Source: Armatimonadota bacterium
GTDB taxonomy: Bacteria; Bacteroidota; Ignavibacteria; OLB7
NCBI GenBank assembly: GCA_020850315.1
Contig: JADZEY010000003.1
Coordinates: 1-43,909, forward strand
Direction: 5' to 3'
DNA length: 43,909 nucleotides
In this document: in pieces, positions 1 through 43,909 of the stretch
Position numbering within the stretch: the first letter of the stretch is position 1
Layout of the letters: each line of letters opens with the position of its first letter
Made by a program: the position numbers and the translations under genes
Notes under the pieces: generated by a model
The model's database searches: none
What the model was told of the DNA's origin: nothing
The model's input: only the letters and a program-made list of their open reading frames with translations

Positions 1-57
1 CATACGAAGTGCTTCCATCTTAAACTCTTTGGTAAACGTCCTGCGTTGTTCTCCCAT
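1..57 (-). CDS. IS3-family transposase OrfA, N-terminal fragment (runs off the window)
   Basis: The minus strand from an ATG at 57-55 reads MGEQRRTFTKEFKMEALRM and is still open at the window edge. The RRTFTxEFKxEA pattern is the usual start of the helix-turn-helix OrfA protein of IS3-family elements, which binds the terminal repeats and is extended by frameshifting into OrfB, the DDE transposase. A strong ribosome site (GGAGGA, about 65-70) lies just upstream of the ATG, better than most host genes here. Only 19 codons are visible, so whether the transposase is intact cannot be judged. Confidence 0.7.
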   Translation of the reverse strand, partial: MGEQRRTFTKEFKMEALRM

Positions 58-103
58 GGGTCGTTCCTCCTGATGATTGTAAAATACCCTCTTATCTCCT
101 TCT

Positions 104-125
104 TCACTTTTTCGGGGGAGGATCA
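104..125 (-). repeat. Terminal inverted repeat of the IS3-like element
   Basis: The outermost bases of the element read TGATCC, then a C run, then GAAAAAGTG on the minus strand. IS3-family ends typically start with TG and carry a C-rich block followed by AAAAAGT. The partner repeat is outside the window, so the exact length of the inverted repeat cannot be confirmed. Confidence 0.55.
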
Positions 126-213
126 TTTCCACTCCATTGGTCGGGTAGGAGAGGGAGCCAAAGCCGAACAGAAGAAGAGCATCGAAGCAAGCCAGCGGGC
201 CGGCAAGTCTTCA
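126..213 (+). repeat. Dispersed repeat, copy A (interrupted by the IS)
   Basis: These 88 bases match 18927-19014 with about four mismatches and no gaps. Copy A lacks the left half seen in copy B because the IS occupies that position. No credible protein is encoded. Downstream, 226-242 and 295-311 form a near-identical direct repeat of the TGCSTAAGGTGAGTGAC type, and its TGCGTAAGGT core also ends copy B. Confidence 0.8.
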
Positions 214-266
214 CTCTCCAAACTCTGCCTAAGGTGAGTGACGAATGACCAATGACCCTCTTTGCA

Positions 267-287
267 ACTGACCACTGACCACTGACC
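267..287 (+). repeat. Three tandem ACTGACC heptamers
   Basis: ACTGACC occurs three times head-to-tail, within a stretch rich in TGACC-like words between the dispersed repeat and the topA stop codon. It is non-coding, and no role can be read from the sequence. Confidence 0.6.
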
Positions 288-317
288 TTGGCGTTGCGTA
301 AGGTGAGTGACTAAGGA

Positions 318-2882
318 CTATTGACTAATACCTTGCTTCCTTGCCTTGCATTTTGGGCATTCTATCATCGCCCCGTCGTACTGATCCCAGGCTTCCATCG
401 TCCAGGCGTTGCCACAGTTGCTGCATGGTTGGGGAATCGGTTTCCCACTGCTGGTAAATCGGCATTCGGGGTAGCGAGTACAGGCGTAGAAGGTGCTGTT
501 GTAACGCCCGCCAACCCGCTGGGCAAGCTCACCCGTGCCACATTGCGGGCATTGTATCCCAAGCGAAACCGGCTTGGTGTTGCGGCAGGTTGGATAGTTG
601 CTGCATCCGTAGAACTCACCATTCTTGCCGCTCCGTTTCAGCATCGGCGCGCCACATTTTTCGCAGGTGATTCCGGTCGGTTCTTGGGCCGATTTTGCCG
701 ATTGTGGTTCGGCGGTTCCGCGTTGGCGCGGCTTGCCGTCGGTGGTGGCGGAGATGATGTTGCGGCATTGCGGAAACCCTGTGCAGGCAAGATATGGCCC
801 GTAGTTTCCTTCGCGTAGCTCCATCGGCGCGCCGCACTTTTGGCAGAGCGTGTCGGTTAGCTTCCCTTTGGGTTTTTCCGTCCGCTTCGGCAGCGTTCCT
901 GTCACTTCGCCGCTTGGCAGTTCTTTCACCTTTCTGCGCGTTGCTTTTCCGCTTGCCAGCTGCCCGCTATCCGCCCGGCCCGATGCCAATGCCCCCGCCG
1001 TGCCAAGCGCAGCACTCAACGGACGGTAGAACCTGCGCATCGCCTCCAAGTAGGTGGTGTTGCCGCCAGCAATGGTGTCCAGTTCTTGTTCCATATTGGC
1101 GGTGAATTTCAGGTCGAACAGTGCTGGGAATCCGGCCACCAACGCGTCGCACACCTGCAACCCAAGCTCGGTGGCGTACAGCTTCCGCTCGCGCTGCTCC
1201 ACATACCCACGATCCTGGATAGTCTGGATGATGTTGGCGTAGGTGCTGGGTCGCCCAATCCCTTTTGCTTCCATCTCCTTCACCAGCAAACTTTCGGTGT
1301 AGCGGGCTGGCGGTTTGGTGAAGCTTTGGCGGATGTCCACCGATTTCAGCGCAAGCGGTTCCCCTTCTTTCACGTTGGGGAGCACGCGGTCGCGATTGGC
1401 TGCATCGTCGTCGTCGTCGGTGGGGTTCTTTGCTTCCGGTTGGCTGGTTGTGGCTTTGGCTGATTTTCCCCGCTTCTGTTTGGCATCGCTTACTTCGGCA
1501 CTGTTGGCATTGTTTTTCTCCTGCTTTTCCTCCTCTTCATCACCATACACCTGCATCCATCCCCGGAACTTGGTGATGCGCCCGGTGGCGCGGAAGACGA
1601 ACGGCCCGCCTTCAATATCCAGCGTTGTTTGGTCGAACAAGGCATCGGCCATTTGGCTGGCAACAAAGCGATTCCAGATCAGTTCGTACAACGCGGCAAG
1701 GTCTCGATCCAGATGCTTGCGGGCTTCCTTCGGGGTGATTTTCAGGTTGGTTGGGCGGATTGCTTCGTGGGCATCTTGCACCTTTGCATCCCCCTTTTTC
1801 TTGACGGCTGTCTTCTTGTTGGCTTGCGCCCCTTTGGGCAGATATTCCTTCCCAAAATTTTCGTAGATGAACTCCTGGGCCATGCCAACAGCTTCATCGC
1901 TAACGCGGATGCTGTCGGTCCGCATGTAGGTGATAAGCCCTGTCAGGCCCTGGCTTCCAAGCTCCACCCCTTCGTATAATTTCTGCGCCACATCCATCGC
2001 CTTTTTTGTGCTGAATCGAAGCCGCCGCCCGGCATCTTGCTGAAGGGTGCTGGTGGTGAACGGTGGTGGCGCGCTTCGGCGAACCTCCTTTTTTGTGACC
2101 GAGGCAATCTTGTAGGATTCCTTGGTTGCGCGCGATTGCAGCCGTTCGGCGTTTTCGCGGGTGGCGATAAAGTGGCGTTTCTCTTCTTCCTTCAAATCGC
2201 TGGCGGATCCGCTTGGGTTGCGAATTTCTTCGCCAGCGTAGCGGATCAATTTTGCCGTGATCTCCTCCCCCTTCCCCGTACGGAAATGGCCGATCAGCGA
2301 CCAGTACTCAATCGGGATGAAGGAGTTGATTGCCCGCTCGCGTTCGGCCACCAACCGCAACGCTACCGACTGCACCCGCCCCGCCGACAACCCCCGCGAC
2401 TGGCCACGGAAACGATTCCAAAGGAAGGGGGAGACTTTGTAGCCGATTAAGCGATCCATCACGCGGCGCGCTTCTTGGGCGGCCACAAGGTCGCGGTCAA
2501 TATCGCGTGGTTGGCGCATTGCTGCGGCAATGCCGCTTTTGGTGATCTCATGGAACAGCACCCGCCGGATATTCTTCCCCTTTGTTTTGATTTCCTGGGC
2601 AATGTGCCAGGCTATCGCCTCCCCTTCGCGGTCGGGGTCGGTGGCAAGGAAGATGGTATCGGCGCGGTCGGCAAGATTTTTCAGCCGCTGGATCACATCG
2701 CGCTTCCCCTTGATGACCTCGTAAGTGGGCACAAACCCTGCATCAACATCAATCGAAAGCCCCTCCTTCGGAAGGTCTTTCACATGACCCACCGATGCCT
2801 CAACGATGTACTCACTCCCCAAGTACTTGTTGATGGTCTTCGCCTTTGCCGGCGACTCGACGATGACAAGGGATTTGGCCAT
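318..2882 (-). CDS. topA: DNA topoisomerase I (type IA)
   Basis: Relaxes negatively supercoiled DNA by transient single-strand cleavage. The 854-residue product starts MAKSLVIVESPAKAK. The Toprim domain carries Glu9 and the acidic motif TDPDREGEA (about 81-89). The catalytic tyrosine is Tyr319 in GLITYMRTDS. A low-complexity acidic/Lys insert (around TDDDDDAANRD) lies in the central part, before the final catalytic stretch. The C-terminus holds four tetracysteine zinc ribbons, all with paired CxxC motifs (CQKC, CEKC, CPQC, CSNC), a usual TopA tail. The ATG at 2882 gives the canonical N-terminus with no extension. anmK lies 62 bases upstream on the same strand and may be cotranscribed. Length and motifs are complete. 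Confidence 0.97.
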   Translation of the reverse strand: MAKSLVIVESPAKAKTINKYLGSEYIVEASVGHVKDLPKEGLSIDVDAGFVPTYEVIKGKRDVIQRLKNLADRADTIFLATDPDREGEAIAWHIAQEIKTKGKNIRRVLFHEITKSGIAAAMRQPRDIDRDLVAAQEARRVMDRLIGYKVSPFLWNRFRGQSRGLSAGRVQSVALRLVAERERAINSFIPIEYWSLIGHFRTGKGEEITAKLIRYAGEEIRNPSGSASDLKEEEKRHFIATRENAERLQSRATKESYKIASVTKKEVRRSAPPPFTTSTLQQDAGRRLRFSTKKAMDVAQKLYEGVELGSQGLTGLITYMRTDSIRVSDEAVGMAQEFIYENFGKEYLPKGAQANKKTAVKKKGDAKVQDAHEAIRPTNLKITPKEARKHLDRDLAALYELIWNRFVASQMADALFDQTTLDIEGGPFVFRATGRITKFRGWMQVYGDEEEEKQEKNNANSAEVSDAKQKRGKSAKATTSQPEAKNPTDDDDDAANRDRVLPNVKEGEPLALKSVDIRQSFTKPPARYTESLLVKEMEAKGIGRPSTYANIIQTIQDRGYVEQRERKLYATELGLQVCDALVAGFPALFDLKFTANMEQELDTIAGGNTTYLEAMRRFYRPLSAALGTAGALASGRADSGQLASGKATRRKVKELPSGEVTGTLPKRTEKPKGKLTDTLCQKCGAPMELREGNYGPYLACTGFPQCRNIISATTDGKPRQRGTAEPQSAKSAQEPTGITCEKCGAPMLKRSGKNGEFYGCSNYPTCRNTKPVSLGIQCPQCGTGELAQRVGGRYNSTFYACTRYPECRFTSSGKPIPQPCSNCGNAWTMEAWDQYDGAMIECPKCKARKQGISQ

Positions 2883-2944
2883 GGTGGATGGTGTGGTGTT
2901 GGTTACTGATGATGTGGTCGGCTATCGCACCTGCACTCAGTGGG

Positions 2945-4144
2945 CTATCGCCGGGTTCCAACCCGGATTGCGCCGCAGACAACCCGCCGCGTTGCCCCGG
3001 TGACCGATGGGATGTTGGCAGGGGTTTGGCAGATTGCTTCGTTGGCAAGCACCGCAAAACAGATCGCCTCCTTTGCATCGGATGGCAATTTGAACTGGTC
3101 GCTGGGAACCACGTTGGAGTTCGGCATTTGCTCGGCAAGCATCCGCATCAGCGTCTGGTTACGAACGCCGCCGCCGCCAACAATCACGGTTTCAATCGGG
3201 CCGCTGATTCCGCTGAATCGGTGGATACCTTCGGCAATGCTGGTGGCCGTTAGCTGGGTTAGTGTTGCGATCACCGTTTCGGGAGCAAACCCCGCCTCCA
3301 CCGCCATCTGTGCGATTTCACGTGATAGCTCCTCCCCAAAATCTTCGCGTCCGGCAGATTTGGGTGGGATCTGATGGAAATAGGGGTGGCGAAGCAATTC
3401 CTGCAGTACTCCATGATTCACCGTTCCTGAAGCTGCAACCGCCCCGCCATCGTCGTAGTCGCGCCCGAACAGTTGGCGCATGGCGGCATCAATCATCATG
3501 TTGCCGGGGCCGGTGTCGAAAGCAACAAGCGTATCGGCTGACGCATCCCGGGGAAGCGCGGTGATGTTGGCAATCCCGCCGATGTTCAGCACCACACGGT
3601 GTTCCGTTGGCGAACCAAGCAACAGCAAATCGCAGTAAGGGACCAGCGGGGCACCTTCGCCGCCGGCAGCAACGTCGTTGGTGCGGAAGTCGTTCACCAC
3701 AATGGTTCCCAACTGTTCGGCCACCACGCTTCCCGATCCGATTTGCACCGTTACCCCGGCCGGGGCGCGCCGTGGGTTGTGGTAGATTGTTTGCCCGTGC
3801 AGGCCCACGGCATCTATTTCAGCGATATCAATCCCACAGAAGATTGCCGCCTGTTGAATTGCCGAGGAATAGACCATTCCAAGATCAACATCCAACTGGT
3901 AGGCATGGTGCAGCGGTAATGTGCCATTGCAGGCGCGCAGCAGTTGCGATTGTAGGCCGGTGGCGTACGGGGTGAAATAAAACCCAACGTTCTGGAACCG
4001 CAGCGAACTGCCTGTTCCTTGCAACCGCACAAAGGCAACATCAACACCATCCAACGAAGTCCCCGACATCACCCCGGCAACAAGCCGCGACTGGCGTTTT
4101 CGGTATTCTTCACTGTGGTTGGGATGGTCTTGTTGTTTCTGCAC
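2945..4144 (-). CDS. anmK: Anhydro-N-acetylmuramic acid kinase
   Basis: Phosphorylates and opens 1,6-anhydro-MurNAc to MurNAc-6-phosphate during peptidoglycan recycling in the cytoplasm. The signature MSGTSLDGVD is near the N-terminus. The phosphate/sugar-binding segments FDTGPGNMMIDA and VIVGGGGVRN follow, as expected for the ASKHA fold. The frame is open up to a GTG at 4252, but that adds an unlikely Cys-rich leader. I chose the GTG at 4144, which gives 399 residues, closer to the family length (about 370-390). Neither start has a clear Shine-Dalgarno site. No murQ or etherase gene is nearby. The gene is divergent from the SMR gene, so 4145-4284 probably holds two promoters. Confidence 0.92.
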   Translation of the reverse strand: MQKQQDHPNHSEEYRKRQSRLVAGVMSGTSLDGVDVAFVRLQGTGSSLRFQNVGFYFTPYATGLQSQLLRACNGTLPLHHAYQLDVDLGMVYSSAIQQAAIFCGIDIAEIDAVGLHGQTIYHNPRRAPAGVTVQIGSGSVVAEQLGTIVVNDFRTNDVAAGGEGAPLVPYCDLLLLGSPTEHRVVLNIGGIANITALPRDASADTLVAFDTGPGNMMIDAAMRQLFGRDYDDGGAVAASGTVNHGVLQELLRHPYFHQIPPKSAGREDFGEELSREIAQMAVEAGFAPETVIATLTQLTATSIAEGIHRFSGISGPIETVIVGGGGVRNQTLMRMLAEQMPNSNVVPSDQFKLPSDAKEAICFAVLANEAICQTPANIPSVTGATRRVVCGAIRVGTRR

Positions 4145-4284
4145 AATGCTACTTGAAGCAATGAAATTGGCTGGGAATGGCGACGTGCAACGTACCGCAG
4201 CACACTTGGCAACGGAGCAGCACGGCAGGAAAGGAGTAGCTTTGCCAAGCACGCTGTTTCCAACGATCTATCCGGACATTGCAC

Positions 4285-4608
4285 ATGATGCCGTGGCTGC
4301 TTCTTATTCTTGCTGGCCTCTTCGAAATCGGATTCACCACCTGCCTGAAGCTCTCCGAAAATTTCACCAACCTTCGTTGGACGGTAGGCTTTTTGGCCAG
4401 CGCCAGCATCAGTTTCTACTTGCTGACAAAAGCTACCGAAACCATTCCCATGGGGACAGCTTACGCTGTTTGGACTGGGATTGGCGCGGCTGGGACAGTG
4501 GTTGTGGGGATGCTGCTGTTTGATGAACCAACCGACACGTGGCGGCTGTTTTTTTTGGTGCTTCTTATCGGCTCCATCGCTGGGCTAAAGCTGGTTTCCG
4601 CACACTGA
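4285..4608 (+). CDS. gdx: SMR-family transporter, guanidinium exporter (SugE/Gdx) type
   Basis: A small four-helix inner-membrane antiporter of about 107 residues, starting MMPWLLLILAGLFEIG. The conserved membrane Glu lies in helix 1 (GLFEIGFT). The segment AYAVWTGIGAAGTVVVGMLLFDEP is the strong signature of the Gdx subgroup, which exports guanidinium in exchange for protons, rather than of EmrE-type drug pumps. Starts at 4285 or 4288 are both possible; an in-frame TTG at 4279 is less likely. I looked for ykkC-type guanidine riboswitch elements in 4145-4284 and saw only a weak hairpin (GGC/GCC and AAAG/CTTT arms around 4223-4246), not a convincing match. Confidence 0.9.
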   Translation: MMPWLLLILAGLFEIGFTTCLKLSENFTNLRWTVGFLASASISFYLLTKATETIPMGTAYAVWTGIGAAGTVVVGMLLFDEPTDTWRLFFLVLLIGSIAGLKLVSAH

Positions 4609-4632
4609 TTGTTGGCACTTGTTTGATTGCAC

Positions 4633-5475
4633 CTACAACTCCAACTCAGTCCCTTCCTTCCCTTCAATAATCTGGAACGGTGGGTTGTACTGGTCTCGGG
4701 CATCCTGGGCCATTGCCTGAAGCTGGGAATCGGTGTGCGCGGGGTCGTGGTGGAACGGCATCAGCTGGCGCACCCCTGCCAGCCGGGCAAACGCGCAGGC
4801 ATCCCGAACCGAGCTGTGCCCCCAGCCAATGCAGCGTTGGTACTCATCTTCCCGATACTGCATATCGTGAATTAGCAGATCGGCGTTGTGAGCAAGGGAA
4901 AAACCGGAAGTCCATTCCGGTTTGATCGGGAAGGCAGGTTGGCCCAGTGCTGGTTCGTGATCGGGGATGTAGGTCACCACCTTCCCAGCCTGCTCAATCC
5001 TGAATCCAACCGTGGGCCCCGGGTGGCAGATTAGCTGTGAGTTGACGGTAAACGATCCGATGGAGAACTGGCCACAGGGGACTTCGTGCAATGTGAGGTT
5101 GCACGGAAGCTCACGCAGGCGAACCGGGAACAATGGCGGCGACATGTAGCGGGCAAGCCGTGACCACAACCGCATACTGGTGCTGGCCGGCCCCCAGATG
5201 TGAACCTCCAACCCAGGGACGTACAGCGGAATAAAAAATCCGATGCCCTGAATGTGATCCATGTGGAGGTGGGTCAGAAGGATATCCACCCGCTTCGGTT
5301 GTTGTTGCAGCAGCGCGCCCCCCAGCAAGCGGATACCGGATCCGGCATCCAACACTAAATGGGTTCCTTCGCCATCGGTAACATGGACGCAAGGAGTGCT
5401 GCCGCCGTAGGCTTCGGTGCCGGGGCCGGAGACCGGAATAGACCCACGCGAACCCCAGACTTTCAGTCGGATCAT
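4633..5475 (-). CDS. MBL-fold metallohydrolase, PhnP/cyclic-phosphodiesterase-like
   Basis: A 280-residue cytoplasmic metallo-beta-lactamase-fold protein. The N-terminus (KVWGSRGSIPVSGP, then YGGSTPC) is typical of the subfamily that includes PhnP-like cyclic phosphodiesterases and uncharacterised one-domain hydrolases. The metal motif is HLHMDH (69-74), followed later by GHSSVRDA, LIHDMQY and PFHHDP as the remaining likely ligands, so the site looks intact. The substrate is unknown. Its ATG overlaps the stop of the PAS gene by the ATGA junction at 5472-5475, implying translational coupling. It converges on the SMR gene with only a 24-base gap and no clear terminator. Confidence 0.85.
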   Translation of the reverse strand: MIRLKVWGSRGSIPVSGPGTEAYGGSTPCVHVTDGEGTHLVLDAGSGIRLLGGALLQQQPKRVDILLTHLHMDHIQGIGFFIPLYVPGLEVHIWGPASTSMRLWSRLARYMSPPLFPVRLRELPCNLTLHEVPCGQFSIGSFTVNSQLICHPGPTVGFRIEQAGKVVTYIPDHEPALGQPAFPIKPEWTSGFSLAHNADLLIHDMQYREDEYQRCIGWGHSSVRDACAFARLAGVRQLMPFHHDPAHTDSQLQAMAQDARDQYNPPFQIIEGKEGTELEL

Positions 5476-5864
5476 TCGCCCATCTCCCAGAAAAATCCCA
5501 CAGCCCCCAAGAAGCGATCGGCCTGCCCAATCAGCGGCAATCCCACAACGTGGATTTGGCGGCGCACGCCATCCATGCCATCAATCAGGAATGTGCGGCT
5601 TGCTGGTTTGCGAGTCCGCACAGCAGTAACCAGCGGAAGCTCTTCAGGGGGAATCAGGTTCCCCTGCTCATCATGCTGACGGAACATCGTGGACCACCGC
5701 GACATCGGAAGATCAGTGATCTCATCAAGAACTCCCCCCAAGACACGTTCGGCAAGCTCGTTGCAGTACAACAAATTGCCGTCGGGGTCCACAAGGAAGA
5801 TGGGAATGGCGAGATAGGACGCAAGCTGGCGCGTCAGAATCATCTCGATTTCCTGCTGGGCCAT
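5472..5864 (-). CDS. Stand-alone PAS-domain protein
   Basis: A 130-residue protein that is essentially one PAS domain: PIFLVDPDGNLLYCNELAER opens the fold, and a late GLPLIGQADRFLGAVGFFWE strand closes it. There is no kinase, cyclase or HTH output domain. I chose the ATG at 5864 because TTTGGAGG sits about ten bases upstream, although the frame is open to 5951. The stop overlaps the start of the MBL hydrolase, so the two are probably made together, with the PAS protein perhaps sensing a ligand or redox state for the hydrolase. That partnership is inference from the overlap only. Confidence 0.8.
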   Translation of the reverse strand: MAQQEIEMILTRQLASYLAIPIFLVDPDGNLLYCNELAERVLGGVLDEITDLPMSRWSTMFRQHDEQGNLIPPEELPLVTAVRTRKPASRTFLIDGMDGVRRQIHVVGLPLIGQADRFLGAVGFFWEMGE

Positions 5865-6045
5865 GCAGTCGTAGCCTCCAAATATGTTGCTGTTGTTGGC
5901 AAGTGCTTCCGAACCGGAATAGTGATGAACGCTGGCAGATAACCGCATCACCGTTCGGTTGCGGCTGCAAAATGGCTAAAGTTTAGAATTAACAAAGCAG
6001 GTAGTATGAAGGAAAGTGAGGAAAAAATTCTGGACATGGAGAGGT

Positions 6046-6735
6046 TTAGGAGTATCTGGATTGCCGCCGCATCCGGCGGGTTAGCACCCAACGCCGCGTC
6101 ATCAGGCAGGCGCTGGTCCAGATAGCAGCAACCAGTATCCCAGCAGCAACATCGGTTGGCCAGTGAACGCCCAAGTACATCCGGCTGGTGGCAATCAACA
6201 GGGCGGTGGCCAGCAGCCCCAGGGCCGCGCACCACCGTTGCAGCGTTGGCCTTCCCCGGCGGAGCATCAGCACCGAAACGAACAGTGCGAAGGAGAAGGA
6301 GGTCAGGGTGTGCCCACTTGGAAAACTGAAATTAAAAATCGCTTCCAGTGGCGGGAACACTTGGGGGCGCGATTGTTGGTAGATATGCTTCATTGCCTCG
6401 GTAATCAGCGCGCATCCCACCAGCAACACCCCGATCATCCAAGCATCAACGCTGCGCCGTTTCCGGATCCACACCACACACACAGCCCCACCCAACAGCG
6501 TGATCCCGACCGCCGAGCCGATAAAACTAAGCGCACGAGCAACCGCCGTTAGCAATGGAGATTGGTGGGCATGAATAGCCAGCAACAGATGATGGTTCAG
6601 GCTGGTGAATTGATCGTTCAACACCCCGTGCGCCAGCAACAGGAAGCCAGCCCCTGCAAGGATTGCCACCGCCAGCCCCAACAACAACGGGCGGCTGACG
6701 ATGATTGGGATCGGTTTGGTTTGCACGGAGGACAT
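6046..6735 (-). CDS. PAP2-family membrane phosphatase
   Basis: An integral membrane lipid or undecaprenyl-phosphate phosphatase-like protein of about 229 residues. The three-part PAP2 signature is complete: KHIYQQSRP, then FPSGH, then SRMYLGVHWPTD, providing the Lys/Arg and His residues of the periplasmic active site. Five to six hydrophobic helices are visible. I chose the ATG at 6735 (MSSVQTKPIP) because upstream codons read through the terminator hairpin of the neighbouring gene. Substrates of this family include phosphatidic acid, PgpB-type lipids and undecaprenyl pyrophosphate, and the sequence does not decide between them. Its C-terminus is Arg-rich (RRWVLTRRMRRQSR). Confidence 0.88.
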   Translation of the reverse strand: MSSVQTKPIPIIVSRPLLLGLAVAILAGAGFLLLAHGVLNDQFTSLNHHLLLAIHAHQSPLLTAVARALSFIGSAVGITLLGGAVCVVWIRKRRSVDAWMIGVLLVGCALITEAMKHIYQQSRPQVFPPLEAIFNFSFPSGHTLTSFSFALFVSVLMLRRGRPTLQRWCAALGLLATALLIATSRMYLGVHWPTDVAAGILVAAIWTSACLMTRRWVLTRRMRRQSRYS

Positions 6736-6791
6736 CAGCGGATTGCAGATTTGTGTGGAGAGAAGAAAGAGATGGAACCACAGAAAGAAGA

Positions 6792-6821
6792 CACAGGGAG
6801 AAGGTTGCCCTCCTCCCTGTG
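6792..6821 (-). terminator. Hairpin after the T9SS propeller gene
   Basis: CACAGGGAG (6792-6800) pairs perfectly with CTCCCTGTG (6813-6821) around a 12-base loop. On the minus strand the stem is followed by TCTTCTTTCTG. It sits 34 bases past the stop of the 6855-8300 gene, so it probably ends that transcript. Confidence 0.6.
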
Positions 6822-6854
6822 ATCTCGGTGTCGCCATGGTATCCTTCTACTTCT

Positions 6855-8300
6855 TTACCGAACCACGTTCACAGCCTTCACCGCAGTGCCAGCGGTGGTG
6901 GTGATGCGAACGAAATAGAGGCCCGCAGGAAGTTGCGCGGTGCTTAACCGTGCCGCGCCGTCGTCGGCAAGGTCATCGGTTAGCTTCGCCACGGTGCGGC
7001 CCACGGCATCCAGAAGCTCACCATGCAGGCTGTTGGGTTGGCGCAAACGGATGGTGAGATCTGCAGAGGTTGGATTGGGGAACACGCTGAGCCCTTCGGT
7101 TGCCAACGCATCTTCTTCGACCGAAGAGACTGGCTCGCCGTCGCGGAAGATTTTTCCAAGCAACATATCCTGGCCGCCACCAACCAACAGTGAGTTGGAA
7201 GTAGTGGAACCGGCAACCACAAATCCATCAGGAGTCTCGTAGCCGCAGTAACCGAAGTCATTCCCTTCGGCTCCCAGCCGTTGCTCCCATTGGATGTTTC
7301 CCTGCCCATCGGTTTTCGCCACGTAGGCATCGTAGTTACCGTTGGTTTGTCCGTTGGTAAGGCCAAACATCACAAAGCCGCCATCGCTGGTTTGGCGGCC
7401 CGACCAGATGAAGGAATCATCACCGATTCCGCCGTAGTGCTTATCAACAGTAGTGTTGCCGGCGGAGTCCAGCACCAGCATCCATCCGGTTCCACCTTGG
7501 TTATTGCCCGACCCTCCAAACAGCGCAAAGCCCCCTTCGCGGGTGTTCACGATGTAGTAGGGGGAGTCATGAAGAGTAGTTCCGCTGGTTGGGGTTTTGC
7601 TCCATTGCTGCACCCCGTTGCTATCCACCTTAAACACCCAGTATTTCTCAAGCCCCCCAACAACCGTATGGCAGAGCAGCACGCAGCCACCGTCGGCGGT
7701 TAGCCTTGCTGCGTGGGAGTGTTCGGCGTAATTCAGGCTGAACACTTTTTCCCACAGCACGTTCCGCTCGGCATCCATCCGGATCATCCAGACGTCGCCG
7801 CTTTCGTCCCCTTTCGAATCAGTGTGACCCGTCATGTAGTATCCGCCTTCGGGGCGATCCAGCACGATGTGGGCATGGTCGCTGCGGGCGTAGTCAATGT
7901 CTTTTTCCCAGACGATGTTGCCGTCGTCGTCAATTTTGTACATCAAGGCGTGTTCGTCGCCGCTGAACTGGCGGCCACTAAATCCGGCCAGCAGCCACCC
8001 ACCATCCAGCGAAGGCTCAAGCCCCCAAATCGTTTCGCTAACCCCTGGGCGGCCGTAGGTTTTTTCCCATTTCTTGTTCCCTTTGGCATCAAATCGGGCG
8101 GCCCAGTAATCCACACTGGCTTCGGTGCTTCCCCCTTTTGTTCCAACAACAATAAACCCGCCGTCGCTGGCGGGCTGCAGGGCGTAGGCGTATTCGTTTT
8201 GTGAACTGCCAATCGCCCAAACGGAGTCGCGCGTTTGGGCAGTGGCAGCCATTGACAGGGTGCAAAGAATTGCCCCTGCAAGAAGTAGTTTCGGTCTCAT
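6855..8300 (-). CDS. Secreted beta-propeller-like protein with T9SS type A sorting domain
   Basis: 481 residues. The signal peptide is MRPKLLLAGAILCTLSMAATAQ, cut near residue 21. The body has about seven repeats of roughly 50 residues, each marked by a DGGF/EGG..G turn (SDGGFIVVG, LDGGWLLAG, PEGGYYMTG, ADGGCVLL, REGGFALFG, SDGGFVMFG, TPDGFVVAG), consistent with a seven-bladed propeller. The last 80 residues (LSVFPNPTSADLTIRL ... LPAGLYFVRITTTAG ... KAVNVVR) form a T9SS type A sorting domain, which directs export through the outer membrane and surface attachment. The ligand or activity is unknown. It is monocistronic, with a terminator downstream and a long leader region upstream. Confidence 0.9.
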   Translation of the reverse strand: MRPKLLLAGAILCTLSMAATAQTRDSVWAIGSSQNEYAYALQPASDGGFIVVGTKGGSTEASVDYWAARFDAKGNKKWEKTYGRPGVSETIWGLEPSLDGGWLLAGFSGRQFSGDEHALMYKIDDDGNIVWEKDIDYARSDHAHIVLDRPEGGYYMTGHTDSKGDESGDVWMIRMDAERNVLWEKVFSLNYAEHSHAARLTADGGCVLLCHTVVGGLEKYWVFKVDSNGVQQWSKTPTSGTTLHDSPYYIVNTREGGFALFGGSGNNQGGTGWMLVLDSAGNTTVDKHYGGIGDDSFIWSGRQTSDGGFVMFGLTNGQTNGNYDAYVAKTDGQGNIQWEQRLGAEGNDFGYCGYETPDGFVVAGSTTSNSLLVGGGQDMLLGKIFRDGEPVSSVEEDALATEGLSVFPNPTSADLTIRLRQPNSLHGELLDAVGRTVAKLTDDLADDGAARLSTAQLPAGLYFVRITTTAGTAVKAVNVVR

Positions 8301-8465
8301 CGGCGGCAGCTTGGTTTGTGAGTAATCAAGGTAGGTTCTTGCTGTTTGGTGAGTAAGCTACAACAGAAATAGCGACAAGAAGCGATGGGGGATTTTTTTT
8401 TCTTCTTGCGGATAGCTCGTGGCTCAATCACAAGCAATAACTGGCATGGGATGAAGCCACATTGC

Positions 8466-8473
8466 TATCTTTG
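8466..8473 (+). promoter_or_regulatory. Possible Bacteroidota-type -7 element (TATCTTTG)
   Basis: TATCTTTG fits the TAnnTTTG -7 consensus used by the primary sigma factor of Bacteroidota and lies 14 bases before the ATG of the Cys-rich gene. No clear TTG -33 box is seen at the expected distance, so this is only a candidate. Confidence 0.3.
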
Positions 8474-8487
8474 CCGCCAAGATTGCC

Positions 8488-8892
8488 ATGAGAAATATCC
8501 TGCACCATATCGCCGTTCTGCTGCAGTTGCTTGCGCTTGCGCCGGTAAACACACTGGCCGCGTTGGGGGTTACAAGCAACGATTGCTGCGCACCGCAGCA
8601 ACCAGTTTCGGCAGCAGCTTCCAATGGCGATCACTGTTGCGTTGATGAAGCACGCTTGCAAGAGCATGATTCCGATGGCCGCGCCACCCCGGGGCAGTGC
8701 AGCCACCCGCCTTCGGCGCAGGATCAATCCGATAACGCCCACAACTGCACCTGCTGCCTTGTGGGAACCATCGCCTGCCCCGTGTTCCTTCCTCCCCCTT
8801 CGCTGCTGCTTGCTTGCGTGGATTCCCACTACTCCCCCCATCCCCTTTCCACATTCTCCCCGGCCATTGATCACCCTCCCTGTTTGTTGTAG
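8488..8892 (+). CDS. Small Cys-rich exported protein, probable metal-related partner of TonB receptor
   Basis: 134 residues with an N-terminal hydrophobic export signal (MRNILHHIAVLLQLLALAP). The mature part carries about eleven cysteines, many paired (NDCC, DHCC, QCSH, HNCTCC, ACP), with His nearby, a pattern suited to binding soft metals. The C-terminal third is Pro-rich. Bacteroidota often encode a short His/Cys-rich exported protein (HYC_CC_PP-like) just before a TonB-dependent receptor; the resemblance is from memory. The receptor starts 99 bases downstream on the same strand, so the two probably form an operon. Binding of copper or another metal is inference. Coding status is supported by the signal peptide, the Cys pattern and the context. 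Confidence 0.6.
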   Translation: MRNILHHIAVLLQLLALAPVNTLAALGVTSNDCCAPQQPVSAAASNGDHCCVDEARLQEHDSDGRATPGQCSHPPSAQDQSDNAHNCTCCLVGTIACPVFLPPPSLLLACVDSHYSPHPLSTFSPAIDHPPCLL

Positions 8893-8991
8893 TTCGGCCC
8901 CGCCACCATCGTTGTACCAATCCACTCGGCAGCATTGCACCGCTGCGTGGTGGCACTGCTTCGGATAGTAGAAACGAACAACAATCAAACA

Positions 8992-11268
8992 ATGAACAAT
9001 AGACTACTCACACTTCCATTGTGGGCATTGGTTTGCTTGCAGCTGCAGGCCCAACAACCCACCACAATCGGCGAAACCACGCCACCAACAGAATCTTTGC
9101 AAACTGCCCCCACGGGAACAAAACCGCTGCTTGGCCGGATACGTTCGGCGGGGGATGGGTCCCCAATCAGCGGAGCCACCATCCGCGTTGTTGGTGTGGA
9201 TAGCAGCTACGCCGGCCAGCAAGGGGCAATCACCCGCGCCGACGGAACCTTCACGTTGCAACGCCCGGCAGCGGCCATCACTCTGGAAATCCGCTCGATC
9301 GGCTACGCAACCAAAACCATCACCGTGGCCGACACCATGACGCTAATGGCCACCACGCTTCAGGAAACCGAAGCGTTGCAGCCAACGGTGCACGTGACCG
9401 GAATACGCCGGCAACGCTCGGTGGAGGACGCTTGCTGCCGTGTGGAATCACTGCAAGAAGAGGTGCAGCAGCACGCCCCATTTTCCCCAAGCGTTGGCGA
9501 AGTGCTCCGCCGCTACAGTTCCTGCACCTCGGCACGGATCAGCTGCGCAATTGATAACTCCGCCTCGATTCGGCTGCGGGGATTGGAACCCACCTACGTG
9601 AAAACCTTGATTGATGGAATGCCGGTCTTCGGCGGGCTATCCACATTCTACGGCCTAAGCCTGATCCCCGCTGGGGCGTTGCAGACGATCAAAATTTCCG
9701 AGGGGGCCTCCAGCGGGCTGCACGGAAACGGCGCGGTCAGCGGCGTGGTGGACTTACTGCTGCGGCAACCAACCGAAGTAAGCGAGCTGAACGTGACGGC
9801 CAACCTTGCCGGGGATGGAGCAAGCCTTCCGGAAGGACGCGACGTTGGCGTTGGCTACACCGGAATGGCCGGGAATGTTGGGATTGCTGCCTTCGGCGCA
9901 TTCAACCAGCATCAGGGGGATTTGGACCGCGAAGCAATTGCCCGCAACTACACCCGATTCAGCGGCGTTGCCCGAGCAAACATCATGGCCGATGATGCCA
10001 CGGAACTGACGCTCACAACAATCGGCGCGGGGGAATCGCGCGAGGGAACTGTTGCCGGACTTTCCGGGCAGCAACCATTCCGTGAGGCAGTGGACCTTGC
10101 CCGCTACGACCTGATGCTGCGGGGTGCGCGCTCCTTCACGGAAACTTCCGAACTCAGCATCGCCGCAATGTTCAGCGGGATGCACGCCACCCACGACGCA
10201 GGAGAATTAACGGCATCGGAACTTGCGCAGAAGGTGATGTTCGGCAACATCCTGTTCCGCACGGAGTTGGCGGGGAACAACCTTACCATTGGGGGTGAGT
10301 TCCGCAGCGACCGGATGGAATCGGAACAACGCCCAGACCTTGCCTACGATTACTCCGTCGGCTCGCTGATTCTTCAAGATGAGCTCCCACTTTCGGAACA
10401 GGTTGGGCTGCTTGGGAGCGTTCGGCTTGATAACCACTCGGCAGCGGGGAGCATCATCTCGCCACGCGGTTCGGTTCGCTACCAGCCAATTGCAAATTTG
10501 ACCATGCGGCTGATGGCCGGGCGTGGGTTCAAAGGGCAAGCATTGTTTGATGAGAATCACCTTTCGGTGGATGGGGTCTATCGCTGGCGGAACAATCCAG
10601 AGTTTGATTTCGAGCGCTCCACAACCTTCAACTACGACATCAGCTACAGCTTCATGATTGGGGAAACCGCAGGGGTTGATGCCAACTTCAACGCCTACTG
10701 GACCGCAATTGATGGCAAAGGTATCCCCCACCCCGACTCGCTGGCGGCGGGAACGCTGTTCATGGTCAACAGCAACCGCCCCACGCGGCTAACGGGGATG
10801 GAGCTTCAGCTTCGTCCGAACATTGGCGAGCATCTAAGTGGGTCGGTAGGGCTTGCGCTGATCCGCTACGCCATGCAGGATGCGGCGGGAAGCTACCAGC
10901 AGCTTCCCCTTGCGCCACGCGCCAACGTTGACGCTTCGGTGATGTACGAAGATCGCCAGCAAGGGATCACCGCCGAAGCATGGGGAAGCTGGATCGGGTC
11001 GCAGCTGCTTCCGGCCAATCCAAGCAACCTGGCCCAGTCGCCAGCCTACACACTGCTGAACTTTCGCGTTGAAAAAGCATTTGGGAAATTGGCACTCTAT
11101 GCCGGAGCAATGAACCTGCTGGATCAGCAACAAGAGCGCACCATGCCGCTGGCCTTCGAGACCAGCAACCGCGCAGTTGATGGAAGCATAGTGTGGGGGC
11201 CGATAGAAGGGCGCGAGTTTTTTGCAGGAGTGCGCTGGGCGGTGTTTGGTGGAGAGGATGAGAACTGA
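8992..11268 (+). CDS. TonB-dependent outer-membrane receptor
   Basis: About 758 residues, starting MNNRLLTLPLWALVCLQLQAQ (signal peptide); upstream in-frame codons to 8935 are not needed. A carboxypeptidase-regulatory-like domain follows (ISGATIRVVGVDSSYAG ... LEIRSIGYATKTITV). The plug domain contains ASIRLRGLEPTYVKTLIDGMPVFGGLSTFYGL and GAVSGVVDLLLRQP. The rest is a beta-barrel ending FFAGVRWAVF. The plug has unusual cysteines (EDACCRVES and SCTSARISCAID), seen in receptors that sit beside Cys-rich proteins. It probably imports a metal or metal complex using TonB energy; substrate identity is inference. It is complete, with no frameshift. Confidence 0.92.
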   Translation: MNNRLLTLPLWALVCLQLQAQQPTTIGETTPPTESLQTAPTGTKPLLGRIRSAGDGSPISGATIRVVGVDSSYAGQQGAITRADGTFTLQRPAAAITLEIRSIGYATKTITVADTMTLMATTLQETEALQPTVHVTGIRRQRSVEDACCRVESLQEEVQQHAPFSPSVGEVLRRYSSCTSARISCAIDNSASIRLRGLEPTYVKTLIDGMPVFGGLSTFYGLSLIPAGALQTIKISEGASSGLHGNGAVSGVVDLLLRQPTEVSELNVTANLAGDGASLPEGRDVGVGYTGMAGNVGIAAFGAFNQHQGDLDREAIARNYTRFSGVARANIMADDATELTLTTIGAGESREGTVAGLSGQQPFREAVDLARYDLMLRGARSFTETSELSIAAMFSGMHATHDAGELTASELAQKVMFGNILFRTELAGNNLTIGGEFRSDRMESEQRPDLAYDYSVGSLILQDELPLSEQVGLLGSVRLDNHSAAGSIISPRGSVRYQPIANLTMRLMAGRGFKGQALFDENHLSVDGVYRWRNNPEFDFERSTTFNYDISYSFMIGETAGVDANFNAYWTAIDGKGIPHPDSLAAGTLFMVNSNRPTRLTGMELQLRPNIGEHLSGSVGLALIRYAMQDAAGSYQQLPLAPRANVDASVMYEDRQQGITAEAWGSWIGSQLLPANPSNLAQSPAYTLLNFRVEKAFGKLALYAGAMNLLDQQQERTMPLAFETSNRAVDGSIVWGPIEGREFFAGVRWAVFGGEDEN

Positions 11269-11291
11269 GTGTGATAGCCCCCCTCGGTGAG

Positions 11292-11384
11292 GTTGCTTCA
11301 TCGAAGACTCCTTGCAATGACGCGCTGTGAGCTTTGGGAACCCTCGCCCCGCATCATTGCCCAGAGCCATGGCGACGAAGCAAC
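11292..11384. repeat. Imperfect inverted repeat of the GTTGCTTCRTCG...GCAATGA type
   Basis: The left arm (11292-11322) starts GTTGCTTCATCG and ends GCAATGACG. The right arm (11352-11384), read on the minus strand, starts GTTGCTTCGTCG and ends GCAATGATG. Arms with these words recur as intergenic repeats in many environmental genomes (from memory). Here they follow the TonB gene and could also fold as a terminator-like structure. Confidence 0.6.
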
Positions 11385-11717
11385 GACGGGGGAATGACGT
11401 GTCACCCGCTACCATTTCCGTGGCGTATCACACGCCGGATCAGCACTATTTTCCGCCGGTTTCTTCGGTGGTGATGGTTGTGTTGGGCGTGGGTGGGCTG
11501 TGCTGTTGGGGCTATCGCCGATTGGCAGACGGAGCAAGGCATAGCCCCCACCATACCGAAGAAAAAGAAGGATAGATAGTGAGGTTCGACAAGGGTTCTG
11601 GTGGTGGGAAGTTCCATAATTGTCGCTGTAGTATGGTGTTGAAGTCTGCCCGGCTATGCTGAATTTCAGCAGCGGTTCCGAACGCCTGCAAATGTATTGT
11701 ACTGGCACTTCCGCCGA

Positions 11718-11735
11718 ATGTACCCAAGGGTACAT
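11718..11735. promoter_or_regulatory. Perfect palindrome ATGTACCC-AA-GGGTACAT upstream of DUF2461 gene
   Basis: Two perfect 8-base arms are separated by AA, 57 bases before the ATG at 11793. A second palindrome, GCTGAA-T-TTCAGC, lies at 11658-11670. The size and spacing fit a dimeric repressor operator, but no regulator gene is adjacent, and a role is inference. Confidence 0.4.
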
Positions 11736-11792
11736 CATCGGGTTGAAATTTCACGAGCTTCTGCGCCCATCCACAATCAACCAGCTATTTCC

Positions 11793-12509
11793 ATGAGCCA
11801 ACTACTCCCCGATGTCCCGCCACCAATGCCGTTCGACGGCTTCAGCACCAACACCTTCAACTTCCTTCACCAGCTGAAGGAGAACAACAACAAACCGTGG
11901 TTCGATTCCCACCGTGCCGACTACGAACACCACCTGCGCCAGCCAAGCAAAGATTTGGTTGCACAGATGGCATCCCTGTTTGCCGAGCATGGATTGCCGC
12001 TGATCGCCACCCCGCAACGCTCGCTGTTCCGCATCAACCGCGACATCCGTTTCTCCAAGGATAAATCCCCCTACAAAACGCATATCGGCATTGTCTTCCC
12101 AATGGAGGGATTAGGCGCGGGGGAGTGGTTCGGATGCTACTTCAGCTTCCAGCCGGAAGGGAAGCGCGGTGTGCTGAGTTACTGCGGCGGCGGGGTTCAT
12201 ATGCCTTCGGCCCCGGTGCTGCAACGCCTGCGCAAGCGGATTGAGAACAACCACGAAGAGCTTACAGCACTATCCAACGACCCAGATTTTTTGGCGCTCT
12301 ATCCAACGGGGCTGAAAGGGGAATCGCTACAACGAATGCCGAAAGGATACACCGAACCACACCCCGCCGCCAACTACCTGAAGATGACCAACTTCGAGTT
12401 TGCTGCAACGATTACGCAGCAACAACTCACCAGCCCCGATTTACCAGAACTGTTGCTGGCACATTGCGCAGCGGCAATGCCACTGCTGGAGTTTTTTGCA
12501 ACCCCGTAA
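11793..12509 (+). CDS. DUF2461 (TIGR02453) family protein
   Basis: A 238-residue protein of unknown biochemical function. It matches DUF2461: an N-terminal FLHQLKENNNKPWFDSHRADY block (family F-L..L..NN.k.WF...r..Y), then the hallmark FRINRDIRFSKDKSPYKTHIG, then a C-terminal region with PKGYTEPHPAANYLKMTNF. I chose the ATG at 11793 because the conserved region starts soon after it, although the frame is open from 11697. It converges on the nucleotidyltransferase gene with a hairpin in between. Confidence 0.88.
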   Translation: MSQLLPDVPPPMPFDGFSTNTFNFLHQLKENNNKPWFDSHRADYEHHLRQPSKDLVAQMASLFAEHGLPLIATPQRSLFRINRDIRFSKDKSPYKTHIGIVFPMEGLGAGEWFGCYFSFQPEGKRGVLSYCGGGVHMPSAPVLQRLRKRIENNHEELTALSNDPDFLALYPTGLKGESLQRMPKGYTEPHPAANYLKMTNFEFAATITQQQLTSPDLPELLLAHCAAAMPLLEFFATP

Positions 12510-12514
12510 CCGAG

Positions 12515-12551
12515 CGGGAAACCAGGGGCTGAACTCACTTCTGGTTCCCCG
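12515..12551. terminator. Bidirectional hairpin between convergent genes
   Basis: CGGGAAACCAG (12515-12525) pairs with CTGGTTCCCCG (12541-12551) with one mismatch. It fills the 43-base gap between the stops of the DUF2461 gene (plus) and the nucleotidyltransferase gene (minus). Confidence 0.55.
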
Positions 12552-12552
12552 T

Positions 12553-13335
12553 TTACTTCTGCATCATCTCCCCGATGACTTCCAAAAACCACTGTTCCCC
12601 TTCTTGCTGCCGCTGGCGGATTTCATCGGCGTTGGCAACGTAGAAGAACCGCTCCAACCGCGCACCAAGCTCCGCCGGAAGATCATGCTGGATATACCGT
12701 GTGTGGAAGTTGTGGCGTTGTGGGCAATGCCTGATTCGCAGAAGCTCCACCAGCGGGCGCACCAACCAACTGTGGTAGAACGCAACCGCTTCAATCACAT
12801 TCCCACGGTTCAACTCCTTCAGCACCAGCGGTTGGAACAGGATGAAATTTTGACGCATCTGCGGAAGCCGCGCAAGCAGCGATTGCCGGTGCGATTCGGC
12901 ATCGAACGGAGCCGGCCCCACCACCCCAGATTTATCGAAATGAACCACCGGAACGCCATGGATGGCTTGCCGCAAAAAAGCTTCACGCGCAGCGGCTTGG
13001 CTGTGGCGGCTGATGCTAAGATCAATCATCAAAAATGGGCTGGCATTGGCAAGGCGGTAGAACGCCTGCGAATGCCCATGCCACGTTGGGTCCGGAAGCC
13101 GGAAGCGAATTTCAATGGCTGAAAGGGTTGCCAGTGCGTGCTCAACTTCGGCGAAAGCCTCCTCCACGTGGTCGTCGTCAACGTCAAATTGCAGGTCAAT
13201 ATCGGACCACTGGTCAACACGGTCGAAAGCAATCGCGCCGGCCTCCCACATTGCATGAACGTAGGGAAGCGGCTGAAGCCGTTGGCGAAGCGCGTGAAGA
13301 ATTTCCTGGCGAGTAAGAAGCGATGGAGAGTCCAT
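12553..13335 (-). CDS. Nucleotidyltransferase-domain protein
   Basis: A 260-residue protein starting MDSPSLLTRQEI. The Pol-beta-type nucleotidyltransferase core is visible early: WEAGAIAFDRVDQWSDIDLQFDVDDD, with the two metal-binding Asp residues in SDIDL. The usual GS of the GSxxxGxxxxxSDID motif is replaced by AGAIAF, so the nucleotide-binding loop is atypical. The C-terminal half is helical (VLKELNRGNVIEAVAFYHSWLVRPLVELLRIRHCP), as in aminoglycoside-nucleotidyltransferase- or MNT-like proteins. Substrate unknown. The ATG at 13335 fits the domain start, and longer in-frame extension to 13464 looks non-coding. Confidence 0.75.
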   Translation of the reverse strand: MDSPSLLTRQEILHALRQRLQPLPYVHAMWEAGAIAFDRVDQWSDIDLQFDVDDDHVEEAFAEVEHALATLSAIEIRFRLPDPTWHGHSQAFYRLANASPFLMIDLSISRHSQAAAREAFLRQAIHGVPVVHFDKSGVVGPAPFDAESHRQSLLARLPQMRQNFILFQPLVLKELNRGNVIEAVAFYHSWLVRPLVELLRIRHCPQRHNFHTRYIQHDLPAELGARLERFFYVANADEIRQRQQEGEQWFLEVIGEMMQK

Positions 13336-13588
13336 GTGAAGTTGGCAGTTGAGTTGTGATGTAGCGGTGCTCCCTCCGCAAATCGTCCGCCCCGAACGGG
13401 AGAACGGAGGAAGAGTTACGAGTTTTTTTCCCCCAACGGGCCACACCACCCAATCCCAGAACAACGCCCTACGGGCACCACATTGCTATATCCCTCCTGT
13501 TCCCCAATTTCCCTCTTTGGCATCTCGCAGCGTCGCGGTAGATTTCGCGCTGCTATGATCCGGTTCTGTTGGGAACATTCAACATTGA

Positions 13589-16500
13589 ATGAATGTTCTT
13601 ACCTCTGCAACCAATTCCGCAAGCACCGAAGCTCACTTTCCTGCAACACCGATGAAACCGACCCGGCTGAACCTTCCCACACTTCGTGCAGCACGATTTG
13701 CTCACCCCGGTAGCCCTTCCAACTTCTCCCATTCGGCACTGCTGCGCCCCGGCGGCCCGGCGGTTACGCGGCGGCAAGTGGTGAAAATGGCAGGCCTTGC
13801 TGCGCTTGGAATCACGCCCGCAGCAGGCGCGGTTGCCCCTTCGTTGCTGGGAAATTTGGAGATGGTTGGCGACCGCAACCACGTGGCGTTTCTGCTGGGG
13901 GGGAAAGTCCGTTGGGCGATCAACACGCGGCGGTTTGGGGGAAGCCCCAGGCTTGCGGTGGCCCGCACCGATTCGGCGATTACCGTGCAACTGCGCGGCG
14001 CGCTCTTTCCGGGAACCACCCTTCCTGCCAATCTTCATCTGACCATCCACCGCGGACTGATGGGATGCCGCGCCACGCTGCAGATGGAGCTTGGCAAGTT
14101 CCATTGCGACTTCCCTTTTGAACGCTGGCTGATTGGAATGAGCCGTGCCGAATCGCGGGTTGAGTTTTCCGGCCACAACACTGGCGGCGCGCCGTTGGTG
14201 CTGCGCGGCAAAGCCCATGCAGCCTTCACCCCCGATTGGAGCTTGGCCATTGATGGAGATGGAGTTGCGGAAGTCAATCACTTCGATGCCGCAGCAACCG
14301 CCGATGGATGCACCCTGAAGCTGGCCGAACCCACAGAACCAAGCCTGTTGGAAGAACCAATTTCCCGCCGAACAATCATCAAGGTTGAGCGTGGCAACCG
14401 GACTTGGGCGTTCCTTCCGGCGATTGCTTCGGGGCTTGGATGGAGTGCCGCAGCAGCCAACACCTTCGACCGCCTCACCATTGAAGCTGCCGAAAGCCGC
14501 ACCCGCCAGGCACGCCACGCAATCCTTGCCGAGCATCTTGGCGACGGGCCATCGCTGGCCGTTGCAACCGGCTACGGCCTAGACCGCGACGGGGATCCAT
14601 TCCAGCTTCCGATCCGTTCGGCAGCATACGCCGCAGCGGTTGGGCCGGATGGAAGCCGGCATCAAGCAGTGATTGGACGCTATCCGCAATCCCCGGTCTG
14701 GCTGCATGATGGCGGAATCAGCCTTGAGCTATCCGATGCCGAAGGGCTGCCGCCGATCGAGATCACCGGGGTGAATGGGCATATCCAGCGGGCCGCGCTT
14801 GCCCCCACCATTCGGCGGCTTCATGCGGCAATGCCCGGCGCGATTACCGAGCCATCTTTCTTCCCGGAAGGCCACCGTTTGAACCTGATGCCCGACTCCC
14901 CGTTTGTGGCCCCGAAAGGTCCAATCATCACCAAGCCCGGCGGCGATATCACCATCGGCGCGGGGGCGGCCAAGGATGCGGCAAAGGACGCTGAAAAATT
15001 CAAAATGCTTCCATCGGGAACGCCCGATGGAGACAAGATTCAGCCAACAAACCCCACCCCATTCCCGGCGGACCTCACCGTCTCGGTTGTTCGGCCAAAG
15101 GATCTTCTGGTGCTTCGGTTCCAGTTCGTCAACCTTGCGCTGCAATACCGCGAAGGGTCGGGGAATTTTTTGGTGCGAACTGGCGACAAAGCCGCCTATC
15201 TGGTGATCCACTTCCCGCCGCAGAACATCGCCGAGCAGGCATTTTTCGAGACTTCGGCCGAGGAGAACTACGCCCCCGCCAAAAAAAGCGACGGCAGCCC
15301 AATCGGCCCCGGCGATGCTGGCTATCCGCCAGCCGGCGGCGGCGAACCCCCAACCCCGCCACCGGTGAAAGCCCGCATTGCCGGCCCCAGCCGCCTTGCA
15401 TTTTTTATCCCGAAGGAGATCACCACAATCCCCTACACGCTGGAGGCGCTGTTGGATTGGTCGAAGCTGGAGCCAAGCCTTCCCAGCGTGGCACTGCCGC
15501 CGCCGCCACCGCCGCCGCAAGTGATGGCTGGCGGGTGGGGAGGGAAAGCCGGGACAATCACCGCAAAAGATGCGGAGATACGAGATGTGGAGATAGCAAC
15601 CTACAAGGGGAAGGCACGCGCAGCCAAATCGGCCAACGCCACCAGCGTGCAAAAAAAGCTGAATGCCGAGGTGCAGATTGATGAAGGGATGCAGCAGAAA
15701 ATGGCGATCGAAATCGAAAAAACGGGGGGGCTGAACAGCGAAAAAGCCCGGCGGGTGGCCGCCACCACCGCGCAGAAACCAAAAGCCCGCAAGAAGAACG
15801 GAGGTGGCGAGGATGAGTTCTACGGCTACTTCAGCACCGACCTGGGCTTAAGCTGGTCGGCGGAGCTTGGCGCGTACTTCGGCATCCGCGAGCCGCTGCC
15901 AACCGAGACGGCACTGGAAACCCCCTACCGGCTGATCCTTGCCCCAAACCGTTTTGGCGGCTGGGCACACCTGCAAGGCCCCGTGACCCTTCCGACGGTC
16001 AACCCAGTAACCAACGCAAGCACCGAGCGCACCGAGCTGTGGCACACCCGGCTTGGGGTGATGCGTTCCAGCAAGACCAAAGCCTGGGTGGATGAAGACT
16101 CCGATTACTACCGCACGCTGCGCGCCGTCTGGTCGCCCGATTATGTGAAAGGGGGCCACGCTCCGCACTTCAATCCCAGCGATCCCGTCAGCCTCGAGAG
16201 CTCCATCCGCAACCCCTTCCGGATGTCGCTGGATGCCTTCGACCGCGACGAGCTGGTGAAGCTCACCAGCGATTTCACCCTTGCCGACACCGACGAGCGG
16301 GTGGTGCGGGCCGACCGGCTGATGCTCAGTTCGCTTGGTGCCTGGATGAACGTTCGCGGCGGGTGGGATGTGCCAATCGCCAACCCGCCGCTGTCGGTGG
16401 AGGAATGGCGCCACCGCGCAACAATGGGGCGCGACCACTACGTGCGGGTGGTGTATAAAGGCTTCCTGTTTCCGTTTGGCCACCGCGCAAGCCTGATAAA

Positions 16501-18652
16501 AGTGACCGAGCGGAAATTCCACAAAACCGGCGGCTACATGACCGCCTATCTGCGCCAGCGGATGTTCATTGTGGTGCGCCAACCGCTGAAGGAGTATCCA
16601 GCGTTCGGCCAAAAGCACAACGCGCGCAACTTCCCCTTCCGCAACCTTCGGATCACCACACTGGTGACACCCAACCTTGATGAGCCAAGCAACGATGCAG
16701 TGGTTGTTGGCGGTGCGAACAAAGGGCAATCGGCGTTCTGGCCCAACGTTCTGGCACAACCCTTCCAGTTTCACATGATCGGAAGCGACTGGGAGGGGCG
16801 GAACATCGAGCTTACCTCGCCAGCAATGTTCATCGAAAACTCCGTTGCCTACGACTTCGCAACCATTGATGCTGCCAGGCTAAATCTGGAAAGCAAAACC
16901 GACCGCAGCCGCCGCCAGATGCGTGGGCAAACCATCGCCTTTGCCGCCGCAAAAAAATCGGGCGACACAGCCTTCACCGTCCAAACGCTGACGTTCACGG
17001 CGTTTGTGCCGCCGGTGTCGGAGCTTTCGCAGCTCTCGCTTCAGCAAAACGATCAGCCCCGATTTTATCCGGTGATGAAGGAGTCGGAAGTAGAGATGGA
17101 GGCGGTGAAGGCGATTGCTGGGCTTGGGGGCGCGGTCCCGATCGAGTATCCCGAAACCTACATCACCAACGGTTTTACCGGCGCGGCGGGGGACCCAAAC
17201 GGGAACAGCGGGCAGGTGTTCGCAAAGCTGAAATCGGTGGTGGGGATGGCCTTTGGCGGCGCGGGTGCCGGCACCGAAAAAGTTGGCGGATTGGCCGCGC
17301 CAAACATGAACATCAGCGGGTTGTCGCGGTTGGCCGGCCCGGTTAGCGGGGACCTTGCCGCAATGGCAAAAGGGGCGTTCGATCCGGCGCAGTTTTTTGC
17401 GGGATTGGATGTTGACCTGCTTGGCGGAATCTCGCTGATGGACATCGTGAAAGCCGTCACCGGGTTCGATCTCAGCATGGATTCGCTGAAGAACACGCTG
17501 GAAGATGAGTTGGTGAAAGCCGGAAAGCAAGCCACCAGCGAACTGCTGGCCACGCTGCCGAAGTCGCCAGTTCCGGCGTTCCTCTCGCAAATCATCTACG
17601 AGGCTGAGTCGGCGATTGACGCGGCATCGAAGGCCGCCGAAGCTGCCGAGGAAGCAATCAACCGCATCCCGAAGGAGATTCAGATCATCTTCAAGTGGGA
17701 TCCAGAAGTGGATTCGTTCGGGCCGTTTTTGGTGAAGGGGGACAAGAAGGACACCTTCTCGCTGACGGCAATCACCACCGTTCCGCTGACCGGAAAAGCC
17801 CCCAGCTTTGCCGTCAACGCCTATCTGAAAAACTTCGCGATTGACCTGTTCGAGATCATCACCATCAGCTTCGACTTGGTGAAGTTCAGTGCCGACAGCG
17901 GCGCGAAGATGAATGTGGATCCAAAGATCAAAGCTGTGGAGTTCGGCGGGCCGCTGGGGTTTGTCAACGAGCTGAAGGAGTTCCTGAAGTTCGGCGATAT
18001 GTTCAGCATTGACATCCAGCCCACCGGCTTGCTGCTAACGGTAAACATCGGCTTGCCAGATGTTGCGGTGGGGGCCTTCAGCCTGATGAACATCAATCTT
18101 GGGGCCACGCTCACGCTGCCGTTCACCGGCGATCCGGTCCGATTCCGGTTCCATTTCTGCGAGCGGGAAAGCCCGTTCCGGCTGACGGTCTATATTTTCG
18201 GCGGCGGCGGATTCTTTGCCATCGAGCTTGGGATGGATGGATTGGAGTTGATGGAGGCCGCGTTGGAGTTCGGCGTAAGCGCCTCGATGAACATCGGCGT
18301 TGCCAGCGGCTCGGTCTCGGTGATGGCCGGCATCTACTTCAAGATGGAGATGAACAACGGCCAGGAAAAAATCTCGCTGACTGGCTACGTCAGGGCCAAT
18401 GGCGAGTTAAGCATTCTTGGGTTAATCACCATTTCGGTGGAGTTCTATCTGGGCCTAACGTGGGAGAGCGGCCCGCCCGACCGGGTGTGGGGCGAGGCCA
18501 AAGTGACGGTAAAAGTGGAGATACTCTTCTTCAGCAAGAGTTTCACGCTAACGGTGCGCAAGGAGTTCGTGGATCCACCGCCACCGAAGCTGAAAGAGGT
18601 AATCGAGCAGCCGGAGTGGATGGAGTACCGCCGGGCATTTGCGGCAGTCTAA
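13589..18652 (+). CDS. Very large Tat-exported protein of unknown function (1687 residues)
   Basis: Not recognised as a characterised family. A twin-arginine signal, TRRQVVKMAGLAALGITPAAGA, lies at about 60-81, so a start at 13652 (Met22) is possible instead of 13589. Pro-rich linkers (EPPTPPPVKA, LPPPPPPPQ) precede a Lys/Ala-rich, probably helical region ending in KARKKNGGGEDE. Next comes a block with YRLILAPNRFGGWAHLQGPV and RTELWHTRLGV. Ala-rich helices (AASKAAEAAEEAINRI) then lead into about 350 C-terminal residues of alternating polar/apolar strands (GGGGFFAIELGMDGLELMEA, SGSVSVMAGIYFKMEM, LSILGLITISVEFYLGL). There is no T9SS tail or sortase motif. It is monocistronic, followed by a hairpin, with GC content like its neighbours. 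A large periplasmic or surface scaffold is only a guess. Confidence 0.85.
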   Translation: MNVLTSATNSASTEAHFPATPMKPTRLNLPTLRAARFAHPGSPSNFSHSALLRPGGPAVTRRQVVKMAGLAALGITPAAGAVAPSLLGNLEMVGDRNHVAFLLGGKVRWAINTRRFGGSPRLAVARTDSAITVQLRGALFPGTTLPANLHLTIHRGLMGCRATLQMELGKFHCDFPFERWLIGMSRAESRVEFSGHNTGGAPLVLRGKAHAAFTPDWSLAIDGDGVAEVNHFDAAATADGCTLKLAEPTEPSLLEEPISRRTIIKVERGNRTWAFLPAIASGLGWSAAAANTFDRLTIEAAESRTRQARHAILAEHLGDGPSLAVATGYGLDRDGDPFQLPIRSAAYAAAVGPDGSRHQAVIGRYPQSPVWLHDGGISLELSDAEGLPPIEITGVNGHIQRAALAPTIRRLHAAMPGAITEPSFFPEGHRLNLMPDSPFVAPKGPIITKPGGDITIGAGAAKDAAKDAEKFKMLPSGTPDGDKIQPTNPTPFPADLTVSVVRPKDLLVLRFQFVNLALQYREGSGNFLVRTGDKAAYLVIHFPPQNIAEQAFFETSAEENYAPAKKSDGSPIGPGDAGYPPAGGGEPPTPPPVKARIAGPSRLAFFIPKEITTIPYTLEALLDWSKLEPSLPSVALPPPPPPPQVMAGGWGGKAGTITAKDAEIRDVEIATYKGKARAAKSANATSVQKKLNAEVQIDEGMQQKMAIEIEKTGGLNSEKARRVAATTAQKPKARKKNGGGEDEFYGYFSTDLGLSWSAELGAYFGIREPLPTETALETPYRLILAPNRFGGWAHLQGPVTLPTVNPVTNASTERTELWHTRLGVMRSSKTKAWVDEDSDYYRTLRAVWSPDYVKGGHAPHFNPSDPVSLESSIRNPFRMSLDAFDRDELVKLTSDFTLADTDERVVRADRLMLSSLGAWMNVRGGWDVPIANPPLSVEEWRHRATMGRDHYVRVVYKGFLFPFGHRASLIKVTERKFHKTGGYMTAYLRQRMFIVVRQPLKEYPAFGQKHNARNFPFRNLRITTLVTPNLDEPSNDAVVVGGANKGQSAFWPNVLAQPFQFHMIGSDWEGRNIELTSPAMFIENSVAYDFATIDAARLNLESKTDRSRRQMRGQTIAFAAAKKSGDTAFTVQTLTFTAFVPPVSELSQLSLQQNDQPRFYPVMKESEVEMEAVKAIAGLGGAVPIEYPETYITNGFTGAAGDPNGNSGQVFAKLKSVVGMAFGGAGAGTEKVGGLAAPNMNISGLSRLAGPVSGDLAAMAKGAFDPAQFFAGLDVDLLGGISLMDIVKAVTGFDLSMDSLKNTLEDELVKAGKQATSELLATLPKSPVPAFLSQIIYEAESAIDAASKAAEAAEEAINRIPKEIQIIFKWDPEVDSFGPFLVKGDKKDTFSLTAITTVPLTGKAPSFAVNAYLKNFAIDLFEIITISFDLVKFSADSGAKMNVDPKIKAVEFGGPLGFVNELKEFLKFGDMFSIDIQPTGLLLTVNIGLPDVAVGAFSLMNINLGATLTLPFTGDPVRFRFHFCERESPFRLTVYIFGGGGFFAIELGMDGLELMEAALEFGVSASMNIGVASGSVSVMAGIYFKMEMNNGQEKISLTGYVRANGELSILGLITISVEFYLGLTWESGPPDRVWGEAKVTVKVEILFFSKSFTLTVRKEFVDPPPPKLKEVIEQPEWMEYRRAFAAV

Positions 18653-18676
18653 AAATCCGGCCTGTGTGAGATGATG

Positions 18677-18703
18677 GGGGGATGACAGCGAACGTCATCC
18701 CCC
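18677..18703 (+). terminator. Strong hairpin after the giant gene
   Basis: GGGGGATGAC (18677-18686) pairs perfectly with GTCATCCCCC (18694-18703) around a 7-base loop, 24 bases past the stop. There is no T run, so it may act as a terminator or an mRNA 3' end stabiliser. Confidence 0.55.
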
Positions 18704-18713
18704 TCGCCATTCC

Positions 18714-18778
18714 TTCGGCTTCTCACCGAACCTCACCCTCCGCTCATTCGGCTTCTCACCGAACACCGCCTCCGCTCA
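18714..18778 (+). repeat. Two tandem copies of a 32-33-base unit
   Basis: The units 18714-18746 and 18747-18778 both begin TTCGGCTTCTCACCGAAC and end CTCCGCTCA, differing in the middle. Each contains TTCGG...CCGAA arms, so each can fold. Confidence 0.65.
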
Positions 18779-18829
18779 TGCTGAGCCCCGTCGAAGCCTG
18801 TCCTGAGCCTTGCCGAAGGGTATGAGCGG
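18772..18829. repeat. REP-like hairpin with the CCTGTCCTGAGCC motif
   Basis: CCGCTCAT (18772-18779) pairs with ATGAGCGG (18822-18829). The interior holds GTCGAAGCCTGTCCTGAGCC and TTGCCGAAGG, words of a repeat I recall as common between genes in environmental bacteria. It is non-coding. Confidence 0.6.
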
Positions 18830-18854
18830 AGCCGCCGGACAACCAATCATTCAC

Positions 18855-19028
18855 TGACCTTACGCACCTGCCCTCGTTCGCTGCCAGCCCTCACCCCAGC
18901 CCTCTCCCAAACAGGTGATGCTACTATTTCCACTCCATTGGTCGGGTGGGAGAGGGAGCCAAAGCCGAAGAGAAGAAGAGCATCGAAGCAAGCCACCGTG
19001 CCGGCAAGTCTTCATCTGCGTAAGGTCA
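18855..19028. repeat. Dispersed repeat, copy B, bounded by perfect 12-base inverted repeats
   Basis: TGACCTTACGCA (18855-18866) is the exact reverse complement of TGCGTAAGGTCA (19017-19028), giving a 174-base element with terminal inverted repeats. Inside, CCCTCTCCCA and TGGGAGAGGG form another inverted pair. Bases 18927-19014 match copy A at 126-213 with about four mismatches. The structure is MITE-like, but no target duplication or related transposase is evident. Confidence 0.7.
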
Positions 19029-19456
19029 ATCATTCACTCTTCTCGATTCGACACTCAACACTTATCATTTGACATTTCTCTCTCAATCTTGGGGGAACGC
19101 AAAGCTGGGCGCAGCGGAGCAAGGCGCGCGAAGCGAACCACGTTCGTTTCTGTGAGGATTAGTGAGATAAACCGCTGCTTCCGCCAAGCAACGGTAATTT
19201 TGCCCCCAATGCTGACGGTTTTCCATCGGCGCACTCATCCCGCCGGCCAAACTCCACACAATCCAAGTTGATAGTTCGCCCCCCGCTCTGCCATACTCCT
19301 GAGGGTTGTTCGTCATTGGCGCGCTGGCCATTTGTTGCCGCCGCGCCCAATGCCGGAACCACGCCGTAGCGGTTTCGTTCCGGCCGGATTGCAGAAGCAG
19401 GCAGCAAGCACTATCATAGCTGAACAGAATAACAACACACACAGAGCATAACCGCA

Positions 19457-21175
19457 ATGAACTTCAAGTATTTCGACAACCGCCCAACCCAAGTAACTGC
19501 CGAATTTATTCGGGAGCAATACGCCGCGCTAACGGCCCGGATTGAACAAGCAGAAGCCGCCGACACGGCCGAACCATGGCTGGAATTATACGCCGACTGG
19601 AACGCGCTGAAATCGTTCAGCGACTCCGAAGGCAGCCGCCGCAGCCATGCGCAATCCAAGGATATGAACGACCCCGAGCGTGAGGAAGCCTACCGCTACT
19701 TCCGCGAAGAGATCCGCCCGGTGGCCGAGAACGGGAACTCCGACCTGTTAGCCGCGCTGCTGAACAGCCGCTGGCGCGATGCGGTTGGCCAACGCTACGG
19801 AAGCCATTTGGTGGATGTGCTGAAAACCACGGTGGAGCCTTTGGCCCCAATCAACAGCGAGCTTCGGGTGAAGGAAGGGGATCTGACGACACAGTACGAC
19901 AAGGTGGTGGCCCGGGGTGAGGTCACTATCGAAGGGAAAACCATGACGCTTCCGGTGGCGCGCAGCCTGATGAAATCGGCCAATGCCGAAACTCGCCGCG
20001 CCGCATTTCTTGCGCACCGCTCTTGGTTCCTTCAGCACCGCGACCAGATTGCGCCAATCTTCCACCAGCTTGTGCAGCTTCGGCACCAGATGGGAACAAA
20101 CTTGGGCCACCAAAACTTCATTCCGCTTGGATACTTGGGAATGGGACGCACCGATTACGGCCCAGCCGAAGCCGCCGCATTCCGCCAGAACGTCCGCCAG
20201 TTTGTGGTCCCACTCCAGAAGAAAATCTACGACCACCAAGCCGCCCAGCTTGGAACGGAAACCTTGAAGCCCTGGGATGTTGAGTACGACCCCGCAACCA
20301 CACTTCCGGCGGGCGTTGCCCCGGTTGCCGAACAGCTTGACCGTGCCGAGCGGTTGTTCAATAAATTATCGCCCGAGTTAGTTGGCCATTTCGTGCGGAT
20401 GCGCGCCGAAGGGCTGATTGATTTAGAAAACCGCAAAGGGAAACGCGCCGGAGCATACTGCACCTCCTTCAGCGACGAAGGGCGTGTGGCAATCCTCTGC
20501 AACTCCACCGGCGAGGAAGGCGATGTTGGAACGTTAATGCACGAGATGGGACACGCATTCCAGGGGTGGGAAAGCCAGGCTATCGAAGCGGTGGATCTGC
20601 AATGGCCCACCAGCGATGCTTGCGAGATTCACTCCATGGGGATGGAGTACCTAAGCATGCGCCACATGGATGAATTTTTCACGCCGGAACAAGCCGAGAA
20701 ATTCCGCCGCAACCGCTGGAAGGCTGCCGTGGAGCTGATCTGCTACATCTGCATTGTGGATGAGTTCCAGCATTGGGTGTATGAGAACCCAACGGCCACC
20801 CCCGACCAGCGCGACGGCGCATGGAGCCAAATCTGGGACACCTACCTAACCGGCATTGACTACACGGGTTTGGAAGAATACAAGTACGCACGCTGGTACG
20901 CCCAGGGGCATATTTTCCAAGCCCCATTCTACTACATTGACTATGCCATTGCCGAAACCGGCGCGATGCAGCTTGCGCTGATTGATGCCGACGACCACCA
21001 AAAAGCGATGGAGAGTTATTTGGAGCTGTGCCGCATTGGCGGAACCAAAAGCGTTCTGAATATCTTCCGCAGCGTTGGCCTGCGCTCGCCGTTCGATGCC
21101 GAAGCAATGCGGGATTTAATGGCCCACGCCGCGCAAGAGCTTGGGATTGAAGCAGTGGTGGAAACGGAAGGGTAG
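19457..21175 (+). CDS. M3-family oligoendopeptidase (PepF-like)
   Basis: A 572-residue cytoplasmic zinc metallopeptidase that cleaves short peptides. The active-site motif HEMGH is at 362-366 in GTLMHEMGHAFQG. The third zinc ligand is probably the Glu in the downstream CEIHSMGMEYLSM segment. The N-terminal half is helical, as in M3B oligoendopeptidases, and the length fits (about 560-600). The ATG at 19457 gives MNFKYFDNRPTQV and is preceded only by a weak ribosome site. The gene stands alone, after the repeat island and before a strong hairpin. Exact substrate range cannot be told from sequence. Confidence 0.93.
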   Translation: MNFKYFDNRPTQVTAEFIREQYAALTARIEQAEAADTAEPWLELYADWNALKSFSDSEGSRRSHAQSKDMNDPEREEAYRYFREEIRPVAENGNSDLLAALLNSRWRDAVGQRYGSHLVDVLKTTVEPLAPINSELRVKEGDLTTQYDKVVARGEVTIEGKTMTLPVARSLMKSANAETRRAAFLAHRSWFLQHRDQIAPIFHQLVQLRHQMGTNLGHQNFIPLGYLGMGRTDYGPAEAAAFRQNVRQFVVPLQKKIYDHQAAQLGTETLKPWDVEYDPATTLPAGVAPVAEQLDRAERLFNKLSPELVGHFVRMRAEGLIDLENRKGKRAGAYCTSFSDEGRVAILCNSTGEEGDVGTLMHEMGHAFQGWESQAIEAVDLQWPTSDACEIHSMGMEYLSMRHMDEFFTPEQAEKFRRNRWKAAVELICYICIVDEFQHWVYENPTATPDQRDGAWSQIWDTYLTGIDYTGLEEYKYARWYAQGHIFQAPFYYIDYAIAETGAMQLALIDADDHQKAMESYLELCRIGGTKSVLNIFRSVGLRSPFDAEAMRDLMAHAAQELGIEAVVETEG

Positions 21176-21189
21176 AATCGTCTTCTGTG

Positions 21190-21248
21190 CAATGGAGTGG
21201 CTTATGGTAGTGCCGTTTGATTGCTATCTGCCATAAGCCGCTCCATTG
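21190..21248. terminator. Long bidirectional hairpin between convergent genes
   Basis: CAATGGAG-T-GGCTTATGG (21190-21207) pairs with CCATAAGCC-G-CTCCATTG (21231-21248), 17 pairs plus one mismatch, followed on the plus strand by TTTAATTTTTC. It lies between pepF (plus) and the Gly-rich membrane protein (minus). Confidence 0.8.
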
Positions 21249-21306
21249 TTTAATTTTTCAGCAACAATGTTGTGGATATCACACATCCGTTTGAAACAGG
21301 TAGCGT

Positions 21307-22698
21307 TTACCACCTGCACGAAAAACTGGCCAACGGAACCACCATTTTTTCCGGAATATCGTTCCCGCTGAACAGCGTTGCAAGGCCGGATGGAGAGACC
21401 TGAAAATCGTAGAGAAATCCCTCCTTTTCATCGCCCTCTCGATCGGATCGGGTGCGTGCTTGGGGGGACATCAGGTTGTACAGAAGCGCGTAGCCGCCAA
21501 CCGCCCCAGCAGAGCTTGCGCCCAAATAGGTGGAGATGTTGCCCGCTCCGCTTTCCGATGCCAGCAGATAGGAAATCCCCAGCCCCAACAATCCGCCCGC
21601 TGCTTCCCCAAGCCCGATGTACGTTGCTTGGCTGTTGGTGAAATCTTTCCCCCTGACAAGTTCGCCACCTAACAGCATTCCACCAGTCGCCCCCAGCATC
21701 ACCCCGCCAACATGAATTTTGCCGTCGGCGTTGTCCGCATCGGGGTCAATAAGCTCGGCAAAGAACAGGGGGACGAACCCGCCAAGCAAGGCCGTTGCGC
21801 CAACCACGCTTGCATCGCCAGCGGTGTATGGCTGGGCATTGGCCATGGCGTTCCCAAGCAGAAACCCACCAGCCGATCCGCCAAGCATCAGCGCGCCAAC
21901 GGCGCGTTCATCGCCACGGTCGTACAGGTCGGCAAGGAACGCCACGCCGGAGCCTACGCCAAAGCCAAGCACACCTCCGTTGGCAATCATTGCGGCCTTG
22001 CCGTGGCTTAGTTGGTAGCCATCAGCGATCATGTACCCCGCCACCCCCTCGGCAATGCTGAACGGGACACTCCATCCTAACGCCGCTTCGGGTGAGTTAT
22101 CTTGGCCGTTCACCAGCAGGCTTGCGGCAAACCCATGGCCGGCCCCCAGCACCATTCCGCTTGTGGCCAGGCTTCCATCGGCAGCGCGCACGGGGCGGTT
22201 GTTGGTCAGCAGGTAGGGGAGGAAAAAGCCTGTGGCCCCGGCCAGCATGTAGGTTCCGACCACAGTCCGTCCGTCGTCCATGTCGGCGGCAACGGTGATT
22301 GCCGTGCCGTAGTATCCCAACGAAATCGCAGTGGTGGCCACCAGCAGCCCGGCGCGCCCATCTTGATCCAACGTTATCTGGGTGGCACGGGCTGCAATGC
22401 TATCGGCAACGCGCTGGCGGAAGGCGTGCAACTGGGATAGCGTCAGCGTTGTGCGGCGTTGCATCAGCTGGCTTCCGGCGTGATACGTGACCTGCAAGAT
22501 GAACGTGGCCGAGTCGCTTTGGAACACCCTTGCTTCGCGGAATGTTGAAATCTCCGGGAACAGCCCTAATTTTGCCTCCAACTCAGTATCAATGCGGTCC
22601 AATCGGCCCGCAGAATCAACAGGGACGGATGATTCTTGCGCGTGCGCGGCAATGCCAGCAAGCAGCAGCACGGTGAAGGTGAAAAGAAGAGTTCGCAT
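21307..22698 (-). CDS. Gly-rich repetitive multi-pass membrane protein, function unknown
   Basis: 463 residues from the ATG at 22698 (MRTLLFTFTVLLLAGIAAHAQ, a good signal peptide). After a soluble segment of about 100 residues come roughly ten hydrophobic stretches spaced 30-45 residues apart, each Gly/Ala-rich with small-xxx-small packing (TYMLAGATGFFLPYLL, MVLGAGHGFAASLL, VLGFGVGSGVAFLA, LMLGGSAGGFLLG, VMLGATGGMLLGG, LGASSAGAVGGYALL). They look like internal duplications. I do not recognise a family. Signal peptide plus Gly-rich helices suggests an envelope protein, but whether it sits in the inner or outer membrane cannot be decided by eye. Confidence 0.7.
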   Translation of the reverse strand: MRTLLFTFTVLLLAGIAAHAQESSVPVDSAGRLDRIDTELEAKLGLFPEISTFREARVFQSDSATFILQVTYHAGSQLMQRRTTLTLSQLHAFRQRVADSIAARATQITLDQDGRAGLLVATTAISLGYYGTAITVAADMDDGRTVVGTYMLAGATGFFLPYLLTNNRPVRAADGSLATSGMVLGAGHGFAASLLVNGQDNSPEAALGWSVPFSIAEGVAGYMIADGYQLSHGKAAMIANGGVLGFGVGSGVAFLADLYDRGDERAVGALMLGGSAGGFLLGNAMANAQPYTAGDASVVGATALLGGFVPLFFAELIDPDADNADGKIHVGGVMLGATGGMLLGGELVRGKDFTNSQATYIGLGEAAGGLLGLGISYLLASESGAGNISTYLGASSAGAVGGYALLYNLMSPQARTRSDREGDEKEGFLYDFQVSPSGLATLFSGNDIPEKMVVPLASFSCRW

Positions 22699-22823
22699 CG
22701 GCGTTGGAGTCTGGATTGAATGATGCTGAGGGCTATCAATGAAGCCATGCAACGATAGCAGAAAAACCTCCTTCTTGCTACGCCAATCGTCGTCAAAAAA
22801 ATATCATTACTCAACGTGCTTTC

Positions 22824-23462
22824 ATGCCTTCACTTTCTGACATCCGCCAGGAATACACCGCCGCTGGATTGACCGAAACTGAGCTCGATCCGAACCCATT
22901 TGCCCAGTTCGCGCAATGGTTCCGGCAAGCTGTGGAATCGGAGGTTCCGGAACCAACCGGAATGACCCTTGCCACCGTCAACGATGCTGGCCAACCCAGT
23001 GTGCGGGTGGTGCTGCTGAAAGGATTCGATGAACAAGGATTTGTCTTCTTCACCAACTACGAGGGGAAAAAAGCGGGCGACCTTGCTGCGAACCCGCACG
23101 CAGGAATCAACTTCTGGTGGAGCCAACTGCAACGCCAAGTCAGGATTGAGGGAACCGTGGAGAAAGTGGCCGATGCCGAGTCGGATGAATACTTTGCAAG
23201 CAGGCCGTTAGGAAGCCGGATTGGTGCCTGGGCCTCCGAGCAAAGCCGGGTGATTAGCGGGCGCGAGGAGCTGGAAGCCCGCGTGCACGAAATAGAGGCT
23301 CGCTTTGCCGATGGCAAAATCCCGCGCCCGCCATTTTGGGGGGGCTACCGGTTGCGTCCAACAATGATTGAGTTCTGGCAAGGCCGCCCCAGCCGATTGC
23401 ACGACCGCTTGCGGTATCGGCTGCTGGAAGGGGAATGGGCTATCGAGCGGCTATCGCCATAA
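22824..23462 (+). CDS. pdxH: Pyridoxamine/pyridoxine 5'-phosphate oxidase
   Basis: An FMN enzyme that oxidises PNP or PMP to pyridoxal 5'-phosphate, the last step of vitamin B6 synthesis and salvage. 212 residues. Family motifs are intact: [23 protein letters not shown] (FMN phosphate), [47 protein letters not shown], and the C-terminal [15 protein letters not shown] and WAIERLSP, which hold the substrate-binding Arg and His. The ATG at 22824 gives [11 protein letters not shown], a standard start. It is divergent from the Gly-rich protein and convergent with the IorA-like gene. Confidence 0.96.
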
Positions 23463-23498
23463 TGTTAGGATAGTGTTTCTGGAATACCCCGCAACGGT

Positions 23499-24674
23499 TT
23501 ACCGATACTTCACCACCACAATTCGCATTTCGGTTGCGGCGGCGGCTTCTTGCAGTGTTTCGCGTATCTGCTGGGGCGTTGCCGGAAGCACAATTCGCCG
23601 AACGGCATCCGCATAGCCAGCCAGCACGCAATCCAGCATCCCTGGCCCGATCGGCTGCCCGCCAGTGACCACTGCCGCGCCGTTGTCAAGAATAAACAGC
23701 TTCAGTGGAAGCTGGCGGGTCACGGCTTCCACCAACCCCAAATGCCCGGCTGCGATAAACGAGAAATCCCCGGTTCCCCCCCACACATCCTTCTTCCCGG
23801 CAAGCATTGCCCCGATTGCCAGCGGCACGCTTCCCCCCATGTAGGTGGTGATGTCCACACAATCGAACGGAGGGAAAGCAAACAAGCTGGTGAGTCCGGT
23901 ATCCCCGGCAACAACCTCACCCCGAATGGCGCGGAACTCCTGAAAAAACGGAACCAACGGAAGTGCCGCCCGCTGCCAAAGTTCGGGAAGGTCATCGGGG
24001 GTAATGGGGATGGCGGGGGGGGTGAGTGCTTCGGCTATCGCAGTCAACGATTCCCCGCGCAGCTTGGCCTGAAGCCGGTCGCGCTGGTAGGAAGCAAACA
24101 GCGGCGAAACAAGGTGGTGAGCAATGGAGCGTTCCCAATGGAGATTGCCGTGGGGTTCCAGTTCGGCAGCCAAGGTGGGATTGGGGACTTCCTGATGAAC
24201 ATCGGCTGCATCCAGAATGATGGCCACCGGAAGTTGCCGCCGTTCCGATTCGGCAAACGCGGCGCGCAAGGCTTCGGCTGCCGAATCGGCATTGCACCGT
24301 TGGAAGGGGATTCCAATCCCGCCAAGCAAAGCATCGGCATCAAAAATGCAATCGGAATGGGTCCCGGTTGCGTCGTCGAATATCACCGCGACGAAGCCGG
24401 CAACGGTTCCGGCAAACAGGGCATCAACCACGCTGTTTGCCGCTTTGGCCAGCCCGTGCGATTTCAGCAGCGTTGCCGAACGCACACCGCACACCGCCGC
24501 GCCGTGCGCAATGGTGAACGCTGGTTCCTCATGGAAACTTATGGGTGATGGAGTTGGCCGTGCACGATTCCACGCCGCGAACGTCTCGGTTGCCCCGTAG
24601 CCGGGAACGTGGGTGACAACCGAAACAGCGCAATCAAGCAATGCAGTGGCAAGGGCTTCCGATAGCAATGGCAT
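23499..24674 (-). CDS. ThDP-dependent enzyme resembling the indolepyruvate oxidoreductase alpha subunit (IorA)
   Basis: 391 residues from the ATG at 24674 (MPLLSEALATALLDCAV). The N-terminal PYR-like domain has FHEEPAFTIAHGAAVCG with the cofactor-activating Glu, then IFDDATGTHSDC. The C-terminal PP-like domain has GDTGLTSLFAFPPFDCVDITTYMGGSVPLAIGA and WGGTGDFSFIAAGHLGLVEAV ... LFILDNGAAVVTGGQP, the GDx(n)N thiamine-binding motif with an IorA-like flavour. It is much shorter than IorA (about 600): the ferredoxin and intermediate domains are absent, and no iorB is adjacent. A decarboxylase such as a phosphonopyruvate or sulfopyruvate type is the alternative. Substrate unknown. It is divergent from queF. 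Confidence 0.75.
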   Translation of the reverse strand: MPLLSEALATALLDCAVSVVTHVPGYGATETFAAWNRARPTPSPISFHEEPAFTIAHGAAVCGVRSATLLKSHGLAKAANSVVDALFAGTVAGFVAVIFDDATGTHSDCIFDADALLGGIGIPFQRCNADSAAEALRAAFAESERRQLPVAIILDAADVHQEVPNPTLAAELEPHGNLHWERSIAHHLVSPLFASYQRDRLQAKLRGESLTAIAEALTPPAIPITPDDLPELWQRAALPLVPFFQEFRAIRGEVVAGDTGLTSLFAFPPFDCVDITTYMGGSVPLAIGAMLAGKKDVWGGTGDFSFIAAGHLGLVEAVTRQLPLKLFILDNGAAVVTGGQPIGPGMLDCVLAGYADAVRRIVLPATPQQIRETLQEAAAATEMRIVVVKYR

Positions 24675-24820
24675 AGGTGGGGAGTTTGGTTTTCTTCTCT
24701 TTACGTCGTGAAAGTTACCGATGGTGCAACTTACGGCAGAATCAGCATCCCTTCCGGCAGTTGTTGACGGCTGCTGGCAGGGGCAATCGGTGAAGCAACT
24801 CACATTTCTACCAATAACCG

Positions 24821-25237
24821 ATGGCCTTAGAAGTTTTCAACAATCCGCGCCCCGACCGGCAGTACACGATTGTCCACACCAACCCTGAGTTCACCTCAGT
24901 CTGTCCGATGACTGGGCTTCCCGATTTTGGGACAATCACCGTGGAGTATATCCCCGACACGTTGTGTGTTGAGCTGAAGTCGCTGAAATACTACTACTTG
25001 GAGTACCGCAACCGTGGAATTTTTTACGAGGCTGCGACCAATCAAATTTTGGATGATCTTGTTGATGCCATGAAGCCGCGATGGATGCGGGTGACCGGGG
25101 CATTCACCACTCGCGGCGGACTTCACTCCACCGTTGTTTGCGAACATAACGCTGCGGAGCAGTCAAGCGCATCAGCCAGAAGCAAGAGTCCGAAAGGGAG
25201 CACCGCAGCAGCCAAGAAGAAAGGGGCAAAGCGATGA
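24821..25237 (+). CDS. queF: NADPH-dependent 7-cyano-7-deazaguanine (preQ0) reductase
   Basis: Reduces the preQ0 nitrile to the preQ1 amine in queuosine tRNA-modification synthesis. 138 residues, the single-domain (YkvM-type) form. Catalytic Cys28 and Asp35 sit in SVCPMTGLPDFG. The ELKSLKYYYLEYRN segment holds the QueF motif, and GLHSTVVCEH ends the core. A Lys/Ser/Ala-rich tail of about 25 residues (ARSKSPKGSTAAAKKKGAKR) extends past the usual end. Its stop overlaps the queD ATG by four bases (25234-25237), so the pair is translationally coupled. No preQ1 riboswitch was recognised in 24675-24820. Confidence 0.95.
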   Translation: MALEVFNNPRPDRQYTIVHTNPEFTSVCPMTGLPDFGTITVEYIPDTLCVELKSLKYYYLEYRNRGIFYEAATNQILDDLVDAMKPRWMRVTGAFTTRGGLHSTVVCEHNAAEQSSASARSKSPKGSTAAAKKKGAKR

Positions 25238-25674
25238 ACACAACAACCGAGCAAACCGTGCGGGTTGCCAAAGAATTTCACTGGGAGATGGGGCATCGGC
25301 TGCCGTTTCACACTGGTGGTTGCCAGAACATCCATGGCCATTCCTACCGGTTGTGGGTGGAGGTTGAAGGGGTTGCAAACCAGCATGGGATGGTGGTTGA
25401 CTACTTCGATTTGAAGCAGATGATCGAGCCGATTATCGCCCGCATTGACCACAGTTTTTTGTGCGATGAAGGGGACAGTCTGATGATGAATTTCCTGGGC
25501 CAAACCCCGCTGAAGCATGTGGTTGTGCCGTTTAACACCACTGCCGAAAACGTTGCAGGGTGGCTGATGGAGGCGATTGCTGCGCAGCTTCGGCAGCTTC
25601 CCAACCTCACCGGCCTAACCGTCCGTCTGCATGAAACCGAGCGAACCTATGCCGAGCGGCATCAGCAACTGTAA
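25234..25674 (+). CDS. queD: 6-carboxy-5,6,7,8-tetrahydropterin synthase (QueD)
   Basis: Converts 7,8-dihydroneopterin triphosphate to 6-carboxytetrahydropterin, an early step of queuosine synthesis. 146 residues of the PTPS family. Zinc ligands are His21, His34 and His36 (HRLPFH ... CQNIHGHSY), with the catalytic Cys30 just before them. MVVDYFDLK and IDHSFLCDE complete the family signature. Coupling to queF is by overlap. queC and queE are not in the window. Related 6-pyruvoyl-tetrahydropterin synthases are the alternative, but the queF linkage favours QueD. Confidence 0.94.
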   Translation: MNTTTEQTVRVAKEFHWEMGHRLPFHTGGCQNIHGHSYRLWVEVEGVANQHGMVVDYFDLKQMIEPIIARIDHSFLCDEGDSLMMNFLGQTPLKHVVVPFNTTAENVAGWLMEAIAAQLRQLPNLTGLTVRLHETERTYAERHQQL

Positions 25675-25724
25675 AGCAATCATTAATCCTCTTGTTTTCC
25701 AACCAAAGCCGATTTCCGACAACC

Positions 25725-26156
25725 ATGATGAATCAACTATCCACAATGCTTCTTGCAACACTGCTGCTTGTTGGCTGCCGGAACGGAGCGCATCAATCGG
25801 CCGAGCAGGCCAGCACAGCAGGCGACACCGCAACACAGGGGGATAGCAGCGTGGCCACCCAGCCAGCGGGCGATTCCGCCGCAGGGCGGGAAACACAGTT
25901 GCTATCGCCCGAGCGGTTGAACGCAATGAGTTACGAGGACAAAGTGCGGAACATCTACTCCACCGAAAAAGTGCGCATCCCTAAGCAGGTGATGGATAGC
26001 GCGATGACGCTGAAGGACCCCAACAAGATCAACAAAATCTTGGAAGGCTACATGAACCGGCAGGACTCCGGCGTGCGTGCAGGCATTGCCACAAAGCTGG
26101 GCATTAGCATTGATTCGCTGAATAAAATTTTAAGCACCAAGCCACGGAAACCGTAG
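25725..26156 (+). CDS. Lipoprotein of unknown function
   Basis: 143 residues from the ATG at 25725 (a second ATG follows at 25728). MMNQLSTMLLATLLLVGC is a lipoprotein signal with the lipobox LVGC. A Ser/Thr/Gly/Gln-rich linker of about 45 residues follows. The C-terminal 75 residues are helical (LSPERLNAMSYEDKVRNIYSTEKVRIPKQV ... IATKLGISIDSLNKILS), with a helix-turn-helix-like look at the end that need not bind DNA in an exported protein. I do not recognise a family. It follows queD by 50 bases and may be cotranscribed. It ends at a strong bidirectional hairpin. Confidence 0.75.
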   Translation: MMNQLSTMLLATLLLVGCRNGAHQSAEQASTAGDTATQGDSSVATQPAGDSAAGRETQLLSPERLNAMSYEDKVRNIYSTEKVRIPKQVMDSAMTLKDPNKINKILEGYMNRQDSGVRAGIATKLGISIDSLNKILSTKPRKP

Positions 26157-26171
26157 GCCGTGAGGAAGCAA

Positions 26172-26228
26172 CCAAAAACAGATCGGGTTCCATTGCTGCG
26201 TTGCGGATGGAACCCGATCTGTTTTTGG
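26172..26228. terminator. Perfect 22-bp bidirectional terminator hairpin
   Basis: The arms 26172-26193 and 26207-26228 are perfect reverse complements (outermost CCAAAAACAGATC / GATCTGTTTTTGG) around a 13-base loop. A-run and T-run sides make it work in both directions, for the lipoprotein (plus) and the first cyclophilin (minus). Confidence 0.9.
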
Positions 26229-26247
26229 TATTGCGTGGCGTGCTGCT

Positions 26248-26886
26248 CTATCTCTGGGTTGGTGTTGCTTTTACCTCAACCAGCCGCACGGGAAGGTAGG
26301 GAACCCCGTGGAGAAGCTCCATCTTCCCAATGGCGTGCAGCACATCCATTCCTGCGGTGACTTTACCGAAGATGGTGAAGACTGGCTTCATTGGCTTGGG
26401 CAGCTTGTTGTTGTCGGTGAGCATCACAAAAAACTGGCTGGTGTTGGAGTTCGGTGTGGGCCAGCGGTTGGCCATTGCCAGTGCTCCCTCAACATATCCA
26501 CGGCGGTAGCTTGGGGTCATGGTGTTCAGTTCATCCTCGAAGTACCCGCCGTAGATTGATTCGCCGCCGCTTCCCCATTGCCGGCGCAGTGTGCTATCCT
26601 TGGTTTTTGGGTCGCCCATCTGCACAATCGCGCCCGGGATAACCCGATGCACAAGCTGTCCGTTGTAGAACCCACGGTTTGCTAACTCAACAAAATTCCG
26701 AACGGTCTTTGGGGCATCCTTGCCGTACAGCTCCACATCCACTGTCCCCATGGATGTGGTGATGACCACCGTGTGAGTAACCTCCGGCGATTGCAACGGC
26801 GATTGCTGCGCCCAAGCGTTGCAGTGCATCACCAGCAGCAGTGCTGCCATCATCATCATCCTGCTTGAACCCCGTTGCTTCCTCAT
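26248..26886 (-). CDS. Exported cyclophilin-type peptidyl-prolyl isomerase (paralogue 1)
   Basis: About 212 residues from the ATG at 26886 (MRKQRGSSRMMMMAALLLVM). A signal peptide ends near AWAQ, with no lipobox. The domain follows the family order: VVITTSMGTVDVELYGKDAPKTVRNFVELA, GFYNGQLVHRVIPGAIVQMGDP, then ANRWPTPNSNTSQFFVML and FTIFGKV. The catalytic Arg equivalent is present in VHRVIPG. It lacks the usual phenylalanine of FHRVI (Val here). It accelerates cis-trans proline isomerisation of periplasmic proteins. It is the most distal gene of a cluster of three cyclophilins and ends at the 22-bp hairpin. Confidence 0.93.
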   Translation of the reverse strand: MRKQRGSSRMMMMAALLLVMHCNAWAQQSPLQSPEVTHTVVITTSMGTVDVELYGKDAPKTVRNFVELANRGFYNGQLVHRVIPGAIVQMGDPKTKDSTLRRQWGSGGESIYGGYFEDELNTMTPSYRRGYVEGALAMANRWPTPNSNTSQFFVMLTDNNKLPKPMKPVFTIFGKVTAGMDVLHAIGKMELLHGVPYLPVRLVEVKATPTQR

Positions 26887-26943
26887 GGTGTTTCCCTGTT
26901 GTGTGTGTGTGGCCAATCAGCAGCTCAGATAGTTTGGCGGCTA

Positions 26944-27588
26944 CTATTCTTTCCCTGCTTCTATGTTGATAATTTTCACCGGCTGCATCGGCATTTGGCC
27001 GGTTGCGCCGCCAAGCTTCACCCCCTCAATTTTGTGAGCAACATCCATGCCGCTTCGCACAAACCCGAAGATGGTGTAGTTGTGCGGAAGCCGTTCCTTT
27101 ACGTTGTCATCCAACACAATAAAGAACTGGCTGGTGTTGGTGTTGGGGCCGGAGTTCGCCATTGCCAAGCATCCTTCGCGGTAGCCCAGTTTGTAGCTGG
27201 GGGTTTGCGGGTTCAGCTCATCCGGGAACAGGATGCCAGGATAGATGGAGTTCCCCCCTGTGCCCCAATCGCTGACCAATGAAGCGTCCTTGGTTTTGGG
27301 GTCGCCGGCCTGGATCACGAAGCCGGGAACAACACGGTGGAACAAGATATTCTTGTAGAAACCTTGATTGGCCAGCGTCACAAAATTCTCTACGGCTTTG
27401 GGCGCGTCTTTTCCGTACAGCTCAATCTCCATTGTCCCCATGGAAGTTTCCATCATTGCGATGTCGGTCACTTCCGGCTGGGCCCCCGATGTTGTGCTGG
27501 TTGATGTTGATGAGCTTCCCCCGCTGCATCCGGCAAGCAGCAGGGTTGCGATTGCAGCAGCAGAGAAAGCAGTAGTGAATTTGGTCAT
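26944..27588 (-). CDS. Cyclophilin-type peptidyl-prolyl isomerase lipoprotein (paralogue 2)
   Basis: 215 residues from the ATG at 27588. MTKFTTAFSAAAIATLLLAGC is a lipoprotein signal (lipobox LAGC), followed by a Ser/Thr-rich linker. The isomerase domain shows AMMETSMGTMEIELYGKDAP, FHRVVPGFVIQAGDP, GCLAMANSGPNTNTSQFFIVL and YTIFGFVRSGMDV, all standard. The catalytic Arg is in FHRV. Membrane-anchored, periplasmic. It lies 57 bases upstream of paralogue 1 and is very similar to it and to paralogue 3, including the shared ELYGKDAPK and KTKD words, so the three arose by tandem duplication. Confidence 0.94.
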   Translation of the reverse strand: MTKFTTAFSAAAIATLLLAGCSGGSSSTSTSTTSGAQPEVTDIAMMETSMGTMEIELYGKDAPKAVENFVTLANQGFYKNILFHRVVPGFVIQAGDPKTKDASLVSDWGTGGNSIYPGILFPDELNPQTPSYKLGYREGCLAMANSGPNTNTSQFFIVLDDNVKERLPHNYTIFGFVRSGMDVAHKIEGVKLGGATGQMPMQPVKIINIEAGKE

Positions 27589-27707
27589 GGTTGGTAGTTG
27601 CGTAATCTGGTTGGAATATGCGTTGATTCTTGGTTGCCGAACAAGGCTTCTGTTTTGCCCAGTTGGTTTTGCGATAACTTCGTGAAATTTCCGCACGGAG
27701 CCGATAG

Positions 27708-28454
27708 CTACTTCACGTTTGCCCCAGTGGCTGGCGAAGAGGTCGGTTCAGCTGGCTGCAAGGCGGTTACGCTTACGCTGTCAATCCGGACTGGGTTTTT
27801 GGGGACTTCGACGTTGTTGGCGGCTTCCACGATTTTGTTGGCAACCTCCATCCCCTTGCGGACTAGTCCAAAAATCGTGTAGCTGAACGTCAGCCCGCTT
27901 CCGCCGCGCCCGTCAAGCACGATAAAGAACTGGCTGCCGTTGGTGTTCGGGCCGTGGTTGGCCATTGCCACCGCGCCGGTGACGTATCCGCGCTTGCCGC
28001 TGGGGGATGCCGGGTTCAGCTCGTCGGCGAACTCACCCCCGTAGATGCTTTCGCTTCCGGTTCCCCACTTGTCGTACTGTTTCGGGTCTTTCGATAATGG
28101 GTCCCCCGCTTGGATCACAAACCCCGGAACCACACGGTGGAACCCGATTCCGTTGTAGAAATTCTTCTTTGATAACCCAACAAAATTCTCAACAGTTTTT
28201 GGGGCATCGTTTCCGTACAGCTCAAGTTCAATCGCCCCAAGCCCTGTGTAGATCACCGCAGTGTGGGTTGCCACTGGCCCTGACTGGGTTGCCGTATCGG
28301 TGGGGGAAACCGTTGACGGCGTGGCTGGCGGCGCAAGCTGGGCGGTGTCGGACGAATTGCGCGCCGCGCTGGGGTCCGATGCTGGCTGATTGCCCTTGCC
28401 GCATCCGGCAACCAGAAGGGCAAGGGCAAGGGATAGAAGAAAGCGTTGTGACAT
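27708..28454 (-). CDS. Cyclophilin-type peptidyl-prolyl isomerase lipoprotein (paralogue 3)
   Basis: 248 residues from the ATG at 28454. MSQRFLLSLALALLVAGC is a lipoprotein signal (lipobox VAGC). A 50-residue Ser/Thr/Pro/Ala linker follows. The isomerase domain holds VIYTGLGAIELELYGNDAPKTVENF, FHRVVPGFVIQAGDPLSKD, AMANHGPNTNGSQFFIVLDGRGG and YTIFGLVRKG. An upstream ATG (28490) would disturb the lipoprotein signal, so I chose 28454. The gap to paralogue 2 is 119 bases. uppP ends 61 bases upstream on the same strand, so it may be the first gene of the transcript. Confidence 0.93.
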   Translation of the reverse strand: MSQRFLLSLALALLVAGCGKGNQPASDPSAARNSSDTAQLAPPATPSTVSPTDTATQSGPVATHTAVIYTGLGAIELELYGNDAPKTVENFVGLSKKNFYNGIGFHRVVPGFVIQAGDPLSKDPKQYDKWGTGSESIYGGEFADELNPASPSGKRGYVTGAVAMANHGPNTNGSQFFIVLDGRGGSGLTFSYTIFGLVRKGMEVANKIVEAANNVEVPKNPVRIDSVSVTALQPAEPTSSPATGANVK

Positions 28455-28515
28455 TGCTGAGTTGGTTGTTGATAGAAGGACTGGATACATGTTCTGCAGA
28501 AATCCCCGCCACGGA

Positions 28516-29361
28516 TTACGCGCTGATCCACCCAAGCGCAATGGCCACCAGTAGCACCGTGCCAAGCAGCAAGCGATAGATGATAAACACCCGAGTGGAG
28601 CGAGTCCGGAGGAACCGAAGCAGCAGCGCGATGGATGCGTAGCCGCTGATTGCTGCAACCGCCGTGGCCACCGCATACATGCTAATCTGCGACGACGGGA
28701 CTGTGCGGATCACCTTCACAAACTCCAGCAATCCGCTGGCGGCAACCGCCGGAATGGAAAGAAGAAAGCTGAACCGCGCAGCCGCCTCGCGGGTGAGTCC
28801 GCAAAACAATCCGGCGGTGATTGTTGTTCCGGAGCGTGAGGCACCGGGGATCAGTGCCAGCGCTTGGGCCAGCCCAACAATCAGTGCGTCGCGCCCTTTC
28901 ACATCGGCCATTGTTCGGCGGAAGGTGGCGGTCCGCTCGGCGATCTCTAGAACAACTGCCAACAGAATAAGGCTTGTTCCAATCACCATCAGGTTTTTGG
29001 TCAACGCCCCTTCAATCAGATCTTTTGCCAGCAATCCAATCACCACAATCGGCACGGTGCCGATGATGATGTACCACCCGCTTCGGGCCGCCCCTGATTG
29101 CTGGCGCAACGGTGTCCGGCGGAAGTTTTCCCGGATGAATGCGTTGGTGATCTGAAGAATATCATTGCGGAAATAGAGGAGCACCGCCGCCAGTGTCCCC
29201 AACTGTGTCACGGCAATAAACGCCGTCCATTGCTCAGGGGCGTTGGGGTCAATCAAACCGAAGGCACGCCCGGTTAGCGTAAGGTGGGCAGTGGAGCTGA
29301 TCGGTAGGAACTCACTTAACCCCTGAACAAGGCCAAGCACGATTGCTTCAAAAAGGGACAC
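28516..29361 (-). CDS. uppP: Undecaprenyl-diphosphatase (UppP/BacA)
   Basis: An inner-membrane enzyme that dephosphorylates undecaprenyl pyrophosphate to recycle the peptidoglycan lipid carrier. Two signature motifs are intact: GLVQGLSEFLPISSTAHL near the start (E/Q-rich motif) and ALIPGASRSGTTI (PGxSRSG). About eight helices are visible. I chose the GTG at 29361 (SLFEAIVLG), which gives 281 residues and the family's usual N-terminus. An ATG at 29454 would add 31 residues with no homology and is the alternative. Downstream genes are the cyclophilins; mtgA, also a cell-wall gene, is nearby but separate. Confidence 0.94.
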   Translation of the reverse strand: MSLFEAIVLGLVQGLSEFLPISSTAHLTLTGRAFGLIDPNAPEQWTAFIAVTQLGTLAAVLLYFRNDILQITNAFIRENFRRTPLRQQSGAARSGWYIIIGTVPIVVIGLLAKDLIEGALTKNLMVIGTSLILLAVVLEIAERTATFRRTMADVKGRDALIVGLAQALALIPGASRSGTTITAGLFCGLTREAAARFSFLLSIPAVAASGLLEFVKVIRTVPSSQISMYAVATAVAAISGYASIALLLRFLRTRSTRVFIIYRLLLGTVLLVAIALGWISA

Positions 29362-29685
29362 GGTTGCTGCAAAGATGAAAAGTAGAGAAAGGCTGTACCC
29401 ACCCGATACATGGCCTGGGCCGATGCTGCCGATTGGGCTGCATTCGCTCACCATTTGTTGGTGGGGTCACCTCTGTTGTCGTTCAAATCGGGGTCGAAAA
29501 TAGGGAGAGCGGGGTGAACCATGAAGCCCCAAATGGGAATCCACAGAAAGAAATCAGAGCAGCAGAGAGAAAAGGGCATTCCATGAACACCAATTCTTGT
29601 AGCTTACACGCCGCTCCCTTCCGGTTCGTCATGGGGGCACACTGCTTTCGGCTTACTTGCAGCACCAACTCGGCAGAAGAAACGA

Positions 29686-30897
29686 ATGTCATCATCCGCA
29701 CACCATTACGGCACGCCAGCCGTGTCCGCTTCCCCCAACCACGCCAAACTGTTTACGCCGCTCACGTTCTATGCTGGGGACATCACCCTGCGGAACCGCT
29801 TGGTGCTTGCGCCAATGACCACATGGTCATCAAATGATGACGGAACTATCACCCCCGATGAGTTAGAGTTTCTGCGCCGCCGCGCACGGGGTGTGGGAAT
29901 GGCCATGACCGCTGCCTGCTACGTTCAGCCGGAAGGGAAAGCGTTCGACGGGCAATGGAGTTGCGCAACCGATGAGATGATCCCAAGCCTTCGCGCCGCT
30001 GCCGAAGCGATCAAATCCCAGGGTGCGGTGGCGGTGTTGCAGCTTCATCATGGCGGACGGATTTCCCCTTCGCGGCTCATTGGCGGCCCGCCAGTTTCTG
30101 CCAGCGCAGTCCCTGCCGAACGCCCCGGTGCCGAAACACCCCGCGCCATGACCGAGCAAGAAATTGAGGAAACGATTGAGGCGTTTGGCGCGGCCACAAA
30201 ACGGGCAATCCGCGCCGGGTTCAATGGGGTGGAACTTCACGGCGCAAACGCTTACCTCCTTCAACAGTTCTTCTCCCCGCACTCCAACCGCCGCCAGGAC
30301 CTTTGGGGAGGGGCCGTGGAAAACCGCGCAGCGTTCCCAATCGCGGTGCTGGAGGAGGTGCAAGAAGTGGTTCGCCGAAACGCTTACTTCCCGTTCGGAA
30401 TCGGCTATCGGTTATCGCCGGAAGAGCTTGAGGTTCCGGGAATCACGATGGAGGAGACGTTGGAGTTGGTGGAGGGAATCGCCGCTTGCCGTCCCGATTG
30501 GATCCATGTTTCCACCGGGAATTTTTTTGCCGGAAGCATCCGCCGCTCACGCGATACGCGCCCCCGCACCGCGTTAATTGCCGAGAAGGTTCGCAACCGC
30601 ACAGTGATTATCGGAAGCGGTTCGATTACTGACCCAGACTTGGCGGTGCAGGCCCTTGAGCAAGGTGCCGATTTGCTGGCACTTGGCCGCCAGCTGGTTG
30701 TGGATCCCGAATGGCCGCAAAAAGTGTTGGAGGGGCGAAGCGATGAAATCCTTCCCTGCCTTCCGGGCACCAACGCCGATCACACCCGAGCGATCCCTTC
30801 CTCGTTCTACTCTCACATCCTTGCCCGCGCAAATTGGGTTCCGCTGTGCGATGATGCAGAAGCAGAAAACGTTCAGGCAGCAAAGCCAGCGATGTAG
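29686..30897 (+). CDS. NADH:flavin oxidoreductase, Old Yellow Enzyme family
   Basis: An FMN-dependent ene-reductase-like TIM-barrel protein of 403 residues. LFTPLTFYAGDITLRNRLVLAPMTTW starts the barrel (PMT active-site turn). The substrate and flavin region has VLQLHHGGRISPS, GVELHGANAYLLQQFFSP (His/Asn pair) and NRRQDLWGG. FMN phosphate contacts are GSGSITDPDLAVQALEQGADLLALGRQLVVDP. There is no C-terminal FeS or FAD domain, so it belongs to the short YqiG/NemA-like class rather than 2,4-dienoyl-CoA reductases. Start ATG 29686 has AGAAG upstream. The physiological substrate is unknown. Confidence 0.92.
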   Translation: MSSSAHHYGTPAVSASPNHAKLFTPLTFYAGDITLRNRLVLAPMTTWSSNDDGTITPDELEFLRRRARGVGMAMTAACYVQPEGKAFDGQWSCATDEMIPSLRAAAEAIKSQGAVAVLQLHHGGRISPSRLIGGPPVSASAVPAERPGAETPRAMTEQEIEETIEAFGAATKRAIRAGFNGVELHGANAYLLQQFFSPHSNRRQDLWGGAVENRAAFPIAVLEEVQEVVRRNAYFPFGIGYRLSPEELEVPGITMEETLELVEGIAACRPDWIHVSTGNFFAGSIRRSRDTRPRTALIAEKVRNRTVIIGSGSITDPDLAVQALEQGADLLALGRQLVVDPEWPQKVLEGRSDEILPCLPGTNADHTRAIPSSFYSHILARANWVPLCDDAEAENVQAAKPAM

Positions 30898-30918
30898 ATG
30901 CCCTTCCAAACTGATGTG

Positions 30919-30959
30919 GCTACTGTTTTCACTCCATTCATCTGGTGGAAGAGGGAGCC
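30919..30959 (+). repeat. Dispersed repeat, partial degenerate copy C
   Basis: These 41 bases align without gaps to 18919-18959 of copy B with about six mismatches, including the shared words GCTACT, ACTCCATT and GAGGGAGCC. The rest of the element is missing. It lies between the OYE and mtgA stop codons. Confidence 0.6.
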
Positions 30960-31006
30960 GGGGAAATAGTCACAGGTCTTTCGCCTGCAAGATGGTGGCT
31001 ACCGTT

Positions 31007-31891
31007 TCACTTACTTTTTTTCCGCTTTGGTTCGGTGGTGGGGCTTTTGCTGGTTGTGGTGATTGGGGCCAAACTAACGCCCCGCGCACGCGCCTGTATT
31101 CCCGATGCCCGTTTGTTGATGTACCCCGTTGGGGCCGCCGGACTCCAGCGGCGCGGGTTCGGCAGAACCGAGGCCAGCAGTGCGGCTTGCCGGGCGTTCA
31201 AATCACGGGCTGATATCCCGAAGTACTTCTGCGACGCAGCCTCCACGCCGTACACTCCATCGCCCCACTCAATCACGTTGATATACACCTCCAGAATCCG
31301 CTTTTTCCCCCAGACGAACTCCATCAAGTAGGTGAAATATATCTCCAACCCTTTGCGGATGTAGTTGCGCCCTTGCCACAAGAAGACGTTGCGCGCACAC
31401 TGCATGGTGATGGTGCTTGCGCCGCGCAGTTTTTTCCCTTTCATCCGTTCGTTGTAGGCTTTCGCCCGTTCCAGGGCTTTCATATCAACGCCGCCGTGGG
31501 CAAAGAACTTTCCATCTTCGGCAGCGATAAGGGAGCGGAGCAGTGCGGGGCTTACGTCATCAATATCAATCCACTCCTTTGTTACCCCAACGGCACTCCC
31601 ACTGGTTGCACCTTCCAGTGGGCGGATCAGCATCAGCGGGGTGATGGGAGGATCAATAAATCGGTAGATCACCACCAGCAGAATTGAGACGATAAAAAAC
31701 GCCGCAACCAGCCGGAATACCCATTTGAAAATCCGTTTGATCATTGTCCAAAAAATTGCCCTGTCGGTGGGAAGCTGTTGCCGAGGGGGGCGGGCATCCC
31801 GTTTCCCCGATTTCGCCGTTGTTGGTGTTGGCTGGTCAATCAACCCAAGCTGCTGGGCAACAGCGCGCCGACCACGTGTGCTTTTTGCCAT
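31007..31891 (-). CDS. mtgA: Monofunctional biosynthetic peptidoglycan transglycosylase
   Basis: A GT51 enzyme that polymerises lipid II into glycan strands at the outer face of the inner membrane. 294 residues. A basic cytoplasmic N-terminus (RRAVAQQ ... RPPRQQ) precedes one transmembrane helix (WVFRLVAAFFIVSILLVVIYRF). GT51 motifs are intact: IAAEDGKFFAHGGVD with the catalytic Glu, GASTITMQCARN, FVWGKKRILEVYINVIEWGDGVYG, and RQAALLASVLPNPRRWSP. The C-terminus after GYINKRAS is Ser/Thr/Lys-rich with no transpeptidase domain, so it is monofunctional. The start ATG at 31891 fits. It is divergent from the DUF2087 gene. Confidence 0.95.
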   Translation of the reverse strand: MAKSTRGRRAVAQQLGLIDQPTPTTAKSGKRDARPPRQQLPTDRAIFWTMIKRIFKWVFRLVAAFFIVSILLVVIYRFIDPPITPLMLIRPLEGATSGSAVGVTKEWIDIDDVSPALLRSLIAAEDGKFFAHGGVDMKALERAKAYNERMKGKKLRGASTITMQCARNVFLWQGRNYIRKGLEIYFTYLMEFVWGKKRILEVYINVIEWGDGVYGVEAASQKYFGISARDLNARQAALLASVLPNPRRWSPAAPTGYINKRASGIQARARGVSLAPITTTSKSPTTEPKRKKSK

Positions 31892-32062
31892 TGTTTGCCG
31901 ATGCTACGCGGCACGCCCTCTGGCGTGCAGGGCAAATGTAGGGAGTTTTGATGGAGTAGCGCGGCCAACCGGACAGCAGAGACGGCGGCAGATGCAAAGC
32001 TGACAGGAAGCTGATAGAAAGAGGGGGGAAATAGAGTTTCCGTTTGCTGATATTTGCCTGCT

Positions 32063-32374
32063 ATGGAATCAAACAACACCGACGAACTTCAGAACCTTCG
32101 CCAAGAACTCTACACGTTTCTTGATGAACACGATCGCCTGTGGGTATGGCCAGCACGCCCCGCAAAACGGAACGCCGCGCTTCGATACCTTGCCACAAAA
32201 TTTGAGATAGGGAAACAGTACACCGAGCGCGAGGTGAACGACCTGCTAAAAGCATGGCACACCTTCGGCGACCACGCACTGTTGCGTCGTGAACTGTACG
32301 ACGCAAAACTGATTGAACGCACCCGGAACGGAGCAACGTACTGGCGGCAGGGCAATGCAGCAGAAGCCGAATAG
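32063..32374 (+). CDS. DUF2087 domain protein
   Basis: 103 residues from the ATG at 32063 (an in-frame TTG at 32054 is weaker). DUF2087 signatures are LWVWPARPAKRNAALRYLATKFEIGKQYTEREVNDLLKAWHTFGDHALLRRELYDAKLIERT, a small winged-helix-like domain often found alone or fused to ArsR-type regulators. It may bind DNA or nucleic acid, but the function is not established. It is divergent from mtgA with a 171-base gap and ends at a terminator hairpin before the convergent T9SS gene. Confidence 0.85.
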   Translation: MESNNTDELQNLRQELYTFLDEHDRLWVWPARPAKRNAALRYLATKFEIGKQYTEREVNDLLKAWHTFGDHALLRRELYDAKLIERTRNGATYWRQGNAAEAE

Positions 32375-32378
32375 CAAC

Positions 32379-32422
32379 AACGCGGTGGATGCCAGCCTTG
32401 CTTGGCCAGCACCCACCGCGTT
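32379..32422. terminator. Hairpin between DUF2087 gene and T9SS gene
   Basis: AACGCGGTGG (32379-32388) pairs with CCACCGCGTT (32413-32422), and GCCAGC-like inner pairs extend the stem. It sits in the 75-base gap between two convergent stops and probably serves both. Confidence 0.75.
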
Positions 32423-32449
32423 CTTACCTGCGGACAGCAAGCGCAATGC

Positions 32450-34657
32450 TTACGGCATCTTCACTATCCTTCCGTGAATCACCTCTGCGCCGGCATGGAT
32501 CCGATAGAGGTACGTCCCTGCTGCAAGGGGGGTAACGTCCAAGTGCTGCCGGTACTGGCCAGCAGAAAGATCATCATCAAGAACCGTTTGCAGATAGCCC
32601 CCTGTAAGGCTGCATAGCTCAATCGTTACGTGAGTCGGGCGGTTTATTTGAAGCTGGAACGTGGCATAGGTGGTGCAAGGATTCGGAGCCGCCACCGCAG
32701 TACGAATCGCAGCACTCAACATGGTGGCCGATGACGTTGGTTCCTGAACAATATCTATCCCCAAATCGCTTGTATCGGCAATGCCCCAGAATGCTCCGTT
32801 GCCATTGGTTCCCAAGTAAACTTTCTCGCCAGTTGGGTGGGCGGCCACTGCGGTGACGGCCCAGTTACCTAACATCATCCCACCACGCCGCCAAGCAAGC
32901 CCCAGGTTGTCGCTGTACCACACGCCTTGCCGGGTTCCTGCGTACAATCTTCCGAACGGATCGCGGGCAAGGGAGAAAATGGTATCGGTGGGAAGCGCGT
33001 CGGTGATATGAGTCCAGCCAGTGAGGTATTCATCCATCACATAGACCCCGGCCTCGGTCCCAATCACTATGGCTCCGCTGTTTAACACCTCCATTGCAAG
33101 GATTGCGCGGTTCCCTATTGAGTTGGTGACGCTGAACCAATGCCTCCCCTCATCTTCGGAAATCAGAACGCCCTCGCTTGTTAGACAGATTCCCCTGCCG
33201 TAATTGTCGAATCGAAGTGTGCGGACGGTCTTGCCGTGGAGTTCGCTTCCGGGTGTCCGCCATGTTAGCCCGCTGTTGGTGGAGTAATAAACTCCGTTGT
33301 TGATAGTGGTGGCCCAGATGTTGCTCCGTTTATCGGTAGTGAACCCCAACACAGGAACGGTGTTTGGCCCAAACGCGGCCCACGTAGCTCCGCCATCGGT
33401 TGACCGGAAGGAGGCGACTTCTGTTGAGACCGTTACCGCGCCTTGTTGATCGCAGAGAAGAGAGCGAACGGTATCCCCTTTCAGTGAGGCCAGCTTGCGG
33501 CACGCTGCGCCGGCCGGTGCCGAGACCCACAAACCCAGTCCGTTAGTGCCAATAAATACTGCTCCGGTGGTGCTTCGTGGATCGGGGGTGATGGCGCTAA
33601 TCTGTGCGTTGGATAGCTGCCCCGGAAGTATCTGTGATAGATCGGGCGATGCAACGCTCCACGTCAACCCATCATCGGTTGAGGAATAGATTGCTTTGCT
33701 GGACATTGCATACATCCATCCGCCGGAGGCGCGGTACAACAACGAAGGATTCTCCTTTGGGTTGTTCGATGCTTGAAGCCAAGATGATCCTTTATCTGGC
33801 GAGCGATAGATAGACCCATGATAGTTGGTGATAACATCCCCTTTCCCATTTACCACTATCCCATTGAAGGAGACAACCGCGGTGTGCTGCATCGGGACAA
33901 TCGTCCATGTGTTGCCATCATCACTACTGCTAAACAAGCTGCATCCCCGCTGTGCATTGGCATCGGTTACGCCCAGGATGATATAGCCGGACGGATGAAC
34001 CGCAATGGAAGGAACGCGTGTGTTCACCATAAACGGTTCAATCTCCCTCCATGATGCCCCGTTGTCATCGGAAATACCAAGTCCGCCACCGGTGTTACGG
34101 CCATCACTTTGGTATTCCAACCCCGCAAGCAAACGCCCGGTGGGGGTGAACGCAAAGCAGAGAATGCGAGGCTGGCGTACCCCGATAACTGCACGTTTCC
34201 ATGTGCTGCCGTAGTCTTCCGAACGGAGCACAACGCCATCGGCGGTTCCGGCAACAAGGCGGTTCGTGGAGTCGCGGCCAAAGGAGCGAATGGCAGCACC
34301 ACCCACATCAACGTTCTTCCAAGAACTTCCGCCATTGGTGCTTCGGAACAATGCCGAAGGCGTTGAAGCCAGGATGATCCCACCAGGAAGATGAGCAACA
34401 GCAAGGATGCTACGCGCGGCGGGGTCGTGAAGTATCCGCTGCCATGTTTTGCCGTGATCGGTGGAGCGGAACAACCCCTGGCTGATGTCGCCAAGAAATA
34501 TATTCCCCAACTCGTCGCCGGCAATGCAGGAAGGAGTTGCGGCCGCTGCATCAGCGAACTGGATCCACGATTGTGCGGCAACGGAATCGGGAAGCCAACA
34601 ACAAAGAACAATGACTATTGGCAGGGGAAGGCGCAAACGGATAGGGATACGGTGCAT
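32450..34657 (-). CDS. Secreted Asp-box (BNR) propeller protein with T9SS-like C-terminal domain
   Basis: 735 residues with a signal peptide (MHRIPIRLRLPLPIVIVLCCW, cut near VAAQS). About eleven Asp-boxes of the S-D-x-G-x-T-W type (STDHGKTW, STNGGSSW, SEDYGSTW, SDDNGASW, SSDDGNTW, SPDKGSSW, STDDGLTW, STDGGATW, STNSGLTW, SEDEGRHW, SDNLGLAW) suggest one ten-bladed, sortilin-like or two smaller beta-propellers. The last 80 residues (AAPNPCTTYATFQLQIN ... LAAGTYLYRIHAGAEVIHGRIVKMP) form a T9SS type A-like sorting domain. There is no enzyme active site. A surface or secreted binding protein is the likely role. It ends at the hairpin 32379-32422. Confidence 0.9.
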   Translation of the reverse strand: MHRIPIRLRLPLPIVIVLCCWLPDSVAAQSWIQFADAAAATPSCIAGDELGNIFLGDISQGLFRSTDHGKTWQRILHDPAARSILAVAHLPGGIILASTPSALFRSTNGGSSWKNVDVGGAAIRSFGRDSTNRLVAGTADGVVLRSEDYGSTWKRAVIGVRQPRILCFAFTPTGRLLAGLEYQSDGRNTGGGLGISDDNGASWREIEPFMVNTRVPSIAVHPSGYIILGVTDANAQRGCSLFSSSDDGNTWTIVPMQHTAVVSFNGIVVNGKGDVITNYHGSIYRSPDKGSSWLQASNNPKENPSLLYRASGGWMYAMSSKAIYSSTDDGLTWSVASPDLSQILPGQLSNAQISAITPDPRSTTGAVFIGTNGLGLWVSAPAGAACRKLASLKGDTVRSLLCDQQGAVTVSTEVASFRSTDGGATWAAFGPNTVPVLGFTTDKRSNIWATTINNGVYYSTNSGLTWRTPGSELHGKTVRTLRFDNYGRGICLTSEGVLISEDEGRHWFSVTNSIGNRAILAMEVLNSGAIVIGTEAGVYVMDEYLTGWTHITDALPTDTIFSLARDPFGRLYAGTRQGVWYSDNLGLAWRRGGMMLGNWAVTAVAAHPTGEKVYLGTNGNGAFWGIADTSDLGIDIVQEPTSSATMLSAAIRTAVAAPNPCTTYATFQLQINRPTHVTIELCSLTGGYLQTVLDDDLSAGQYRQHLDVTPLAAGTYLYRIHAGAEVIHGRIVKMP

Positions 34658-34836
34658 GGGATTATCCTCCGCTAAGTTGGTTGTGAGCAGTTGCTTTGCG
34701 GCACGTACCGGCGTGTCGTGATAAAGACAACGATCTCCCCAAAAACTCTCACCCCCTCATCAAAAAAAAATCCATGGATGGTTTACGCGGCAAGGTAGGC
34801 CGCCACCTCAGCGGCATTGGAGCACATGGCAGGGTG

Positions 34837-35562
34837 CTAATCTGCACCTGCTTTTTTCATGGTTCCCACCAGGGATAGAATCTCCTGCAAGCATCCGGCG
34901 AAATCGGATTGCAAGCGGTTTGGTGAGAATCGAAGGATCCGCCAAGCGTCGGTGGTGGGATCTGGGGCGGGTTCTGGTGGTGCGGCATCTGGGGTGACAA
35001 TAATTCCCACAGTTTTATTCTGCTGGAACAGCGCGAAATCTACTTCCATCATCACATCGCTGACGCGCATAAAATACTTCCGTTCGGCCTGAAGGTTTTC
35101 CAGCGATTTCCACAATCGTTCCTCGGCATCGGAACCGATCACCAAGTCGTTGATGTCAACGGCGTTCAACAGCTTCTGGCGATTGGTTCGGATGAAGGTG
35201 ACGCGGCGTGGTCGGCGGCAAATAATTGGGCGTTCCAGCCGTTTGGTTTCGGCAACGCGCACCACGTGATACCATTCATCGGCAGCGGGGTGGTCTGGTT
35301 CGTTGGGGAAAATATGGCGGCGCAGTTGTGGGGTGATCTCGGTAATCTGGCCCCATAACTCAATCGCACTGGCCAGCCCAGCGGTGATTGCACCGGTTTG
35401 GTACAGGGCAATCGTGGTAAGCTGGGGAAGTGTGTCGGCAGCAAGCGTTCGGCCAATGGCGCGTGCGGGGATTCGATACCACCCATCTTCGGCAAACCGC
35501 CGAAGATCCAGATCGTTTGTGACAACGGCTACAAGGGTGTCGCGAAGTGGTTGTTCTTCCAT
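34837..35562 (-). CDS. Unknown protein with a degenerate DUF559/Vsr-like nuclease-like C-terminal half
   Basis: 241 residues from the ATG at 35562 (MEEQPLRDTLVAVVTNDLDL). The first 100 residues (RIPARAIGRTLAADTLPQLTTIALYQTGAI) are unassigned. The second half has EERLWKSLENLQAERKYFMRVSDVMMEVDFALFQQNKTVGIIV, resembling the DUF559/Vsr-type PD-(D/E)XK pattern of E..LW..L......Y..DFA......i.vE. The Asp of VDFAL is there, but the next strand reads GIIVTPD where an active enzyme has an acidic residue and Lys or Asp, so catalysis is doubtful. Frame and codon use look real. It sits 179 bases upstream of the T9SS gene, on the same strand. The fold assignment is by eye. Confidence 0.6.
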   Translation of the reverse strand: MEEQPLRDTLVAVVTNDLDLRRFAEDGWYRIPARAIGRTLAADTLPQLTTIALYQTGAITAGLASAIELWGQITEITPQLRRHIFPNEPDHPAADEWYHVVRVAETKRLERPIICRRPRRVTFIRTNRQKLLNAVDINDLVIGSDAEERLWKSLENLQAERKYFMRVSDVMMEVDFALFQQNKTVGIIVTPDAAPPEPAPDPTTDAWRILRFSPNRLQSDFAGCLQEILSLVGTMKKAGAD

Positions 35563-35635
35563 AGTTCTACGGCAGAGATAAACGTGAATGCTGCAAAAAC
35601 TTCCTGCGGAGATTGTCCCAAACATAGCAAACAAA

Positions 35636-35666
35636 ACGCGGCGGATGAATCGTTCACCCGCCGCGT
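35636..35666 (-). terminator. Intrinsic terminator of the sigma/anti-sigma/lipoprotein operon
   Basis: ACGCGGCGG (35636-35644) pairs perfectly with CCGCCGCGT (35658-35666), with further TGAA/TTCA pairing inside. On the minus strand the stem is followed by TTTGTTTGC, a T-rich tail, 30 bases past the lipoprotein stop. It is a classical rho-independent terminator. Confidence 0.85.
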
Positions 35667-35695
35667 GTGCAGACTTGACAAAGGATCAGGAATGG

Positions 35696-36415
35696 CTAAT
35701 AGCCAAAACGCAATCGGAACTGGAAGGTGATCTGTTTCTCGCACGATGGGGTTGTAGTGTCCTTCACAACAAAATTTGCTTTCAGCATCCCCGTGGCGAT
35801 TCGCCGCGCGCCGTCAAGTTCTTCTATCATAAAAGTCCCAACGTTGTTAGGCCATGAAGTAATGATTGCGGTTTCAGCATTGTAGTATGGCGTACCCGGC
35901 ACTTCATAATCTAACCGCAACCCGGGCCCTTCGTAGGGGTTTTTCTTTAGGGCAATCGTTGCTCCCTGCTGCAGCAGCAGTTCGGGGATATTCATCTGAA
36001 ATTGCTTTGGCCACCGCCCCTGCCAATGCAATGCTGTTGCTTGACTGATTGCCTCGGGCAGCTGCGCCTGCATATTCAAGCTCAACAACACCTTATTGTT
36101 TGCCGACGGAGTGGTTTGCCGCCACCATAAGGTTAAGGCAACTTCCAGCGAATCGCTTGTTGCAGTATTGCCCCCAGAAGAATCGCTGCCGTAGTAGAAC
36201 ATCAGCTGGCATAGATTCTGTGAGGAACGAACCGCAGACCCTGGGCAGGATAAACAGGGCTGCTCGGTAACTACCGAAGTAGTAACCGAATCACGATTGG
36301 GAAGATGAATTACCTTGCCAGTGTCGCTATCCACCGGGACATCGCGGCATCCGGCAATCATGGTTACCCATGCAAGCAATAGCACCGTAGCGAAGCCTTT
36401 AGCACTCCTTACCAT
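35696..36415 (-). CDS. Lipoprotein, function unknown, last gene of ECF sigma operon
   Basis: 239 residues from the ATG at 36415. The lipobox is MIAGC (residues 19-23). A short stretch with Cys pair PCLSCPG follows. The remainder is beta-rich with aromatic residues (LTLWWRQTT, LHWQGRWPKQFQMNIPELLLQQG, YYNAETAIITSWPNN, MEIEELDG-like FMIEELDGARRIATG) ending QITFQFRLRFGY. No family recognised. Its start overlaps the stop of the anti-sigma-like gene by seven bases, so it is translationally coupled to it. It is probably envelope-localised and part of whatever the sigma unit senses. Confidence 0.8.
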   Translation of the reverse strand: MVRSAKGFATVLLLAWVTMIAGCRDVPVDSDTGKVIHLPNRDSVTTSVVTEQPCLSCPGSAVRSSQNLCQLMFYYGSDSSGGNTATSDSLEVALTLWWRQTTPSANNKVLLSLNMQAQLPEAISQATALHWQGRWPKQFQMNIPELLLQQGATIALKKNPYEGPGLRLDYEVPGTPYYNAETAIITSWPNNVGTFMIEELDGARRIATGMLKANFVVKDTTTPSCEKQITFQFRLRFGY

Positions 36416-37827
36416 ATCAGTTTCGACATATTGAACTCTGTCCCTAACGTCGCACCCCAGCGTCCGGAGAACAGGCGTTGATTATTGAACATATATACCA
36501 GCGAGCTGAACTCGAACCCCGGCGAAAGCGCGACTCCATCGGCCAGCTGCACCGGCGCGCCAAGCCGGAACCGCACCAACGGCCCCGCTGATGTTGCCCC
36601 GCCAGTAACTTGGAAATAGAGTCGTGCTGGAATTGAGGGGATAGCCCCAAAATCGTAGCGTGCCGCCAAACCGCCCCACGTGTACCGGGGTTGTTGGTCA
36701 ATCGCCAACGTGTCGTGGCGGTTAATCAGCAGGGTTTGCGCGTACCGCTCCACACCAACTTCAGCCCCCAGATGCCACGCATCGCTTAGCTGCACATACG
36801 CACCCGCCGCAAAATTTTCTGGAAGGGAGTAAGGGCCCGATAACGCTTGGGTTGGCACAGCATTCCGGGCAAACTGATACCGCACCTCGGTATGTATCAC
36901 CACCCCGTCATCTTGCTTGGTGTTGCGGGAAAGCGGGGAAGAAGATTGCAGAAGCGTTGATGGAAGTTCCGCAACCGCCTGCGGTGTTGTGCCAGTCAAT
37001 TTTGAGAAAGTAGCCTGTTCGGGCGGCAACGCCAGCGCAAGTTGGGTGATGCGGGCTGCCGTATCCGTCGCTTGCTGGGCTGTGCTGCTTGGGGATGATC
37101 CATTGTTCAGCGTTAGCTCGGCAGCATTTTTTTCACCACCGAACATTGCCCCTGCTCTATCGCTTCCATTTGGGGTTGTTGGGCGGCCTCCGTCGGTAGT
37201 GGTTGGGGAAGGCAGATAGACATACTTGATACGCTCCCGTATCTGTGGCTTGGGGGATGTGGCTGTTGGGGCGATTGCCGCCGTTGCTGGCTGCCCAGTT
37301 ATTGTTGCTTTGCTCTGGCTATCTACGCCGGAAGTAAGCACGTTCAGCTGAACATCTGCTGTGGGCAATGCGCTGTTTGTTGCTTGGCCCGAAGTCCGGT
37401 TTTGGGTGGTGTTCCTACCTGCACCATTGGAGGGCAACACAACCAGTGCTTCATTGCGAACTGCGCCATCCTCTCCCCCCCGTAGCATCAACCAAACAGT
37501 GCTGGCAGCAAGCAATGCGCCCAGAACAAAACTGCTGGCCATCAACCAGAAACGGTTCCCCCCGGATGTTGTCGCCACTGCTGCCGCAGCGTTGTTGGAG
37601 TCGGTTGCGGCAGGGACCAGCCCGATCCCGGCCAGCAACACATGCTCTAGGTGCGCAGGCGGAGCAAACGCTTCGCGGTCGGAGTGGACAGCATCGGCGA
37701 TATTGATGAACTGCCGTAACTCCGAGCGAAGTTCTGGGTGCTGCGCCATTTCTTGGAACAGCCCTTGCTCAACGGCACTGTCCAGTGTGCCATCAATGAA
37801 CTCCAAGATCAATTCGCTTTTGCTCAT
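36409..37827 (-). CDS. Anti-sigma-like membrane protein with C-terminal beta-barrel-like domain
   Basis: 472 residues. The N-terminus (MSKSELILEFIDGTLDSAVEQ ... PELRSELRQF) resembles the cytoplasmic sigma-binding part of anti-sigma factors but lacks the zinc HxxxCxxC motif. One helix, WLMASSFVLGALLAASTVWLML (94-115), spans the inner membrane. A Ser/Thr/Ala/Pro-rich region of about 190 residues follows. The last 155 residues alternate polar and apolar (AAGAYVQLSDAWHLGAEVGVERY, WGGLAARYDFGA, ARLYFQVTGGATSAG, ALSPGFEFSSLVYMF) and end in FNMSKLIW with a terminal Trp, as in small outer-membrane barrels. It follows the sigma gene by 87 bases. Its stop overlaps the lipoprotein start. Confidence 0.75.
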   Translation of the reverse strand: MSKSELILEFIDGTLDSAVEQGLFQEMAQHPELRSELRQFINIADAVHSDREAFAPPAHLEHVLLAGIGLVPAATDSNNAAAAVATTSGGNRFWLMASSFVLGALLAASTVWLMLRGGEDGAVRNEALVVLPSNGAGRNTTQNRTSGQATNSALPTADVQLNVLTSGVDSQSKATITGQPATAAIAPTATSPKPQIRERIKYVYLPSPTTTDGGRPTTPNGSDRAGAMFGGEKNAAELTLNNGSSPSSTAQQATDTAARITQLALALPPEQATFSKLTGTTPQAVAELPSTLLQSSSPLSRNTKQDDGVVIHTEVRYQFARNAVPTQALSGPYSLPENFAAGAYVQLSDAWHLGAEVGVERYAQTLLINRHDTLAIDQQPRYTWGGLAARYDFGAIPSIPARLYFQVTGGATSAGPLVRFRLGAPVQLADGVALSPGFEFSSLVYMFNNQRLFSGRWGATLGTEFNMSKLIW

Positions 37828-37914
37828 AGTCTGTCGTTGAAATGCCGTGTGTCGAAATCGTGTGCAATGCCGGTAACGGGGGCTGCAATGCGGTAGAAGA
37901 TCAGAAGGTTCATC

Positions 37915-38601
37915 TCACTTTGATTTCCGTCGTGATTCTTCAGTGTTTTCTTCCAGGTAGGGGGCCAAAATCTTCCGAAGTTTTTCCTTTGCACGGAAGA
38001 TGTGGATTTTCACGCTGGCCAAACTTTGGCCGGTCACTTCTGCAATCTCCTGATAGCTTAGCCCATCATATTCCCTCAGCACAAACGCTTCGCGGTGGCT
38101 GGTGGGAAGAAGCTCCAAAGCAGTTTTCACCAACTCGGCCAGCTCAATGTTTTCGTGATTCGGTTGATACACCACTTGGTGATAATCTTCCACCGCCGTT
38201 GTTGGCTTTTGGTCGCGGATAGCGTTCAAACAAAGGTTGCGTGCGGTGGTGAAAATATAGGCCGAAACGTTTGCCACCGTCCGCTGGCTGTTGGTGCATT
38301 GCTGGTAAATCCGCAGGAATGTTTCCTGGAAAATGTCGTTTGCCCGCTCCCGATCCCCAAGCATCCGCAACGCATACGCATAGATGCGGCCACGGTAGCG
38401 CGAATAGAGTTCGGCAAAAGCATCCTTCTCGCCACGGCACAGCAGCGAAAAAAGCTCTTCGTCGTTATGGTTTGTGTACGCCTTCAACAATGCAGAACAA
38501 TCATACGGCCATTGCAGTTGGCCGTCCAACACCGTAGATAGGGTGAAGTTACGGGAGCACGATGTTGCGGCTTGCTCCGCTCCTGATAGATGTGGCCCCA
38601 T
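37915..38601 (-). CDS. RNA polymerase ECF sigma-70 factor
   Basis: Directs RNA polymerase to promoters. Region 2 is AELYSRYRGRIYAYALRMLGDRERANDIFQETFLRIYQ; region 4 is LPTSHREAFVLREYDGLSYQEIAEVTGQSLASVKIHIFRAKEKLRKIL, complete with its helix-turn-helix. The ATG at 38601 gives 228 residues, but the first 35 are unlike the family. This ATG touches the rtcB terminator, leaving no room for a promoter, so in-frame GTG 38532 or TTG 38490 (about 192 residues, usual ECF size) may be the true start. Followed at 87 bases by the anti-sigma-like gene, and then a lipoprotein, it is the usual autoregulated layout of envelope-responsive ECF operons. Confidence 0.92.
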   Translation of the reverse strand: MGPHLSGAEQAATSCSRNFTLSTVLDGQLQWPYDCSALLKAYTNHNDEELFSLLCRGEKDAFAELYSRYRGRIYAYALRMLGDRERANDIFQETFLRIYQQCTNSQRTVANVSAYIFTTARNLCLNAIRDQKPTTAVEDYHQVVYQPNHENIELAELVKTALELLPTSHREAFVLREYDGLSYQEIAEVTGQSLASVKIHIFRAKEKLRKILAPYLEENTEESRRKSK

Positions 38602-38604
38602 ACA

Positions 38605-38632
38605 GGCCGCCCTACCTTGCGATAGGGCGGCC
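38605..38632 (-). terminator. Perfect 10-bp hairpin after rtcB
   Basis: GGCCGCCCTA (38605-38614) is the exact reverse complement of TAGGGCGGCC (38623-38632), with an 8-base loop. It lies just past the rtcB stop and just before the annotated start of the ECF sigma gene. It should terminate rtcB and insulate the sigma operon. Confidence 0.8.
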
Positions 38633-38641
38633 TTCGGTCTG

Positions 38642-40066
38642 TTAGTCTTCCGATTTTCCGTCGCTGGACATCAGAACGATTTTGGGTTTGAAGATTGCGA
38701 TTGGCTCAATCAAGTCGGTTTGCAAAGCCATCACTTGGTTGATGTCCTTATACACCTGCGGCGATTCGTCCATCCCACCAGCCAGAAGCTCAATCCCACG
38801 CTGGCTCAACCACGCATCCCGTTCCTTTTTGGGGATCGTCTGCATCGCTTGCTTACGGCTCATCACGCGGCCCGCGCCGTGGCTTGCGCTGTTCAGCGAT
38901 GCATCGTTTCCCAAGCCGCGAACGATGTAGGAATTATGCCCTTGCGACCCCGGAACAATCCCCAGCACCCCAGCGTGTGCCGGCGTTGCGCCTTTGCGGT
39001 GAACGTACACTTGCTTCCCTTTCCATTCCTCCAGCCACGCAAAATTGTGGTGGTTTTCCACCTGAAGCAATGGCTTCAGCCCAAGCCGTTTTGCCAATGC
39101 ACGGTGAATAGTGTGGTGGCAAGCCGAAGCAAACTTCCCCGCCATGTTCATGCTGATCCAATACTCTTGCCCCGCCTCGCTCCCCATTTCCAACCATGCA
39201 AGGTGGCGCAGTTGGTCGGGGAGCTTGGTGAGCTGCCGGGCAAGGCGCGAGTAATGGTCGGCAATCTGCGCCCCCACACCACGGCTTCCCGAGTGCGACA
39301 TGAACGCAAGGTAGTGGCCGGCATCAATGCCAAGCAGCGGAGCCTTTTCTGCAGAGATTTCCAACACTCCAGCATCCACAAAATGGTTGCCGCTTCCGCT
39401 GGTTCCAAGCTGGGCGTAGGCCTTCTCCTTCAGGTGGCGTAGCATTTTGGTGGCCTCCCAATCTTCATCGTCCATCACCGCGTGCTGGCGGCGTTCATTC
39501 CCTTTGAACCCGACACCAACGCCAAACCGTGTCTCCTGGCGCATGGCCTGCTTGATTTCTTGGCGGCGGCTTGCGTTGGTGAACGGATCGGTGCGGTCAA
39601 TTGGGTAGATGCTCATCATCATTCGGCAGGCGATGTCAACGCCAACCATGTACGGGGCCACCGCGTTCTCCAACGCCACCACGCCACCAATCGGAATGCC
39701 ATAGCCAACGTGTGCGTCGGGCATCAGCGCGCCGGCAACCGTCACCGGAAGCCGCATGGCGTTGTGTAGTTGGGCAATGGCTTCAGGTTCAATAATCTCA
39801 CGCCCCCAAATTGGTGCCTCCAACGGCTGATCCCGAATGACGTTTTTCAGTTGCACGTGCAGACCTTTGCAGGCAACAGCAAGCTCTTGAAAAATCCCTC
39901 CGTCAACGTCGTACAACTCTGGCGCAGCTTTCACTTGTTCCAGCGTTTCTACGATTGCGGGCTCTGCGGCTCCGCTTTCCGCCATGTTCTGTGCGATGCG
40001 TAACGCGGCCCCAATAATTCCCCCCTGTGGCCAGCCGTTAGCGATTAATGTTTTTGAAATGCTCAT
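38642..40066 (-). CDS. rtcB: RNA-splicing ligase RtcB
   Basis: Joins RNA 2',3'-cyclic-phosphate or 3'-phosphate ends to 5'-hydroxyls, using GTP and Mn2+, in RNA repair or tRNA splicing. 474 residues from the ATG at 40066 (MSISKTLIANGWPQGG); extra codons to 40120 are not needed. Metal and GMP motifs are GALMPDAHVGYGIPIGGVVA, GVDIACRM (usually GVDIGCGM), SGNHFVDAGVLE, MSHSGSRGVG, VHRKGATPA and SASHGAGRVMSRK with the guanylated His. The ACRM variant points to a divergent RtcB subclass. No archease gene is next to it. It stands alone, with a terminator downstream and an unusual leader upstream. Confidence 0.95.
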   Translation of the reverse strand: MSISKTLIANGWPQGGIIGAALRIAQNMAESGAAEPAIVETLEQVKAAPELYDVDGGIFQELAVACKGLHVQLKNVIRDQPLEAPIWGREIIEPEAIAQLHNAMRLPVTVAGALMPDAHVGYGIPIGGVVALENAVAPYMVGVDIACRMMMSIYPIDRTDPFTNASRRQEIKQAMRQETRFGVGVGFKGNERRQHAVMDDEDWEATKMLRHLKEKAYAQLGTSGSGNHFVDAGVLEISAEKAPLLGIDAGHYLAFMSHSGSRGVGAQIADHYSRLARQLTKLPDQLRHLAWLEMGSEAGQEYWISMNMAGKFASACHHTIHRALAKRLGLKPLLQVENHHNFAWLEEWKGKQVYVHRKGATPAHAGVLGIVPGSQGHNSYIVRGLGNDASLNSASHGAGRVMSRKQAMQTIPKKERDAWLSQRGIELLAGGMDESPQVYKDINQVMALQTDLIEPIAIFKPKIVLMSSDGKSED

Positions 40067-40127
40067 GGATGTGTGTGTTGTGGTGATAAATGCATTCAAG
40101 ATATTGTTAACAGCGTGCATATTTCTA

Positions 40128-40150
40128 GGGCGCGCTTGTACAGCGCGCCC
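40128..40150. terminator. Perfect 9-bp GC hairpin upstream of rtcB
   Basis: GGGCGCGCT (40128-40136) pairs with AGCGCGCCC (40142-40150), loop TGTAC. It lies 62 bases upstream of the rtcB start. T-rich sequence (ATTGTTTTATTTG) follows on the plus strand; on the rtcB strand it is followed by TAGAAATATG, so it could be a leader hairpin rather than a terminator for rtcB. Confidence 0.55.
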
Positions 40151-40164
40151 ATTGTTTTATTTGC

Positions 40165-40218
40165 TCACCGGCGGCATGCGCCAGAATAATCCTGCGATTG
40201 GCAGTAATGTAGTTTCAT
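40165..40218 (-). CDS. Candidate 17-residue leader ORF before rtcB
   Basis: An ATG at 40218 with a strong GGAGAA ribosome site (40225-40230, six bases away) opens MKLHYCQSQDYSGACRR, then a stop. It precedes the hairpin 40128-40150 and rtcB on the same strand. A longer minus ORF ending at 40215 overlaps its ATG by the ATGA junction. There is no homology basis; the case rests on the ribosome site and position. It may be chance. Confidence 0.25.
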   Translation of the reverse strand: MKLHYCQSQDYSGACRR

Positions 40219-40794
40219 GATGACTTCTCCAACAATATTGTGATTAATGTTGCACAAACCCAGCACCCAGCGTCAGCTTTTGCTCGCTCGGTTTGCTTCC
40301 GATTCTGTCTCTGGCTTCGCTGTGGTTGCTGGTGTTTGGTTGTTTTTGCCCCATCCTTTTTGCCAATGTTCATTTTTTGCTTTGAACGGAATCCGTTTTC
40401 GGGCTTGCTGATTTGGGCGGATGGTACTGCGGTTGTTAAATCCACTTCCTGGCATGGTGAACCTCATAAGTGTATGTGTGATAAACTCTTCTTCCATCAC
40501 CCCATTCCCCTCTTCCTTTCTTCTGTGTACTTCTTTGATTTTTCTCCCTTTTGGCGGAGGGCAATTGGTGGTTAGGGTTTCCCACCAATTGCCCCGCAAC
40601 AGCAAGGTGATCCTTGCATTTTGGAGTGATCCCCCCCTCTCTCATCTTCTCCTATCTGTGTGGTGTGTGAACGTTATTTGTTTTGGGCAAAGAAATTTCC
40701 CGCCATTATTGCCCTATTTTTTTGGAGAGCATGAATGGATTGTTTTTTTAGATATGATGAGTAGAAATTTTCTGCTGTCTTTTCAACAACAAAA

Positions 40795-40826
40795 AACCCA
40801 CCTTCATATCATGTTGAAGGTGGGTT
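40795..40826 (-). terminator. Orphan intrinsic terminator, minus-strand orientation
   Basis: AACCCACCTTCA (40795-40806) is the exact reverse complement of TGAAGGTGGGTT (40815-40826), loop of 8. On the minus strand the stem is followed by a run of T (TTTTTTGTTGTTG counting the last stem bases). The orientation therefore ends a minus-strand transcript, yet no annotated gene precedes it on that strand. Confidence 0.8.
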
Positions 40827-40855
40827 GCCAATTCAATACTGAGTATGGCAGTGAT

Positions 40856-40969
40856 CTATACGATCAGCGGAGGCCCACCTATGTTGGTAATATCTAACCC
40901 TCCCATCACAAAGCACAAGCGTGCTTGCTTTAGAAAATTGGTTCGATATGTTGGGAGTATTCTGATCAT
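40856..40969 (-). CDS. Candidate 37-residue small protein upstream of orphan terminator
   Basis: ATG at 40969, stop at 40856, beginning MIRILPTYRTNFLKQ and ending LDITNIGGPPLIV. The frame stays open upstream to a TTG at about 41014. The orphan terminator starts 30 bases past the stop on the same strand, the normal layout for a gene end. There is no clear ribosome site and no family is known to me. An overlapping 61-codon plus-strand frame (40845-41030) competes. The transcript could instead be a small non-coding RNA. Confidence 0.3.
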   Translation of the reverse strand: MIRILPTYRTNFLKQARLCFVMGGLDITNIGGPPLIV

Positions 40970-41036
40970 TGGTTTATTTGCCTGCAAGTGGCGGCTGTTT
41001 TTTTTGATGTGCAAAAATACTATTCTGTGATTCGCG

Positions 41037-41081
41037 ATGTCAAGGATTTTTTTGAAAACCCATCAAAAAAAATCTTGATAT
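41037..41081. repeat. Near-perfect 19-base AT-rich inverted repeat
   Basis: Arm 41037-41055 (ATGTCAAGGA, T run, GA) and arm 41063-41081 (TC, A run, TCTTGATAT) match at 17 of 19 positions with a 7-base loop (AAACCCA). A second inverted pair, CTGCGTGA (41083-41090) / TCACGCAG (41118-41125), follows at once. The T and A runs allow terminator activity in either direction, or protein binding. Confidence 0.6.
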
Positions 41082-41300
41082 TCTGCGTGATTTTTTGCCA
41101 CGATAGTTGAGCATTTTTCACGCAGTGCACAATGCCAAATAAATTCCGCACGGTAGCGAATGCCCACAGAACACGACGACCCGTTAAAAGGTTTCCGTTA
41201 GGGGCACATTTTTTTGCTCTTTTTTTCTCCGCTATCCTTCGCCGGTTATCTTTTGTGAAGTGTTAGCTTGTTGCGGTTCACAGAAAACAGCAGTGGAGTT

Positions 41301-42179
41301 ATGCTTACCAACACATTTTGCCATATCCCCAAAATTGGGCGAAAAACCGAAGAACAACTGTGGGAGGAAGGAATCCTTTCGTGGGAGGATTGCCTTGAGT
41401 ATCAAGGGCCGGAATTTAAGGGGAGGCCAGCCAACCGGATTGCCAAGGATGTGTATGCTTCGGTGGAGGCATTGGAGAACCGCGAGGTGCGCTGGTTTGC
41501 CGAACGGCTTCCGGTTAGCGAGGCGTGGCGGATGTTCCCAGAGTTCCGCGAGCGCACGGCATACTTGGATATTGAAACCACCGGAATGGGGTGGGAAGGT
41601 GAGGCGATTATCACCAGCATCGCGCTGTGGGATGGCCACGATATACGCAGCTACATCTACGGCCAAAACCTTCGTGATTTCCGTGATGAAATTGATGAGT
41701 ATGACCTTCTTGTCACCTACAACGGTAAGTCGTTCGATGTGCCGTTTATCGAACGCTATTTCGGCAGAACCATTCCCCACGCCCACATTGATTTGCGCTA
41801 CGTACTTCACAGCCTGGGCATTAAAGGTGGGCTGAAAGGAAGCGAACGGCAGTTCGGCCTGGAACGCGGCGACCTTGATGGAGTTGATGGATACTTTGCC
41901 GTGCTGCTGTGGCATCATTACCAAGCCCTGGGGGATGAACGCGCGTTGCAGACCTTGCTGGCTTACAACGTGCAGGACACTATCACGCTGGAGCATCTGA
42001 TGGTGGCCGCCTACAACCTAAAACTGGAAGAAACTCCGTTTACCTTCAGCCGCGCTTTGCGGGAACCGAAGCCACCGGCCAATCCGTTCACTGCCGACCG
42101 GGAAATAATTGAACAGCTGCGGCAACAGCATGGGTTGTGGGGGGGAACCGAGCGGCTGCCGCAATCGGTGGAGTGGTAG
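41301..42179 (+). CDS. YprB-like ribonuclease H-fold 3'-5' exonuclease (DEDD family)
   Basis: 292 residues from the ATG at 41301, which has GTGGAG four bases upstream. An N-terminal helical part (KIGRKTEEQLWEEGILSWEDCLE) precedes the nuclease domain. DEDD metal residues lie in YLDIETTGMG (Asp, Glu), LVTYNGKSFDVPF (Asp) and AYNVQDTITLEHLM (Asp), with HIDLRYVLHSLGIKGGLKGSERQFG between. This matches the YprB/COG3359 group of predicted exonucleases, active on nucleic acid ends, substrate unknown. It is complete and ends before a long hairpin shared with the convergent T9SS gene. Confidence 0.85.
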   Translation: MLTNTFCHIPKIGRKTEEQLWEEGILSWEDCLEYQGPEFKGRPANRIAKDVYASVEALENREVRWFAERLPVSEAWRMFPEFRERTAYLDIETTGMGWEGEAIITSIALWDGHDIRSYIYGQNLRDFRDEIDEYDLLVTYNGKSFDVPFIERYFGRTIPHAHIDLRYVLHSLGIKGGLKGSERQFGLERGDLDGVDGYFAVLLWHHYQALGDERALQTLLAYNVQDTITLEHLMVAAYNLKLEETPFTFSRALREPKPPANPFTADREIIEQLRQQHGLWGGTERLPQSVEW

Positions 42180-42234
42180 CGTACCGGGCCTGGCGATTCT
42201 GGGGCGAAGCAAGCACCACTACCAGCGGAAATAG

Positions 42235-42275
42235 AACAACCGGGGCAAATAGAAATTTCTATTGCCCCGGTTGTT
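42235..42275. terminator. Long palindromic bidirectional terminator
   Basis: Arms start AACAACCGGGGC (42235) and end GCCCCGGTTGTT (42275). Nearly the whole 41 bases pair through the AAATTT centre with one bulged A. It sits between the exonuclease gene (plus) and the T9SS gene (minus), with T-rich flanks on the plus side. Confidence 0.85.
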
Positions 42276-42291
42276 GTTTGTGCTCTGCGGT

Positions 42292-43909
42292 TTATCGCTC
42301 TATCTGAAGCTCCACAAACCCGCGCATTCCCTCACCTTCGGCAATGCAGAAATACCGGCCGTTGGCAAGCCCTGCGGCATCTATCGGCAGCTCGGTTGGG
42401 CCGGCTTCCATCATCCCGTTGAACAACTCGCCAACTGGCTTGCCCAGCATGTCGTAGATCACCACACGCACGTTCCCTGCCGTGGGGATCACCAACCGAA
42501 CCCCTCCGGCATTGGCCAACGGCGTGGGCCAAGTAGCGATGGAAATTGAAGTAGCCATTGGAAACTCCTGCACCGATGATGTGGAAAGATTTGCCACCGC
42601 AGCAAGGGAAATTTTTAGCAGCGATGGAGATGAAAGATTCGTTTTGGCAAACAACGCCGCCGCAATCGCGCCGTTGCGCGTGCCGGGGCGGAAGCGAACG
42701 GTGATGTCCAATGGGTCACCTTTCTGAATGTGAATTGGAAACCCAACAGTTGGCTCAACAATGCTGAACTCCGCTGCCGTGCCGCCACCATCGCTCTGGA
42801 AGTAGAGCGTATCCACTCGCACCCCTGCGCCGTTTCCGGCAGCAATGCTGAACGACCGCGTTTGTTCATTCCCTTGATCCACCGTCCCAAAATCAAGGCT
42901 GCTGCTGCTCACCGATGCCACCGGCTGAGTCCCTTGCCCTTGCAGGAACACCGTGTGTGGTGCGTCCGCCGCATTGGTTTCCACCGATAGCATCGCTTGC
43001 GTTGGTGCCTCAAAATCTTCCGGGGTGAACTTCACTGTGATCCTCAACGAATCCCCCGGCACAAGGCTTGTTGGCAGCTGCCGCTCGGCTGCGGCGGTAA
43101 ATCCTTCCTGACCTGTCAAGCTCTCGACACGTATCCCCGCCACTTGCAACGGCGCGCCCCCGCTGGCAGTGATGCTTACCGTCCGCTGGGAAATTGTGCC
43201 GGGGGCAACTTCACCAAACTCAAGCTGGGTTGCGCTTACGGTTGCCGCTGCGGCTTGCGATGAACCTTTGGCGCGAAGCGGAAGATTGATCTGCTGGCGG
43301 GCTGCATCGTTGGTGGTTAGATGGAGTGTGCTGACAATGTTCCCCGTAGCCCCATTTTTTGGAGTATAGCGAACCGTGACGGTAAGGGGAGTGGATGGAG
43401 TGAGATTGTACGGGGCCGCAGTGGCAGGGGCAACCAACGTGAAGCCTTTTGGCCCACCGGAGCCATCTTGGATTTGCAGCATGTTGATGATAACGCCCGC
43501 TTCGTTCGCTGCCGAGATAGTCAGCGACAACTCCTTCGATCCGCTTGTCACCGTCCCGAAATCCAGCCCCGTGCCGCTGGTGACAACGGTGGGAAGAAAA
43601 ATCGCTTCACGGTTCAGCAGCATTCCGTGTGCCCCGCCAACGGTGGACTCTTGCTCGGAGAACACCACCACGGCGTTGAAGTCGTTGCTGCCGTCAATGG
43701 AGTTTGCTTCACGTTTCCACGTGATGCCGCCATCGCTTGTGCGAAGGATCAGCCCGTAATCGCCGGTGGCAATGCCGATTTTTTTATACTCCAAATAAAT
43801 TGGAATGCGAAACTGGGAGTGGTTTGGGGAGAAAATATTTGAGACGGAAGAGGTAGTACGAAGGTAGGGATATTCACCATAGATTAGCGTCATGGAGTTA
43901 CCACTGAGC
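42292..43909 (-). CDS. Partial secreted protein: Ycf48-like unit, three ASPM/HYDIN repeats, T9SS tail
   Basis: The frame is still open at the window edge, so the N-terminus and signal peptide are missing; the ATG at 43893 is probably internal. The visible part starts with a Ycf48/Asp-box-like unit (GIATGDYGLILRTSDGGITWKRE). Three immunoglobulin-like ASPM/HYDIN (choice-of-anchor D) repeats follow, each opening with L(D/E)FG: LDFGTVTSGS, LEFGEVAPGT, LDFGTVDQGN, and each with a TVRYTP / TVKFTP / TVRFRP strand. The end (WPTPLANAGGVRLVIP ... VIYDMLGKPVGELFNG ... LANGRYFCIAEGEG ... ELQIER) is a T9SS type A-like domain. It is a surface-exposed adhesin-like or structural protein by inference. Confidence 0.88.
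   Translation of the reverse strand, partial: LSGNSMTLIYGEYPYLRTTSSVSNIFSPNHSQFRIPIYLEYKKIGIATGDYGLILRTSDGGITWKREANSIDGSNDFNAVVVFSEQESTVGGAHGMLLNREAIFLPTVVTSGTGLDFGTVTSGSKELSLTISAANEAGVIINMLQIQDGSGGPKGFTLVAPATAAPYNLTPSTPLTVTVRYTPKNGATGNIVSTLHLTTNDAARQQINLPLRAKGSSQAAAATVSATQLEFGEVAPGTISQRTVSITASGGAPLQVAGIRVESLTGQEGFTAAAERQLPTSLVPGDSLRITVKFTPEDFEAPTQAMLSVETNAADAPHTVFLQGQGTQPVASVSSSSLDFGTVDQGNEQTRSFSIAAGNGAGVRVDTLYFQSDGGGTAAEFSIVEPTVGFPIHIQKGDPLDITVRFRPGTRNGAIAAALFAKTNLSSPSLLKISLAAVANLSTSSVQEFPMATSISIATWPTPLANAGGVRLVIPTAGNVRVVIYDMLGKPVGELFNGMMEAGPTELPIDAAGLANGRYFCIAEGEGMRGFVELQIER

Follow-up and report, generated by a model that had tools for sequence, protein, structure and literature searches.

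The window analysed here (the whole stretch of 43,909 nt from contig JADZEY010000003.1, assembly GCA_020850315.1) carries at nt 13589–18652 (+) a long ORF of 1687 codons with a twin arginine at residues 61–62, designated gene A. Relatives of 1562–3311 aa align with the protein across most of its length, so the ORF is not a chance one, and the reading frame proposed in the initial annotation was confirmed. The closest relative, from a sister genome, shows 87% identity across residues 9–1686, and the other homologues share 30–50% identity. The N-termini of homologues align with Met22, and a box (MxxxxLNLxALR) follows at residue 6, so that, judged by these sequence comparisons, the start of A is almost certainly nt 13652 and not 13589, giving a product of 1666 aa. 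The twin arginine, once described as unusually placed, is normal after this correction, and the signal is a standard-looking one with an extended N-terminus. Table 1 lists the features of the gene together with the tatA genes found beside related loci.

Table 1. Features of gene A in the window and tatA genes adjoining A-B pairs at other loci
Feature	Position (nt)	Strand	Size, basis or remarks
Gene A, corrected start (Met22 of the ORF starting at 13589)	13652..18652	+	1666 aa, ~180 kDa; homologue starts
N-terminal box LNLPTLR, 33 residues before (T)RR	13667..13687	+	Spacing survey of Tat members
Twin arginine, residues 61–62 of the long ORF, 40–41 from the corrected start	13769..13774	+	Invariant in A1
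Hydrophobic region and putative cleavage region AGLAALGITPAAGAVA	13790..13837	+	Sequence, hydropathy; cleavage site inferred
N-terminal domain, ~residues 85–480	13841..15028	+	A1 compared with core-only members starting at ~490
Core beta domain, residues 496–642	15074..15514	+	AlphaFold2, mostly pLDDT 85–96; conserved RPxDLLxL block
Pro-rich and Lys/Ala-rich linker, residues 646–755	15524..15853	+	pLDDT mostly <55; poorly conserved
Middle domain, residues 772–1217, with FGGWAHLQGPV and RTELWHTRLGV	15902..17239	+	pLDDT mostly 90–98
C-terminal curved amphipathic beta sheet (predicted), residues 1357–1660	17657..18568	+	AlphaFold2; porin-like curvature; amphipathic z 7.5
C-terminal tail WMEYRRAFAAV (family WxxYCxAFA)	18617..18649	+	A1/A2 conservation
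tatA beside A-B, L037	9570-9725
tatA beside A-B, L041	9662-9820
tatA beside A-B, L058	1029-1202
tatA beside A-B, L061	9637-9807
tatA beside A-B, L072	1-201
tatA beside A-B, L107	25856-26023

The Pro-rich linkers and the two sequence blocks of the middle domain are present in A as first described, and most of the invariant residues of the family sit in that domain (772–1217). The Lys/Ala-rich stretch is likewise there, at ~646–755; its low pLDDT makes a flexible linker probable. The family core comprises approximately residues 490–1687, and the domain at 85–480 occurs in part of the family only.

Searches with the single sequence and with a profile gave no match to A in Pfam, NCBIfam, PHROGs, PADLOC or PDB sequences. 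A known family for the whole chain was thereby ruled out, in agreement with the original description of a protein of unknown family, and a literature search for the A-B family found nothing. A phage origin was also ruled out, as phage records and a scan of viral contigs gave no hits and viral folds were not significant.

Distribution of A and its partner gene

A profile scan of species genomes returned 75 A loci, distributed among Chlorobiota/Ignavibacteriota/Kapaibacteria and other Bacteroidota, Armatimonadota, Acidobacteriota, Chloroflexota, Nitrospirota, Actinomycetota, Pseudomonadota, Cyanobacteriota and Thermodesulfobacteriota (the phylum labels of some loci are taken from MAG names). The family is patchily spread over at least nine phyla and is additionally carried by 16 plasmids, the hosts of which include Rhizobium, Sinorhizobium, Agrobacterium and Streptomyces. 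The initial annotation had mentioned comparable blocks in giant proteins from further phyla, and the scan found such relatives. Within the window's own phylum, A is present in 9 of 247 sampled genomes and is therefore accessory. A contig labelled Bradyrhizobiaceae (L034) falls inside the Kapaibacteria in the tree and has the same gene order, so that its MAG label is doubted and is probably wrong. In Achromobacter pulmonis (L098, nt 8057–16923), the 5' part of A occurs twice more, in truncated form, upstream of a complete A-B pair, through either duplication or an assembly artefact.

Comparison of gene neighbourhoods across the homologues revealed a partner gene, B, that is missing only beside the window's copy. 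B directly follows A in the same orientation in 69 of the 70 assessable loci, with a median gap of ~16 nt (usually less than ~20), and specifies a second giant protein (1000–1900 aa) that has no family match, Pfam included. The sole exception to the pairing is the window's genus, where A stands alone. An isolated B is present in the window genome on a separate contig from A (G000:C20, L116:6357–10604, minus strand) and also in the sister genome (G001:C47, 87% identical), so two species share the split. This isolated B is probably the lost neighbour of the window A. Distance matrices of A and B at 56 loci correlate with r = 0.93 (permutation maximum 0.14), a value to which shared descent contributes, and the distance row of the window A is best fitted by the isolated B, above every other B. 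The same genome carries a second, distant A-B pair on contig C45. Near the own-genome paralogue pair, a gene on the minus strand (L028:13345–15411) has a product whose match to a mosaic adhesive trimer N-terminal domain stays below the cut-off.

The possibility that A and B are mutual duplicates was ruled out by a negative profile comparison, and an apparent A-B fusion in L057 was also dismissed, the 2395-aa ORF being the B frame staying open through A. A Pfam scan of 83 neighbours (ORFs selected by length) found no recurrent third partner outside Chlorobiota/Kapaibacteria-type genomes. Clusters of the Kapaibacteria/Chlorobiota (L023–L026, L030, L033–L036, L059, L073 and others) also encode two additional proteins. 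One bears a signal and has a QPPPNQLKxADLW domain, frequently accompanied by RCC1 repeats; the other, 650 aa long, ends in an aromatic residue, as outer-membrane proteins do.

Export signal, N-terminal box and tat genes

The window A has a Tat-type signal (TRRQVV...AGLAALG...AGAVA) in which an (S/T)RRxx-hydrophobic motif, a hydrophobic stretch and a small-residue cleavage region are all present; signals of A proteins were judged from motif and hydropathy. The twin arginine is invariant in the alignment of A1 members, and (S/T)RR with a hydrophobic stretch occurs in 37 of 63 rows, which were labelled manually on the basis of motif and context. The motif is also found in all five of the giant plasmid members inspected (rhizobial, agrobacterial and roseobacter; 2277–3311 aa). 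Tat targeting, already suggested for A, gains from the retention of the motif across several phyla and from tatA genes that adjoin the cluster in two lineages. In five Armatimonadota-type loci (L037, L041, L058, L061 and L072) tatA lies immediately upstream of A, and in S. meliloti it is located downstream of B. Four of the five Armatimonadota-type copies show an unusual FGA(T/S)xIP(R/K)LxRG stretch. The window genome encodes TatC and two TatA/B proteins, with matches above cut-off. The reported lack of a T9SS signal was borne out, as the sorting domain models (TIGR04183/PF18962) had no match in A. A T9SS sorting domain together with beta-propeller-like repeats is present in the product of another gene of the window (nt 6855–8300, minus strand), so that the organism does have T9SS cargo, A excepted.

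On the A tree, the Tat motif was lost or gained about five times, with at least three of the changes on well-supported branches. One large branch, comprising most Pseudomonadota, some Actinomycetota and Chloroflexota, and Geobacter/Cyanobium, is without any signal, which means that not every family member is exported by Tat and that the core can function without this route. Members from Geobacter and Cyanobium (L047, L049) show a box-like N-terminal LSFxxL segment and have no twin arginine. Since the signal-less branch retains A, B and the amphipathic sheet described below, the pair might act in the cytoplasm or at the inner membrane face, with the hydrophobic stretch as an anchor gained in some lineages. 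Such a location is judged quite improbable, as the classical (S/T)RRxxL motif is conserved in several phyla and tatA genes adjoin the pair in two unrelated lineages.

An LNLxALR-type box precedes the twin arginine at a near-fixed spacing. Of the 33 Tat members whose N-terminus is complete, 19 have the box 32–34 residues before [ST]RR and 23 have it 31–34 residues before, compared to a mean of 0.2 and a maximum of 2 in a shuffled control, although these figures are not a probability because the sequences share descent. No N-terminal signal peptide was found on the B starts inspected, and the modelled N-terminus of B (L047) is a beta strand of a confident domain from the outset. A B that never has a signal peptide and is always made beside A, together with a box preceding the twin arginine that resembles a binding site, would suit a cytoplasmic chaperone or proofreader that stays bound to A, perhaps through the LNLxALR box, until folding is complete, whereupon Tat would export A alone. 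We consider this role unlikely, because B is about as large as A, has Ig/FnIII-like domains of a kind common in extracellular proteins, and is retained in lineages whose A has no Tat signal.

Predicted structures of A and B

AlphaFold2 modelling of A residues 488–1687 (pLDDT 78.5, pTM 0.69) predicts a beta domain (496–642), a flexible linker, a middle domain (772–1217, pLDDT mostly >90) and a C-terminal sheet (~1357–1660), the last ~300 residues being predicted to form a curved amphipathic beta-sheet. Amphipathic C-terminal strands had been proposed from the sequence, and the pattern proved to be pronounced. Alternation over 16 predicted strands gave z = 7.5 against shuffles (0.6 for the middle domain), and 12 of these strands keep one and the same face hydrophobic in 823 of 826 strand-by-member comparisons, whether or not the member has a Tat signal. 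The first 1200 residues of B (L047) were modelled with a pLDDT of 87.8 as a chain of domains made of Ig/FnIII-like sandwiches. Structural matches to B were generic (best Z 7.6, all <8), and a Foldseek match to the alpha-2-macroglobulin family (6e-7) had a TM-score of only 0.08.

None of the PDB structural matches listed for A lies outside the model range 975–1175, although a known fold may still exist in the remainder. The best matches of residues 1462–1662 are porins (CymA, Z 14.1 over 183 residues, rmsd 4.4; OmpG, ~13), and Foldseek returned SlpA (4e-5) and microsomal triglyceride transfer protein (MTP, 5e-5), with LptD, P47 and lipovitellin also listed, at low TM-scores (0.06–0.08 for MTP and lipovitellin). 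A shares with CymA, OmpG and SlpA a curved sheet of long antiparallel strands (Z ≤14 over ~190 residues), and on these matches the sheet could be taken as an outer-membrane beta barrel and A as a giant outer-membrane protein. However, A would use Tat and not Sec/BAM, and a folded protein exported by Tat would be an odd barrel precursor. The strand pattern is also intact in members without an export signal and fully retained in actinobacterial (monoderm) members, which have no outer membrane, making a barrel unlikely as a general role; as an explanation of A it is highly improbable.

Possible joint export by Tat

The pairing of A with B, the Tat motif and its box, the tatA neighbours and the lack of a signal on B support export of the two proteins together. 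On balance, we lean slightly towards A being a subunit of a two-protein complex, with A and B folding inside the cell and leaving together on the Tat signal of A; physical contact between the two, their joint export, their final location and the ligand are what we infer. Both proteins would be made in the cytoplasm, fold there and bind each other, and the signal of A would then carry the folded complex across the inner membrane, with the signal-less B riding along (Tat hitchhiking). In some lineages the neighbouring tatA may supply additional translocase. Outside the cytoplasm, the curved sheet of A would most likely hold or contact hydrophobic material (lipid or membrane), to judge from the fold resemblance and residue pattern of the model, and B would provide a scaffold of Ig/FnIII-like domains. 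A cofactor had been suggested as the reason for the use of Tat, but a cofactor-binding family was not found, and export of a preassembled A-B complex explains it more economically. Against joint export stand the signal-less branch of A and the mass of the complex, ~337 kDa (180 + 157), which is well above the 135 kDa of PaoABC, discussed below; the S. meliloti pair, estimated from length, exceeds 500 kDa. It is only tentatively proposed that Tat transports a folded heterocomplex of ~337 kDa (>500 kDa in the rhizobial plasmid versions) intact, with the LNLxALR box as an assembly checkpoint and a cargo-linked TatA in some lineages.

Tat hitchhiking is established, and PaoABC, at 135 kDa, has been termed one of the largest Tat-exported structures, the upper limit not having been determined (PMC4273604). 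Like the A-B pair, the E. coli hitchhikers HybOC and PaoABC have a Tat-signal subunit encoded beside a signal-less partner, and export as a folded complex is proposed for A-B; they are redox cofactor enzymes of at most ~135 kDa, whereas A-B would be ~337 kDa and no cofactor family was found. In B. subtilis, TatAdCd has a single known cargo, PhoD, with which it is co-expressed (PMC6708511). There, too, a Tat component is encoded with its presumed cargo, but PhoD is a single protein accompanied by a full TatA-TatC pair, whereas the giant A-B pair is adjoined by tatA only, and in a minority of loci.

One version of joint export would make the A-B complex a carrier of lipid or some other hydrophobic compound, comparable to MTP or lipovitellin. 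This would account for Tat export of a loaded, folded complex, and is consistent with the Foldseek matches to MTP and, more weakly, to P47 and lipovitellin, and with long amphipathic strands that have an aliphatic face. Large lipid transfer proteins (MTP, apoB and lipovitellin) likewise have long amphipathic beta sheets within a large secreted protein, but A-B is bacterial, consists of two proteins and has no sequence relation to them. The TM-scores are very low, the strands would equally fit an ordinary hydrophobic core, and no lipid-metabolism gene recurs among the 83 neighbours (Pfam). The carrier role is thus conceivable but doubtful, and a lipid-binding groove in A, an idea raised in the initial annotation, is possible from the weak match of the model to MTP. 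By the same export route, the pair could instead form an adhesive or structural surface assembly, in keeping with the resemblance of B to extracellular Ig/FnIII chains, the below-cut-off adhesive trimer match near the own-genome paralogue pair, and the signal-bearing RCC1-repeat protein of Kapaibacterium-type clusters. The Ig-like matches are generic, and an anchoring signal was not found on either A or B, so we regard a surface assembly as rather doubtful.

A giant protein pair thus spans nine or more phyla and is also found on plasmids, yet the searches yielded neither a family model nor a relative of solved structure. If A and B do leave the cell together, they would be one of the largest loads proposed for Tat, far above the cases compared here, and the size limit of the translocase would become directly testable with a natural substrate. 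The box, at its near-fixed distance ahead of the twin arginine, would constitute a novel type of signal element. For a pair that is large, patchily distributed and plasmid-borne, a role in competition, attachment or lipid handling could emerge from a simple deletion.

Follow-up and report, generated by a model that had tools for sequence, protein, structure and literature searches.

A putative membrane-bridging anti-sigma factor with a class I head and a predicted OmpA-like barrel in Kapaibacteria and Ignavibacteria

Can one polypeptide hold an ECF sigma factor in the cytoplasm and also sit in the outer membrane? The question is raised by a three-gene operon on the minus strand of the window (the whole stretch of 43,909 nucleotides analysed here), in which an ECF sigma ORF is followed by an ORF of 472 amino acids and then by a lipoprotein ORF of 239 amino acids (Table 1). 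A preliminary description, made from the sequence, had placed the 472-aa protein gene after the sigma gene and coupled it to the lipoprotein gene by a 7-base overlap. The placement is correct and the linkage is conserved among relatives; the overlap is exactly 7 bases (36409-36415), and the lipoprotein coupling is likewise conserved in the family. Elsewhere in the window, the product of 32450-34657 is a BNR/Sortilin-type propeller protein of 735 aa; its C-terminus may be a sorting domain for type IX secretion, a match under Pfam's cut-off.

Table 1. Features of the sigma/anti-sigma/lipoprotein operon, in window coordinates
Feature	Position	Strand	Basis
ECF sigma factor ORF	37915-38601	minus	longest ORF, 228 aa; Pfam, sigma tree
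472-aa anti-sigma/barrel protein	36409-37827	minus	ORF, homologue set, AlphaFold2 model
Lipoprotein ORF, 239 aa, third operon gene	35696-36415	minus	lipobox IAG-C, mature N-terminus CRDVPVDSDTGK
Putative ECF promoter, CGTAACTT-N13-GTGTT-GGAC	38524-38553	minus	upstream of sigma/anti-sigma/lipoprotein operon; boxes conserved
Terminator-like hairpin, 14 pairs	35636-35666	minus	closes operon
Residues 1-70, predicted class I anti-sigma domain, four helices	37618-37827	minus	AlphaFold2 helices, Foldseek matches
Residues 92-117, predicted single inner-membrane helix	37477-37554	minus	hydropathy and model
Residues 118-308, predicted disordered periplasmic linker, Thr/Ala/Ser/Pro-rich	36904-37476	minus	pLDDT
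Residues 309-472, predicted 8-stranded outer-membrane beta-barrel	36412-36903	minus	pLDDT, structure matches, strand alternation

The first ORF encodes a true ECF factor by its Pfam matches (Sigma70_r2, 5.5e-17; Sigma70_r4_2, 8.2e-17), with an N-terminal extension that is absent from many sigma homologues. Because a conserved promoter falls within this longest ORF (38553-38524), a TTG at 38490 or 38487 is preferred to the ATG at 38601 and is probably the real start, giving a protein of about 191 aa. A near-perfect inverted repeat, GGCCGCCCTA...TAGGGCGGCC, lies within 38601-38640, the gap that separates the sigma ORF from rtcB (38642-40120); it resembles an rtcB terminator and extends to the first ATG of the sigma ORF, which likewise speaks against this ATG as the start. 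The promoter element, TGTAAC-N16-TGTTA, recurs upstream of sigma genes, its boxes conserved across four divergent loci: among 61 regions upstream of related sigma genes, GTAAC is found in 53 (8.45 expected from control windows of the same loci) and TGTAAC in 42 (3.6 expected from the same control). Since this conserved promoter stands upstream of the sigma gene, the operon is probably autoregulated by its own sigma factor.

The 472-aa protein has no real match in Pfam, and a PDB profile search with the full-length family alignment gave nothing useful; its parts were recognised in an AlphaFold2 model built from 56 homologues. The model opens with a helical head (residues 1-67, pLDDT mostly 82-97) whose helices (3-12, 17-29, 31-54 and 58-67) form a three-helix bundle plus a fourth helix, and four helices are what define class I anti-sigma domains (ASDI) (PMC7406223). 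Modelled alone, the head reached a moderate confidence, with block pLDDT values of 71-82 for residues 1-50, and retrieved class I anti-sigma domains in 10 of 10 Foldseek PDB matches (MucA, RskA, RsiW, RslA and ChrR); the E-values are individually about 1 or more, and the argument lies in every match coming from one family. Structure match scores for the lone head were Z 7.2 with MucA, 7.1 with RsiW and 5.2 with RseA. Sequence profiles point the same way: the family profile placed RseA first, RsiW third and DdvA fifth among PDB sequences, none significant singly; RseA_N matched 15 and zf-HC2 16 of the 56 family heads (E <= 0.1); and an NCBIfam anti-sigma model matched the head at E 8.7e-7, under that model's curated cut-off. 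Asp12, conserved in at least 90% of the family, occupies the same alignment position as the MDGE aspartate of RseA (D11), mutation of which abolishes RseA activity (PMC7406223). By its modelled fold the family head is thus class I, of the RseA/MucA/RsiW/ChrR type, and we strongly infer from fold and gene pairing together that it sequesters the sigma factor. The four-helix head is shared with RseA, MucA, RsiW, RskA and ChrR; domains of this class bind regions 2 and 4 of their sigma factors. To our knowledge, none of these proteins ends in an outer-membrane barrel.

Behind the head, the model contains a single helix at residues 92-117, coinciding with a hydropathy peak at 93-111, and from there to residue 302 the pLDDT is mostly below 50. 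The sigma-binding-type N-terminus, single inner-membrane helix and disordered linker of about 190 residues (118-308) that had been read from the sequence are all borne out by the model. Across the 56 homologues the linker varies from 106 to 258 residues, with a median of 140.

The C-terminal strands (residues 311-466) are modelled with a pLDDT mostly of 90-97, and the structures they match best are the Legionella Dot/Icm porin III (Z 16.0), NspA (14.8), OprF (14.7) and OmpA (14.5); among the top 25 or so, natural or designed transmembrane barrels account for nearly every match. A soluble C-terminal fold is rejected on the model and these matches, and the earlier reading of an outer-membrane-type 8-stranded barrel is upheld, the model having given a barrel and not the soluble non-barrel fold that would have spoken against it. 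The strands alternate hydrophobic and polar faces with a contrast of 0.91, against 0.48 for shuffled columns (0 of 5000 as high), and the conserved residues R316, E356, E360, R419 and E439 all lie on the polar face, as is expected of a small OmpA-like lumen. The predicted domain also fits eight antiparallel strands with a C-terminal aromatic signature. The terminal Trp noted in the preliminary description is present, but it is specific to the window protein and its closest relatives, most homologues ending in Phe. The fold and size are those of OmpA, NspA and the OprF N-domain (Pfam OMP_b-brl), from which the window protein differs in that a tether links its barrel to a head that would act as a regulator in the cytoplasm. 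The rival view, that the barrel stays in the periplasm as the sensor domain of an otherwise ordinary transmembrane anti-sigma factor and is not inserted in the outer membrane, is very improbable. In its favour, matches to the model include soluble PsbO barrels (Z about 10), and Pfam's outer-membrane barrel domain is found in only 4 of 56 members; against it, the leading matches are transmembrane, the hydrophobic face is opposed to a conserved charged one, 49 of 73 homologues end in F, W or Y, as is common in BAM substrates, and even the shortest linker is sufficient to cross the periplasm.

The architecture and its pairing are conserved. Of 61 genomes searched, comprising that of the window and 60 relatives, 24 encode homologues of the 472-aa protein, frequently in multiple copies, and an ECF gene lies directly upstream of 59 of the 62 homologues recovered. 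In a reverse test, the sigma profile alone was used as bait against a collection of 84,980 genomes and the best 80 loci were kept; as the sigma factor was the sole bait, what lies downstream is independent of anti-sigma sequence. Among these best 80 loci, a homologue directly follows the sigma gene in all 79 with enough downstream sequence. The 73 complete homologues carry the head in 73 cases and the barrel in 69, counts that are partly self-dependent, as most of the input to the head and barrel profiles came from the same loci; three of the four exceptions to the barrel profile are still about 410 aa long and end in GTEISF. The barrel-like domain is thus kept beside ECF sigma genes, and the unrelated, variable C-terminus that might have told against the preliminary description is not what the close family displays. 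Conservation across dozens of genomes rules out chance or artefact, and scans of viral contigs for a viral or mobile origin gave no relative. Most records of the relatives come from metagenome-assembled genomes, under the labels Chlorobiota, Ignavibacteria, Bacteroidetes or Kapaibacterium, the last placed in the phylum Bacteroidota, and the family is widespread in Kapaibacteria/Ignavibacteria. We found no paper joining anti-sigma factors with Kapabacteria.

The window genome itself has about 29 ECF genes, and heads of this kind are found on the anti-sigma partners of many of them. Beyond the window protein, three partners (L031, L301 and L307) are picked up by the barrel profile, and a fourth (L303) also has a barrel-like end; the remaining partners are short or have other C-termini, as do some more distant same-genome paralogues carrying this kind of head. 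Because the same kind of head occurs with differing C-termini among the ECF partners of one genome, the head is a platform, and in the subfamily of the window protein its partner is consistently the barrel. Another C-terminal partner is seen at L294 (G000 C103), where the same kind of head (E 4e-13) stands on an ORF of about 600 aa without a recognised barrel.

The same layout was reportedly published for Bacteroides by Pardue et al. in 2024, as the Dma family. The claim in the preliminary description that no anti-sigma factor of this architecture had been described therefore falls: Dma proteins begin with an anti-sigma domain, continue through a transmembrane helix and a long disordered tether, and end in a beta-barrel (Pardue et al. 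2026, PMC13088901), a four-part definition that the window protein fits by its model and its head and barrel matches. The dma genes adjoin ECF21 sigma genes, dma2 lies in a three-gene operon, and deletion of dma2 in B. theta causes hypervesiculation that requires das2, while the signal and the mode of release are not settled in the Dma2 paper (PMC13088901). The likeness thus extends to an adjacent cognate ECF sigma gene, a three-gene operon and the phylum Bacteroidota (PMC13088901), and one might read the window pair as orthologous to the Dma/Das pairs already published from Bacteroides, a single family of one origin that has diverged. The comparison was made with Dma-like pairs of other Bacteroidota lineages, chosen by architecture and distinct from the named Bacteroides BT_4721/BT_1558; they include the Cytophagales protein of Bernardetia WP_338815782.1, and from phylum and architecture we infer that they belong to the published family. 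These proteins have short heads with a different motif, whereas the window head is class I. Aligned by hhalign, the heads of the two sets match with 0.3% probability and the barrels with 35% over 44 columns. The sigma factors paired with the Dma-like set form a clade separate from the window sigma (support 100/99), in a tree for which the tool warns of long branches at the Dma-like clade; the window sigma stands outside this clade, itself a putative ECF21 group. The TGTAAC element was absent upstream of the Dma-like set's sigma genes (0 of 18), and a lipoprotein-like ORF came next in 5 of 16 Dma-like operons, none with an SPLD-type start, so that the promoter motif and the lipoprotein partner with its N-terminal motif belong to the window family. 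Searches with the window family returned full-length members from that family's class alone, and in other classes only the head came up, mostly on shorter proteins; neither type was found at full length by searching with the other. Orthologous descent is on these grounds unlikely, and by its sequences the window family reads as a distinct variant of the Dma-type layout, set apart by its head and by the conserved lipoprotein gene beside it. Its history may have been either a second, independent fusion or a deep divergence in which the head was replaced.

At the 61 loci where the gene after the anti-sigma gene could be read, it encodes a lipoprotein in about 54 cases (50 by rule and four by eye), and it often overlaps the anti-sigma gene by a few bases. 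The mature N-terminus follows C-x(1-3)-P-[LITVS]-[DE] in 34 of 50 third-gene lipoproteins (for example CSSPLDLDVDR, CKNPTELDG and CTSPLDSDTPRK), usually in the form C-x-S-P-[LIT]-[DE], and in 1 of 34 other lipoprotein-like ORFs nearby, that one adjoining the third gene of L092. The window lipoprotein, which starts CRDVPVDSD, keeps the motif only loosely; it has no Pfam or NCBIfam family, and its sequence likeness is limited to lipoproteins of its own family. The bodies fall into several groups, some joined by weaker profile matches. One third-gene lipoprotein (L101:5742-6482) has a von Willebrand factor A domain (2.4e-15) after its C-x-S-P-L-D start, which its blastp-group relatives (L096, L097, L098 and L104) may share. 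The lipid-proximal peptide may therefore be conserved while the body varies. At L092:6945-7949 a second lipoprotein (CGETPVDSQTAN) stands in tandem after the third gene, with the same N-terminal motif. No description of a lipoprotein partner of this kind was found within the small body of accessible literature; this conserved partner and the upstream promoter are features new to this analysis.

The lipoprotein could be the actual sensor or plug, its lipid-proximal peptide binding the barrel, much as RcsF threads through OmpA/BamA, and its loss or mislocalisation freeing the sigma factor, with the barrel a mere anchor. Close and often overlapping gene linkage, together with a motif so rare in other lipoprotein-like ORFs of the same loci, makes this the strongest of the alternatives, one to be taken seriously if not preferred: the bodies fall into several groups, one with a VWA domain, and the motif could be a sorting signal instead of a binding site.

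The order of the genes, the domain layout, the barrel fold, the class of the head and the conservation of the pairing, the promoter and the lipoprotein neighbour are direct results of computation. The explanation that we consider highly probable as a whole is a membrane-bridging anti-sigma factor with a class I head, a tether and an OmpA-like barrel, which releases its sigma factor upon a change in the outer membrane. The head would bind the sigma factor in the cytoplasm and keep it off RNA polymerase; the chain would cross the inner membrane once, pass through the periplasm as a disordered tether and anchor itself in the outer membrane by its own barrel. Such anchoring would make sigma release depend on the state of the outer membrane or on the lipoprotein partner. 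The trigger is a guess: insertion of the barrel might fail or be altered, the lipoprotein might be lost or gained, or tension might build up between the membranes. The tether might then be cleaved or distorted to release the sigma factor, conceivably through a proteolytic RseP-type step; the window genome has an RseP-type site-2 protease gene (E 4.6e-85). The released sigma factor would transcribe its own operon and little else. A wider proposal, which we put forward only tentatively, is that Bacteroidota evolved single-chain anti-sigma factors reaching across both membranes on at least two occasions, and that in Kapaibacteria/Ignavibacteria they combine a class I head and an OmpA-like barrel with a dedicated lipoprotein whose lipid-proximal S-P-[LIT]-[DE] peptide contacts the barrel or the tether and determines the signal. 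If true, a complete relay from outer membrane to promoter would be encoded within one operon. The Dma architecture extends beyond the gut Bacteroides from which it was described, and includes a version with the classical RseA-type head, a conserved lipoprotein partner and a promoter of its own. The lipoprotein is a testable candidate input, and the promoter motif makes the regulon searchable.

Such a search was made in the window genome. The strict family pattern GTAACTT-N13-GTGTT matched little beyond the operon itself, and looser matches with two mismatches showed no excess over a reversed-pattern control, for which reason a wider regulon is not claimed. Within this genome the exact motif has just two occurrences, one at the sigma operon and one 83 nt before the ATG of a gene for a 591-aa lipoprotein with six CarboxypepD_reg matches (G000 C27, L337:3563-5338, minus strand). 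A congener (L338) has the motif before the same CarboxypepD_reg lipoprotein gene, its spacer diverged and its boxes kept, and this gene is a possible second target of the sigma factor. At a further locus (L127), two TGTAAC elements lie 33 bases apart upstream of one sigma gene, possibly as tandem promoters.

Follow-up and report, generated by a model that had tools for sequence, protein, structure and literature searches.

A candidate small RNA gene restricted to one Chlorobiota genus, encoded between rtcB and an RNase_H_2 exonuclease gene

The closest described systems are intergenic small RNAs (sRNAs) of the same phylum. GibS (BTnc035) of Bacteroides thetaiotaomicron, as summarised in PMC7366714, is an intergenic sRNA that has a start and an intrinsic terminator of its own, is conserved at the genus level and is largely unstructured, with an open 5' part. 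Rfp18 and other independent transcripts of Flavobacterium psychrophilum, in the description given in PMC9723704, have TAnnTTTG promoters, strong predicted structure and a usual length of ~180 nt, and were shown by transcriptome data; the TAnnTTTG box is that of the Bacteroidetes housekeeping sigma factor and occupies positions -12 to -5 (PMC9723704). Here we describe a minus-strand unit that, judged from its sequence, is very probably an RNA gene. Our favoured reading, to which we give somewhat better than even chances, is that of a stand-alone intergenic sRNA gene acting in trans. Going by the published summary, it resembles GibS as a predicted stand-alone intergenic unit that brings its own start and intrinsic terminator, is conserved in its genus and has an open 5' part, whereas GibS is largely unstructured and a rod is predicted here; the two are likened by description and not by sequence. 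The Rfp18 group, again likened by description as its report gives it, shares the genus-level conservation, the TAnnTTTG promoter, the strong predicted structure and the length, but was shown by transcriptome data, whereas our sRNA is known from sequence alone.

The window, the whole stretch of 43,909 nucleotides that was analysed, is one entire contig of a 4.24-Mb genome. A preliminary description had pointed to an orphan minus-strand terminator with a T run, and its perfect 12-bp stem is confirmed at 40795–40826. The arms (40795–40806 and 40815–40826, 12 nt, 100% complementary) enclose an 8-nt loop and are followed on the minus strand by TTTTGTTGTT, with the U-rich tail at 40785–40794. Six terminator-like sites occur in 3 kb, compared with 3.8 (sd 1.8) in shuffles, so that this stem, the longest of the six, is notable for its length and not for its presence. 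The nearby 37-codon frame (minus strand, 40856–40969, stop codon 40856–40858) was also found, its end 29 bases ahead of the stem. The AT-richness noted earlier is real, with a GC content of 38–42% in 40625–41249 (250-base windows) against 48–62% in the flanking genes, but it is shared by the entire 40.0–41.3 kb intergenic stretch.

A 601-base region compared with 61 genomes gave, besides its own genome, one strong match (84% identity over 40703–41053, E = 5.9e-100). This was to the congener, the single genus relative compared (G001, which we take to be Chlorobiota bacterium isolate new MAG-306, JAEUSP010000099.1). The unit has the same position in both genomes, between rtcB and the RNase_H_2 exonuclease gene, and the downstream genes lie on the same strand as the unit in both species. 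Measured in 50-column windows, identity to the congener is 82–94% over 40786–41009, 36–62% upstream (windows 41035–41299) and 70–76% at and past the terminator tail (windows 40687–40810); the promoter and the terminator, both on the minus strand, bracket this peak. The preserved position argues against the remnant of a transferred element that had been suggested, as do the single copy found in its own genome by the covariance model described below and the lack of matches in phage and plasmid collections and, for one exact 19-base pattern, in viral contigs.

The predicted promoter, TTGACA-N18-TATTTTTG (41012–41043, minus strand), is of the Bacteroidetes type, with a -33 box at 41038–41043 and a -7 box at 41012–41019. 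Both boxes and the exact 18-base spacing are identical in the two species, while 5 of the 18 spacer bases differ (counted by eye). The window holds a single instance of the box pair and 100 shuffles hold none, and a looser promoter pattern occurs twice against 0.38 expected. Since TATTTTTG fits the TAnnTTTG box at -12 to -5, the start of transcription is predicted at ~41007. The unit thus has its own predicted promoter and its own intrinsic terminator, as intergenic sRNA genes do. Both inverted repeats named in the preliminary description are present. The first arm of the repeat at 41037–41081 (19-nt arms, 84% complementary, 7-nt loop) includes the TTGACA box, and the second arm is lost in the congener. 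The repeat at 41083–41125, upstream of the promoter, has the arms CTGCGTGA/TCACGCAG and is a possible regulator site; by eye, the congener retains its half sites, GCGTGA and TCACGC, which are separated by 27 and 30 bases in the two species.

Transcription by RNA polymerase with the housekeeping sigma factor would run from ~41007, set by this TTG/TAnnTTTG promoter, to the intrinsic terminator and yield an RNA ~220 nt long (40787–41007, minus strand). We infer its transcription, its exact ends and its action in trans. Its 5' end would be rich in A and largely open; an imperfect rod, ~110 nt long, would come next, then a short linker and finally the terminator hairpin. The rod (40860–40969), with a closing stem AUGAUCAG/CUGAUCGU and inner stems, is predicted in both species. 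The whole RNA folds at -68.3 kcal/mol, compared with -48.9 (sd 4.35) for shuffled sequences (z -4.46, 1 of 200 shuffles as stable). The terminator supplies part of this stability, and for the rod alone z is -3.36 (window) and -2.96 (congener). RNAalifold applied to the two sequences yields 55 pairs with one compensatory change, an A-U pair in the terminator stem that becomes G-C in the congener; within the rod, the two-species comparison holds none. Of the 37 rod pairs of the window fold, 34 are still possible in the congener, and the eight differences in the rod fall in paired columns five times by the window fold and three times by the congener's own fold. As there are two species only, the rod fold lacks covariation support, and given the absence of compensatory changes and the five differences in paired columns, its exact form is predicted and not proven.

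The 37-codon frame almost coincides with the rod, and the unit might instead be a small mRNA for a 37-residue peptide, alone or as part of a dual-function RNA. The frame is uninterrupted in each of the two species, which share its start and stop; its product is 86% identical, and the promoter and terminator are positioned as for a small gene. The substitutions tell against this reading. The frame differs between the species by 2.5 synonymous and 5.5 replacement changes (pS 0.09, pN 0.066), whereas the neighbouring genes have far higher synonymous divergence (RNase_H_2, pS 0.40, pN 0.056; rtcB, pS 0.39, pN 0.061). Had the frame been kept for its protein alone, ~11 synonymous changes would be expected (27.7 sites x 0.40), and the deficit is significant by Fisher's test on counts rounded to whole numbers (p = 0.003 against RNase_H_2, p = 0.002 against both genes). 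Throughout the gap-free block of 139 bases pS is 0.06–0.15 in all six frames. The synonymous sites of the frame are therefore nearly as conserved as its replacement sites, which points to selection on the RNA and leaves the peptide unsupported. The constraint falls on the nucleotides, and the unit is conserved without protein-level constraint, as expected of an sRNA gene. Comparison of folds is less decisive. Permuting the codons gave a fold as stable as the real one in 1 of 500 cases in each species, but resampling them did so in 46 and 30 of 500; these folds overlap the real value, and the substitutions therefore make the stronger case. The peptide has no Pfam or NCBIfam match and no relative beyond the genus (hits in 8 of 119 genomes at E ≤ 0.5, the six from outside the genus at 0.06 or worse). 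We consider the peptide reading quite unlikely.

On the plus strand, too, both species have an open frame, which would be compatible with a small gene there. The pS of this frame is low as well (0.15), and neither a promoter nor a terminator on the plus strand supports it. Alternatively, the region might be conserved regulatory DNA beside a chance terminator. That there is no RNA gene here in either of these senses is distinctly improbable, because the minus-strand promoter and terminator bracket the conservation so exactly. Of the two products first proposed, a regulatory RNA or a small peptide, the conserved unit, its promoter and terminator, the stable fold and the constraint on nucleotides argue for the RNA, and the roughly fourfold lower divergence of the synonymous sites relative to the neighbouring genes argues against the peptide.

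We built a covariance model (R1) from the two sequences and used it to explore the distribution of the RNA; resting on two sequences, it may miss distant relatives. R1 finds the RNA once in each of the two genus members. At E ≤ 1 it matched three of 119 genomes, these two and G014 (E = 0.78), and at a lax E ≤ 10 none of six relatives. Among 391 genomes of the class, a set overlapping the 119, five matched at E ≤ 0.1; the three from outside the genus scored 18–22 bits, with per-genome E-values of 0.007–0.08, about what chance would give for 391 genomes. The alignments from outside the genus consist of a terminator-like hairpin plus gaps, or of short pieces. R1 also matched one of 29 named RNase_H_2 loci (L024, the congener), and in four further genomes that have an RNase_H_2 relative (G002, G003, G004 and G011) other genes occupy the upstream DNA. 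The DNA search returned matches in 50 of the 61 genomes at E ≤ 1; beyond the own genome and the congener these were short, the best at 0.0066, and inspection of a short match in L003 (genome G018) revealed no such unit. The covariance search proposed earlier thus recovers a conserved RNA in the congener and no credible homologue beyond the genus, and the best reading of these searches is that the predicted sRNA is restricted to its genus. Unrelated to the sRNA, positions ~1200–1700 of L003 in genome G018 carry two similar tandem sets of short palindromic blocks, built around GACTCCGTCAGGAGTC, GACCCCGTAGGGGTC and GACCCCAATGGGGTC.

We compared the unit to known RNA families. Rfam 15 gave no family at the gathering score in the window, and at E ≤ 10 four chance-level matches in 40100–41320, the best at E = 0.35 and all well under the gathering score. 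We know of no earlier description of this RNA from searches of Rfam and of the Kapabacteria/Chlorobiota small-RNA literature. Y RNA and YrlA RNA are associated with Ro60 and RtcB, and the present RNA is likewise encoded beside rtcB; it differs in that a Ro60 (TROVE) gene is present in none of five genomes of the family and in having no Rfam match. A diverged 6S RNA, binding RNA polymerase, would have the right size and a similar rod-like shape, and none of eight genomes (this one, G001–G005, G018 and G045) has a 6S RNA (RF00013) match over the cut-off; a single weak hit came from G018 (E = 0.355). Searched at E ≤ 10, the region itself yields no hit to RF00013, though this carries little weight, as the model detects 6S in just 6 of 14 control genomes. 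The predicted folds have no closing stem joining the two ends, and the RNA is found in the genus only. These points make a 6S identity most improbable.

Between the terminator and rtcB lies a conserved 60-codon frame (40273–40455, minus strand, MPGSGFNNR...) that the preliminary description had missed. Its product is 67% identical in the congener with a dN/dS of ~0.3 and has no Pfam or NCBIfam match; on this pattern of substitution it is probably a real small protein gene. Upstream of it, 40561–40594 and 40637–40710 hold a conserved inverted repeat, GGCAATTGGTGG/CCACCAATTGCC, and a block ~90–94% identical in the congener, perhaps the leader or start region of the 60-codon frame. Directly upstream of rtcB there is a further hairpin, GGGCGCGC/GCGCGCCC (40128–40150), whose arms are kept in the congener and whose loop differs.

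With genes on the same strand downstream in both species, the unit could be a cis-acting leader, an attenuator at which some transcripts read through to the 60-codon gene and rtcB. What makes such a switch possible is a rod segment, AGGUGGG (40874–40880, minus strand), which can sequester CCCACCU of the terminator 5' arm while the transcript is still incomplete, an effect that is strong in the window and weak in the congener; the outcome would be decided by a ligand or by a ribosome translating the 37-codon frame, which stops just ahead of the terminator. In truncated transcripts this pairing has a probability of ~0.9 in the window, where it dominates, but of 0.4–0.5 in the congener, and it falls to 0 after the terminator forms, so that the completed terminator wins outright in both species. 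The next frame lies ~330 nt beyond the terminator with a further conserved block in between, and the proposed leader frame lacks protein-level constraint. We consider an attenuator unlikely. It is very unlikely that the RNA represents a lineage-specific structured class of one Chlorobiota genus that stands in for 6S RNA or else acts as a kinetic switch, AGGUGGG holding the terminator 5' arm until the terminator forms and ribosomes on the 37-codon frame tipping the balance.

For the favoured stand-alone sRNA, the likeliest mode of action, by analogy with intergenic sRNAs of the phylum such as GibS or Rfp18 as their reports describe them, is in trans through unpaired segments. The RNA would most likely pair with mRNAs through these segments or bind a protein. 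Genes adjoining the sRNA pair with it no better than background. The first 40 nt of the RNA paired with the start of the 60-codon gene such that 1 of 300 and 7 of 300 shuffles were as good, in one of 16 comparisons. However, equal or better pairing is found for 497 of the 1304 ATG-centred stretches of the window and for 155 of the 421 of the congener locus. Pairing at this start site is thus no better than background, and the lead was dropped. A 25-base stretch at 4536–4560 (plus strand) matches the start of the sRNA in antisense at 92% identity and lies inside a small transporter frame (4279–4608), which we take to be SMR/SugE-like. This pairing (a 20-base complement) is not maintained in the congener, and this lead was therefore dropped as well.

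The candidate sRNA would be an ordinary kind of gene and leaves the known kinds of RNA unchanged. The locus provides a worked example of how one congener, together with the low synonymous divergence of an enclosed frame, separates an RNA gene from a small protein gene. If transcribed, it would add an undescribed sRNA to a branch of the Chlorobiota that has hardly been studied.
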